Positions 1-64,000 of a stretch of DNA of 64,000 nt are shown here, in pieces (position 1 is the first letter of the stretch; the number at the start of each line of letters is the position of its first letter). A model generated the notes under the pieces. It was not told the DNA's origin. It ran no database searches and was given only the letters and a program-made list of their open reading frames with translations. Both the position numbers and the translations under genes were made by a program. The stretch covers positions 2,542,001-2,606,000 of the forward strand of contig NC_060017.1 of NCBI RefSeq assembly GCF_021134715.1. Reading direction: 5' to 3'. This stretch comes from Daphnia pulex. Taxonomy: Eukaryota; Arthropoda; Branchiopoda; Diplostraca; Daphniidae.

Positions 1-304
1 TGTGGCGTAAATGACCAGCTGTTATTCATAAGTCACGTTCATGTAAGCTATTTCAAGGTTGGCTGCAAGTGAAAAAAGAAAGAAAAGAAAATGAATGGCA
101 AACGATGAAGGAAGTCGACGACGACTAGGAATAATCAAAAGAGATTCCAATCTCCCCAAGGTTGATTGGTCGCCAGATTTCAATATGCAGCAATTTCCCT
201 TTAACTATTACCATATTAGTTTTCTTTTCTTTTTCTTTTCTCTTTGGGATGTTTTATCAATCTCCATTTTCGTATTTGATCTAACGGTATTATGTTTATT
301 TTAG
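1..304. other. Flanking or intron sequence before first visible GAS2-like exon
   Basis: I see no convincing exon here. The stretch ends in a T-rich tract and an AG at 303-304, which acts as splice acceptor for the GAS2-like exon that follows. It is therefore most likely intron of that gene, whose first exon or exons lie outside the window. Confidence 0.5.
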
Positions 305-2490
305 ATTTGGATTACTTGACGTCGTCCAACTTTATGGATATGCTGGACACTGGCGTCCTGATTTGCCACCTGGCGCGACGCATTCAAGCCATAGCCAAGG
401 ACGTCGTTACGAGCCGCTCGAGGGCCCTGTTCGGCGGTGACGCCGCCGACGCTACTTCGAAATATGACGGTGCTAGTGCGGCCGCTCTCCTCAACGGCTC
501 GTCGGATAACGTGAAACAGGCACAACAATACCTCCAAGCGCTCCTCAGGAGTGCCAACAATCAAGCAAATCTCCTAGCCGCAGCCAAGGTCTCTATATAC
601 TTCGTATTCGCGTCTCCTTTTTCCGACTCTGGGCCGTTTTTCTCTACTTATGTCAATAGACACTGTATCGTAAAAAATACAGATACTTAAAATATGGCCA
701 GCCAAAGTAGTCAAAAGTGTGGCCCAGCTAGGTGATTATTTTGCCTTTTGGTGAAGAAAGCGAAAAAAAAAATTACGGGGCTGCTGGCCGTGGGGTTGAA
801 TACGTAAGCAGCTAGGCTATTTAATAGACACGAATATGAAATGACTGTGATGGCAACGAATCCGTTAAAAGAGTAGTACAAGGGAAAAGAAGAAAGAACC
901 ATATTTGCAAAACCAAACAAAAAATCATCTTGTCGAACATGTTGCTGCTGCGTACCTTTAGATTCCTCATCCTCCTCTTCTTCTTCTTATTTTCGTCTAA
1001 CAGTTACAAAACGCGTTGGCACCCTGAAAGTGTTCAAGATTGATGAATTTGACATTTTCCGCGAATAGAACTCGTTTTTCTTTTTCTGTTTGAGTTTGAA
1101 TTGATCAATGACTTGGATTTGTTCCCTAGACTTGATGGGTGTCTGGTCCGTAAGAAAAAGAAAAGACGCAGAGAAAAGGCCATTTCTCTTTTCATGTACT
1201 ACTACGTCTAGTTGCTGCCTTCTTTTTGTGTATCTTTCCAACTTTAAATAATAGTTTGAATGCCGAATATGGTCCTATAGATGGGGCTCGGGCTTTTCTT
1301 GGTATCTACCCGGCCAAGATAGCACCATCCAGCTGAGCGATTCTCTTAGCGCACATACACTTTACTTTGTATCTATAATGTTTATTCTTCGTTGTATTTA
1401 CTTGGTTCCTCTTGTCCTCCGATGACTAATGTTTAACTCGGTTTTCCAAGATGATACAAAACCACTCTACCGCAGATTAATCACGCAGGTTTTCTCTCAC
1501 TCTCAAGGCTGCTGCCATTATGATTAAAATGGTAAAATGATGAGGGGAGTTTTAAGGTGAATACAAAAAAGATCATGAAAGAAAAATTTAATGGAAAAAT
1601 AAACCAATGGCACCTTAGAAATGGGAAAATGGAATAAGCCGGTTTTGGTGATGCCGTTAAAATTACAGAGCTCACCAGGACTCGACTAAAAGAGTAGAAT
1701 GATTGAGTCAGCGAGTTGATTAATAAGATTCCCCCCCTTGTTAATGTCTTGTCGCCATTGTCTTGCTGTTGATGTTGTTAACCTATTCCTCGTTATTATT
1801 ACATTTTCACAGGCTGTGCCTCAAGGGAGGGTCCGGTGCTGGGAACGAGCGGCCAAGGGCAGCTTCTTCTCTCGCGAGAACGCCTGTAATTTTTTGAACT
1901 TTTGTCGACAGCTGGGCATCCACGAAAATCTCCTGTTCGAGAGCGAAGATTTAGGTACGTCCTATGTGTTTTTTTTTTCTTCTTTGCCTTCTATTTTAGA
2001 ATTTTGTTCATCTCCCATTTTTGATGAATTCCATCAAACTGACGTGCTGTGCCCGTAAATGCTTTTTTTTTATTGTAATTTTGGTTCGTTCGAGCCCTTC
2101 CCAAATGATAGCTAAAGAAGTTACGACAAAAAAACAACAACATTTGATTGTAAGTAACGTCCGGCTTGAAGGAACCGCTCGTTTTGATAAGCGATAGGAA
2201 GCTAATGGGAAATGACCGAACCCATCCGATCCATTGTTCTCGTATGCGATAGTGAAAACGACACGGGAAGCCCGTTGCCATTTCCTCTTCTTTCTTTTAT
2301 CTGAAATTGCAAGATTTCAAATAGTATGAGTGATGATGGGCCAGAAAACCACCGAGTGCCTCACTCACTTTTTTTTGGTTCCTCCTGACCAGCGCGTGCC
2401 TTGCGGAACAATGGCGGTTTTTCACTCATCATCATTGCAGTTCTTGTTCCTCAACAGCATAACGCTAGAGAGAGAGAAGAATCACGGCAG

Positions 2491-2523
<33 letters not shown>

Positions 2524-5500
2524 CATTTTTTCTCATTTTTTTAATGGGCTATAAAGGTCCTTTTTTAGTGGAATCCCCCAAGTTTGCAGCGAATCCACCA
2601 TTTTTCTCTTGTTATTTTTCCTCGGATCCTATCCGCACTCTGCGGGCTACACATCCTACACGCTATAGGCAGACTGTGTATAGCCATATCCGGAGCGAAT
2701 GTGATTTGTGTAGTCTCTCCCGTTATCTTATTATTTTGTGTGTGTTTCCTTCATCGGTTGGAAACTCGTCAAGTTCCTTTCTAAAAAAGGCAAAAAACAT
2801 CCGAAAAAGAAAGAAGAAGAAAAAAAGGATTTTAAGATTGAGATGAAGTCCAAAATTCTCTTAAATTCTTTCATGCGTGCGGATGCCGTGATGTGTTGTT
2901 TAGTTTGTTCACGACACACAAAACTTGCGCTGCAGAGAAAGAAAGAGAGAACATCATCATGATTGAAGGCGTGGGGGGGGGGAAGGCTGACGTTATTCTG
3001 TAGATAGATGGTGCCTTGTCTTCGACTATCTTTTTTGTTTTTCTTTTCTTTCCGTACCTTCGTTTTGAAACGTCAATATCATCGTTGGTTACGTTAGGTT
3101 AGATTGCGTGTGCCAGAGTTTACTTGATGTTATAATGTGTGTGTGTGTGTGCCGTTGTTGTGTTTGTTTGTTTCCTCGGGTCTTCCGTTTGATGAAGCAC
3201 CGGAATTTCCCTTCAACGTCAAGAGATTTATTTATGTAACCCGCGTTTGGCTGGTCGATTGTCGTCAGGTGTCGAGAGAGAAAGAGATGGGCCGGAATCT
3301 CTTTATCTAGCTCCGTCGTCGCTCCATCTCCCACATGTATATGAGAGCCAGAATCGGCCCGAGTTTTGTTGTGGCTTTTTTCATTTCTTTTATTCATGCG
3401 CCACCGCCCTGCGCCGAAGAGATGCGGCCATCCATCGCCTTATAGGACGGACGGACAGTACACATTAAAAACGCAGACTTTCCTACTGCTGTATTTCTTT
3501 TCTTTTTTCTTTTTTGTGGCTGGAATTGGAAATGATTTCGACGGGCGCAGACAGCTCTCTCTCGCACTCTAGTCTCTCTGATTTTTGTTACAACTTTCTC
3601 GCCAAGCTCCGAAATGGATCAATGTCGACGAGTCGATGTCTAGCGTCAGGAGATTAGCATAGTTTTTGCACGGTCAAATGCATTGAAAAAAGCCAGCCCA
3701 ATGATTATCATTCTGGCATAACTGTTTATGCTCGACTCTGTGAGTGTGGGAGCGAGAAAGGAGAAGAAAAAGAGATGGAGGAGAAAAATTTCATTCGTAT
3801 GACTGATGATGGAGCCGAGTGTGTTGCTGTTTTAGGATAGATATCTACCCTATGTTGGCTGCAAGGCGGGTTCTGAGCTGTAACGATGATGGATCGCGGT
3901 TGCGTGTTATGAAATATGAATTAAAGACATGTTTTCCTTCTTTTTTGTTTTTTTTTTTGTTTTTCTTGCGTTGTCTTGGTTGTTGGTGGTGTTGTTGCTG
4001 CGCGTGCTCCCATACAGTGCTGCACGGACAGCCGAGGAATGTGATCCTGTGCCTACTGGAGTTGGGGCGGGTGGCCGGTCGCTTGGGCATGGAGCCCCCT
4101 GGACTGGTGCAACTGGAACGCGAGGTGGACCTACAAATCGAACGGTACCAATGCGGTCTGGAACAGATGACGGCCAATCTCCTTCGTCTGCGTGATGATA
4201 ACGATGACGATGATCACGTTGATAATGTTGATCATAATAACCATTCTGCTCCTCAAACCACCAACGAACCTTTAACCCCCTCTGATGATCGAAAGGCCAT
4301 CGCCGAGCCGTCAAACAACGACGTGATGGGCCACGACGAAGCCGAACAAAATCCTGTAGCTCACCTCAACAGGTCCGTTTCTTCTTCTTCTTCTTCTTCT
4401 CTTTCTACTTCGACTTCTTCACTAGTTTTTCATTGGCTTTTGCTTGGCAGCGGTGGATGATGACGGACGTTTCACGTATAATTCTCCGATTGTTTGTTGT
4501 TTTATGACTTCCTCACACGTGCAAACAAAGTCATTGGACTCTGCTTTTCTTACGCAGCGGGTCTCTAATCCTACAGCTCTCTAAAAAAAGCAGAAAAGAA
4601 AATGCCTGCAACCGCCTACATGTTTCTAATCTAATCACTTAATCCAGTCGGTTGGACAATCGTTTGTTTACAGTACGTGAAACGGGCCTTGTAATTTTTA
4701 AAACCGCAAATGTAAATACCAGTCAGCTCTTGAATAATAGATTAATGCTAAACAGAAAAACAAAAAAAAACAAAACAAAAAATAAATAAATAAATAAAAG
4801 AAATTGAATAATAAAAATAAAAATCTCACCCACTGGGATGTAGCCAAACAACTCCTGACTAAAATCGGACCTGTTCACGAATTCTAACTGGCAGATCTCT
4901 AACGTACTCGGTGAATGCGAAATTGGACGGCCATGACCACGAGTCAATACTAACCCGGTGCGAGCCGCCTACGAGTGACGATTCCCCTACACTTCTTCCG
5001 GTGATCCGGACTGACGACAATCCAGCCTGTCGTTCTCCCGTGTCACCGTCTCCGTCCATAACCTCAACCACTTCTACCACCACGACTAACGCCAGCCAAA
5101 CTCCTTCGATTGTTTGCAGACAAGCCGATGAGGTGAGTTCATCTCCTTCTTCTCCGACCAACAGCTACGGCAGATTGCCCTTCAGCCGGCCCATCAAAAA
5201 TCCATCCGAATTAGACAAAAAGGTCAGAGTCGTCGCCATTCTCCCAGCTGAAAAACACACACAAAAAAACAAACCAAAAACAATCCAAACATTCGTAGAG
5301 GCTTCGATACATAATGCACCAAATTAAATTGGCTTTTTGATTCATTTCGGGATTGTCAATCCGAGCTTCCGTTAGAGTTACCTGCTGGTCGCTTACCCTG
5401 AAGAACAATTTTCTGGTTCGATTGAGATGTCTTGCTGATTCCCAATTTTATTGTCTTGACAGGTGGAGCACTTTTTGTTGAAATCCCAAGCTGAGTGCCG

Positions 5501-6642
5501 GTGTGCGGAAAAGTACTGCGATCGTCTCAAAATTTACAAGATATCCGAAGGGCTCTATCGAATCGGAGACCGGAACGTCTTCATCCGTGTATGACATTTT
5601 TCCCTAACGAATTTTTCCAGTAGTACCTGCTATTATTATTTTTTTGAGGCTCATTTTTTCTGTTTGTTTGTTTGTTTCCCCTTCACTTGTTTCTTTTTCC
5701 ATAGTTATTCAAGGATCGTCACGTCATGGTCCGCGTTGGAGGAGGATGGTATGGCATTTACCGTTAATACGAACATATTAGATTTATTGCTTACATTATT
5801 TTGGTACACGTCAATTGATAAATACAAAATAGGGACACGCTTGAGCACTATCTCATCCGTCACGATCCATGCCGTCGCGGCCATGACCACAGCCGCAGCC
5901 CTACTCCAGAGTGCGGAGGCCGGCCAAGGCTGTCTAACGGAACCATCAGTCCGGTGGGCCCACCGCTTATGACCAGCTCCACTCCCTGTCTGTCACACGA
6001 GGTATACGTTTAGCCTTGCCTTTTTAATGAGCCCCCATTTACATGATTTCACTTGATTTCGCTCAATTCGTTTCCAAGGCGAGGGGCAGGACACCGGAGA
6101 AAATTATAATGACGCCGACGACGTCGACGACCAACGTCGGAAGCAACGGTCGCAGGAGGTACGTCGGTCGCAGTCTCACTATGGATCTAAATCAGCAAAT
6201 CAACGCCCATTTTAGCACGAATTCGATCGGGACGACGCCAACGAGCCGACGGAGTTCCACAACCTCCAACTCGGCTTCGAGTTTCACCACGCATACCAAG
6301 CTGTCCACCTTGACAGCAGCCTACAAGGTATTCTCGAAGAGCCTATGCGCTCATGATGATTGATGATTAAAGATCGATCTTTTTTTTTTGGCTGCATCAT
6401 AGCAGGAAGGGACTCTCTCACCTACGGGTCTGACACCTACGGCACTGACACCGGAGCTGAGCAAAACGACTGGCTTCAACTTCGGAAGAGCTCCGATGAT
6501 TCCCGGACGGAACGGTTCTTTTAACGCTGGAAATAGCGTCAAACGATCAAGACCCACGCCCGTCTACAACCGTTCACGGACCACCGATCTGTCCGACTTG
6601 GCCCGACGCACCAGCGCTCTCATCTCCCCCTCTCTACGCTAA
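305..6642 (+). CDS. GAS2-like cytoskeletal linker protein (pickled-eggs type), 5' partial
   Basis: GAS2 family proteins link actin filaments to microtubules through an N-terminal calponin-homology (CH) domain and a C-terminal GAR domain. Visible exons: 305-588, 1813-1954, 4018-about 4371, about 4893-5221, 5461-5589, about 5705-5748, about 5834-6000, about 6079-6330 and about 6412-6642. The CH domain shows [39 protein letters not shown] and [13 protein letters not shown]. The GAR domain shows [29 protein letters not shown] and [18 protein letters not shown] Ser/Thr/Pro-rich linker separates them, and the tail is Ser/Thr/Arg-rich, as in microtubule-binding tails of this family. The first visible exon starts in mid-codon, so the gene begins before the window. 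The introns at 589-1812 and 1955-4017 are long for this genome. An Ala/Ser-rich insert of about 40 residues lies inside the CH domain. Family assignment is secure; orthology to Drosophila pigs is inferred. Confidence 0.93.
2492..2523. repeat. (TA)n microsatellite followed by poly-T
   Basis: A run of TA dinucleotides passes directly into a T-tract inside the long second GAS2-like intron. It is simple sequence with no coding content. Confidence 0.9.
3136..3151. repeat. (TG)n microsatellite
   Basis: About eight TG dinucleotides lie in the second GAS2-like intron. Confidence 0.9.
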
Positions 6643-7328
6643 CGACTTCATGTTCTTTCAGGTTCCTTTATAGTTACTAACATAACGTAAAACAACTACT
6701 GGTCTAATGGTATACAACACATTAGCGTCACTGTCTTCTTAAAAAAATAATAATAATAAGGAAACAATACGTTTAAACGTTTGTAAATAACCGCAACTAA
6801 CACTTTGTGTGTGGTTGGCGATCCTGGTGAAAAGATCCTTGATTTCATCGCCACTTTTAGTTAAACATTACCAAATAATAATTCGTCGTGGCCATAGTTG
6901 CACGTACATAATGACAAGATTTAACTCTGTTCCTCTCTGACCGTCGGTGCCAGATCTGTTGATTTGTGTTCTGTTACAATAACCATTACAAGTTGTCTCA
7001 CCACTATTCAAAGGTCTTCTTGTTCTCACTGGGACGTCCAACTTGGAGGTGAAAGGCGGAACGGAAAATAGTGTAGTGCTCCGCAGAAAGTCCGATTTCA
7101 ATTGTTTTTATAATGCAAAAGAGTTGTATTGGCAGAAAACAAGATTGGTTATCTCAATGATGACCGTGAAATTTTGGTAGGAAAAAAAAGTCTAATCTAG
7201 TGATTTAAATTAAGTATGAGTAATGAGTAAATCACATAATTGAATAATGGTATAATATCGTCAACACTGGTTTCCTTTAGGGTTGGCCATTGCACTAAAT
7301 TTCCAAAAAAGGTCATTTCTCCTTTTTT
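6643..7328. other. Intergenic space between convergent genes
   Basis: This is the 3' flank of the GAS2-like gene (+) and of UDP-glucose dehydrogenase (-), which converge here. It is AT-rich, with AATAA-type motifs near 6747-6760 that could serve the GAS2-like transcript. I see no supported gene. Confidence 0.6.
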
Positions 7329-9207
7329 TTAAACGTTATTTGCTCCACCCCAGTTTTGTGCCTGTAAATGAACATTGGAAACCTGTTTCAAATCACACCG
7401 GATAAAACAATTTGTTTTTACAAACCTGGAAGCTCTCTCCTGGGCGTTTCCCGATCGTCTCGACATGGAAACCGATTTCAGATAAGGCAGAATGATTAAG
7501 AATCTTGCGTCCGTCGAAAACAAATGCTGGTTTCAACATCGAATCATACATTCGTTGATAATCGTAAGTCTGTTTTCATTCAGAGAAACATTTTGCATAA
7601 TTTATCATTCAAATAAAAAAAAGTTCTGCCAACACTTACGGAAAATTGATCCCATTCCGTGCATATTACGAGTGCGTGAGTGCCCTTGGCAGCCTCGTAG
7701 GGGTCCTCATGAATAGTGACACCAGTTTTTTCATCCGATTGATCCAAATCCAGTAGTATTTGGGCTCTTTCGACCTAATTCCAAAAGTATTAACTGAGTA
7801 AATTGAAAATGCAATTTGCTGTAACAACGCTAACTTACTTTAGGATCGAAAATATGAAGACAAGCTCCTTCTTCTAGGAGATGTTTGGCCACGTAAATCG
7901 CAGGCGATTCGCGAGTGTCACCAGTGTTCTTTTTAAATGCAAATCCCAAAATTGCAATGTGCTTATCCGTAATGGTGTTGAACATGGCTTGAACGATTCG
8001 TTGGCCAAACCGCGATTTTTGGTATTCGTTCATGTCAATCACTTGCTGCCAATATGCTGCAACACTCGTCAAGTTGAGGGATTCGCTGATGTAGACCAAA
8101 TTGAGAATATCTTTTTGAAAGCAACTCCCACCCCATCCAACGGAAGCCTACACGAATATGTGATTATTAGATGCACGGTTCTCGGAGCCTTGCGTGATAT
8201 TGAAGTTCTCGGTATGAATATTATATGTACCAAACGCCATGTCAATCAAGTACAGTACCTGGAGGAATTTAGGGCCAAGACGGGAGTCGAGTCCGATGGC
8301 CTTGGCAACTTCACTGACATCAGCACCCGTCGCTTCACAAACTGCAGATATGGCATTGATGCTTGAAATTCGTTGCGCTAAGAATGCATTGGCAGCCTTA
8401 TACGTCACATGCAGAATTAAATAATTAATCATTTTCGTCATACTGTGAAATCTTATAAATTTACCAATTTTGAAAGCTCCGAAGACCAAGTGTTCATTTT
8501 AATGATTTTCTCCGCCGGAACCCAATGATGATACACCCAAGACAGGGCATCAATTGCTTTTCTTCCCTCATCACTCTCCTCGCCGCCAATGAGTACACGA
8601 TCGGGATTTGTAAGATCATTCACAGCAGTACCTTCAGCCAAGAACTCGGGATTTGAAAGCACTTGATAGCTAACTCCAGGTTTTGTGTTAGCTTTCAATA
8701 CATTTACAATGGATGCTGCTGATCTAACGGGAACAGTGCTCTTTTCCACGATAATTTTGCTTCGGTCGCACACTTCGGCGATAAGTCGAGCGCAAGATTC
8801 GACAAACTAAAGAATTGGTGATAGAATAATGATTAATTTACTACAGTTAATTAGGTCATTAATACCTTCAAGTCTGCAGCACGGCCTTTGCCCAAACCAA
8901 AAGTTTTGGTTGGTGTATTGACAGAAATGAAAATCAAGTCTGCCTCCTTCAAGGCAGGAACCATGTCAGTAGAGAAAAACAAGTTTTTGCCTCTACATTG
9001 CTTTACAATTTCTTCAAGTCCTGGTTCAAAAATGGGTAGTTTTTCAGAGTTCCACTGGTTTATTCGTAGCTCATTCCTGTCTACTACAGTCACTTGAATG
9101 TCAGGACACTTGAGAGCCAAAATACTGCAAGTAGGGCCACCCACATAACCAGCACCAATGCAGCATATCTTGCGAATAGGAGCTTCGGCTGTTGTATTAG
9201 CTGCCAT
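7329..9207 (-). CDS. UGDH: UDP-glucose 6-dehydrogenase (sugarless type)
   Basis: This cytosolic enzyme oxidises UDP-glucose to UDP-glucuronate with two NAD+, supplying glycosaminoglycan synthesis and glucuronidation. Seven exons can be followed: 9207-8866, 8806-8465, 8396-8259, 8147-7839, about 7774-7641, about 7565-7424 and about 7366-7329. The NAD-binding loop [18 protein letters not shown] lies near residue 18. [20 protein letters not shown] and [20 protein letters not shown] follow. The catalytic cysteine sits in [10 protein letters not shown], and the C-terminal UDP-binding domain has [19 protein letters not shown] and [14 protein letters not shown]. The last intron has a good acceptor and adds a short tail ending QNWGGANNV; without it the frame would stop about 10 codons after the preceding exon. 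Length of about 470 residues is normal. The gene is divergent from PGAP2, and 880 bp separate their start codons. Confidence 0.96.
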
Positions 9208-10087
9208 ATCCTTTTCTAATAACCTACAGATTTTGTATCACCTATTTAGTAAAATAAAAAATATAAATTAGCTTTAAAATTGTTATCATGGCAAGAGGGA
9301 TTCCAACTTCACTAAACCCTACATCCATCACATAATAAGAAGCAAACATAAATGCAAAATTAAAACCAACAAGGCAGCTTTTTTATTTGATCTACAAACC
9401 TTAAAAGTTCAACTGGAAATGAAGATATCACCACACCAAATAGAGATCAACAAGTAGGACAAGAAGAAATAACGAAGCACAAAGTGGGCGAGTCTTGTCC
9501 TTGTGTATACGTGGAGCAGTGTTGTGAAATTTGACGTCTATTTGACATGTACCAAAACTACCCATTGTTTAAAAAAAGGCCGATGACCGGAAAGGCTATA
9601 CGAGGGCGGGGAAGCAGGTAGTACATAGGGAAGAAAATGAAGTAATCGAGGTAGCAATCGTTATCGTTTCTCTTTTTTAAAAGCCAGCAGAAGCTAGCAG
9701 ACAACAAAAAAAAAGCAGACGATCTTTTAGACGATAAATTCAATTTGTTATTTTTGTGCATGTGCAATTTACTGGGTGTAATCAAACTTTTTTTGTGAAC
9801 AAGAGAAATTTTATTTATTTACGTACTATCAATTCTTATCATGTCGTAAACTCTAGAATCCATGTCGAGTTGATGTGGGTTGGTTCGGAAACAACTACAG
9901 AGATAAACTGTTGCCCAACTAAGTTAACATGTTGCAGGTTTCTAACTAAGTGGCATGATCTTTCACTAAAACATTAACAAACATGTAAGTTCTACATGTA
10001 TGTTCTACATAAAACATCAAATCATATAAATATTCAACATTTTCATTCTGTTGTATTAACTATTTGGTTGTGTTTCAATAAGATACC
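9208..10087. promoter_or_regulatory. Probable shared promoter region of UGDH and PGAP2
   Basis: This intergenic stretch separates two divergent start codons (UGDH on -, PGAP2 on +). It should hold both promoters and 5' untranslated regions. No clear TATA box or long reading frame is seen, and the limits of the promoters cannot be set by eye. Confidence 0.45.
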
Positions 10088-11064
10088 ATGGCAAAAGTAG
10101 GTGATCGTGTTCTATTTAGAACTGTTACTGTGTTAACAGTTATGCTGCCACTCTTTGGCTTTATTGTATGTGTAGCTTGGTCTTTAATTTTTGACTTCAA
10201 AAGTTCAACTGCTACCCATTGTGGAGTAAGTAATTGATATTTTTTGTTGCTTTCCACTTAATTTTGCTCATCGTTGTGTATGTTTTGTACATAGGTGCAC
10301 AATTACCTGCCATCAGTATCAGCTGCAATTGGGGACTATCTCCCTCAAAGATATATTTGGAGATTTGTTATAGCATTACATACAATTCCCAGGATCCAGA
10401 TAGCCTTTGTTTACTATGCATACTTCATGTCTATTCTTGCCAAATGGCATGAGAATTCTGTGTTATTGAACTGCATATTGAATCTAGTTGAAATCTTGTC
10501 TCTCTTTGGTCTCACTTTCATATCCTCCACTGACAATTACAGTAAGTAGTATAGACAGTAGAAGTTGACTTTTGTAACTTATTTGAATTTTATAATTTTA
10601 AATGTTACATTTTATTTTTGTTTTACAGCTATCCACAAATTTTTTTTTATCACATTCCTCCTTACTTCGACATTTTACATGGCTTTATCAATCTGTCTTC
10701 TGGGACATCGGATAACGGCCCCCAACGCGTTAGAAGTCAAATCTGGTCGATATAAAAAACGCTTGTTTGTTACAACGCTTCTTGCTGTTTTTGGAGCCGT
10801 ATATTTTTTTGCTCGTCATAACAACTACTGTGAACCAATGAGTAAGTAATATCCTCTAACCAAATTAACCAGATTGAGAGGCACTTGTGTAAACATTAAC
10901 AAAAATTTGATTATTTCTATCTAGTGTACACATGGTTTGCCTTGTGTGAGTATCTGGTTATTCTCTGTAATATGGCATTCCACATGACAGCATATTGGGA
11001 CTTCCCGCATCGAGAATGGAGCCTGCGGCCATCACCTGACGTTCGCCAACAATTTCGAGTTTGA
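10088..11064 (+). CDS. PGAP2: Post-GPI attachment to proteins factor 2 (PGAP2/FRAG1 family)
   Basis: PGAP2 is a Golgi multi-pass membrane protein needed for fatty-acid remodelling of GPI anchors. The start ATG at 10088 has a good context (ACCATGG). Four exons are separated by short introns: about 10088-10225, 10295-10541, 10629-10840 and 10923-11064. The protein of about 245 residues matches usual family length. It shows several hydrophobic segments, for example MLPLFGFIVCVAWSLIF near the N-terminus. The family signature follows: HNYLPSVSAAIGDYLPQRYI, then WRFVIALHTIPRI, KWHENSVLLNC, TSTFYMALSICLLGHR and AFHMTAYWDFPHREW. The C-terminus QFRV is short. I see no anomalies. Confidence 0.94.
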
Positions 11065-11267
11065 CATCCTGCAACACTGGATTTTTCTCCCGCCCTTTTC
11101 ACACTCCCCCTAGCACAACTTACATATGTAAAGTGATTGACTACCTTCAACTCCCATACTGTGAAACACTCGATTGAACGAAGCCAATACATCTGGCCCC
11201 TCGTCAACGCACATGGAGGCCATTTTAATTATCCCATTAATCAATTCAGTTTAGATTGAACACAATC

Positions 11268-14200
11268 ATGGGCAGAATTTTGAAGTTTTTTAAGCGATTG
11301 TATTGCAGGTCTTCGAGTAGCACGTGTTTTTGCAGATACGGTAAGTCAATCTTACAAATTATATTGTGAATAGATTGTACTAGTTCGATTTATATTGACA
11401 GATAACTTGAAAGATGAGCAGTCTCAGGTCTTCAAATTACCAAACGGCGATTCCATCGTAACTAGATAATCTATATGTTTATTCGTTAAACTTGACATCG
11501 CCATTTGATTCATAACTTTAAACTGCAGGTTATTTATGGATATGAAAGAAGTTACATGAGTTCTTTTATAATTGTGATGGTATCATTATTTACATTTTTT
11601 ACTGCCTTGCTTATTGCAAGTATTCGCCCTGGAGGATTGACGCCATGGTTTTACAGACGTTCAGCTTTATCTCGAGCAACGAAAGTCATGTTGTCACCAA
11701 AATCATTTGTTAATGTTCATCACGACAGTAATGGTCGCCGATGGTTCCTTTGGCGACACCACCGTTTTACTTGGTGTGCCCAGTCTGGTAAATTTAAACG
11801 TATGCGATGTGTGGATGAAATAGGACTTCGGTTTTCCGACATTCATGGACTAGGCAATGGACTTGATCCCACTAATCATCGTTTAAGGTATACCATGGCA
11901 ATTTACAATATTTAGACCTAATGCTAATTTTAAATGTTATTTTTTTGTAGGCAAGATAGCTATGGAAGCAACGTCACAGATGTTGCTCAACCCAGTTTCA
12001 TTTATCTGTTTGCCTTTGCGTGGATAAAACCTTTCCGCCTATATCAAGTAATGGCTATTACTATCTGGATCATTCAAAAGTACTACATCTATGCCGGTCT
12101 TATTGGAATAGCTGTCATTGCTGAAACGATGTCGAGTATTATCCTCAAATATCAGGTGGTGTTTTCTGATTTCAATACTTTTTAACTATCGTATTGACAG
12201 TTAATTTTTTGTAGCACCAACGTCGATTACATCAAATGTCGCTTTTTAATTGTGAAGTAACCGTACTTGGTCCTGGACATGACAGGCGCATCATAATGTC
12301 TGATGATCTAGTGCCAGGATCGGTAATTCAAATAACGCTTAAAGACAACATTGTAATGCCGTGTGATGCCGTAATTTTATCTGGTAGCTGTGTCGCTCGT
12401 GAATCAGGTACCAAAAACAAAAACAGTATGTAAAGTAAAGTTCTGATCGTTATTCAAAATTGCAGATGCAGCTAAACCAAAGCACAAGTATCAGCTTCCC
12501 AAGTCGCGAACACAAGTATACAACCCACAAAGCCATCGTCAGCACACCCTACTCAGAGGATCTTCGCTTGTCTTACATACTGAAAAAGTAAATTGGCGTA
12601 TTGTAGCTTTGCTTCAGAAATTCCTATAGCTTTGTTCCGATAGGTAATTGCTCTGGTTATTCGAACTGGTTGGAGTACGGAAAACGGTGCTGCCCTTGCA
12701 GCCAAACTGGACGCTGTCAGTCGCCCATTGATTTTTGATCGCCACTGTGACCGTCTGTTTTTATTTCTCGCGTTCGCTGGGATATGCGCTGCTACTTATG
12801 GATTCTACATCAGAGTAAGGAAATCAACGATAATGTATGCCTATATTCTAATCTTAAAGAATAACCTTGTGTTTTTCGTGTATTTTAGTACTCATTTCTT
12901 GATGTGCTTGGGCTCATTCCTGAAGGAATGAGTTTTCTCTTCATCTGTCTTCCACCGCTGTTTTCTCCAGCGCTGTTTGTGACCAGTCTCTGCTCATTTG
13001 TCCGTCTTTATCAGAATGGATTTCGTTTTAATTCTTTTGATGAACCAAGTTCAGTTTTAAATCACACAGGTGCTACCGACACCGTTTGTTTGCTAGAGGT
13101 AATATATTTTCGAGAGCAATTATTTATACTATTTTATTCTTTATGGGATGTCGATTTGTAGAACGTAGTTATGCGAAATGTAGATGCCGCAATATTGAAA
13201 GTTTCGTCAACAAGGTATACAATATGTAGAAACAACATTGACAATAAGAATTTTATAAATCAATTAATTAATTATTTGTAGATACGATGAGTGGGCACGT
13301 GATCCGCAGCTCACATTATGTATGGCTAGTTGCGTCACCCAACATACATTAGATGACTTAAAGGTATACTATTTTTACCATTTGGCATCTGAACGATTTT
13401 TTATTTTGAAATTTGTGTTTAGATGTTTTCAAATTCTGCTTGGCAGACTGTTGCTGGACAAAACCATCACAACGTGCAATCAGTCAGCAACGAACATGAA
13501 ATCTATCGCATAACTAAAATCTACGCTGATGAAACACACTCTTCCCTACCGTTAATTCTAGTCAGAGCCGACCCAGTTGAATCAGTTAATGCTGTGCCGT
13601 GGTACTTTCTCCGAGGATCCTATTCAGATGTCGCGGCATTCGCTGAAGAGTTTACAGGTAAATAAACCGCATCTAATAGCGTATAAAGATTTGCCTCTTT
13701 ATAGTTCGCCATCGTTAGATCACAACAAAGAGGATCAAGCGCAAATGGTGGCATTTGCTGGACGACCACTGACGGAATCAGAGAAATCGTCGACTCTAGA
13801 TCCAGATTTAAATCTTCTACTACGCAAGTTTCATCTTTTGGGCGTTGCTTCAGTCGAGTACAAAGTCTCAAAGGAAACTTGCGCTGTTGTTTCTGAACTT
13901 CGATCGGCCAGCATTCGAACCTTGATAATTTCAAGTAAATCACAAGTACACGACGATAATTTGCGTAAAATTAAATTCTACATCCTTTCAGATCGAGAAC
14001 TGGAAGAAGCCGTCCATCTAGCCCGTAGTTCTGGAATCATCTTCAACAAAGAACCTGTGGCTAAGATAGAAATTCCTTCGATAGAAGAATTAAATCCTCC
14101 CTCGCTGAGTGTCATCGATCTTCCCGAAACTGGTATGAATGGTATGAATTGGGACATCTTTTATTGTAAACATAACAGCTACTGTTTAATCAGGTTCTGG

Positions 14201-15442
14201 AGCTAATCTAGTAGAAATCGGCATTCAACGTCAGTCTCACGTTGTTTTAACCGGCGATATGCTCGACTCTTTGCTAGAATCATTTCCAGAAATGATTGAT
14301 CAGATTATTGGTCGAGTAACTGTTTTTGCCTCTGCCAATGCAGCTCAAACGAACTGTTTTCTTGAGAAATTGGATGGACTCAATCGTACAATACGTTAGT
14401 TTTTTTAATTATTTTAATCTATGGTCAAAACTATAGTACGATAACATTTTCCATTTGATTAGTTGTTTGCAAAGATGATGAAGACTACTGCTTCTCAGTA
14501 CCTCTAACATGCTTGACCTTAGCGCCTCATGATAAACGCCAGGTACTACATCGTGACTTGTGCAGCAATCAGTCCATCAACAGCATCAGAGATTTATTGG
14601 GAGAGAGTCGAGCATCGCTTGCGAGATCCCTTGGAATCAGCAAACTCATGGTTTGCTATGCGGCTGCCCGGTTGACCTCTTCTCTTCTGCTTTACGATAA
14701 TCCATCTCCTGCAATTCAGACGCTTTTCATCGACCTAGTTTTAGTAATGACCCCTGCGATGCTCTTTGGTTGTACACAACCGAATAATCAACCCCTTTCT
14801 AAAAAAGTACCATCTGAATCGATCGCCCGTCCGAAAGAATTGCTCTCCATGTTGTTTCAACTCTTACTTATTGTAGTCACTCAATACTTTGCTGTCATAA
14901 TGGCCGAACACCAGCCATGGTTTGAAAGAACTGTGCAAAAAACAAACTGGACCGATGATTCCTTTACTTTGTCGGACGAAAACTACGCAGTTTACTCTTT
15001 ATCGCTCTTTCAGTATTTAAACCTGTTTATTCTTTTCTCTTCCGGAGCTCCTCATCTTCGTAGAATCTGGACTAATCTAGGGCTTACATTCTATCTTCTT
15101 ACGTTAGCCATCTTTTGCTCTGTCATTGTTCTAGAACCATCTGAACAACTTAAAATGTTTATGGGGGTGAAAACCCCGCCCGTGTTCGACTTCCGTCTGG
15201 CACTTTTCTCTTTGGCCGTCATTTACATGATAACATCCTTGGGCATTCAATGCCTGATTGATTACTGTTCTCTTCCCAGCTGCTTATCTAGGAACTCATC
15301 TCGTGGTTCGGCATATATGGGAACATTGCAGAATGTCAACGTCAACGTTTTATATCGACCTTCTACCTTAATCACACAGCAGCAAAACTCCACTAACGAG
15401 AAAATTTCCCAACCCACTACCTTGAACCTACCCATTTTTTAA
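11268..15442 (+). CDS. P5B-type ATPase homologue (ATP13A2/3-like) lacking catalytic motifs
   Basis: Fourteen exons can be joined: 11268-11340, 11402-11457, 11530-11888, 11951-12154, 12215-12406, 12466-12589, 12646-12814, 12889-13099, 13162-13214, 13282-13363, 13424-13658, about 13726-14131, 14193-14395 and 14462-15442. They encode about 1,115 residues, near normal P5B length. The N-terminus has the P5B signature IYGYERSYMSSF before a membrane segment. Ten or so hydrophobic segments are visible, including a C-terminal cluster. Known family members are late-endosomal or lysosomal polyamine exporters. Here the phosphorylation motif DKTGT is replaced within CLLENVVMRNVD, the TGES loop is absent after SGSCVARES, KGAPE reads LRGSYSD, the first TGD loop reads ISSKSQ, and GDGAND is replaced by CKDDEDY. 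Neighbouring positions such as CMASC and DDLKMF stay conserved. ATP-driven transport is therefore unlikely. It may be a pseudoenzyme or an early pseudogene. One frame break near 13659 needs either an intron or a frameshift. Confidence 0.85.
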
Positions 15443-15814
15443 ATGTATAGCATCAAAGATCGATCTTTCTATTTATGTGTGATATTTATCGATTCATATG
15501 TTTTAAATAATAAATTATTAGACGAAGCTGGGCGCTTTCTCACGATTAGGCGTAGTCATGCTCGAGTAATGAAGCCACTAAAGGTGACATTTTGCGTGTG
15601 AGTAGGACAATCGTGAGCGCGGACATTTTTATCGAACTATTAAGGTAAACCATTACAGGAGCCAACGAAGGCTTTATCTGTCCGCGATGCTTGTGACTAT
15701 GATAAGCACTTGTTCGACGAAGAAGACGAAATTGGGACAATGTCGTACTCTGTTAAACAGTACCAAATTCAAATTTAATATGCGCAATCGCCTATGGAGA
15801 CAATGTACTAACAA
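15443..15814. other. Intergenic space between convergent genes
   Basis: This is the 3' flank of the P5B homologue (+) and the ionotropic receptor (-). An AATAAA-like signal at about 15506-15514 (aaataataaatt) could end the plus-strand transcript. I see no gene in it. Confidence 0.5.
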
Positions 15815-17940
15815 TCATTTGGTATAAAATAATTCATACAGAATACCTCGAATATCCTTGTCAGTTAAAAGCATTCGATCAATCTCCTCTGTTAATTTCT
15901 CGATTTCCAATTCCAGCTGATAGGTATTTGCATTCGAAATTTTCTGATTGGGGACCACTGGTTTGCAGACGGCAGATACGGGAGAAACTGCAGCCGTATT
16001 CGTTGTCTTCTTACGCCACGATTTGCAATACTTTGGGATCCTCTCCCAAATAAAGGTAACGGTAGCGGTAGATAATCCAATTAAGGTGATACAAAATAGT
16101 CCGAGGAAGTCGCCAAGCTGCATGGCTCTTGACGTATAACCTAGGATATGGATAGGGCATAGTATACTCATGAGTCACATGACATGAATAAGTTATATAC
16201 CATTGCCTATGGAACACGGGTTTTTGCCAGTAAAACTAGCCCGTCGTGAAAACTCTAGAATTCCTGACTGATCAATTAACCTTATTCTATAATATGAGTT
16301 ATCGCAAAATAATTAATTTTTATCATTCGTATTATTTCAAAACAGGTAGAATGGTCATTACGCTTGATTGAAAATTGGAGTGAGTGACGAGTTCTTAGCA
16401 AAGGCTAGCCCGTATTCTACAGTTAAGTAACTCAGTCTCTTGTCAGTTATCAAGAAGGAGCATTCATGCGTTCCATTATTAGCTTGGTTGAGACGATAAT
16501 TCACCAACATTACTTCCAGAAGCATTTCATATGGACCGAACCAAATGTAACCTAAAGATACAAAATAAAAAGCGTTTATATTTATACGTTTACATAAAAA
16601 AATTTTAATATTGCCTCTTTTTGTCAGGTTTAGCGCAGCGTGAATGGAACTCACTAGATTTCCTCGACCAGTTTTTAGATGTTGACTCAGCAGATCGAAA
16701 TCAGTCGCTCCCGTGTGATTTGGCTGAAATGTGTAATGCACAAGTGATTGCGAATCTTGAATGAACTTAGACTATTTTAACAATCAAACTTTGATAAATT
16801 CTTGATTGTGACTCGAAATCTTAGGCATTAGCTTATCGCTTAAAGTAAGCCATTTCGAATCCTTGTATGCCGGCCAAGACAGCTCTCGAGGATGTTGAAG
16901 TGATCGCTCTCGGTAAGGACGAGCCAAGGAAGCGGTCAAATTTGCCGTGTAGAAGGTTGTTAAAAGAAGACCAACTATCCACCAAGTGGCCATCAAAACC
17001 CTCTGTGAATCTGTATGTACATATTTAAAATTAGAAATATTTTAACAGCGTGAATAATCAGTAAAATTTTTACGAATAGAGATGCGAAGTTTATGATCCT
17101 GCTTTAACCTGATATAGAAAAATTTTACCGATTATTACTAATGCTGATTTTCTAATATCATGATGCCAAAGATTGTGTTAATTAGTTTGGTTAACTTACA
17201 GTGAAACCACGACAAAAAGAACAAAGTCGCTTAGTCTTCCGCGGAAATAATTTGCTGCTTGAGGATGGAACTTTAAATGGAGTCGGTATATGATGAACAT
17301 GACTGGGATCATGCCAACAATTGATAGAGCCACCAACAACCAAACCTGTCATCAGTTTCAACATAAGTATGTTTTACAGGTTTATTTAAACATCTGTATA
17401 CTTATAATACTTCGATTTCAAATGGAGATAAAAGTGCGGTAAGCGAATTCAAGCGAGATGGCTGTTTTTGTAGTGTAACCCATTCGTCCTGTCCGAGTGG
17501 AATTGACAGATCAACAGCATCTCGAAAGTGAGGTAAAAATAGAACACGTTCTGCTATTACATCAATCTCCTAAATAGAAAAGCTCAGTAATCGCGTAATT
17601 TATTTCTTTTTAAAAAATAAGTCGGATAAGGAAATGCACTTTTCTCTCCAGTAATCCAATTAAACCACTCCAGCTTCCATTTTCTTGGCGGATACCGATC
17701 CCGCTAGCTTTAGGTAAAGAGATCAATTGGTAGGTGAAATTCAACTGGGACTGAAGTAAGTTGATAATTTTTAGCACTTTTACGGTTTGATCAGTCGCTC
17801 CATAATAAGGATCAGTCAACTGTATTTCAATTAAAGGTTGACAGAATATCGCAATTTCATGATAAGAAATGTAATCATACCATAGAAGACTCAGTGATAC
17901 CCACTCTAAGAGTTTGCCCTTCGAGGTTGTTTTCGATCAT
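15815..17940 (-). CDS. Ionotropic receptor (IR family, glutamate-receptor-like channel)
   Basis: Arthropod IRs are variant glutamate receptors used for chemosensation, acting as ligand-gated cation channels in sensory neurons. Reading on the minus strand, the first ligand-binding half has TDPYYGATDQTVKVLKIINL and ENGSWSGLIGLLERK, then HFRDAVDLSIPLGQDEW. Next come the first channel helix (VWLLVALSIVGMIPVMFIIY) and a pore region with WWIVGLLLTTFYTANLTA, the counterpart of the SYTANLAAF gate. The second ligand-binding half has RLSYLTVEYGLAFAKNSS. The last helix is LGDFLGLFCITLIGL, followed by a basic and coiled cytosolic tail ending ELFYTK. One intron, donor near 16364, is needed to join IFNQ to IRLIDQSGILEF. 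There is no large amino-terminal domain, as usual for divergent IRs. I find no signal peptide, so a first exon upstream of 17940 is probably missing from this model. Confidence 0.88.
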
Positions 17941-18553
17941 AATGATGCAAAGAAAACGACCAAGCCGCTTGTAGGATTTGCTAACCAATAAATGCGCATT
18001 TCTGCGAACCTGTGACTTTATCGGTAGGGTTTCCCCTTCTTGTCCTTATTTTACTTTAACAGAGCGCATGAGCGGTTATTTTCGCTGCTGCCGTTACATT
18101 TGTGATTTTTCACCAGCCCAGTCAAAATTTAACTACGTTTCGTTTGTCGATAAAGAATTAAGTCTAAAACCCAAATCCAATAACTTATCTTTTATCCTTC
18201 TCTTGGTTGATGTTTCTTCTTTCTGCATAAAAAGTACATTAAAAAGACAGTCTACCGGAACCGAAGCATCAATAAAGCTCAGAAGGTGTGCTGAACTTAA
18301 GTGGCATCATTTGGAATACAATAATAATTAAGTAGAATAAAGAGATGAGTGTAAGTAATTAACTATAGCGCTTGACTAGAACAGTTACAAATTTACTAAC
18401 CTACAATTGTGGCGTAAAATTTGTCCGGTAAAAACACAGAAACTTAACAGAAAGTCAGAAACCATCACACATAACTTGAAACAGTTATGGCACACCGAAA
18501 GAGTCACAAACAAAATGTTTAAATTTTAAAAAAAAGTTTCACCACAACGCTAC
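17941..18553. other. 5' flank of the ionotropic receptor
   Basis: The minus-strand reading frame stays open a little upstream of 17940, with an acceptor-like CAG near 18015. An additional small 5' exon is therefore possible. No hydrophobic signal-peptide exon could be identified with confidence, and nothing else is supported. Confidence 0.4.
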
Positions 18554-18874
18554 CTAGCGGTCAAATATAGAACTGCATGCAAAATTCCCTTTAACGCGAA
18601 AATTTCTTCGCTTATTTTCGTCAGAGCGTGAGAAGTTGTAACATAGGTAAATCATTTCATCTGATGAGTCAACAATCAACATTAAGCTAGCTTCGAAAAT
18701 TACCAATGATTCATAGGTAAACTCGAGTGATTTCGTCTGTAATAACTTGTCGGTGATGTGTTCTATTCCGTGTATATGTTGGATAACCTTAATGTTTTTC
18801 ATCAACTCACAGTCACAGTCAGAGTAAACGTGAAAGTCATGCAACCTACCGTCAACTATTTTGTTCAAACTCAT
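18554..18874 (-). CDS. Unrecognised small protein, 106 residues
   Basis: A single open frame starts at ATG 18874 and ends at 18554. The protein begins MSLNKIVDGRLHDFHVYSDC and ends CSSIFDR. It contains an acidic and hydrophobic centre (LVIFEASLMLIVDSSDEMIY) and a basic stretch near the end (RSDENKRRNFRV). I see no signal peptide, membrane segment or known motif. It has no clear partner among its neighbours and lies between the ionotropic receptor and the inverted-repeat element. It could be a real small gene, one exon of a larger one, or chance. I do not recognise its family. Confidence 0.4.
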   Translation of the reverse strand: MSLNKIVDGRLHDFHVYSDCDCELMKNIKVIQHIHGIEHITDKLLQTKSLEFTYESLVIFEASLMLIVDSSDEMIYLCYNFSRSDENKRRNFRVKGNFACSSIFDR

Positions 18875-19188
18875 TGTATTCTACTGAATGTGTCATCAAA
18901 ATGATACAGGTAAAAACCAACACTAGCTTTATTTCATGCTAAAACATATATTCTTCTCATGTTTTATTAGGATTAATCTTAATTATCGGCTGTTTCTATT
19001 GAACAGTTTGCTAGATCACTGACCCCAGCATGGAACAATCTCTCATTCCATCTTATAGAGAATCTTGGATGACTGATTTGTGGTTTCATGTGTATAAAAG
19101 TTCACTTGTCATGTTACTGAACTTTATTAATTGCAGTCTAATATGAATTTTTGTTTTATTTACAGGTTTCTAAATTGGCATGACTGAC
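18875..19188. other. Intergenic stretch
   Basis: AT-rich sequence between the small unrecognised frame and the inverted-repeat element. I see no gene or repeat in it. Confidence 0.5.
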
Positions 19189-19190
19189 TA

Positions 19191-19277
19191 TAGGGCTGTT
19201 CGACATCTTTTTTAACATTTGTTGCCATCGTGGCAACGCAGCAACTCATGTATTTTTGTCTGCTACGAGTGACTTGT
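19191..19277 (+). repeat. Left terminal inverted repeat (87 bp)
   Basis: It is identical to the reverse complement of 21006-21092. It starts TAGGGCTGTTCGAC, ends GAGTGACTTGT, and includes the internal hairpin at about 19221-19237. Confidence 0.95.
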
Positions 19278-19467
19278 GTAGTTCTGCGAAATATGAATTT
19301 TTTTGAAAAATAGTGATAGAAAAGGGGGTTGTTTTGAAGTTGTGATGTGTTTTCTTTATATATTAGTTCGTTATAGTGTTAGTGTTTAACTATGTCACTG
19401 TCTAATTATGCCAGTGGACTTAGTATTGAGGCCAAAACACGTTATTTGGGAAAGTTATTTGTGCAGA

Positions 19468-19693
19468 CAACAATTTCAAGAGAAAAACATTCCACGAATC
19501 GTGCATCAAGTCGCAAACTAATCCCCCAAAAAGAATAACAAAGCTTTGGAAGTGTGACACTTGCAATAAAGCTGCTCGTGTCGTAGCAGCCGCAGCGGCA
19601 AAAGCAAAGAAAAATAACTTACCGGTCGTTCCTAGTAACAGTCAAGTTCAGAGAACAGCACTTGCCACTTTCCAATATAACCTCAATCAGTAG
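19468..19693 (+). pseudogene. Degenerate PHD-like frame inside the transposon
   Basis: A plus-strand frame without stops encodes FHESCIKSQ, then KLWKCDTCNKAARV, then an Ala/Lys-rich tract, and stops at 19693. The order F-H-x2-C followed by W-x-C-x2-C resembles the second half of a PHD zinc finger. The first half of a finger is not obvious, and no start codon lies in this frame after an upstream stop at about 19431. In another frame a short reading from ATG 19393 gives MSLSNYASGLSIEAKTRYL, which recalls the start of transposon-linked proteins in several animals. I read the pair as a broken or multi-exon element gene; this is inference. Confidence 0.35.
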
Positions 19694-19921
19694 GCCCTAG
19701 TGAGTGAAAAGATACAATTTGTGTACCTTCCTTTGTAAAAAAGAAAATCTCCATTTGTGAAAATGTTGTGTTTGATTAAATTATTACGAAGAAAATGGTA
19801 ATCTGTTTGTGCCCCTGTTAACCAAGGTTAATACATCAAGTATTTATTGAAAATTTGTGGTTTATTATGACAATTATTCACCTAAACACACTACAGTAAG
19901 GGTACAACAGATGAACACGAA

Positions 19922-20921
19922 TTGTAAAGAGCGCAACAGACCCGTGACAGAATTGCTATTCTGTCACGGGACGTAATTAAATTTCCCTGAAGCTCAGATA
20001 ATTTCATTAGCGTACACGAGTTTTTCTTCAGTAAGAAATAGTTTTTCTTTTCAGTAAGTTGCAACATTAATTCTGTTACTTGATCAACTGAAGTTGTTAG
20101 TGATGAATCACCGGAAGTAAATTCGACGTCCCTGATGGATTGACTTGAATTATTTAATGCAGCTGAAAATTATAAGTAATGAACCAAAAAATTACTTTCA
20201 ATAATTACAAAATAACATTTTAAAACATTACTTACGCAATGCATCAAAGGTGGTTTCAACCGTTATGATAGTTTCATCATCGGCAGTTGAAGTCATGTCA
20301 AAAGTTTCCGTACTTGTTGTTACATCGTTCAAGGATGGGATTGGATGAGAATCACTTATTAGAAGTGTATCTTCAATTAATGCAACATCTTCATCGATAT
20401 TGTTTGAGGTATCTTCAGTTGCAGTTTCAACATCTATCAATGGAGGTGTATCAGCCTTGTCAAAAGCAACATTGTTACGTACTTGATGATCACCATCTGT
20501 AATGACAAAATAGTTCATTCATTTTAAAAAACAACATATAGGAATGTTTTTTTACACATGAAATGAATAATGTAATACCTAGAAATTGTTTCGTCTTATT
20601 TGATCCCACATTTATAGAGGGTGCCCAATCAACATGTTTTTTGTGGAATTCTCCAATCGGCTTTCCTGTAAGCATTTCACAAATTGTAAGATAATAATCA
20701 ATAATTGTTTGTATTAACCTACAAATACCTGTAACAAAGTGATCCGAACACACATAGATATTTTTCAAGTTGGCGTGGATGATGTAATTCATTCTCTCCA
20801 ACCACAAGTCTCGCCTTACACCCTCCTTTGGTAAACTATACAGTTTTACACTTGCACTTTTCAGGTTACGGCAATTTGACACTTTGCACCATCTACTCAC
20901 AGAACCTTTTTTAGTATTCAT
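19922..20921 (-). CDS. THAP-type zinc finger protein carried by the transposon
   Basis: THAP fingers are C2CH DNA-binding domains found in animal transcription factors and in P-element and other transposase families. Four exons lie wholly between the inverted repeats: about 20921-20730, 20666-20583, 20498-20237 and about 20162-19922. Together they encode about 260 residues. The finger shows W11-C12-x4-C17 and then VCSDHF, giving the C2CH ligands, with LYSLPKEGVRRDLWLERMN between them and DWAPSINVG at its end, matching the family's AVPT-like tail. The remainder is acidic and Ser/Thr-rich, then a Leu/Lys-rich stretch (VDQVTELMLQLTEKKNYFLL) that may form a coiled coil. Splice sites are good and frames are open, so the gene seems intact. 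No nuclease domain is visible. It may regulate, or act in, transposition. Confidence 0.75.
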
Positions 20922-21005
20922 TATGCAGAATACCTATCAATTAGATCATTTAAAATTTTGTGATTGTTTTAATCTGAATACAAACTTTCAAATTTCACAG
21001 AATAA

Positions 21006-21092
21006 ACAAGTCACTCGTAGCAGACAAAAATACATGAGTTGCTGCGTTGCCACGATGGCAACAAATGTTAAAAAAGATGTCGAACAGCCCTA
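21006..21092 (-). repeat. Right terminal inverted repeat (87 bp)
   Basis: Perfect inverted copy of 19191-19277. It ends CGAACAGCCCTA, followed by TA at 21093-21094. Confidence 0.95.
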
Positions 21093-21094
21093 TA

Positions 21095-22392
21095 TGAGAA
21101 GTTATGTCCTTCCAAGAAAAGGACTTACAGTCAACAAGATTCCTTGTTTGCTAACCCGTTGGCTGCTACCCATGAATCTCCCTATTTTTCAACAACAAAA
21201 AAGGAGGTTAAATATTGTGATCATGCGATCATCATTGTAAGTTGTGTTTACATTGAATTTAGAGAAGTTGTCATACTAATAGCTATTTTAACGATGTTGC
21301 CAGTTGTTGCCTATAAGACCAAATGTGGGGCATCTGGTTATCCCTCCAAAATAAGGCAATGACCACACGTTCAACGCGGATCATTCGCTTTGTCATCGAA
21401 CTTGACTCATTCCATCTTCTGGATTGCTTAGGAAAGCTGATTGGTGTTACCTGTGTAACTTCATTGTCTGTCACTGAATTTAAATGTTGTTTACATTTTG
21501 TTTCTTGATTTAGCCATTTAGGTAATGACCGAGAAGATGCGGCCTACATTAACATCATTTAGGCGGCCAGCATCATTCGACTACCCAACCGGCTTCTACT
21601 ACCCTGCTCTCAACACAGCACGGAGTTTTATCCTTAGATTTTTGGCTGTTCGCGATGTGTGATGGCGTTTCCTTGGACGAGATGATGAATTTGGCGAGAA
21701 AAATATTGCGTGAGTAATATATTTAAAACTGTTTAATTATTCTTTTACTTATTTTAAAAAGGTTTTTTTTTTTTTTTTCATTTACAGGTTCTAACCTTCA
21801 GGTTCCTAAATATGAAAAGTAATGTTCTTTCAAGAAAGTCAACGAGGTCCCTTACTCCCTTGTTTGCTAACCCAAATGGCTGCTACCCTTGAATCTCCCT
21901 ATTTAGCTCTTTACATAGTCCCTCTTGATTTGAGGTATTGCTTTTTGTCGATACAATCTTATTGAAAATTATTGTCACCCAATTAAATGGTCATTCTGCT
22001 TACAGGGTAATCCTTCGCTACTAATCATGGACTCCATTGGTGGAACTGAAAACCGACGAGAGAATGCTGTAATCCAAGACTGATAAATTGTGTATTTAGA
22101 TTAAATTACAAGTGCATATCTGGGCTCCCTTCTTTTCTGTGGCCCCGTTTCCCTAACTAACCACTAACCAACGCCCGCCGGTGGTCACTCACCCGCTGTG
22201 AAACCAGGAGGAGGGGAGGGCTCTGGTCGAACGGGGACTTGGAAGGCGCATGATCCGACGAAAACTTTTAGAGGGTCATGAGTCTAACCCGGAAGCCTAG
22301 TATGACTAATCGCTCCCCAGTAAAACTTGCCTCGCACTCTTCTCTCCTCTTCCATTTCCAGGTAATCTCCCTGGATCTACGCCGACACTGCA
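21095..22392. repeat. Repeat-rich spacer with a diverged 90-bp duplication
   Basis: A segment at about 21099-21187 recurs with changes at about 21813-21902; both include CCTTGTTTGCTAACCC and GAATCTCCCTATTT. The first copy abuts the right end of the transposon. Around 22130-22380 there is a GC-richer block ending in a splice-like sequence, TTTCCAGGTAATC. The short open frames here do not resemble known proteins. I see no supported gene. Confidence 0.5.
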
Positions 22393-22910
22393 TGTGCGAG
22401 TTTTAGCAAGCAATCCGCCACCCAATTTGACAAAAAGTGATAGTTTGTTTTCACGGAAATTTCGTCAGACGGTTACAAAATTTCTAATTCAACAATCTCA
22501 TGTAGAAATTAGTATCTAGTCTACTGGTGCAAATTGTGATTCTTTAAGCTTGATTAATTTAGGTGATGTGTTAAAAGCAATTGTGGGTAGCTAAACAATT
22601 GAACTAATCCACTTTTTCTGAATATTTTGGTTTAAGATCACTTTGTTGTTTTTAGATTTTCTTGTGATCTATCTTCAAAATATTAAAAGCGAATTAGTTC
22701 AATTTATTGGCTACCCACAATTGCTTTTAACAAATGTCTTAAATAATCAAGCTGAAAGAATCGCAATTTGCACCAGTAGACTAGATGCAAATTTCTACAT
22801 GAGATTGTTGAACTAGAAGTTTTTTAACCGTCTGACGCAATTTCCGTGAAAACAAACTATAACTTTTTGTCAAATTGGGTGGCTGATTACTTGCTAAAAA
22901 GCCTCGCACA
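22393..22910. repeat. Foldback palindrome (imperfect inverted repeat, about 518 bp)
   Basis: The left arm, from 22393 (TGTGCGAGTTTTAGCAAG), pairs with the right arm ending at 22910, whose complement begins TGTGCGAGGCTTTTTAGC. Pairing continues almost to the centre near 22645, including CCACCCAATTTGACAAAAAG, GTCTACTGGTGCAAATTG and AGCAATTGTGGGTAGC with their counterparts. Scattered mismatches and small indels show the arms have diverged. It resembles a foldback or hairpin MITE; no coding content is seen. Confidence 0.85.
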
Positions 22911-23055
22911 AAAAAAATTGACTTGAACCAGACGCTCTGTTTAATGAATTTTTTATTTTTTAAGTGTTCCAAATTAAAAATGAGTTTGACATATATTACA
23001 TTGTTCATTTATTCAACAATAACATTTACATATTACAGATATTTATGGGGAAATC

Positions 23056-23147
23056 GGGGTTTAAGGAATAGATGTTGGTGGGAGTTATTGGGTTTAAGGA
23101 ATGGATGTTTGTTGAAGTTATGGGGTTTGAGGAATAGATGTAGTTAT
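23056..23147. repeat. 33-bp minisatellite, about 2.8 copies
   Basis: The core GGGTTTAAGGAATAGATG recurs with a 33-bp period (GGTTT blocks start near 23058, 23091 and 23124), with one to five changes per copy. Confidence 0.85.
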
Positions 23148-23338
23148 ATAGGTAGGTATATGGATGTGATAGATAGAGGATTTTATTTCTACCTTATTAA
23201 AACAAACCACAACTTCTTCTAGTTAATGAAAATCAATTGCCCCCCCCCATCTCCTCCTCGCTGGTTTCCCAAGCGCGAAGGCATGTTTATTATTTGTTCA
23301 ACGTAAAAATTCCCCGTATTACTATTTTTTTCATTCTC

Positions 23339-25224
23339 AACACATAGGTTAACTTCATAGGCGCAAATAGCAATTAAACAAAATACTGGTTGTAACTTAT
23401 GTAGCACAACACCAGCGATTCAACACTAAGGAACTTTTCTGTTCCTTTTCAACATATAAACGGTTAACTGCATAGACACAAATAACAATTAAAACTGGAT
23501 GTAACTTTTGTGCACAACACCAGCAGTCCGACACCCAAGGAACAGCAACACCATAACTCGATGCAGAAAATTTTCACCAGTATAGGCTGCAACGTGCAAC
23601 AACATGCCATATTGGACAGCAATATCACTGCTAAGTAAACATAAACCTATGACCAAAATGAGATTAAGTTTAAGTTCACCCAAATATTATATGGCAACAT
23701 TATCTGATAACTATAGTTTAAACAAAAATTGACATGAAACTGGATTACTCAATTAAGATTTCAATACAAATTCATTTGAAATTTGTAGTGCTCTGCAGCG
23801 AAACAAAAACATTCTTCTACTCTACAGTATCTGCCTATCTTGTTAACCAATTCCCCTTAAACAATCCATAACTCAATTTACATATGATCAAAGGAAAGAG
23901 CTGTTGACATGATGAAATCCCCAAATGTTAAAATTAAACAATGTAAGCAATTATAGTAGTCCAAGCATGATAGGCCTACTTCCCAAGTTAGAACTTATAA
24001 TTTTTATCAAATTACCATTTCAAGGAGTCTTCTTGCAGTTCTACTAGATGTCCAACATTTCGGCAACCACAATGCAGCATGATCCAGTGTCAACTAAGAT
24101 ATGGCTGATCCCAGAAGACTTGAAGCATGGGACTCTCCCACACTCCAGGACAACATCAGCACCAAAGACTGCATGCAACAGCTCAATTTAATCACACCTT
24201 TCACTGGATGACTGCAACGAATCCATGCGCACATTAGACTGCAACAAAAAAGCGCAGACTTCACCTGGCTATTGAAAAACAAAAACAAGTTACTAACAAG
24301 GAACAGAATCTCACATGACATAACAAAACGACAGAAGTATGAAGTTAAACTTTACAATCTCTCAGAATTACCTTGATAAATCTTACAAAGGAATTTGTAG
24401 TTGTCAAGTTTTCCAACTTGAAAACAACAAATGTAATCCCATTTCCATAATGGTCTTAACTCATAATTGCAACAGAGAAGCAAAGGGGTCTACTCTCTAG
24501 TCATTAACTAAATCTGTAGCGATCAACTATCAGTTAAATACAAAATAAAAAAAAACAAAACACTAGATTTCCCAAGTTACAACCAATAATTTCAATCAAA
24601 TTACCAATTCAAGAAGTTTTCCTTCAGTTACACTTGGGATAGCACCAGCTCGGTAAACTGCATGCAGAAGCTGCAACTCAACCATGACTCGATCACACCT
24701 TTCACCAGCTGGCTGCAACAAAACCACATTAATGATACTACATCCATGAAGCTCAGACTTTGTCGTGTTCTAAATTTCTGCAACAGTTGAGCAAAGGGAT
24801 CTCCATTTCCGACCTGAAAATCAACTAATAAAAGTAAAACCTATTGCATTATTGCAGGGAGATTGATGAACAAAATTATTTTACTAGGTCTGAAGTGTTT
24901 CTGCACGAGATGAGACGTACAGCTAACAATGGCCGACATTTCGACAAAATGGACAGCAGTTTCGACCCACGTCATCACATTTGGCCAAGTGAAATTATAT
25001 GCCAGATTGCCTCTAAATTCAGACAGAGATGTCAAAGATTAATTAAATTTAAGAAATCCAAACTAGCATTACCAATTACATTTAATGGCTAAAAATGTAG
25101 ATCGACACCAATCAACTTGGAAGACACTTTCAAGTCAAACCAGGTCAAACAAATGGCAAATTATTTCTTCCTCACGAAGACACTCGCGCCACCTGGCGGA
25201 TGGGGGAACAATCCGCCGTTATGG
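23339..25224. repeat. Diverged exon-like repeat units, minus strand
   Basis: Three related segments can be recognised on the minus strand, around 23600-23500, 24230-24010 and 24715-24600. Their translations share GE..C.RVMV and LLHAV or LFLG patterns, for example PAGERCDRVMVELQLLHAVY in the last one. Two of them end at a similar donor-like site (TTGGTAATTTGAT). The middle copy has internal stops and also reads HILVDTGSCCIVVAEML. A shorter duplication of about 95 bp links 23340-23440 with 23452-23545. I read this as decayed copies of a repeated coding unit and cannot name the parent family. From about 24840 to 25224 I see nothing further. Confidence 0.4.
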
Positions 25225-25390
25225 CGACCGTAGAACTCCACCGACAATAGAACCTCAATATTTTAAATTTAAAAAAATTTCTTTGTATGCGACAGTAGAA
25301 CTCCAAAGACATAAGATGATAAGAACTCCTTTTTTAAATATATTAAAAATACCCGACAATAGAACTCCAGTGCCCGACAGTAGAACTCCA
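25225..25390. repeat. Five dispersed copies of a 16-bp motif
   Basis: The motif CGACAGTAGAACTCCA, with at most two changes, begins at about 25225, 25242, 25290, 25354 and 25375. Spacings are irregular (17, 48, 64 and 21 bp), so it is not a simple tandem array. All copies have the same orientation. The function is unknown. Confidence 0.8.
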
Positions 25391-25790
25391 CTCTGTTCGC
25401 CATGAGAACGACAACAATAACCTACCCTTCGCCATCTAGTGTTGCAATTATTTTTTAAATTAATTTTCAAAATGTATCAACTCTAATAAGAAAAAAAAGT
25501 AGACTTGGTTATAATTATGTATTGAATAATGCTTTCGCCCTTTACGCTCAAAGTACGAGGTACAGCACGAGTTTTCTTTCTAGTGAATGTGAAACCAAAT
25601 TTTTTATGCAGAAATGATGCCTTAAGAAGAGCCAAATGTCTCAGTTATTTCAGTAGCATTGGTTAATCTGTCATTAATTGAACTGAAAATAAACAAGGAA
25701 AAACGAATATAAATGAAACGAAAGCAAATATTCGTTAAGAAAAAAAAAACGAATTTGGAGGAAACAACAGCAAATATTCGATAGCCGCGA
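25391..25790. other. 3' flank of the DUF4470-MYND gene
   Basis: AT-rich sequence downstream of the minus-strand gene that ends at 25791. Poly(A)-type signals are plausible, but no gene is seen. Confidence 0.45.
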
Positions 25791-28700
25791 TTACTTTTCA
25801 ACGTAAGCACAGACTTTTTTGTGTTGAGCCCAATTTGAACGTTGACACTCGACGCTGCAATAGACGACGGTTCGGCACCTGCCACAGCGCTTAAGATTGA
25901 TGGCAATTCTTTTACACGAGGCACAGCAATCTTGTTTAATTTCTCGGGTCAAAGTAAAGTTGTCATCTTTGTAAGTTTGTTTGTTCATCGGGCAGTCATC
26001 GTAAAGTGGTGAAACAAATGTAGCCAGCCACGGACTGTTTTCGTCTTGGGGGAGATTGTTTTTCTGCCAGATGCTGGGTAAAATCTTCGTCGAATTCAGT
26101 CGCAGGACATACCGCAATAGTTGAGCCTCTGAAGCGGATACTGAAAATTCTGTTATATCACTACTTCCCATGATTTGTAAAAAGTGTTCTGCAGACTTTC
26201 TTGCATCGAGTTTCCCCATAGAAGCAAATGTTTCGGCCAATCGATGATCACAAGCTGACAGCATCAAAATTGGACTGCCCATCGGAGAGATACGAACAGG
26301 ATTGTGGACTCTGATATACCAATCAGGGGTTTGAGACGAATCTTCCCTCTTAACACTGAACAACTTTTGGTTCAATATGGTGGCGTTGACAAAGAGTGAT
26401 TTTATAAGTTCTCGGATTTGGTTTAAATCAGATCTATCTAACAAGGAAGGATTCTTAAGCATACTCAACCTAAATTGAGTGCCAAGATGAATCCCCATAG
26501 AGCTGACTTCATTTCCATCATTCCACGGTTTAAAGTTATCTACAACCCATTTAGACTGCTTTGTTTGGAATTCACAAGGCCAGGGTTCAAGGAGCGCCTT
26601 TTTCAAAACTAAATCAATCACACGATCTTTGCGGTGAAGAGTAGCACTAATTTCGTTGACCCCGATGGGATGAGGAAAAGATAATGTCAACGGCTTGATT
26701 TTGATGGGCTGTCCCAATGAAACAGTTACTTCGTGGGCTGACTCGCAGGGTAGACATTGACTTGTTGTCACTTTTAAACCTGTGAAAAATAAGCCTCGGT
26801 TAGCAAACTAAACAAAAATAAAAAACCATAATTAAATCGTAGACAAACCTGAAATAGTTTCGGCACATTCAACTGTTATTTGCAAGGTATATTGGTACTG
26901 GTCTTCAGTGCAGCTTTTGATGCTCATTTGCGATCCATTCGTATTAACCGGAAGTGGAGATCCTTGATAATGCGGATATAACTGGCGAAAATCTTCCACG
27001 TGCATCGTTGACATCAATTCGAGGCTAAAAATTGCTAACTCTGAAGTCAGATCCAAGACGAAGGCGCCATGAGTATTTTCAAGGCCATGATCCGGAGGCA
27101 GTAGAAATGAAATAATTGAGGATTCAATGTCACCGTCAGACGAATATTTCATTTGCAGTTGAAAGTTGTCGATGATGTGGACGTCTGGTACGGATAAGTC
27201 TTGAAAGGCTGTGTACTTCCCCTTTTGTTGGCTTGGCATTTGGAGAGAACAGTAGTTGAATTTATTTAGGGGATAAAGAACAAGCCGGAGCACGGGAGTG
27301 CTTATGAATCCATAAATCCAACCCAGCATGTTGTACATCTCATTAAAGTTGAAATCAGATGAAATTTTTAAGACTCTTTGATTTTTCTCCCATGCTTCCA
27401 ATGTTCGTTGAGCCAGTTTAAATGAAGTTGGTTGACCGGCACTTTTCAAAAAACATCCATCTCCAAGACGCTGGATTACTGAATTCACTACGTAGTTGAA
27501 TGTAAGGGGAGTGTAGCATAACATTCCGCATCTTTCCAAGTGTTTCCCGACTTTGGAAAGTTGCGGGCTTGTAACCAGGAAACACTTTTTAGCAAGTTGA
27601 TCAAGGTAATGAGTCAACGAAAGAGAAGGGTCCAGAGATAAGTTTCCAAACGGCAATGCTTTTTGCCAACAAAGCCTTACTGGGTACCCTACAAAAAGGC
27701 GCAAGTTCGCAGGCTCACTGGATCCCAGTTTAACGTGATTGGTCAGTCTCAATCCATAAATAGTTGGAATCATGCTCAGCGGGCAACAGAGAGCTTTTTC
27801 AATGTAATTGACAACAGAAGGTGCCAGTGTGGTCCAGGTCATGGTCTCGGTAAATAACATTGCTTCGGGAGTTTTCGCTAGTCTTCTTTCACAGGCATTT
27901 ATAAGGTTAATTAAACCAACGTGATCCGCCAAGTTGGAACAATCTATCACGTCAAAAGACAACTTTACGTTGCTGAGGCAAAACTCCAAGGCGTCGTCCA
28001 CGTGGAAACACATTTTCACCGTTTTCATGCGTCTTCGATAATTAGCAACAAGAGTTTGGAGAATTTTCTGACAAGTTCGGATAAGTATTTCCTTTTCATT
28101 GGACGTATCCATCTCTTCCCCCCGAGTCAATGGTAGATAGCCATCGAAAGGACACAACTGGTAGTGAACTTGCCAACGATGAGTTTCTGCATTTAGCATA
28201 GTTGGATTGACGCACACATTGATGCTTCCATTTCCCAGTTGACAGTTTCCTTTGGAGAAATATAATCGAGCTTCTTCTTGCACCTGTTTTCTTTTGGAAT
28301 CATCCAGATCTTCAATTTTTGATGCCAAATAAAAAGCAGCCGAATCGATGAATTTCGAAAAAGCCGAATCTGTTTCTTTTCCTTTTTCATTATTTGATGT
28401 CCTTTTTAACATAACGTTGATTCTGTAACAAATTTACGCAAAATAAATATTTAAAAATCACAAGTCATTATAAAAAATTAATATGTAAATGTTTGAAATA
28501 CCTTTCTTCACTAATTTTTTCCATAAAAAATTTTGATTCTGATTTTGTTTTTGAAGAAATAGATTTCCATGCAGACCAAACAGCTTTCAAGCTTTTCAGG
28601 TAAGTGCTTTTTGGAATCGCAGCATTTACTGGCAAATTATTTTTTAGTAATTCATTATAAGAATCAATTGGAATCTCTTTAGTGTTGTTTCTGGCCACTC

Positions 28701-29094
28701 AGCATTGTACCAAATATCCCACAAAAAAGAAACATGTTCTTTATCTTCAATGTTGAAATCATCTGCTGAAATTATTTTTAGTATCAGAACATTGCGAGGC
28801 CATAACAGATGGATTGGAGTCATTTAGATGGATGTGCAAATGCTTGTTGTTTTGAACACTGGTTGCCTGAAGTGCATTTCTCAGGTCGCCACATCCAAGA
28901 AAGAGGACCTAGATTATATAAAGGATTGATTTTAGGTATAGCACTATAAAGCTCTGTTTTGAAACCAATACCTTGATTTCATCACCAATGTTTTCAAAGT
29001 TTAAGTCTTTGAAAATGTCCTGCACACCTGTGTTACCAAAAGGGTAATAGAGAGGAAAACATTCTAGAAGAATTCTTCGAGATGGTGTATTCAT
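25791..29094 (-). CDS. DUF4470 and MYND zinc-finger protein with frame breaks in the N-terminal domain
   Basis: Exons on the minus strand are 29094-about 28974, about 28908-28502, 28422-26849 and 26779-25791. The N-terminal DUF4470 domain is clear: LECFPLYYPFGNTGVQDIF, then LFLGCGDLRNALQAT, HLHIHLNDSNPSVMA and FLWDIWYNAEWPETTLKRF. The C-terminus is a complete MYND finger (CCASCKRI, KRCGRCRTVVYCSVECQRSN, HKKVC), a zinc-binding protein-interaction domain. About 800 residues of unrecognised sequence lie between. Within exon 2 the frame shifts by one base after codon VMA (near 28798) and returns to the first frame near 28660, so the stretch between them cannot be read through as written. The remaining frame of over 850 codons is intact. 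It could be a recent pseudogene, a sequence error pair, or a gene starting downstream. The biochemical role of this family is not known to me. Confidence 0.8.
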
Positions 29095-30002
29095 TTTTGT
29101 TGAAGCAGCTCTTTTGTCTTTTCTATAATCTAATTAATGAGAAGAGATATTTGGTTTTCTAATCAGACTGCAGAAAATACCAATGTTAAAAGGTTTATAC
29201 TTAAACTTTTAAAGGAGTTTTAATAACATATTGAAACAGCATCAAACAAATTGCATAGGAATACGAAAATTACCTAAAATAGAGATACGTTGTAACACAA
29301 AGTGTTTTAGAACTCGACGACAGCGGCACAGCTGCAGCTTTCATGGCCTTCAAGCTCTTAATAACGCAAACCGGATTAACGTCTAGACTCTAGATTCTCG
29401 AACATAGCCCCTGGGGGCATTGCAAATACGAGAGGCAATGCTTCGGGCATGGTGTGCTTCGGGCGGTTTCCAATTTTCAACCACTTCGGTTTCACCATAG
29501 ACAACTTATGGTTTCACTGTTCCGACTTCCGCCGAGTTTCGACTTGACATTCTTCGAGAATCAAGACGTAATCGTACTTTTCTCAATTTCTTCATTTCAA
29601 TTTCTCTCACTCCTCCAACGAACAAACTGCAATTAGACGAACAAGACAGTTTGAAAAATAAATATTCAAAGGTATGCAACAGGACCCTCATGGGAATAAT
29701 GGGTGGGGTGGTTTCATTGGCTGTTGTAACCTGTAATAACGGATGGGATTGCCCTTCCAGTGGCGAAAGAGAAAGATGATGCCATCCCAGTGGCGAAAGA
29801 GAAAGATGAGAAGCGAAATCCAAGAGCTAAAGGAAGAGAAATAAGACACTTGGATATAAATGTTTATTATCTAATTGGATTAAACTTAAAGAAAATTTTC
29901 TGACAAATTAAAATATGCGTGTAGTGTATTTTTGTCATTTCAAATTCACTTTAAGATTAAATTCAAACGAACTGTAACGACTGATTACCACCCCTCATTA
30001 TT
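29095..30002. other. Intergenic region with a 30-bp tandem duplication
   Basis: This lies between the DUF4470-MYND gene's start and the CWF19L2 stop, both on the minus strand, so it should contain the promoter of the former. A direct duplication with a 30-bp period occurs at 29757-29809 (core CCAGTGGCGAAAGAGAAAG). I see no supported gene. Confidence 0.5.
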
Positions 30003-32560
30003 TTATTTCAAAGCAGGTGTGAAATCATACGCTTTCCAATCTGCAGCGAAATCCAAAACCTTTCGTCTTTGCTGATCAAAGTTTTCACGTCGAGGACGGC
30101 GCCACGCTTGTGGTTCAAGGTCCAGAATGCCTCCCAGGATTTCCTTATAGGATAAATGTCTATCTAAAAGTCGTTCTCAGGTGTTGATTAAAACCGAATT
30201 ACCTGTGCAAAAACCGGTGGAAAACGTTGTTCATCTTCAATTATATGGGCGAATCCAGATTGCATCCCAAAATCAACGCAGAAGTAGGACATTCCCTTAG
30301 GAACTGCTTTCCGCACATCTTTGCCCTTCAAATCGATAACCTTTTTGTTCATCGACCATTCGGATTCGCATTCCAACAAAGCTTTCTAAATAATTTCTTT
30401 TTAATTTTTAAAAGTTCAAATATAAACAAATAAAGTGAAATACTTTGAAATATATTGGAGCAGTCTCTCCAGCCGATATCGATAATGGAACACATTCCAA
30501 TGCCATGTGGGGAAAACGTTTGAGATGCATAGCTGTCTCGAAGAAAATAGCGTCAGCTTCACGTGCTTCAAACATTCTCGTTAAAGCTTTGCGAAACATC
30601 TAGTTTAAACAAATTATGAAATAACTTGCCAAATAAAATTTCGAATAATTCGAACCTGCATCTCTGCCCAGACATCTTCGTCTAACTGTGTAGCGCAAGT
30701 AACATGAGTACGAGGTACGATCAAACAGTGTCCCACAACTAAAGATTGATGAACGGGTAGTGACAAATAACACTTTTGTCCAATGGCAATAATTAAATGT
30801 TTTTGGATCGCCTGCAACAGGAAATTAATTAGTAATGGATTTGTAATTTTCGTATTATGATTGTAAAATAACCTGAGAATCCAGACAAAGTGAGCATGAA
30901 TCCAACACTTTTTCCCGTTTTTCGTGCTGGGCGATCGCAGCCTGACGGTCGCGGGCTTCAGCGGCCACATCATCAACTTCTCGGTTTGCTCGGCTTTCAA
31001 ACATGTCATCTAAATCGAAATCGTCATTTGTATTCTCAACACGTTTGCCAGCCAAGCGCGAAAACATGGCGTCCTGATCCTCAGCTATGTCCTGTTTTTC
31101 TCGTGTATACTGTAAATAAAATAAGTTAAACATAAGGGATTATTGTGATGAGCACTTGAATATTAACATTTTACCATTTGACTGAGAGAATATTTGTCGT
31201 CATCAGCAAAATAACGAACTCGTTGACCACTTTGATGAGTCTCCGCCTTAAGTTTCTTCCCTTTTCCTTTACTTCCTTGGAGGGAACTTTCGCCGTAACG
31301 AGGAGCAGGCAATGGATGTTGACCACCCTTGGCATCTGTCCTTGTCAAAACAACGGCATGCTCTCTACTTCCTGCTGCTCCTTCTGCTTTTCGTCGAGCT
31401 ATAGATTCCTGAGCGGAAGCCTGTGTCCGTTTAAGTGATTTGACCACATCCTACAAACAAATTTATATTATTAAATGAAAACATAATACGTAAAATATAA
31501 TAAATAACCGCTTGTCCCATGATTTCGGCTTTGATGATTTTTGCTCCGAGAGCATTTAATTCCTGTTCAGTCCATATTTTGTCATCTTCTTGTGGTGGCT
31601 GTGTATCCTGTTTTTCTTCTTCACTTTCTGAAGACGACGAAGAAGTCGATGAATCCACTGGGTTGCTTGATTTGGCTTCATTTTTCTTCCATCCTGGTTG
31701 CGAAGAATAAAACCGTTTGTTTGTATGGGAAACAACTTCGTCACTCTCACTTGGTCTTCTGAATCTTTCTTGAACGGTTGATGATTTTCTAATGTTTTCT
31801 GGATGTTTTCGCTCTCGGGATCTTGATCTATCTCTGCTACTAACATGTGTGGAATCTCTATCTGAGGTTCTTTGTTTTTTTCTTTCTGAAGGATTGGAAG
31901 ATACTGCATGACTATTAGGACTATCATGCCTTTTTGAGGATTCTGCTTCAGTTCTTTCAGGTGGCAAACCAGTTCCTCCATTTTTCCAGTATGGATTTAA
32001 TTCTCTACTTGACTGCCCTGGTTTTTCCATCATGGTCTTTCTTGCAATTTCTTCATTCTTGTTCAGGGATGTTCGTTTGGGAGGCATGCTACTGTTACTG
32101 AAAATTGGAAGCAAAGAAGGCACACTCATCCATTCATCTCTCTCAAGAGGAGCAGATGAAGCGGGTTCTGTTGTTTCAGATGTTTTCTCTACCCATTCAT
32201 CAGAATCAGAGGAATTGTCTTTTTTCTTGCTTTTTTTATGTTTCTTATCCTTTTTATGTTTTTTTTCTTTTTTACTTTTTTTGGATTTACCGGACAATTG
32301 AGCATCCAACTCAGGCAGCATCCATTTGTCTTCACCATTTAATTTGGCCAATTCTTTTTTAGCTTTCCTTTTCTCATAATCTCTTTCTGCCTAAAACAAA
32401 AGAAAAATAAACTAAACCAAATGTATACCAGTAAAATACTATTAAATCAAATTGGTGAAATGTGATGGTGTATTACCTTCGCAAGAATTGCCTCTCTCGC
32501 TTCTCGTTTCATTTGTCTCATTTCATCTAAGTCTTTAGAATTTTCAAAATTTATCGACAT
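30003..32560 (-). CDS. CWF19L2: CWF19-like protein 2 (spliceosome-associated)
   Basis: CWF19L2 is the metazoan homologue of yeast Cwf19/Drn1, a nuclear factor tied to late spliceosome and lariat processing. The protein starts [20 protein letters not shown] at 32560 and runs through about nine short-intron exons to the stop at 30003. The N-terminal half is highly basic ([20 protein letters not shown]), followed by Ser/Arg-rich sequence resembling RS domains. The middle carries [14 protein letters not shown] and [20 protein letters not shown]. The C-terminal CwfJ domains are well conserved: [19 protein letters not shown] (HIT-like), [40 protein letters not shown], and a final [10 protein letters not shown]. 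Length is close to that of other animal proteins. It is divergent from RPA2, and 471 bp separate the start codons. Confidence 0.95.
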
Positions 32561-33031
32561 TTCAAAGGATTATTTCTATGGGCTAAAACTTGAAAAAGAA
32601 AACTAGAAAAGCAACACAAATTATTTTCAATCAAATTTACAAAAACGAAAACATTCGTTTTGACGTCTGTCGTTTTGAAGCGAAAACAAGCATTGCCAAT
32701 TTGTTCAACCAGAGTCATCCGGTTCAACTTTTAATTTTTTTTACAAGCATATAATAAATTTTAAAAACGTTAATAAAAACGTTAATTAAAATTATCAATT
32801 GTAGTAAAAATTGTAAAAAGATGCCATTTAATTCAATATTGATATCAAATGTTTCCAACTCGTCAACATCGGATTGCGAAAACTAGTTTTCCCGCCATCT
32901 ATAAAGAAAAGAAAACAGTGGATAGACGCAGTACAAGTTACAACGTCTGCATACCTGATTGAAGTGATTCACGTGCATTACGTTTTGTTTTGAGAACGAC
33001 AAATTTAAACGAATAATTGAATTAATCTATA
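32561..33031. promoter_or_regulatory. Probable bidirectional promoter of CWF19L2 and RPA2
   Basis: The start codons of the two divergent genes are only 471 bp apart, so both core promoters should lie here. The sequence is AT-rich and I recognise no TATA box facing either gene, which would fit a housekeeping promoter. Confidence 0.5.
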
Positions 33032-34278
33032 ATGTGGGATCAATCAGCAAGTAATAAATACAATTTTGTCAAGCTTTGTGTTATTAACTTTACATTCTTT
33101 CCATTACAGGCGATTTTGGAAATGGAACAATGGCCGGTGGTTTCTTTAATGCTGGAACTCCAGGAGGCACAGTTAATACTCCTGGAGAAAAGAAGGTTTG
33201 AAGACATTTTTAATATCTCATAGACATTTTCTCATGTTTGTTTCATTCACAGGGTGGAGCTCAACGGGCTCATAATATCATTCCAGTTAATATCAAAGAT
33301 ATATTGGATGAAATTGATGAAAAACTAAAGATAGAAGATACTGAAGCCCACATGGTATCCATATTTATCTTCACTTTGAGTTACATTTACTTATGATTTA
33401 CAACTTATCTCTTTTAGGTTACATTTGTAGGTACTGTCGAACAGATTGAATCCAAACAGACTAATGTTTCGTACACTGTAAGGGATGATACAGGTTCTAT
33501 TGAAGTTGTTCAGTGGATTGAGGGTGAAGGGGTATGTATTGTGTTCTGCATATGTTTTCACTCATTATTTATTCCAATTTATTTTTGCAGAATGTCCAAT
33601 CACCTTTTCAAGTTGTGGAAGGGAATTTTTGTCGAGTTGTTGGATCTATTAGACAGACACAGGATCGCCGTCACGTAATGGCATTTCGTGTTGCGAAACT
33701 AACAACTGCTAACGAAATAACAACCCACTTGCTAGAGACGCAATGGGTTCGTATGAAGTTGAGACAGATGAAGAGAAAAATGGTAATGAACAACTCAAAT
33801 GAATGCTTGAACAAAGGTAAATGATTTTTATTTATAAAGGGAGAAGGAACAGGACAATCAATGAATAACTCAGTGATGGGTGGTGGAATGACTGGGCCTT
33901 TAGCTTCTTCATCCTCAGCTACTTCCAATGTGGCAAACGGTATCATGTCAGGACTGTCATCTTTTCAATCTATGGTTTATACCATCATTCAGGTAGATTC
34001 ATTTGTCATCTATGTGATCAAATTCAAACAATAAAAAACCATGTTATTTTTAGGCAACAACAGCGGAAACCGGCATGGAAAAGTCGCAGATCTACAATTC
34101 TGTCAGAGGAAGAATGATCCCACGTGATGTAGAGTAAGTGTATTGATGTGGAAGACAAACATGTTTTCATTGATTTTAATTTAAATTTTTTATTAGTGCT
34201 GCTTTGGAATTCCTTTGTTCTGAGGGACATATTTACTCTACGGTGGACGAAGACCATTTCAAATCGACCGATAGCTAA
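33032..34278 (+). CDS. RPA2: Replication protein A 32 kDa subunit
   Basis: RPA2 is the middle subunit of the heterotrimer that binds single-stranded DNA in replication and repair in the nucleus. Exons are about 33032-33050, 33110-33196, 33253-33354, 33419-33531, 33591-33783, 33840-33991, 34054-34132 and 34198-34278. The N-terminus is Gly-rich ([20 protein letters not shown]). The OB-fold shows [34 protein letters not shown] and [17 protein letters not shown]. The C-terminal winged helix shows [19 protein letters not shown] and [19 protein letters not shown]. The total of about 270 residues is normal. The N-terminal tail has few Ser-Gln or Thr-Gln sites, unlike the heavily phosphorylated vertebrate tail. 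Confidence 0.96.
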
Positions 34279-34613
34279 ACAAGATTAAGATGTACTGTAC
34301 CTTCATTCTCATTAAATATCTACTAGAATAGATACATTATACTCAAAACTGTGTCGACTCAGTCTGCGGAATTTATCCTGAAGCTATTAATTCCAACTGT
34401 TTTGAAATGGTTCAGTTCTGTCTGTCTTTCAACATAAAAGCTTAAATCGTCTAAAATCCATCGGATCTACATCGGATAATTCATTTTCAGTATATTCAAA
34501 TATCAGGTACATAATGACCACGGATAACTGGATCATGTCTAATTGCTATGGCAAGTGTTTGTGATGCATTCGAAGTAAAATGTTATTTACATCATAGAAT
34601 GAAGACGTAAATG
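34279..34613. other. Intergenic space between convergent genes
   Basis: Downstream of RPA2 (+) and of the first symporter gene (-). An ATTAAA signal near 34310 could end RPA2 mRNA. Nothing else is supported. Confidence 0.5.
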
Positions 34614-37436
34614 TTAGGTATCAGGCAAATTTACTTCTATTATTGGTGATAATCTTCTTGGAAGTTCCCACAGTAATATCCCGTTTCGTTGCCTACGAAT
34701 AACCGTAGCGCCATCGGTTTCATCACTTGGTTGGAGTGCCGCTTTACTATGATAACATTATTGATTCAAAAATTAAAGCTAAACTCGCTAACATGTAGAA
34801 AATGTTTTGCTAAAGTTATCTTACTTTAATAGACGGTTATGATTTACTCGGTAAAGTAACTTGGGATTTAGTTTTGCAGGATCTTGCGGCTCAGACAAAA
34901 TGCTTCCAATGGTACCAATGATTAAGACGATCACCACGCTCAATACCGTGTACCACAAATACGAAATCCGTAAGAGCACAAATGCATCCGCTCTAGAATG
35001 GAATGAAATATCGCGTTAAGTTTCAAATTATTATCTAGAAACGGACTCATACTTTTGAATAAAAAAATGAACGGAAGGTGACCCAACGTCTGTTGAATTG
35101 AACGACGGGCAGTTATCTGTGATAAGTAGTTTCATTTGATCATTCGTAATTAGATTATTAGTTTTGGCAATTTGTGTGCTTATTCCCAGCAACATCATAA
35201 TTGCGAAAGATATAATGGCTCCAAATCCTGCTCCCTTTATAATCAACAATACAAGCAATAAGAAAAATAAAAGTGAAACGTAATAATGTAATACTTACAG
35301 TCGAATTAGACCATGGGACAAACATACCTAAACTAAAAACCCCTAAAATTATTCCTGCCATAGCGCCAAGAAAACTCAGAGAAGACTAAATCGAAATCGT
35401 TAAACGAAACTATTAATAATCGCCACATCAAAACTACTCATTTTGCGGTTTCTTACATCCAGTGAAATTTGAAACTTGGCAAAATATATGGCCACGCCAA
35501 ATGTGACACAGCCAAAGATGATTACGGTCATTTTGTTAACTAATGATGCTTTGCTATCCCGCATTATAGGGAAGGAAGGTCGAATTAGGTCTTCGAGAAC
35601 AACCAGCGAGACGGCATGTAAATTACTAGATAGAATACTACATTGAACAGTGAGAAATTGAATGTTATTGAATAAACTTCTACTGTATAGTTCTTTTCTA
35701 AAGAAATAACCTTGTAACCCCACTGAAAATTCCTGTTGCGAAAATTCCTACGTAATAAACATTTCGTCATTAATTTTTTAGGAAAAAGCAATGTGAAAGA
35801 CCAGTATACCTGGTAAACCCGGAAATTTCCTAATAGTTTGGATAACAAACAAAGGGAAGATCTCGTTCGAATTTTTAACAATCTATAGTGGAGAAATGGT
35901 AAGGTTGTTTGATTAAATTCAAGTAAGCGTATGTCATTTAGCATCTGAGTGAAATAAAATCTTCCTCACTTCGGCTTTCAAAGGAGCGCAGTCAAAGTAA
36001 AATGCATATGTAACAAGGCCTGTTAAGCAACAGAGAGAAATGATTCCTGCTAGTAAAAGGAAATTGATGCACTGCGATCTGAAAATAAACGTCAAAAGTC
36101 AAATTTACTTGAGAGAAGGATTTTCGTTCTGTTTTGAAATCACGTACATTCGTGCTTTATGAAGCGTTGGCAAAGCTAAGCATCGCTGAACAAACACTTG
36201 ATCCGTAGCGTACATAGATGTGAACAAGAAAAATCCTCCGATGGACAAAGACCAGACCTTAAAACATTTTGAAAACTTTGAAATTAAAATATTATTTCAA
36301 ATAATAAGGCATTTATGCATTAACTGTGTGACGAGTGGTAGGGTCGAAATCGAAGCTGCAAAAAAATAAAGGATTAAAATCCAACATTCAGTCGGATGCG
36401 AATGAAATTATCTACTTAAAGAATTCAATGCGGGACGAGTTGGCGTTCAGCAAAAAAACGTTTTCTAGACCACCGACGAGCATGACTCCTTTTACCAACA
36501 CAATAATTATTGATCCGTACATCATGCATAATTGGAAAGTGGCGGTCCATACTACAGCTTTGATACCGCCCTAAAATAAGTAGCAATAACTCATTATTTC
36601 TCATCAGAATAATTTACTGTACTTACAATAGCGGTGTAGAAGATGCACACAGCGAACATAATGCTGATTGAAACATTCTCTTGGAGTCCGGTCACTGAGC
36701 AGGTATACATGATAATTAATAAGAGGAAACCGAGTCCTCTGAAGGCAAAATTTTATATTCACCTTGTTTTAAAGCCAGTGATGGTCCATACACCATCACT
36801 GCCAAATAAAAAATCTGTTTAAATCCATACACGAAAAAAAATATTAATAACAACCGCCTTATTTCTATTTTGCATTTCTTATTGAAATACCGTTTTGAAA
36901 ATGTAGAGTATAGAAATTAACTGTCGTATAGTACAACTGAAGCGCATTTCAAGGTACTAAGAAAAAATTGACAGTATAAAACTTGCTCACTAAATAAATT
37001 ACAAGTTTACAATCTTATACTTGATGGATCGAGCCGTCAAGCTGAAGTTGGTGATAAAATGGTAAGTAGACATAAACGGATACTGGAATGGAGAGACCCG
37101 CGGCAACAATTATCCACCAGTACATCGATCCAGTTAGGTAAACATCTGTCGGTATGCCAAGCAAAGCTGAAGCCGATATTGAGCTGCATGAAAAGAAAGA
37201 TAAATCATCAGTCAAGAAATAAAGCTGTCAATTTAATAACACCTTGCTGTTAAAGACATGGCGATGGGAAAGATGCCTATTGTTTTTCTGCCAATTAGAT
37301 TGTCGGACGTTGAATTGCTTACGCCACGCCACGCGTAATACACGCCGATCACCATTGAAGAAAGCAAAGCGGCGATAAAAATCAAGTAATCACCTAAACT
37401 GAACGTTGCCTTTTGGAAAGATTCAAATCGATCCAT
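34614..37436 (-). CDS. Sodium-solute symporter, SLC5 family (copy A)
   Basis: SLC5-type symporters use the sodium gradient to import sugars, vitamins, iodide or monocarboxylates through the plasma membrane. About 13 short exons can be followed from MDRFESFQKATFSLGDYLIF (ATG 37436) to the C-terminus ending EVNLPDT. Recognisable parts include SSMVIGVYYAWRG, the substrate region SISASALLGIPTDVYLTGSM, YLEMRFSCTIRQLISILYIF, GGIKAVVWTATFQL, ATDQVFVQRCLALPTLHKAR, FPGLPGIFATGIFSGALSSN and VSLVVLEDLIRPSFP. This layout (LeuT fold, 13 or so helices) is closest in feel to the monocarboxylate and multivitamin transporters SMCT/SMVT. The real substrate cannot be read from the sequence. It is a tandem paralogue of the gene upstream at 38363-41068, in the same orientation. 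The cytosolic tail is short. Confidence 0.92.
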
Positions 37437-38362
37437 ATCTGTGTCTCACTCTAACGCAATGAAAATTATAAATTAAAGTAGCGGCAACGAACCGTAACGA
37501 TTTTCAAACTAGTTAATATTGACGTTGAACGTACCACACCGTAACGCGTAACTCTGTTTTAGTGCGGTTTAAACACTGGTAATAAACAATCAAACAGTCC
37601 GAGACAACTGCGTTTTAGATAGTGTACGAGTTTTGATCGTAAAACATGGTCAAACCAAATGGACAAAAATGTTAACTTGGTTCGATGGAGACTTCAATGA
37701 GTCAATTCTTTGCAACGCTGTTGTTCGCCTTGACCGTGTTGATTAGAAAGGAGGCTCACAAGAGTTGTCCCACAAAAAAGAGTTTGTCATATCACGGTCA
37801 GCTGGTTTAGGCAGCAAAAAAGCTTTGGAAACAAACAACTTTTTTTAAAGAAAAAAAAATAGCTCTGTCCGCACTAGAAATAATAATACAAAACGCGCAA
37901 TGTAGTACTCAGGTTTCTCGCCATTTCCTTAGCGCATCCATTTTCATGAATAAATTATCTTTTCACATTAAGGCGTAGATGATTTAAACAGTTATTTTTA
38001 AAAAGAATTGCGAGAGAAAAGAAAAGAAATAAAACGGGTTTATAAAAGTCGAGTTAAAACGTTTTCTAAGGATAAAATCACTATGATTTACGGTTTTCTA
38101 CTCTTGAGCGTACCTCAATATTGGAAGACAGAAGGCCGCTGCGAGCGCCTTACTTTGGCAGGCTGAGTTTAAAATGTTGCAAAGGTCTGTGGTCCGACAT
38201 AAAAACTGGAAGTGTAGCCTTCATTCCTTATTCAAAAGGACTAGACTGACAATTGTGAAGGTCACTATTGATTGAAGGAGATGAATTATGGTTTGGGGCA
38301 AAAGTGTTAACTCATAAGGAGTGCATAATCCAAGGTTTCACTGAAAGGTCAAACTATAAAAT
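37437..38362. other. Spacer between the two symporter genes
   Basis: It should hold the promoter of copy A and the 3' end of copy B. No TATA box could be assigned with confidence and no other gene is seen. Confidence 0.5.
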
Positions 38363-41068
38363 TCATTCTAGTTCAATGTCATCAGTTTTGGGGTCCGAAG
38401 GCAACTCTCCAGCCTTCTGGAAATAGAAAAAAAAATCGTTATTCATAATTCGTACCACAAATGAAATTACACCGCAATTATTACTGAACACGTATTTACT
38501 TTGCTCGATCGAAAACAGTTGCTGAATTTGCAAAGAAGTTTGGGGTCAAGTTTTTGAGGATTTTGTGGTCCGGATAAAAAGCTGACTATTGTCCCGAGGA
38601 TCAGCACAATCAACATTCCTATCATTGTGTACCACAGGTACGAAATCTTCCATAAAACAAATACAGAATCGGCTTCATTCCTGATCAGGATAACAGAAAC
38701 ATATTAAATTTTTCAAGTCAGAAAAAAAAATACCCTTACATCGATCCATTGCTTATTGCAGCGCTCGCGGTTGAATTGAGTAGTGGACAACTGTCGGTTC
38801 TCAACAATTTCAATTGATTGTGACTTAGTCCACGCGATTTTGCAATTTGAGATCCTATTCCAAGCCACATCATCGTTGCAAATGATGCTAATAAACCGAA
38901 ACCGGCTCCCTTAAGAAAAACAAAAAAAAAAAAATATCGCAATCATAAATTATCAATTACGTCATAGGCGAAACTTACGATTGAATTGGCTTGCGGAACG
39001 AACATACCCAAGCTAAAGACCCCTATGGTTGCTCCGTTGACGGCTCCGTTAAAGCTGAGAGTAGCCTATTATCACATTCGCGGGTATTAATGATAAGATT
39101 TGAAATTCGCTTAATACTAGAACATAAAAAAATTATTACATCCAAGATAGTCTGGACTTGTGAGACGAGAAGAACCATTCCGAAGTTTATACATCCGAAT
39201 AAAATTGCTACCCCTTTAGTGATCTTAGTGGCAGTTTGATCTTCAATGAGTGGAAAGAAAGGCCGAATAAAATCCTCCAGCACGATTAGAGCTACAGAAT
39301 TCAAACCACTTGACAAAGAACTATTAAGAAGAAAACTGCGTAAGTAAAACAGTGGTAAATCAATATTTAAGGAGAATTAGTTAAGACCTTAATGCGCCAG
39401 AGAAAACACCTGCGACGAATAGGCCAGGCAAACCAGGTAAACTTCCAACGGTGTCCATGACGAATAAAGGCATGATCTGGTCAGCTTTCTCAATAACCTG
39501 TCAACGTTATACGATTAAAATGGCTTACTTACTCTCAATGATAAAAGTGTACTCACTTTGGATGTTAAAGGATCGCAATCAAAGTATTTGGCGTATACAA
39601 TCATACCACCGAAACAAGCAAGGCCAACGATTCCAGCAGCTGCAACTAAATTACACCACATGGATCTGTAGTTAAGAGCAAAAATGAAGTACCCACATTA
39701 AGTTGATATGTCGATTTGTATAGTACATTTGTGCTCTGGGTAACGTTGGCATAGCCAGAAAACGCTGAACGATGGACTGATCCGTTCCGTAAAAAGATGT
39801 CCAATAAAAGAAACCTCCAATAACCAAAGACCAAATCTAAATAGGGGGGAAAATATGAGAAATGTAATAATCCGATAGGGAGATGAGTCGATCCACCTTA
39901 CCGTATGGCGGGTCGTAGGATCGAAGTCAATGCTAAATGAATAATATCAACTCGTTAATAAATGAACCAAAAGACATGGACATAATTTTGTCTATTACTT
40001 AAAAAATTCTGTGCGAGATGAATTAAAATTGCGCTGCCAAACCGTATCGAGTCCTCCTATGTCCATGCTTCCCTTGACAAGTACCGTAATAAAGGAACCA
40101 TACATGACAAATATTTGTAAAGTGTCAGTCCAGACAACTGCTTTAAGTCCACCCTGAAAAGTAACGAGATTTGAGTTTACAGTGAAACAGATTTATAACT
40201 AAAATATTTACAAGAGCAGTATAGAAGGTACAGACACTTAGCATAACTCCAACGGAGATGTAAACATTGATTCCGGTTACTGCATACATATTAAAAAAAT
40301 AAAAAAAAAAACATCCTCCAAATGAATTTTTTTTCAAAAAGAATTGAATGCAATCATTTTTGTAAAATACCTTGTTTCAAGGCCAATGACGGCGCATACA
40401 CTATGATGGCCATATAAAACAACTATTTTCAAATATTAAAATCATCATGATATGACGTGATTCCAACATATAAAACCAAACACAAGTTTATACTTTATAG
40501 TACCTGTTTGACGATATAAAGGAAGGAAGCGATGCGCCTCACTATGTGATTGAATCGTAATTCAAGATACTAAATTCAAATAGGATTAACCCGGTTTTTA
40601 AATGTATAGTTTTTTTGTTTTTTTAAATAATAAAGCGGAAAAACCTGATTAGCTGAAACGACCTGAAGACGATGAAACATGGATAGATAGAGGTAACCGG
40701 TAGCTGGAGTACAAAGGAACATAGCCAATGGCATCCAAAAATACATGGTGCCTGTGAGGTACACATCAGCTGGAGTTCCTAATAATGTCGTCCCCGAAAT
40801 GGAACTGTGGGACCGCGATAACAGAAGAAACACCATAAAATAAGATTTAATTGGATTCTAACACATTGGCTTACCTTGCAGCCAAAGACATTGCGATGGG
40901 GAATATACCCATGCTCTTCCCTCCCATCAAATATTCGGAGGTAGAGTTACTGCCTCGCCAAGCGTGATAGACACCAATGAGTAACGACATCAGTAAGGTT
41001 GAAGTGAAGAGTAAATAATCCGCCCAGCCGAATAACAGCTCATTTTTAGATTTTGAGGTCTCCTCCAT
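38363..41068 (-). CDS. Sodium-solute symporter, SLC5 family (copy B)
   Basis: This is a full-length paralogue of the adjacent copy A. It starts METSKSKNELL-like (exact start MEETSKSKNELLFGWADYLL at 41068) and ends KAGELPSDPKTDDIELE at 38363. Matching parts are LIGVYHAWRGSNSTSEYLM, GKSMGIFPIAMSLAA, SISGTTLLGTPADVYLTGTM, YLELRFNHIVRRIASFLYIV, LPGLPGLFVAGVFSGAL-like sequence near 39420 and NSVALIVLEDFIRPFFP. SISGTTLLGTPADVY is nearer the SMCT/SMVT consensus than the corresponding stretch of copy A. Exon boundaries correspond between the copies, so they arose by tandem gene duplication. The C-terminal tail differs completely: acidic here, basic in copy A. The substrate is unknown; monocarboxylate or vitamin is a guess from family resemblance. 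Confidence 0.92.
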
Positions 41069-42308
41069 TGTTTGAAGACGATCAAGAATGGCACGATGTG
41101 TACGGTTTGGTGGTCAGTGTGTTACTGCCGAATTTATCCTTTCTACTCCGTTGAGCTCTTCACAGTCTCATCTTACAATAAAATCAAACAAAAAATAAGA
41201 TAAATTCCACTAATAATAAACTAGTAAATAAAAAGAAAAAGAGGGATGTTACTATGCTATCGCATTAATAGCGTTTCCGGCCGACCAACAGTCTGCCGTT
41301 TGTATACAATATTTGTTATACATGCAGTGTAATAGACTGATTGCACACAGCAGGCAGACAACACAGTTTCTGGTTTCTCCTGACCCAGTTTGTAGCAATT
41401 CAAACTGCAATTCAATGGAAGCGCATCATTTTCATATTGGATGAACGCCAACTATAGATAAATAAACAAATGTGATTTTTGCCATAGTAAACATATTCAA
41501 ATTCCAAACCTTTTTTTTCCAATTCCGTTTCGCTATCAAATGCTTTATCTATTAAACTGTAAAAATAAATTTAAAGAAAAATGGCGGGTTCAATAAATCC
41601 ATTTGAAAACTTTGTTGTATAAGGAAATGCGTTACGTCGGTCCCTTTGTCCATATTTGCCGTCTTATCCAAGCGAACAACACAAAACCGGACTCTTGCGA
41701 CGAGCAGAACCGAGAAGAATTTGTGGAACGCATCTGATCGTCTTCATGGCTTACAGCTCGCAGGTGTTCGTGCAATGCATTTTGGAATACATTATAGTCT
41801 AAAAGCTCAGATGTATCTACGTTCTTTGAACAAAAATATATTTAGTCAATCTACTCATAAAAGTAATACTGGAATTTAATTTTAAGAAAATACAAAGCGG
41901 GATTGTTGCACAATAACGACAATTATTGCTGATAATTTCCTTCCTACATCAATGCTTTCTTCAATTTGATTTTCTTTATACATCAGACTTCTAAATGTGA
42001 TTAGTCTATAGCCAAATCCAACGCTTTCTACGACTATCGAAGAAACTTCCGCTTACCAAAACTGAAACCGGAGATATATTTTTTAGTATGCAATAACTAT
42101 ATAACTTACCTCGGTTGTGTTGGTTTCTTTGGTGCGGTTACATTGTCGAAGTCAACTCCTAACCAGACAGGGCGAAAAGGGTTCGCGCAGACTGATCAAC
42201 TAGTCCATCGTTTGGAAATTCGTCATTGTGGCGGGAAAAGAAACCTTAGAGAAGGATTATGAAATAAAACAATGAGTAAGTGGGCAAGGCCGTCTTTACT
42301 GTGAGTAA
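41069..42308. other. Intergenic region, no supported gene
   Basis: Short open frames occur, including a Cys-containing minus-strand stretch at 41257-41457 preceded by an acceptor-like CTATAG. I could not join it to an in-frame neighbouring exon. The region should contain the promoter of symporter copy B. Confidence 0.4.
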
Positions 42309-42354
42309 TATAAAATAGATAAGTGTAGTTCCTGTATGAATAAAAACATCAGTC
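42309..42354 (+). promoter_or_regulatory. TATA box and initiator of secreted protein gene 1
   Basis: TATAAAA at 42309-42315 is followed by an arthropod initiator-like TCAGTC at 42349-42354. The spacing is slightly long, so transcription may start a little before the TCAGTC. The start codon is at 42447. Confidence 0.6.
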
Positions 42355-42446
42355 ACTGCTTATCAGCAATTGCATCAGGTACTCACTAGAACTCTAGGAT
42401 TGCGCTGCAGTTTGAATATTTCCGCCACCATTCAAAAATTGAAAGC

Positions 42447-43205
42447 ATGCAGCTCAAGTTTTACGCAGTTTTCGGTTTACTTTTGTTTTCCATCGTGTTT
42501 GAAGACCATACAGTCGGTGGTCAGCAGCAAGAAAACGACAAAGTTGATTCAAATGCCATCGGACATCGTCGTGTGCCCCGATCCCTTTTACTAGTAAAAA
42601 CGGCGGTTGTAGCTGGAGCCATTGGAATAATCGCTGGCCTCATCATTGGCCATAAGAAATCCAGGGAGAAAAATCACATTCAATCTTGGGGTCATCACCA
42701 CCATTATAGAAGGAGATCAATCAGTGACAGCAGTAACGAAACTGGTTCTGTCACTTCGAAATACGACGATTCTGAGCTGCTAAGAGCCGCTAAAATTTTA
42801 GATCAACTTGGTTGTGGTGGTCGCCTTGTCTGTGAACTACATCAGCAAAGGAAAGAGGATCTCAATGAAACTGGGCGCAAAATCATTCAACTATTCGAGT
42901 AAGTAAAAATATTCAAACTTTTACTAAAACAATGCCAAACAAAAACTCTGGCATGCAACTTGACAAAATAATTCAACAAAATATTTTACAAATTAAAAAT
43001 TATCTGTTTTTGTAGCGAGAAACAACCCCCTACAATTGAACAATTAAAGACGGACTCGAAAGCAGCTTTCCGGTATGCAGCTTTTGTCGGAGCAAGTGTT
43101 CCTAAAGATTTGAAAATCTGTTCTCATCTGTTTCCAAAATGTCCCATAACCACAGAGGCTGTTGCACATGCATTTAATAATCCAACTGTTGTTAAAAGCG
43201 TTTAA
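42447..43205 (+). CDS. Small secreted four-cysteine protein 1
   Basis: Exons 42447-42898 and 43016-43205 join in phase (codon split GA/C) to give about 213 residues. The N-terminus is a clear signal peptide (MQLKFYAVFGLLLFSIVF). A basic site (GHRRVPRS) that could be cut by furin-like proteases follows, then a hydrophobic stretch (TAVVAGAIGIIAGLIIGHKK) and a His/Arg-rich segment. The conserved C-terminal part reads LGCGGRLVCELHQQ, later FRYAAFVGASVPKDLKICSH and FPKCP. Its cysteines pair in pattern with those of the paralogue at 45992-46690, with about 35-40 percent similarity by eye. It recalls uncharacterised secreted proteins of insects with a Cys-x-Arg-Leu-x-Cys-Glu-Leu core. The function is unknown. 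The hydrophobic stretch could make it membrane-bound instead of secreted. Confidence 0.8.
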
Positions 43206-45872
43206 TAATAATTTTAGGTTCCGAAAGCGACAAGAGTTATTAATAACATCTATCGGTATTCGTCACGATAGCAGGATAAGATTAATACAAAAGAACCTAA
43301 TCTAATACAATCAAACCTACGAGACCGCCCGCAATTCCTAAATGCAGCTCATGTTATATTAGTCCTTACGAAAAGATCGTTAACGTTATTATTGTTTGAA
43401 TAATTATGGTTACTTGAGCCTGTGTTTTCCAGTGGGTTTGAGCGCCCCACCTATGGTATGTACCTGTTGGAGGCCGAACCCCTGCAGCTACAGAACCACG
43501 AATATACGTAATCATGAATGATTCAAACATTGTGCTATGTTTTGTTTTGGGTTTTTTTCCTTCAGACTAAATTTACATATTTTTTTTTCTTTCTGCATAA
43601 CGCCATTGAAAATTACAGAAATTTGTCCGAAGTAAATTTGGTCCTGGCGTCGCTATATTCAGCCAAGCATTCAAATTAGTACTTGGCTGCCTGTTAAATT
43701 TTCCCTTTACTCGGTCATCGTTACAACAATTCCATTTTGAAGTAGCCAAAGTAGCTCTTCTTTCTTTTTTATTATTTTGTACAAAGAATTTACGACATTG
43801 AAAGGAATTTGATTACGTAACCAATAACAGGTATGAACTATGGTAACAAAACCAAAAGAATTTCATGCAAAAAAAAATCGTATACACCCTATGTGTATAG
43901 TAGAACATCTTCTAGCAAAAATGGGAAAGTGAAAATTGCGCTTTACCAACTGTCTGCGCTAGCCGAAATAGTGAAACGCATCATTTCGCGATTTCACTCG
44001 CTATGATGTAATAAAGCAATACTTGCAACACGGGAAAAGGAAATGTTAGGATGTGCACATTTTAGCCAGACGTGTACCAAACTGACGTGAGAAAATTAAG
44101 GGGGGTGCAAAACACTGCACTTGACAAGGAAGCAGCAATCCTAAGTGGAATGGCCAGAGGCGGTTGTCGGTACCTTCTACGTCTAAAAAAGTGATTAGAT
44201 TCACCACCATTTCTATTATTGGACTATTGTCATTCACGAAATAGAAAGAGTTGCTTTCGCAATCCTGTGCGGACGCGTACATGAAAATTTGTTTCGATTT
44301 TACGAAACAATGATGATGTCCATGTAAGGTTGCGTGCACCTTTAAATTATCTGAATCTGACTACAAAAAAAAAATGAGATGCAAGAGCTGAGCTAGTGTT
44401 TTTGCAGGAGACTAATGAGTACCTTGGAGAGAATAAAATAAACCGGAGGTAGAACAGACGGTCCTTTTTTTTCATTTAATTCTAACCTGAGGGTTTTCTT
44501 ACTTCCAGATAATAATTTTGAGTGACGTTCCTGTCTGCTTACAAGGGAAAGTACAATATAAAAAATGGAAATCTTTATCTCGGATGAGGCAAATGACGAT
44601 CCAAGTCCTTGACTGGAAAATCTCAACAACGGAAAAAGTACAGAGTGAAATTAATTCAATTCATATCGCTTGTCAAATTCACGCATTCTTTCAACTCGAC
44701 TCCTAGAAAGACTATTTAAAAAGCCTTTCAGGTGAATCAACTACGCAGAATGATCTAAGACGACAAGGGCCGAAACGAATCGAAAAACAAGTTTTCTCTT
44801 TGGCCCAACAACCACAACGTAAGTGCATTTGAAATTTATAAATTTGATGACCAACAGGCGACCGATTTCGTGGATGATCGAATTCCTCTGCGTCGTGGAA
44901 CGTCATCATCATCTACCAATCTGTCGATTTCTCTTTTTTTCCACCCAACTTTCGAAAATAAGTGACCTTGTCAGATAACACTAAAAATAGGTTAGTGCCA
45001 ACATCCAGCAGATGTAGGCCCATATTTAAGAAAAAATTTATCGGGTAATTACATTATCTGATGAGAAAGTCTCTACCTGATATTAGATCGAGATAATTTG
45101 CGATGACCGACGGACGTGAAAGAAGCACACAGACCAATGACGCCGTTATTTATGGTTCTCAAACAATTTTGAAGAGGAAAGAGTAAACGGCGTAATGCAA
45201 TGAGCAACCCAAGGCCGAAGCGCACGCAATGGGAAATCCCCTTTTGTTTGATATCGCATTCGAACATATTTGAAGTGTACAAAGGAACGTAATGAGATCA
45301 ATGCCGTATTTAAATATCAAGGCTTAGACATAACCACAAATCAAATCCACGAAGACGAGTAATGACGTTTTATCCAGTCGAATGTACAACGAAAAAGACG
45401 TCCTTGCAGAGTACGCGGTTGGAATGGCTTGTAAACATAACGAAACGCAATAGGCCACAAGAGCTATCAAATATTCCCACCACTGCGAGTTATTTCTCTC
45501 TTAATTTCTTCAGAGTATTTATCTTTTTCATAAGAATCAACAAAAGTATTTTAGGCGCACAAGGTGACGGCTGGGTTAAATCAACGATGACAAAACCAAT
45601 AATAGAATTGAGAAATTCGAATTGAATGCGTTTTTTTTTTTTTTTAATTCCTTTCAAGCGCCTCGAGTGATTCGGGTTTCATAAAGGGCTAGCCTACGGT
45701 GCGTTACTCCGAAGAGGTGCGTTGTTATCATAGCTCACGTTACGCGGCGAATCAGGCAAGGTCGCGTTAAAAAAGCTCAAGTTACGCGACTGAATATCTG
45801 GCACAAGACCACAACATGAGAATGAATTTTGCGCACCCAGAAGAGGATTAAAAATTGGACAAGGTCTTGAGC
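43206..45872. other. Gap between the two secreted-protein genes
   Basis: Over 2.6 kb without a supported gene. Several open frames of 60-100 codons occur on both strands, but none has recognisable motifs, a good start context or matching splice sites. The 3' end presumably carries control sequence for secreted protein gene 2. Confidence 0.45.
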
Positions 45873-45880
45873 TTATATAA
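45873..45880 (+). promoter_or_regulatory. TATA box of secreted protein gene 2
   Basis: TATATAAA lies about 30 bp before a likely transcription start near 45903 and 112 bp before the start codon at 45992. The same arrangement in the paralogue supports strongly regulated, perhaps tissue-specific expression of both. Confidence 0.65.
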
Positions 45881-45991
45881 AGAGTCCCGACTGAGTTCCA
45901 CGACATAGCACACACTCTCAGTTTCTGATCAACTTCGGTGCCCATTCCATCACCCTCTATCCAAAATTCAGATTCCCAAATAGATAGTACC

Positions 45992-46690
45992 ATGTCAAAT
46001 TCTCTGTTTACCTGGTGGGGGTTAATGGCTGTTTTGATCCATGTGTTTATCAACGTGCAGAGCAGCGATGCAGCCTTTGAAAATCTTCGATCGAGTGATA
46101 CGCGTGTAGTCCGTCAATTAGATTCGCGCGCAAAGTTATTATCCGGAGCAGCTGGACTAACTGCCTTGGCTGGATCAGTTGATTTCGTGACGGGATTGCC
46201 CATCAGAAACCGCCGAAGTCAACACGGTTTCCGTTCAAAGAGATCCGAACTGGGATTTGAAATCGATGAAGCCATGGTCCTCGAAGTGGCCGCTACGGAC
46301 GAGTCAGGATGCGGTGCCCGTCTTCTCTGTGAACTACATCAAGAAGAACCAAATCAGTTGAATGGAACCATCTCACGGAGACTTGTTCAAATATTCGAGT
46401 GAGTACAATTCATGATTTTTCAGTCCAGTAAGTTTTGAAAAATAACTGTCCTTTCCGTGTTTTCTAGCGGCCAACAAGCGCCCAACTTCGAGCAGCTGCG
46501 CACCGAGCCAAAAGCAGCTTTTCAGTACGCCGCATTTGTTGGGTCCAAGTCGGTGAAGAATCTGAAAATTTGCGCTCAAGTTTTCAATCACTGCCCTTTC
46601 AGCGCCAAGATCATCCTCGAAGTCTTGAATATCAAATCAGCGGGGATGGCAGGCGGAGAAACGGAAGGCCCTGCGACAGGGAATAATTGA
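45992..46690 (+). CDS. Small secreted four-cysteine protein 2
   Basis: Exons 45992-46398 and 46468-46690 give about 209 residues; the intron interrupts the same Asp codon as in the paralogue at 42447. I chose ATG 45992 because a signal peptide starts there (MSNSLFTWWGLMAVLIHVFI); the frame is open 54 bp further upstream but has no ATG. Dibasic sites follow (RNRRSQHGFRSKRSE). The conserved core is SGCGARLLCELHQEE, then RRLVQIFD, FEQLRTEPKAAFQYAAFVGS and LKICAQVFNHCPF. The C-terminal tail is Gly/Glu-rich. Unlike the paralogue it has only a weakly hydrophobic middle (LLSGAAGLTALAGSV). The two genes are clearly a duplicated pair in the same direction. No biochemical role can be inferred. Confidence 0.82.
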
Positions 46691-49600
46691 AGCATACATC
46701 TATACCTTAATATAATAATAAATTCAATTAAGTAAACCAATTAGTAATGCCCTAATTATCATCGTCTCACATCATTCACGTTGCAGTGTTTCTAACGATT
46801 GATCATTATACGCTTTGAAAATCAATAAACCTAAAGCCATGGTAATAAATTAATGAAGCGAGCGATTGTAATGAGTTGGTTGAAGTTGATTGCCTAGTTT
46901 TTATTGCCAATGAAGACATGTATATTCTCTCAACTGTAAAGGGCTGTGTGTAATCAACCATCAGCACTCTTGGTAGAGTGAGTAAAGCCGCTGTCTTCTT
47001 ACGAAAAAAGAAGAACAACCTTGTAGAATGGTTGGCGCAATGGCGGACTTTACAACCGCACTCGTATATTGCCTAATTGATCCTATAAATAACGACAAAC
47101 AATACAGCAGCTGCTGGAGGTCCGCTGCATTAGTGGGTACATGACTGAGCCTTTTATAAACAATGCATAGATGACGTCCATAAAATGATAATTCCTCTTC
47201 TCCTGTGTACACATAATGTAGAAACGTGTTGTGTTGGCTGCCACTGCAGACGCTGACGACAGGACACAAATGGAGGGAAAAAGAAAATGTGAAGTGGCGA
47301 GTCAAATGACTCTCAACACACTACAATAACAAGTTTGAAGGTTACCTAGACCGGATGTCGACTCCCACGAAGCCCATCCAGTCCGGCATTTCCGTGTAAT
47401 GTCTAGTAAAGCCGTCTCATTTAATGAGCATATATACGTAATTACGGAAATGAGCTCATAGCTCAAGCTCGCTGTGCCGACAAGCTGATTCGTCTAATCT
47501 ACGTATTCCGAGTTTGGAGGGACTTTTTCTTTTCAATGCCGGCAATACTTTTTGTATGTAGAACAAAAAGATGCGAGAAAAGTCGATTACGTCTCGCGGT
47601 CGGCATGGGGATAGCACGTGAAATTCGGATTCCGTATAGTTAGAGAATCCGACAAGGAGTCCATTAAAGGGGAAAAATGTACGGAACGGTCTAGTGGGAA
47701 AAGAGAAAAGAGACCATTTTTGTGCGGGAAAAACACGCGCGCGGCACATTAGGCAGAGCGGGGGAAAGCAGAGACTCGGTCACGGTCTCGTGATCCGCGA
47801 GATTCCGCACAGCAGCAGCAGCATGGAGTAGTCGTTACTGTCTCCATCACCGGTAGTCTCTGCTCAACATCACGGTCCGTCACTTTTCACGAACTTCTTC
47901 CGCGATGGTTTCCCGTTAACGTAATCTTTTTCTTATTTTCTCCATTGTGATTCAAAGAGAAGAACCACAGAAAGAGACCAAGTGGAGGGAGCAAAATCCC
48001 GGTAAATCAACAGCGATTTTCACACGGGGATGAAATTTCAGAAAGGAAAAATAAAAACAACCTCCCGCTAGCGTAGTTTGGTTACGTGCCATTACCATTT
48101 TGTGATCGATGAGTATTCTCTAATAATAACTCAAACAACTGAAGTTTGTTTACACAGACGCAAGACAAAATGCTTGACGTTACGTACTGTACTTGAGATC
48201 GGCGGGATTTCATCCTCTCCTGGGATTTGCGGTATTGCCGTGTCATTAATCGTAAACTGACCGTGGACGAATGAACCGTTAATAGTCAAGCAACACGAAG
48301 TTCGATACCGTTAATGTCTATCGTTCCATTCATAATCGAGATAATGCAACGTAGCCGTCGGAAACGGCGAGAGAGAAAATATTTTGGACACGCAACAGTT
48401 TTGACTGAGGATTTTGTCAATCCTGTTAATAGGAAACTCAGTCACTGTGCAGTAGCCAAAGTTATTTTCTCTTTTGTAACGGTGACGGGCGTATAATAAG
48501 CAGGAAATGCATCAACAGGAAAAGGAAAAATCAGATCGCATGCTGTTTATCTTGAAACAGAAAAGTAGCAACTCAATTCTTCTCGAACCCTAAACAGTTT
48601 GATCATTAATCTTTTTTTGGTATTTTCGTAATAATAGGCCGTTAACCGAAATTTCCTGGTCGACTAATTATAAGGTCTCAGCAGCAACTCGCTAAAAATA
48701 TATACAGTTTAACCTCACGACTAATTACTCACTCAAGGGTTTGCGCAAAAATATTCTGTTATCGATTGAGCGGAGAAGCTCCACGAGACCCTTTTCTGGG
48801 ATGGTATTTAAGTCAGGTAAGGTAGTGCACACTATCTTCCCATCTATAGACGACATGGTTGAAATGTACAACTCCCAACTTGGCCCGACTGTCCCATAAA
48901 TTTCGTCGTAAAAGTTCCCACAGAGTTAAAGCAAAACTCCAAACAGACTCCCAGATAAACCCCCTGTTTTCGTTTCTGGAAAGATAATTTTTTATTTTTT
49001 TGTTACTTAATAAAGTACGTGTTTACTTTTATGCTTTTAGGCTCAATCTTTGGAGGGGAATTCCTGAAGGCGAGCGCTAACAGTTTTGTTTGTATTTATT
49101 TTGGTTCATCACATATTCATATGAAAACGTCAGACGAATGGAAATAACGTCTGCAGCTAAAAAAGAATCATGCATAAGGATGCCGATCGAAAGGCAGTTA
49201 ATCTTTCAAGAGCCCCCCTTTGGGACTGACAACTACCATTCACGTCTATGAAAATACATGAACGCCACGGCTAGGAGAAAACGGCCGAACAAACCCTGCA
49301 AGTTCCTCAGCACCGATGGAACCCTCAAGAGGCAAGAGAAAGAGAGAAGCCCCGCCCTCACGAAATACTCCCAAGTATAAAGCGGAAGAATCGAAAGGTG
49401 CGGAGCTCAGTTGCGCGCCACCCGCCAGTGAACATACAGAGAAAAGGCATAGGCGAGTTTGCTGACAAACGACGACACAATGTTCTCGCTAACATACCAC
49501 CAAACGAAAAAACATGGATATTAGCGCAACGAGATGGAGTATTTAACCAAACCCGCAAAAATGGTGAGCTGACTATTATTTTTCTCTCCCCTCTACAATT

Positions 49601-51732
49601 TTGCTCGAAAATGTCGCCCACCAACAGTTCAGTTCTGCTCGATTTATTCGTTGGCTCCTTGAGTCCGGTGAGTTTTGTGGCCAACAGGTGCACGCATTGT
49701 GACTGAATAGTTCGATCACGTAGACGATGCGTAGCGCGGCACACGTAATATCTATCGCCCCCCGCTTAGAAACTAGGTTTTCTTCGGCATTCAAATAAAA
49801 TAATTTCCATAGCAAAAGTACCAAAAAATTGTTGGTTTCTTTCCCGATCATTAAATCCCACGAACGAAACGAGAGAGAAAAAAAACACGCAATATCGGGA
49901 GTTTGGTCGTCCGCACGCGCGCGCCTATAAAACCGGTTGCCTTCAGTCGACCGAGCGTGAAGTAACCGCTTCTCGTGAATTGCTTATAAATAAAAGTAAA
50001 ATCGAAATGAAAGAAAGTTCGCTCAGAGAGAAGAGTCATCGAAATGTAAAGATAAAGATTGTTTCGGTCGTGCAGGCTTCCGGCTTTCAAGTTCCAACTC
50101 AAGAAGAAACAAACGAAAGAGCGAACCAAAGTGAATGTGCATAATGGAAATTTGTACTCAAAGGTCAGCCGCCCGGGATCGTGTAGAAAGGACAAAGTTC
50201 ACAACCGCAAGGCTTTTTCCTACTCTCTCTCTCTCTCTCGCCATTTGTGTGTGTCTTTTTCCTGATGCCCTTTTTAAAAAGTATCAGACGATCTTCTTTT
50301 GTTGAAAAGGAAAAAAAAAAAAGTCTAATAACAGTTGGAAGCCCCCTTTTGAACGCCGCCCTGCTCGACGATCTTCACTTGATTGCCGTGCACATGACCT
50401 TAGACTCTCTTTCACAGGGCGTGTGTTTTTCTTGTACGGAGGGAAAATGAAATGGAAAGAAAAAAAAAACGAAGAGAAGAAAAAATCATCATTTTCTGGT
50501 GCTCACGTTGTTGTTGCGCGTAGTAAAGAAGACAGCCCGCACCAGCAACAGCCCCAAACACGATAGAACATCATCTACCATTCCCGTATTATTTTGGGAG
50601 GGATGGCGTGACCGTTAATTATCTCCTGAGCGGTGCTTTTTCCCTCCATGTTTATTCACTTTTTCACGAATCCCCCTTTTTTTCTCCCTTCGCATTTCTT
50701 TGGTGGTGTTCCGAAGATTCATTTGATCTTTGTATCGCTGTAATACGAATCGTCGCCATCAATTTTTCTCACGGAGGTAAAACGCCGACAGAACGGTGAG
50801 GCTAAATTCGTGTTACGCGTAAATTAGTGAAAATAGCCGTGCAGCGTGAGGAGGATAGGGGGAAAAACTTGTTCGCTCGCCTTTGGGGGAGGACGAAAAA
50901 GAAGCCGCCACTGGTATTCGAAATCGCATACAGCCATTGATCACCGAAACGGACATATGGAAAGAGAAATAACAAACAACGACGCGGGTGCCCAGTCTCG
51001 TTTGTTGTTTTAAGCAAAACAAAAAAAAACAAAAAAACATCAGAAACAAAAAAATAAAACAGGTTTATGCCGTTCTTCTAAAAAAATGGATAACTCTTGA
51101 GGAGAGATCTATATAAACCGGATTGAAGCGTTGTGGCGCGTATAAAATTTCAAATTGCCTCATCCTTTGTTGTAGCTAGTTAGTGCGCAATTTTTCCAGT
51201 TAAACATTCTTCATTAAGGAAAGGCTCTTTTTTAGATGCCTGACTTTTCCATGTATCGCAGTTATTAAAAGACGACCTTGCCTCGGCTTGTAATATTTTC
51301 AAAAGTAGTCTATCCAACATGAAGTTTAATGGCTCGGATAGAAACACCTTACTTTCCTTCTCCCTCCTGACTTTCATGACTCTCCCCCGCCGCTGCTTTA
51401 AAGTCTTCCTTGCAGCATCTGATTACATAAACTCGGTTATTCCTCTTCTCTCGCTCTCAACGGGATATCTTATAAACTGACCATCCGTGAAGCCTCTCGG
51501 CGAAGAATAAAAAATACACAAACAGAAATTCCAACAAAGAAAAATCGTTACAATTCCCTTGCACTACGCCGGGGGACTGTGGATTGTAGGACCCTGTCAT
51601 TTTAAAAAATCTGCCTCGTAAATTGTTCATTCCATCCGTGGAGATGAAAGGAGAAAAAGACGGCGGCGCCATAGTCGTGTGTAGAGCTGAGCTTGTCAGC
51701 TGCCGTTGCCAACTAGCACTAGCACGAGAACA
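46691..51732. other. Gene-poor region of about 5 kb
   Basis: No gene is supported. Features seen are polyA signal sequence after 46710 for the preceding gene, purine-rich tracts, a (TC)n run at about 50224-50240, and plus-strand TATA-like sites at 49926-49932, 51110-51117 and 51141-51147. Part of this may be untranslated exon, intron or enhancer sequence of the galactosyltransferase downstream. Confidence 0.45.
49926..49948 (+). promoter_or_regulatory. Candidate core promoter (TATA plus TCAGTC)
   Basis: TATAAAA at 49926-49932 is followed by TCAGTC at 49943-49948. An ATG at 50007 opens a 13-codon frame ending at a GTAAAG donor (50046) in phase 0, which would join in frame to the galactosyltransferase exon at 51943. 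The TATA-initiator spacing is short, so this is only a candidate distal first exon. Confidence 0.3.
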
Positions 51733-53019
51733 ATGACGCGCCAGGTATTTCTGAATCATTCGTCAACAGTTTCTTGCCTTGTCGTAAGAAAAGTTTTAAA
51801 TCGCCAAAACTCTGTCAACGACTCGATATGACGACAACACATGGGTGGCATTCAACAGATGCAGCCGAAAGAAAGAGAATTGTTTCTTAAAATTACCTTG
51901 ACATAAAATGTAGTTTTCTTCTTTTATGTTTGGAACAAACAGAAGCAGTTGGACAACTGTTGGTGGACTCCAGCTGGAGCGGGACTCCCCCTTACGAACC
52001 CCGCAACACAATCCCGCAGTGGCGGAACAACCATCCAACTGATTGCGACCTTCTTTCTTCTGGTCACAATCGGCCTTTGTTTCGTAGGATGGACGACCAA
52101 CCCGCCGGAAGAATCTACCAAGGCTGCACTGCTGAAGACGGGCCAACTGTTAAATGTGCATCAGTTTGATTATCGACTCAATAATCCTCAAATATGTGCT
52201 GAAAGTACCGTGCAGCCTTTCTTCCTGGCGCTGGTTCATTCCAAAGCCAATCACTTCCGGCAGCGACAGGTCATCCGACAAACATGGGCCTCTCAGCACG
52301 ATCTCATCCGCCACGTCTTTCTCGTCGGCCTAGCCGACCAAACTGGACTGGAGGGCACCATGGACATCCAGAGCCTGTTGGAATCTGAAAATGCTAAATA
52401 TAGTGATTTGGTCCAGGGGGATTTTGTCGATCATTACCGGAATTTGACTTATAAAAACTTGATGGGCCTTAAATGGATTGGGCAGTATTGTCCGTCAGTG
52501 CGTTTCGTTCTCAAAAGTGATGATGATGCTTTCATCGACGTTCTCCAGCTGCAAAAATTCATCGACAGGACTTGGCCGGGTGGTCCGCCGTCCGAGACGT
52601 TGATCTGCAACGTCCACGAAGACGCTCTGGTACAACGATCGGGAAAATGGGCCGTCAGTCGCGAAGAATATCCTTCAAATACTTATCCCGCTTTCTGTTC
52701 CGGTCTTGCTTACGTGATGCGTCCTCAGCTGGCCAGTAAACTGTTTCGCTCAGCCAGTAAAGTTCCAGCTTTGTGGGTAGACGATGTTTTCGTGACGGGA
52801 ATATTGGCTGCCAGTGTTAACGTGCGACATTTCTACCTTAATCTTCGCTATACTCACCAGCAAGATGACCTCGTCCAGTGGCTGGAAACGAACCTACCTT
52901 CAAACCCACTTCCTTTTATCGTTTCCGAGTTGGACACCAGTCGACCGGAATGGCCGCGGCTGGCTCATCGACTATGGAATAGAACTTGTACTTATAATGC
53001 AGTCGACAGTGATTCCTGA
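51733..53019 (+). CDS. Beta-1,3-galactosyltransferase family protein (GT31)
   Basis: GT31 enzymes transfer galactose or related sugars in beta-1,3 linkage to glycans in the Golgi lumen. The body is a single exon, 51943-53019, preceded by an acceptor (CAAACAG). It has a type II layout: short cytosolic tail, one membrane anchor (TIQLIATFFLLVTIGLCFVG), then the catalytic domain. Family motifs are RQRQVIRQTWAS, HVFLVGLAD, DLVQGDFVDHYRNLTYKN, the metal-binding FVLKSDDDAFID, TYPAFCSGLAYVM and WVDDVFVTG. The body has no start codon of its own. The nearest candidate is ATG 51733, reading MTRQ to a GTATTT donor at 51745 (198-nt intron, phase 0). A more distal alternative is ATG 50007. The acceptor sugar cannot be told. 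Length of about 360 residues is normal. Confidence 0.92.
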
Positions 53020-53398
53020 AAGATGGAGCAAGTGATTTAATTCGTTTCCTTCAAATGTGCCAATTACACAATTCAATCCGCAAGAATGTCAATAATAATA
53101 CACTTTATCATACGTCCGATCGTCAAGTTGGAGCCTTCCAATGTTGTTTTCGTATTTTTGTTTTATATCCCCAGGTGAAAAGTACACCTTTTCAAGCTCA
53201 ATTCATTGGATATTTATACCTTCTGATTGCGGGCTTGAGTGGCGGAGAGACGTCAAGGTTGCGGTGAAGAGAACAGGAAGGAGTGGGCGGAAAAAAAGAA
53301 ATCGATCGGAATGAATGAATTAAGTCTGAAACAAAAAAGAGACCAAACAAAAAAAGAGGGGGAGGGGGGAAAGGGAAAATTATAAATAAAGACGTCAA
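53020..53398. other. Space between convergent genes
   Basis: 3' untranslated sequence of the galactosyltransferase (+) and of the ATXN7L3 gene (-). It includes a G-rich tract near 53357-53372. An AATAAA at about 53384-53390 could serve the plus-strand mRNA. No gene is seen. Confidence 0.5.
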
Positions 53399-55735
53399 TC
53401 AAGCCTCGCCTTTGAACTTTTTGCCATTGTTCTTCTTGCTATTGGTTTTGTTATTAGTGACGCTGGGTTGTTGCTCCGTTCGGCGTCTAGCCGATGAGGA
53501 AGTGGAGCTGGCCGATGTTGAGGTGGATTCGGCAGGCGAAGCTTCGGCGCCGGGCGTCGGGACGTCGTGACTCTGCTCAAACCAAAATAAAGATAAATAA
53601 AACATGAATTGAGTCACACTTTTCTGCGGTGGCGCCATCGAAATTTGATTGAAAAACCACCGAACCTGAGCAGTTAGGAGTGAAGCAAGCGAGTCTCCTT
53701 CCTCCCATGTATCCACGTCAATCATCTCCTTGTCCTTGTCTCCACCAATTGTGGGCAGAAGGTGACTTTCCGTTTCTGTGTGATGCTCCAATATGACCTG
53801 TCGGACATTTTTTCGTTGAGAGTCCGTGTGCTGAGGACAACGAAGAGAACGTGTACACATCCGGCCAGTATGTTCCTATACGAACAAGAGCGTTAAATAA
53901 GTAACCAAGCAGCTTGAAATTTGCACGACGCAGGGACTTTTGTGTTGGGTTATAATAGACGGATGAGTATACATACCGAGATGACGCCGCACATGGTGGT
54001 CAAAAGGGTCCGGCGCTCAGTCAACCCCATTGTTTCCATTGTATTACCTCCTCCAGTTGATCCAGTATGCAAACCATCTTCAGCTCCTGCATCGAAAAAG
54101 GTTCAATTCACTTTCCAGGTAACGCCTAGTCATCGTTGATAACGAAGTGAAGATCACGAGTGGATGGCAAGGCCAGACAAATTCATTAATTCCGCTGATG
54201 GCAATTGAAAAGTGAAAGTTTCAACGTGTAAAACATTTTCACGCCATTCTCGTTGACAAGGATCGTTAAGTCCAGTCTTAAAGACTCAATGAAACAAGCC
54301 GTTAATAATTCGTCGGTATGGTTTAATTACCCGGAACTGCAGACGCCGATGACGCAATGGACGGATGACCACTGGAGCTGTTGCTGTTGCTATGGTTGTT
54401 GTCGCCATTGCTGCCATTCTTCCATTTCTTGCGTCTCGGCGAGTTTTTGTCTTTTTTGTGCAAGTGATGGCGGCGTTTATTCTTGTTGCCACCACCTCCT
54501 CCACCTTCGCCGCTCATGATTCGATGGTCCTGCCTTTCACTGGCTCCACTCGCCGTCCAGTCGTCGTCGTCACAGTCGTCATCGCTTACCAAATCAGCCT
54601 AATGAATGAATCATCACGCGCATACCGTATGAGGTGCATAGTTGAATCATAATCAGCCAAGTTGAACGAGGGAAACGGACCTGTCTACTAGCAGAGGTGG
54701 CAATACGCCTCGACGCCAATCGTGAACTGTTCCGGCCCATGCCCATGCACTTTTCCAAGTGTGGAGCAAAACGGGATGCGGCCATGTTGCGCTGGCAGTT
54801 AGGACAGACGCATTCAGCCGGTTTTTTGCTATTGACCGCTGCCGATGATAACATCTCTGACGCTGCATCGAAATCCATTGCTTCACCACCGCCGCCGGTA
54901 GATGAACGGGTCGTTTCGTCTCCGTCGAAATCACATTGTGTATCACCTTAAAAAAAAAATAAAAGGAAAGTTCAAGCTTTTATTGTTACGATGCCGATCA
55001 TTAGGATACGCCCAGAATTCCTAAGGAAAACACAAAAAAAAAACTTAACGATCCAAGTTGATTGAATTCGTTTCTTTTACGACCTGTGTTTTATAGTCCA
55101 CACGTAATGGTCTAAAAGTAATAAAAACCGGTTGAAATGAAGATTCGACTCGGTTCTTGACTAAGAATAAACCGAATAGCGGAACAGGTTAAAGAAGTCC
55201 AACTATATTCAAAACTCTTTTGAAGGCAACGAATCAAGTGAAATAAATAATAAAAAAATTACAGGAAATGTCTATCGCAACACAAGTGAATAAAGGCATC
55301 TATCAATCTACGCTTGAGTTACACCGGCAATGAAAAATGATGACGCTTGATGATGACTCGTTTCTCAAAAATTAATTATTTCCGTTTCATTCTCAAAAAA
55401 AAAAAAAGAAAAAGAAAAAAAAAATTAACAAATTCATTACCGGTCACACCGTCCTCCAGGAGAGCGGTGAGTCCCAATTTAGCACCGCGGTGGACTTCAA
55501 ACACGATGCCTAAAATAACGTCATCGACTATGTCCTCATAGAACGATTGAGACGCTTCAAGGATAGCTGACTCGCTCAACGGATGAAGTAACCGACCGCC
55601 ACCTGTTAAGTCTTCGTCTCCGTCAAGCTCTTGCACGCTTTCAAGTGGATCGTCCAGCACATTCAGCGGCACCACTGTAATGGAAAGCGTCGGAGGCTGT
55701 TGTTGTTGCTGTGATCCTGATGCTGGATCCACCAT
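53399..55735 (-). CDS. ATXN7L3: Ataxin-7-like protein 3 / SGF11, SAGA deubiquitinase subunit
   Basis: This protein activates the ubiquitin protease module of the SAGA coactivator, which removes ubiquitin from histone H2B in the nucleus. Exons on the minus strand are 55735-about 55440, about 54947-54680, about 54600-54330, about 54092-53978, about 53874-53666 and about 53578-53399. The N-terminal SGF11 helix region has [20 protein letters not shown]. The SGF11 zinc finger is [20 protein letters not shown], followed by [16 protein letters not shown]. An acidic then basic low-complexity linker follows, then the SCA7 domain with [20 protein letters not shown] and [10 protein letters not shown]. 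The tail is Ser/Thr-rich and ends KKFKGEA. The coding order matches ATXN7L3 of other animals. The start codon lies just after a splice-free leader, and a CRE-like site is about 180 bp upstream. Confidence 0.94.
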
Positions 55736-55915
55736 TTCGATTATTTCTTGCCCTTATCACATAAAAACAAAAAGAAAACAGAACGAACGATCGATCATTA
55801 GAATATCCAGGTGCACTCGATTTGTAACGTCATTGCATCATTAGTTGTAGTTGTAGAAAAAAAAAAGTTTTCCACGGATAGAATTCGTTTTCCCCCGACT
55901 AGACAAGAAAATGGC

Positions 55916-55923
55916 TGACGTCA
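55916..55923. promoter_or_regulatory. CRE palindrome TGACGTCA upstream of ATXN7L3
   Basis: The full eight-base cAMP-response element occurs once here, about 180 bp upstream of the ATXN7L3 start codon. CREB/ATF factors bind this sequence; occupancy here is inferred from position only. Confidence 0.45.
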
Positions 55924-56328
55924 TTTATCCATGAATTCATATGAAAATGTGTCTCGCAATCGCCGTCGTTTGTTGGCCAGTCACGATCGCTAGAGTCAAT
56001 GTTGATTCTTGTCTTTTTGGGTACTTTTTGTCGATGTTGACTTCATTTTATTTTGTCGCTCTCGACTTTAGCGGATTCGTTCAGCTTAATTTAAAGAACC
56101 GTCGCCATAGGATAGCCGGATAGCGTTGTCCTAAGTAATAGCAACAGATGGAGGACACATGAAAAGGAAGACAAACTTGGGTGGAAAGAGAAATTCGTCA
56201 TGGTGCTGAAGAAATACTGCAGACGGATACAGGTCCAAGATAGGCTCTGCCCTTCGCTCCCCCCCCCCTGTCGGGTGTTTCTCTTTTCCGTATCAGATGA
56301 ATGATATCATCCAAACACGAGGGTGGAG

Positions 56329-56343
56329 TACACACACACACAC
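56329..56343. repeat. (AC)n microsatellite
   Basis: About seven AC dinucleotides in the ATXN7L3-arginase intergenic region. Confidence 0.9.
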
Positions 56344-58647
56344 CTTACCAAGAAACTGACGCTTACTTTCTGTGGTTGACCTTATAAGGGAAAAGTAACA
56401 ATTGAAAGAAAATCTATTTTGGTCGGTCAGGGTAACACGAGAAAACGGGGACAGACGGGACATTAGCATAACAAAACCAAAAGAGAGAACATGATTAAGT
56501 TAAATAGCTATTACATTGTTCTTATCTATTTAATCAAAAACGCAAATTGCTACTACTTTTCTTTGTTCAAGCTCTCAGCTGGAAATTGATTTTATAAACC
56601 ATTAAAACTCCAAGTAAATATGTTGCACCCAAAATAAATTTTCTTTTGGAAGTGTTTAAAAGGTGAATGTGAATACCTGGCCTAAGAGACAAAATGCATA
56701 GTAATCTCGAATACCGTTTCTGATGGCATGATCGTATCACCATTACGGGAGACGTGATGACGGATTGCCAAACGAAAACTTTTTAACCTCTGAAAACCTT
56801 AGGAAGAAGAGACTTTTGAAAACTAAAACATGAAAAACCAAGAGAAGTTCCACCAAGGTCTAACTAGCAACAAGATAGTGTCGCCACCATCAATTTTGAT
56901 TGCCGGTTTCACTGTCTGTCTAACCTTCAAAGCCAAAAAAGAGACAAGGAAAGGCTATAACAGAAAATAATTAGGCGAGGAACCAAGGATAGTTCTTTAT
57001 TTTTTTTCGAAATTCAAACGGAGAAAAACGTTGTGGTTCCGAAAGGTATAAAATTTCTACAGCCACAAGTCGAAGTGGTAAACCAATAGTCATGTGCGAT
57101 GTGCGCTACTTTTTCCACCTCGGAGAACATTGAATTCAAAACTAAAACGACACATTTCCCAACACAACTACATAGGTAGGCAGTAGGCTCTATACCACCA
57201 CTCTTCAATCATCCTCATCGGCGTTTAACATTTTATTTGCATCTCCCTCGGGTAGTAGAAAACTTCTTTGCCGAAGGCAATAAATGACTTGTAATTGATC
57301 AAAAAACCAAAACCTTCGTTGAAAACCGGGAAGAAATTGTAGATGTCATTCTGTACTGCGGGTAATTCTCTATTCTGGTCATGGGAAAGAAGAGAGAAAA
57401 ATCGGCTCACAGCTACGACATCTACCAGCACAATTAATCTGGGCAATTTTATAGGAATTCTTAATTATCTAAGGCAGCAAACAAAAGAAATGAAAAGAAC
57501 CGACGAATATTTCTAGAGGCTTTTGACCGCGGGGTGATGGTGATTGTTTCCTAAAGGTATATGAACAAGGACCTCAACCAATTTTCTTAATCACCTCCGA
57601 GCGGCCGCAATCTATGACCCCACCAAAACCGCATCACCTACAACCTTTCTTTTTCTCATTCGTTCTCACTCTTCTTTCTCGACTTCTTCCAATTGCTGAA
57701 CCACAGACACCAGTAATTCTGCCCAAGTTCGCTTAGGAAATGGAGGTCTTTCCAACTTCCATGACCTCCGCTTCCTCCGCAATTTCTAAAACTCATCCTT
57801 CCCGGTGAAACCTTGAGAAATACAGTTCAGTCTAATAACACATTCAAATGCTTTGGGCTTCGATACCGTTCAAAGTTTTCTTTGTTCATCTTGGTAGCTT
57901 CCGAAATAACGAAACAAAAAAAAAACTGGATAGATGATTCAACAGCCGCAGGTAAAATGAACGTTATAATAAGTAAATCGATCAAAGTAGGTTGAAAAGC
58001 TGTAATAAACTCAGCATATTTAACCTCCAGCATTTTATTCTTTTCCCAAATTTCTCATAACGCAGACGCCCTTCTGCCATCTAACGAACATAAAAAGAAT
58101 TGCTACAGGACCCCCCCCCCCAATAAAAAAAGAAACATCTCGATCGATCCAAAAGATTCGTTCATGTACGATTCTAGTAGTGCGATTCTGCCTGACATAC
58201 AACAAAAAAGCCATTTAATTGGTTCAATTAAATTTAAAAAAAACAACTCTTTATCTGCAACGAATGGATGACAAAATTGGTAAAACAACGAGAAAACTTA
58301 CTTGAAAATGTTTGACTATTAAATTTTCCAGGATTGAAGAAAAATGGCGATTATACAGAAACTAAACACCCTATCACGTTGAGATCAAATTTACTTTTCA
58401 GTTATATATTTTAAGAATAACAATCCAGGAGATTCTTGCGGTTGTTTTTCCGACGATCAACCGACTCGGTCAACACCAACACACAGATCGAGAACAAAAA
58501 AAGATCGAGCAGACGACATTTTATGACGCTGTTGCTAGGCAACTTGCTGGGCACAATTAAAAAACAACTCGGGCTAAGTCTCAAATATCAAGGCCACTGT
58601 TGCGCAAATGTCTGATCAAACGTTGATTCATTATTAACTGACAAAAA

Positions 58648-60056
58648 ATGTTGAAGAGGGGACCATTCGTTCACGTCCAGCAATGGTTTTCCATTTTCTC
58701 CTCTCGAAACTACTCGAAAATTGGAGTTATTGGAGCACCATTCGACAAAGGACAAGTAACTGCCATATTGTATCGATATTGATATCAACTTTGACAATTT
58801 TGTTTATTTTAGCGTAAAGAAGGAGCTGCCCTAGGACCAAGTTCTTTGCGCCAGTCTGGACTAATTAAGCATTTGGAGTCAATTGGTGACTTGAAATTTC
58901 CTTGCTGTGTTTCCTGATTGCACAGACTAGTATTATAGCCATACTTCAACAGGTTGTGATGTTCATGATTTTGGTGATATTGACTATCAACCCACTCGAG
59001 AGGAAGGGACTGTAAAGAATGTTCGAAACATGAAAGATGTAATAGCCTTCAATGAGAAAGTAAGATCCTTGAATAGATAATTATGTGTTTCAAATTATCT
59101 GTCAAATCCCTTTTCTAAATAATTATTTTCACAGCTTTCACAAAAAGTCAGCCAGATAATAAAAGATGGTCGTATGTGCCTAACTTTGGGAGGAGACCAT
59201 TCAATTGGTGTAGGTACTGTTCATGGTCACCTGAAAGCTCAACCAGAGACATCACTTCTCTGGGTCGACGCTCACGCTGATATAAACACTCCGGTCACAA
59301 GCAATAGTGGAAATGCACACGGTATGCCATTGTCGTTTCATATAAAGGAGCTAACGGAATACCAACCAGAGATACCCGGTTTCGAATGGCATAGCCCTAT
59401 GTAAATAATACTTGATTTACTTAAATTAGATTCAAGTAGATTCAATATTAAACCCTGTCTTAAATAGGATTTCAGCCAGAAACATTGCTTTTATTGGTCT
59501 TCGTGATGTAGAACCTTATGAGAGGTATGAGAAAATATCTAAACTTGACTTTCACATTATTTACTCTTGAAAACCTTCTTTTTTCTTTAGGTTAATAATT
59601 GAGAAATTGGGAATGTGTGCTCTATCGATGGAAGAAGTTCACGGGATAGGTATCAAAGAAGCTGTCAAGTACGCACTAAGTCGAATTGATCCTCGCAATA
59701 CTAGACACATACACGTTAGTTTCGATATTGACGCCCTCGATCCCCTTGAAGCACCATCAACTGGAACTCCAGGTAGTAGAACAAGAACAAAAAAAAACGG
59801 AAAGTTGGAAACTTACCCCTTTTTTCAAATAGTTCGAGGAGGATTGACGTTGAGAGAAGGAACCGAACTATTAAGAAGTGTGCATCGCACCGGTCGGCTT
59901 TCTGCAGTTGATATAGTAGAAGTAAATCCACTACTAGGCTCAGCAAGTGATCTGAAGATTACACTGGATGCAGCTCGTCACCTGGCAGCAGCAGCAGCTG
60001 GATATTATCCAGGAGGGTGGGCTCCAAAAGGTGTCACCGATATACCCCAGTCTTAA
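58648..60056 (+). CDS. Arginase, probably mitochondrial
   Basis: Arginase hydrolyses arginine to ornithine and urea with a two-manganese centre. Exons are about 58648-58755, 58813-58887, 58953-59059, 59134-59401, 59468-59525, 59590-59772 and 59832-60056. The N-terminus is basic and hydrophobic (MLKRGPFVHVQQWFSIFSSR), as in a mitochondrial targeting peptide, followed by KIGVIGAPFDKGQ. Metal and substrate motifs are all present: LGGDHSIGVGTV, WVDAHADINTP, SGNAHGMPLS, VSFDIDALDP and DIVEVNPLLG. The C-terminus ends GVTDIPQS. The total of about 340 residues is typical. The intron at 59773-59831 must be removed to join GTP to VRGGLTLREG; without it the frame inserts a Lys/Arg-rich stretch. Arthropods typically have a single arginase, of mixed type 1/type 2 character. 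Confidence 0.96.
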
Positions 60057-61004
60057 ACCAAAAAAAAAAAATGTTAAGTGCATTTTAAACCACGATCTGT
60101 TACATTTTACTCGTTAACTACCTAAATTTTAATTCAGCCAAATTTCAAGGCCCAAGAAATCTTAAAGATCCTGTGCCATTCCCTTAAGATTTTCAAAAGT
60201 AGTCTATAACTATTGCTGCCTTGTTTTCAGATGTTTTAACTTTTCGTTGCTGTTGATTAATACAATTATCTCATGGTATTCACAATATATTTTTAAAGAG
60301 GAACACAACAAAAAAATTGAGCAATTTACATTTCTGTCATGCTTGTTCAATTTTTGATTCAATGGAAAAAAACTGTCTTAGTGGAATTTGTTTTAGAACT
60401 TAAATTACAGTGAGGGAATAGCAACTAACATTAATTTAAAAGCAAATTTAGGTACAAAATGAATTATACTTTCTGTTAAAAGTAGTGGACATGCACATCT
60501 GTGACCCAAGTTTACTGAGATTCTGATAAATCATCCGAAATTCGCACCAGGCCACTCAACAGCTCACACGTTGCAACAAACAAGTTCAAGCAATTTCAGA
60601 CGAAAAAGAAAAGAAAGAAGTACAAATTTTAATGTGTTTCTTAGACAGTGTAGCATAATGTAATACGCATATAAAAAGTGCATTTATCATCTACCAATTT
60701 TGTAAAATTATCATATTTTTCTCTTGATTAACAGTTCACATGTTCTACATTTCTAATTTTCTACATTGTCGAGCAATTTTTTCCAAAAAGACAAATTTGT
60801 GCCAAAGATGGCGGTGACTTTCAATAAAGTTTCGCGCGGCAAATTTTGTTTCGGCTGCTGTTTTACCGACCTTGAAAGTGCCAGATGACAAGGTTCTTAT
60901 TCTTTGACCTGACGTGGTGAATAGGTGTTCAAAGAAAGAGAGAACACGAGTTGAAGTTTTTGTGTTGCAGTTGCTAGAAGTGAATACGATAATTGGATAC
61001 CCAA
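60057..61004. other. Intergenic region
   Basis: 3' flank of arginase and 5' flank of the Bicaudal-C-like gene. A minus-strand open frame from 61203 to 60745 overlaps the first Bicaudal-C-like exons antisense and has no motifs, so I do not count it as a gene. Confidence 0.5.
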
Positions 61005-62547
61005 ATGAAACGCGAACGTAACCATTGTAAAGTAAGTGGAAAAGTGACTGAAACAGTGAAATTATTTTTGTTTTATGTATTGAGTCTACGTTATTGTGAG
61101 ACTGTTTTGTTTCGTGTGGAATTTTCAATCGTTTCAACAAGTCAATGTAATTTCTGGTACTTAGGATATGGAGCTCCATTTGACGATGGAATTGAGCCAT
61201 CATTTGGAAAACAAAAGAATTTTAAACGGTCGCTACGAAAGTGTTTTGTCGAAATTGATGAAACAAACTGACACAAACATTTTCTGTCCTACTAGCGACA
61301 CGAATCTCAACATCACCACTCGTATTCCCAAAATAACTATTTCAGGATCTCTGGCTGCTGTTGAATCCGCTCGTCTATCTATACGGGTTCAAGCAATATT
61401 TATTTTATATTTCCATTCATTCACCAGAGTTATTCATAACGTGTCGTTTCTATTGAAAGGAATGTGTGCCAGTCGTGTTTGTCGTCAGCTGTCGATCGGA
61501 TAAAGTCCAATCTCTCGGAATAAACCTTCTTGTAGCCCACTTTTCTTCTACATTTGGAGTCAAACTAGTCTTTAATCTGGTTGAAGAAGATGCATGCTAT
61601 CAGGTGAATATCCGAGGGCACCACTATCGATTTGAATTTCTGAAGGAAGCAGTGTCCCATTTTTGTCATCTCGTCCAAACTCCTTCGGTATTCGGTCATG
61701 TAATTTATTTATTTCACTATTAATCATAAAATTGTGTTTAGGAATCGGTCGAAATGGAAATAAATTCTTCGTGTTTACATATTAGTCTAGTCAGAAATTG
61801 CATTCCATTGATAGAGAAAAAATCAGGAGCACGAATCTGCTGCCCCGTCAACGGCAGTTTAGTCCTGGTTAGAGGATCACTGGAAGCCACGTATTTCGCC
61901 AGTGAAATGATAACCGTAAGAAGATTTTTTTTAAATTATATTCAACGCTCATTAGGTGAATCACTGGATTTTCTAGGGCGTGACACCATTGTATTTAAAG
62001 TTCCAACTCCCATCGTCTGAAATTACTGAAAGGGCTCGATCGATCGCCCGACAAATGGACATATCTATTTCCTCAATAAAAATAGACTCGGGTATTAATG
62101 AATTGGTTTTATCTACTTATGAATGGAATACTCGTAAGTTATAAGAAATAAATATTAAAAGTCATGTAAGGGATTAATTACGTACTTCTAATAGGTCACC
62201 TTTATGAGATTCGGCGCATAATTCTGGGCTTGCCTTCAACTGCTTCTATTTTTCCAAAACAACGCCCACTATGCGCGGATTTAGTTGATTTACCCAAAAG
62301 TTTCTGTACGTTGTTTTTCGATCTTGCTAAGCTGTTTAATTGAATGATGGCCTTTCTTAATCTTTCGTTTTTTTAGACAGGAGTGTGGAGTGTACGATTT
62401 TCGAACCACAATGCGAAGAACTAGCCTTAGAAGGCCATAGGAGTTCCACGGATGAAACGCTAAACTTGAGGTTATTGTTCCTTTTTTTATATGAAATGAT
62501 CTAAGCAAGCTCTTACATTTTCTCTAAAATTTTACAGGCGAATTTAA
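61005..62547 (+). CDS. Shortened Bicaudal-C-like protein with KH domains lacking GXXG
   Basis: Bicaudal-C proteins bind mRNA through tandem KH and KH-like domains and repress translation via deadenylation. Exons are 61005-61031, 61165-61384, about 61462-61689, 61743-61917, 61978-62136, about 62197-62308, about 62379-62470 and 62538-62547, giving about 340 residues. Counterparts of BICC1 are clear: MELHLTMELSHH, ITISGSLAAVESARLSIR, then CVPVVFVVSCRS, VNIRGHHYRFEFLKEAVSHF, VLVRGSLEATYFASEMI, MDISISSIKID and YEIRRIILGLPST. The RNA-contacting GKGG of one KH domain reads NGRY, and the next reads LVRN in place of GRNG. The first KH domain and the C-terminal SAM domain are absent. The start ATG 61005 follows in-frame stops. 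It may be a diverged paralogue that acts by protein contacts, or a decaying copy; frames and splice sites are intact. Confidence 0.78.
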
Positions 62548-64000
62548 GCCAGCTTTTGTCGGACCAACAGAGGTGACACCCAGTTTAACCGTTGTCACAT
62601 TCTACCGTGCTTTAAACCCAGGATTCTTTCATTTTACATTTTCAAATTGTGTGCTGTAAAAACGTTAGGTCGGAGTATCTATACAGCTATAGTTTTAATG
62701 TTTAAATCAGATTACGTGTGCCATTCTGGAAACAGAAAATTGTGGCGCTCCATGTTGTTTCCTTCTCAGAAATTCCTCTCAGAGGTACTAACTACTCGGA
62801 AAATGTTGATAATAAAATGAAAGTAAATTGTGATTTCGTTTTCTTTGAAGACTTGTGTGTCAGCGTCCGCTTTTTTTTGGGGGGGGTTAATGAGCATGAC
62901 GTAACTAATTACCAAGCTGCAACACGGGTAAACGGCAAATGTATTTGGTATATCATTCAAATTTATACATAAAATATGGTCAGTCGTCGGCCCTATCATT
63001 GTGCAGCTGCTCTTACATCTCGTCTCTGTAATGTGGATATGGAATTGTTTGTACGGTTTGCTAGGTCGACACTAACGGTTGTATAAATTCACACATATTG
63101 TAATGAAAAATTATTTAGAGAATAATAGCATGCAACATGTGGGACGAACGGAGAGGGATTCTGGAGACCACGGAACGGCGGCAAAATATATAGCACGAGG
63201 GGAAAAGGACAAACCCTCAAATATTTACAAGTACGTCACTTTTTCGTTATGATATACACAAGAATGAATTTTTTAAAATATCATTTAGAATATGTGTGAA
63301 AGAAACCGAAATGATGTCAAGATGACGCGAATTCGTCAACAGACAAATCATTCCTGATTGCATACAATCACCGGCACGGCCCAAATTCAAACTCGTCATA
63401 AATAACTCTTTTACTGATCAATCATCTTTGATGAACCATGTCGATTGCCCATCCCGTAAGCGTCAAAGTCATTCTGTACAAATTGTAAATGCTAGCTTTA
63501 AATTTGTAAAGAGAAGGCTTCTACAAAAATTACCTACAAAGCCCGTCAAATAATGCTATTGGAATGAAAGCAATCGGTTAAAAGGGTACTGAATGAACAA
63601 TAGAGTTTACTTAGCAGAACCCAGAACTCCGAAAAAATGCACTCACTGAGGCCGTATAATGATGTGATATGATCTATTGGGCCAATCTATTGAAAGAGCG
63701 GATATAACTCTCGTCGCTGTAGTTTCGGCCATTTTGTCTTTCCGCCATTTGATCATGAAGTATTGACGGAAGTGTACAAAAGTAATTGACTTCCTTTTTC
63801 TCAGTCCGTGCACGACGACTGATGACAGCAGTACGAAGATAATGAAATCGTGTCAGGGAGGGAAAAAGAAACTTGCAGAATTGGCCAGTTACGAATTTTG
63901 GAACCTGCGCAAAAACTTGACGACCATTCCCACTCTCATCTGCAATGCTGCAGTGAGGCAAGCAAACGGCGTTAACCACCAAGCGATACGCTCCATTACA
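62548..64000. other. No supported gene to the window end
   Basis: AT-rich sequence with a G-run near 62879-62886. Several open frames below 105 codons on both strands show no motif or splice support. Confidence 0.5.

Follow-up and report, generated by a model that had tools for sequence, protein, structure and literature searches.

What would a P5B-type ATPase gene encode after the catalytic motifs of the pump have been replaced: a normal pump hidden behind a wrong gene model, a relic on its way to decay, or a protein that is kept for something else? The question is raised by positions 11268-15442 on the plus strand of the window, i.e., the whole stretch of 64,000 nucleotides of Daphnia pulex DNA that was analysed. 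These positions hold one complete gene. Exons joined at GT-AG sites and by frame give 15 exons and 14 introns, all of them GT-AG and 56-74 nt long, and 1098 codons without a stop. The exons are located at 11268-11340, 11402-11457, 11529-11887, 11951-12155, 12215-12407, 12466-12587, 12644-12814, 12889-13098, 13162-13214, 13282-13363, 13423-13657, 13719-13934, 13992-14132, 14194-14394 and 14463-15442. The original prediction for this locus had the start, the stop and the strand exactly, and it counted 14 exons. A count that is off by one is a reminder that gene modelling by eye is fallible, and it lends something to the suspicion that a wrong choice of exons, or the assembly itself, hides an ordinary pump; we return to this suspicion below.

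Going by the homology of its A, P and membrane domains and by its shared introns, the gene product is a member of the P-type ATPase superfamily by descent, and both PDB scores and a phylogenetic tree indicate that it is nearer to P5B than to P5A. Human ATP13A2 is its best match in the PDB (phmmer E 6.3e-61, up to 209.5 bits), and this match, which covers the stretches 113-438 and 596-1051, is not a chance one. The P5B of the 7op entries scores up to 143.6 bits, and P5A entries score at most 60.6 bits. Two Pfam profiles match below their cut-offs, namely E1-E2_ATPase (E 5.8e-6, 26.4 bits vs. 28.1) and P5-ATPase (PF12409, 15.1 bits vs. 22.7).

A profile search of the genome (133,188,837 bases in 13 contigs) found P5-ATPase domains above the cut-off in four of four candidates, on contigs 4, 5, 6 and 8. 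Gene models, curated by eye, were built for these P5Bs, which are called C4, C5, C6 and C8 after their contigs, and for a P5A on contig 7. The C4 and C5 models are incomplete at the N-terminus, and C8 has an uncertain C-terminal extension; a shorter C8 was used in the alignment. All four P5Bs keep DKTGT, TGES, KG[SA]PE, TGDN and GDG[AC]ND, and the P5A model also carries the catalytic motifs. The original prediction left it to be checked whether the genome has a second, intact P5B gene, and it has at least four. A supplementary-figure legend in PMC5837089 gives a single P5B isoform for most protostomes, whereas the present genome contains the dead gene and no fewer than four intact ones.

The gene product is only 20-25% identical to the active P5Bs, which are 34-69% identical to each other, and its branch is 2.33 substitutions per site long (LG+G4, 790 columns), as compared with 0.17-1.18 for the terminal branches of the active P5Bs. 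When the P5A of this genome serves as outgroup, the gene is placed among the P5Bs, and its grouping with C4 and C5 is weak (support 54/64). The introns are more telling. Nine of the 14 are at the exact column and in the exact phase of an intron in an active paralogue (eight in common with C4 and C5, five with C6 and two with C8), whereas random placement gave a mean of 0.16 coincidences and never more than three in 20,000 draws. Therefore, the ancestor of the gene was a P5B gene, the simplest route being a duplication at the DNA level, and an origin as a retrocopy is opposed by the introns that it shares with the intact genes. Together with ATP13A2 as the top PDB match, these introns bear out the P5B homology that was originally proposed. 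The genome matches listed comprise the gene, its 3' fragments and distant paralogues, and there is no full-length sister copy among them.

A walk along the gene shows what has been kept and what has been replaced. Exon 3 (11529-11887) encodes the N-terminal domain, with a GYERS signature and a strongly hydrophobic segment; P5Bs would be expected to have a membrane-dipping domain without Ma/Mb in this place, and it is the region of the PF12409 match. Exons 5-7 (12215-12814) encode the actuator (A) domain and the segment that follows it. Here the TGES loop has become -DAA, with a three-residue gap that spans the Thr of the motif and the two residues before it, and the homologous place of intron 5 is occupied by an intron in C4, C5 and C6. 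TM4 is in exon 8 (12889-13098). Its PPALP motif, which defines P5B (PMC10654040), reads PPLFS, as compared with PPAMP in the active C6 and PPMLP in the active C8. Exon 8 ends with the first two positions of the DKTGT site (L and E), and exon 9 (13162-13214) supplies the last three (N, V and V), so that DKTGT is aligned with LENVV; intron 8, which divides them, shares its column and phase with introns in C6 and C8. Exons 10-12 (13282-13934) encode an N domain of 151 residues, vs. 190-229 in the five active proteins, in which KGSPE is replaced by RGSYS with its G and S retained. CMASC and DLKMF are kept in the same exons, where the second half of the P domain begins.

The TGDN loop, now SNRE, is encoded by exons 12-13 (13719-14132), and intron 12 interrupts it just where an intron of the same column and phase does in C4, C5 and C6. 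Intron 12 (13935-13991) is 57 nt long, free of stops in frame and easily read through; when it is spliced out, the match to the active P5Bs across the loop is gapless. Exon 15 (14463-15442) contains KDDEDY in place of GDGAND, with only the first D retained, then the region aligned with TM5-TM10 and a C-terminal tail. An AlphaFold2 model of exon 15 alone (mean pLDDT 42.8, pTM 0.29) is too low in confidence for use.

Thus, the replacement of five catalytic motifs, which was the core of the original prediction, is seen in the alignment to ATP13A2 and is the same in four alignments. Nothing survives of the five motifs except G and S in KGSPE and the first D in GDGAND. Compared with ATP13A2, the gene product has also lost Phe in FPFSS, Arg in YRVVALA and Lys in QKTEL. 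The features that had been listed as preserved are also in place, i.e., the GY.RS signature near the N-terminus, CMASC, DLKMF and the membrane segments; the product has eight hydropathy peaks, vs. 8-10 in the five active P5Bs (two of which, C4 and C5, are the partial models mentioned above).

Could a normal pump nevertheless be hidden at this locus? An alignment artefact was rejected, as three further alignments give the same replacements and a similar bias in what is retained. DKTG, TGES, KG[AS]PE, TGDN and GDG[ACT]ND are absent from all six frames of 10901-16500; the same motif scan records a single TGET at 15978, outside the gene. Because introns split some of the motifs in the active genes, possible splice junctions were scanned too. 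None of the 15,063 possible GT-AG junctions in 11200-15500 creates a catalytic motif, and as a positive control the same scan, run on parts of the C4 and C6 loci, gave 7 and 5 hits, respectively. An alternative exon with DKTGT, the finding that was named in advance as fatal to the original prediction, is therefore absent from the DNA of the locus. In addition, several of the replaced sites are at exon borders that match those of the active paralogues. A hidden normal pump is refuted as far as the locus DNA can tell, and we regard an artefact of exon choice or assembly as extremely improbable.

P-type ATPases are not expected to undergo ATP-driven cycling without these motifs. By its sequence, the predicted protein is not a P-type ATPase in the enzymatic sense, the motif of the phosphorylated Asp and the other four being absent.

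The next question is whether such a protein is still maintained. When the C5 coding sequence (1023 codons) was allowed to drift to 30% identity with no selection, it accumulated 37 stops on average and no fewer than 22 in any of 200 runs, as compared with none in the 1098 codons of the gene. What is retained is also not evenly distributed. The gene keeps 68 of the 194 columns that are invariant in the five active P5Bs. By region, the numbers kept are 25/47 for the A domain, 4/8 for TM1-2, 6/16 for TM3-4, 5/13 for TM5-6 and 8/14 for TM7-10, as compared with 2/13 for the DKTGT half of the P domain, 9/35 for the N domain and 9/48 for the second P half. Taken together, 48/98 are kept in the A domain and membrane segments vs. 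20/96 in the P and N domains (p 4.5e-5), and the result is similar in three further alignments. C8, the most divergent of the active proteins, displays no such bias (98/155 vs. 96/135) when the count is made over positions that do not vary among the remaining four active proteins. The membrane part has not simply been preserved, since the retention in TM3-4 and TM5-6 is low and PPALP is lost.

Hydropathy was compared only in columns where the residue of the gene occurs in none of the five active proteins. In these columns the correlation with the active proteins is clearest for the second P half (r 0.51) and TM5-6 (0.48). It is weaker for TM7-10 (0.30), TM3-4 (0.26) and the A domain (0.25), is not significant for TM1-2 (0.28, p 0.085), and is missing from the N domain (0.07) and the DKTGT half (-0.03). 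The substitutions are not clearly conservative, with BLOSUM means at most about 1.9 standard deviations from those of shuffles. Three tests, namely the open frame, the uneven retention and the natural control described below, speak against a neutrally drifting relic, at least for most of the history of the gene.

A more subtle possibility is that the gene was used for a long time as a fast-evolving protein and died recently, so that it is now unexpressed and has no disabling mutation yet. The very long branch would fit such a history, and the 3' end of the gene is within a segmental duplication, which is a sign of an unstable place. However, there is no stop in the frame, all 14 introns keep their GT-AG ends, and, as described below, the tail of the gene shows more synonymous change on its stem branch than is expected under neutrality. 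Even a recent death would mean that the protein had been kept for a long time without catalysis. We consider this explanation rather improbable.

The duplication provides a natural control. A copy of 15149-16751, which takes in the gene's 3' end and the downstream flank, is located about 2 Mb from the gene on its own contig (the C1 copy; 92.8% identity), and 15129-15436 is matched at five places on contig 10 (C10), at successive distances of about 39, 80, 19.4 and 19.4 kb. These pieces have no gene start; the four C10 copies that were aligned share a frameshifting gap of 8 bases, and there is a stop in the C1 copy. Consequently, the pieces should be free of selection. The alignment took in four of the five C10 copies and was polarised with one of them (L022). 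Within the strict region, 15169-15424, the stem leading to the window gene, which includes, and is not separable from, any ancestor common to the fragments, has two nonsynonymous and five synonymous changes (2N:5S) vs. a neutral expectation of 0.73 N (p 0.017). The fragments have 8N:2S in the same region (4N:1S in the C1 copy and 4N:1S in C10), or 9N:2S if the C10 site at 15156, outside the strict region, is counted. The difference between fragments and stem has a p of 0.058 in the strict region, where the test rests on 17 changes. With unfiltered sites, one 'multi' site being left out, it is 27N:6S vs. 3N:5S (p 0.022). The C1 copy differs from the window by 11-14% per 150-base bin in the coding end, the ends being poorly aligned, and by 1-5% over most of the flank, which is at odds with a single uniform neutral clock. 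The pattern of changes in the stem and the fragments gives weak support, though no proof, for selection on the coding tail of the gene.

Loss of the catalytic residues combined with a frame that is open far beyond the neutral expectation is what one looks for in a pseudoenzyme, and this combination is present here. The original prediction of a pseudo-ATPase that is still selected gains from the frame of 1098 codons that is open at 20-25% identity and from the biased retention, and only a little from the duplicated fragments. We conclude with good confidence that the gene encodes a selected, full-length P5B (ATP13A-type) pseudo-ATPase.

The following history would account for these observations. 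A P5B gene was presumably duplicated at the DNA level, giving rise to the window gene, and the duplicate would then have lost the residues for ATP binding, phosphorylation and dephosphorylation while at least four P5B genes, intact as judged from their sequences, kept the pump function. Constraint would have remained stronger on the A domain and a large share of the membrane part than on the P and N domains. This difference suggests that the product is most likely a non-pumping membrane protein, and the protein probably has a job other than pumping. It may be a scaffold or partner at the endolysosomal or another membrane, held there by the N-terminal/A-domain unit and the helices, and it might tune the trafficking or activity of other proteins, possibly including the intact P5Bs.

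A lipid-anchored scaffold or partner is favoured by the retention of the A domain and membrane part and by three points from the literature on P5Bs. In active P5Bs, the N-terminal domain is connected with both the A domain and lipid (PMC8233418). The D508N mutant of ATP13A2, although catalytically dead, is still delivered to late endo-/lysosomes, which implies that catalysis is dispensable for targeting there (PMC5837089). Finally, the title of Demirsoy 2017, a reference in PMC13230722, claims a scaffolding function of ATP13A2 mediated by PI(3,5)P2. On the other hand, the protection that ATP13A2 gives human cells against metals and rotenone requires catalysis (PMC4814700), which would count, by analogy, against the scaffold reading. 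We therefore only tentatively suggest that a scaffold or partner is the right kind of function. The broader picture, in which a free-standing pseudo-pump, emptied of its catalytic chemistry, now works in signalling or as a scaffold at the membrane, alongside at least four active polyamine pumps in the same animal, would in our opinion have an even chance of being correct.

A polyamine sensor, which had also been proposed originally, or a passive conduit for polyamines or cations, would make use of the old transport site. Four residues directly contact spermine in a Ypk9-type protein (PMC8233418). That source gives Asp962; the other contacts were mapped to human numbering by spacing, which is our own mapping. 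The positions of Tyr935 and Asp962 are kept in the gene, but Asp458 has become Ser and Asp955 has become Ala, so only two of the four contacts remain, and PPALP is PPLFS. The sensor proposal is thus weakened, with two contacts still speaking for it, and we believe there is only a small chance that a sensor or conduit is the answer.

Returning to the scaffold or partner, one special case of it is a dominant-negative or heteromeric regulator that would change the activity of an intact P5B pump by occupying its partners, lipids or sites; a regulator or partner of an active pump had been suggested in the original prediction. At least four intact P5Bs are available as potential targets, and some lipid-site mutants of ATP13A2 have been suggested to be dominant-negative (PMC4814700). 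However, the same source did not see the effect with the catalytically dead D508N, in which lipid sites 2 and 3 are intact, and no P5B dimer is described in the parts of the literature that were consulted. Such a regulator seems unlikely, though it is not far-fetched.

How does the gene compare with known systems? P-type pseudo-ATPases are not mentioned in the parts of PMC10654040 and PMC10763278 that were consulted, and among the best matches in the open-access literature no description of a free-standing P5B pseudo-ATPase was found, which is no proof of absence. The polyamine-transporting ATP13A2 and invertebrate P5Bs resemble the gene product in domain order, in the GY.RS-like signature, in the A domain, in a large share of the membrane part and in Asp962 and Tyr935, and P5B genes of this genome have the nine introns in common with it. 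However, the gene product has lost PPALP and the motifs for phosphorylation, dephosphorylation and nucleotide binding, its N domain is shortened, and it stands apart from them at the low identity given above. Mammalian ATP13A5 is a P5B paralogue that is similar in having negligible autophosphorylation in an assay, although its authors did not obtain reproducible expression; a loss of motifs is not stated in the parts of that source consulted (PMC5837089).

If it is expressed, the gene would be a natural separation-of-function experiment on what a P5B ATPase does when it is unable to pump, and it would bear on the scaffolding role of ATP13A2 claimed in the Demirsoy 2017 title. Caenorhabditis elegans CATP-1 offers a likeness, as it is a P-type ATPase with a role apart from transport: it reportedly acts partly without pumping (PMC11631496, PMC3793975), and another of its effects does need pumping (PMC11631496). 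CATP-1 is an alpha type IIC pump that keeps DK[S/T]GT, whereas the window gene is a P5B that has lost DKTGT. In Plasmodium GC-beta, a degenerate P4-ATPase domain is joined to a guanylate cyclase (PMC6592433). The ATPase part of GC-beta is thus of the P4 type and fused to an enzyme, whereas the window gene is of the P5B type and free-standing, and if expressed, it would extend the known set of P-type ATPase parts with degenerate catalytic sites by a member that is free-standing and full-length.

The pseudo-ATPase gene (window 11268-15442, forward strand) lies close behind a Frag1/DRAM/Sfk1-family gene on the same strand (window ~10088-11064), and its ATG is only ~200 bp 3' of the stop codon of this neighbor. 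It is possible that the two genes have a control region in common. On the other side, 3' of the pseudo-ATPase and on the opposite strand, is a ligand-gated ion channel gene fragment (window 16784-16996; Pfam Lig_chan, E 5.3e-6, below the cut-off).

The 3' end of the pseudo-ATPase gene, together with its downstream flank (window 15149-16751), is part of a segmental duplication, the second copy of which is at ~570 kb on the same contig (positions 2782-4414 of locus L026, contig C1). The two copies are 92.8% identical over the full duplication, but they differ by 11-14% at the coding end and by 1-5% across most of the flank. A 300-bp piece also occurs at five sites on contig C10, within a repeated stretch.

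A fourth P5B gene (locus L020, contig C8, ~13.10 Mb) has the motif variants GDGCND and PPMLP and has lost some of the TM5-6 positions. Its first gene model had a proline-rich C-terminal extension, which may be a mis-join. This single genome has at least four intact P5B genes, on contigs C4, C5, C6 and C8, whereas most protostomes have one, according to a legend in PMC5837089.
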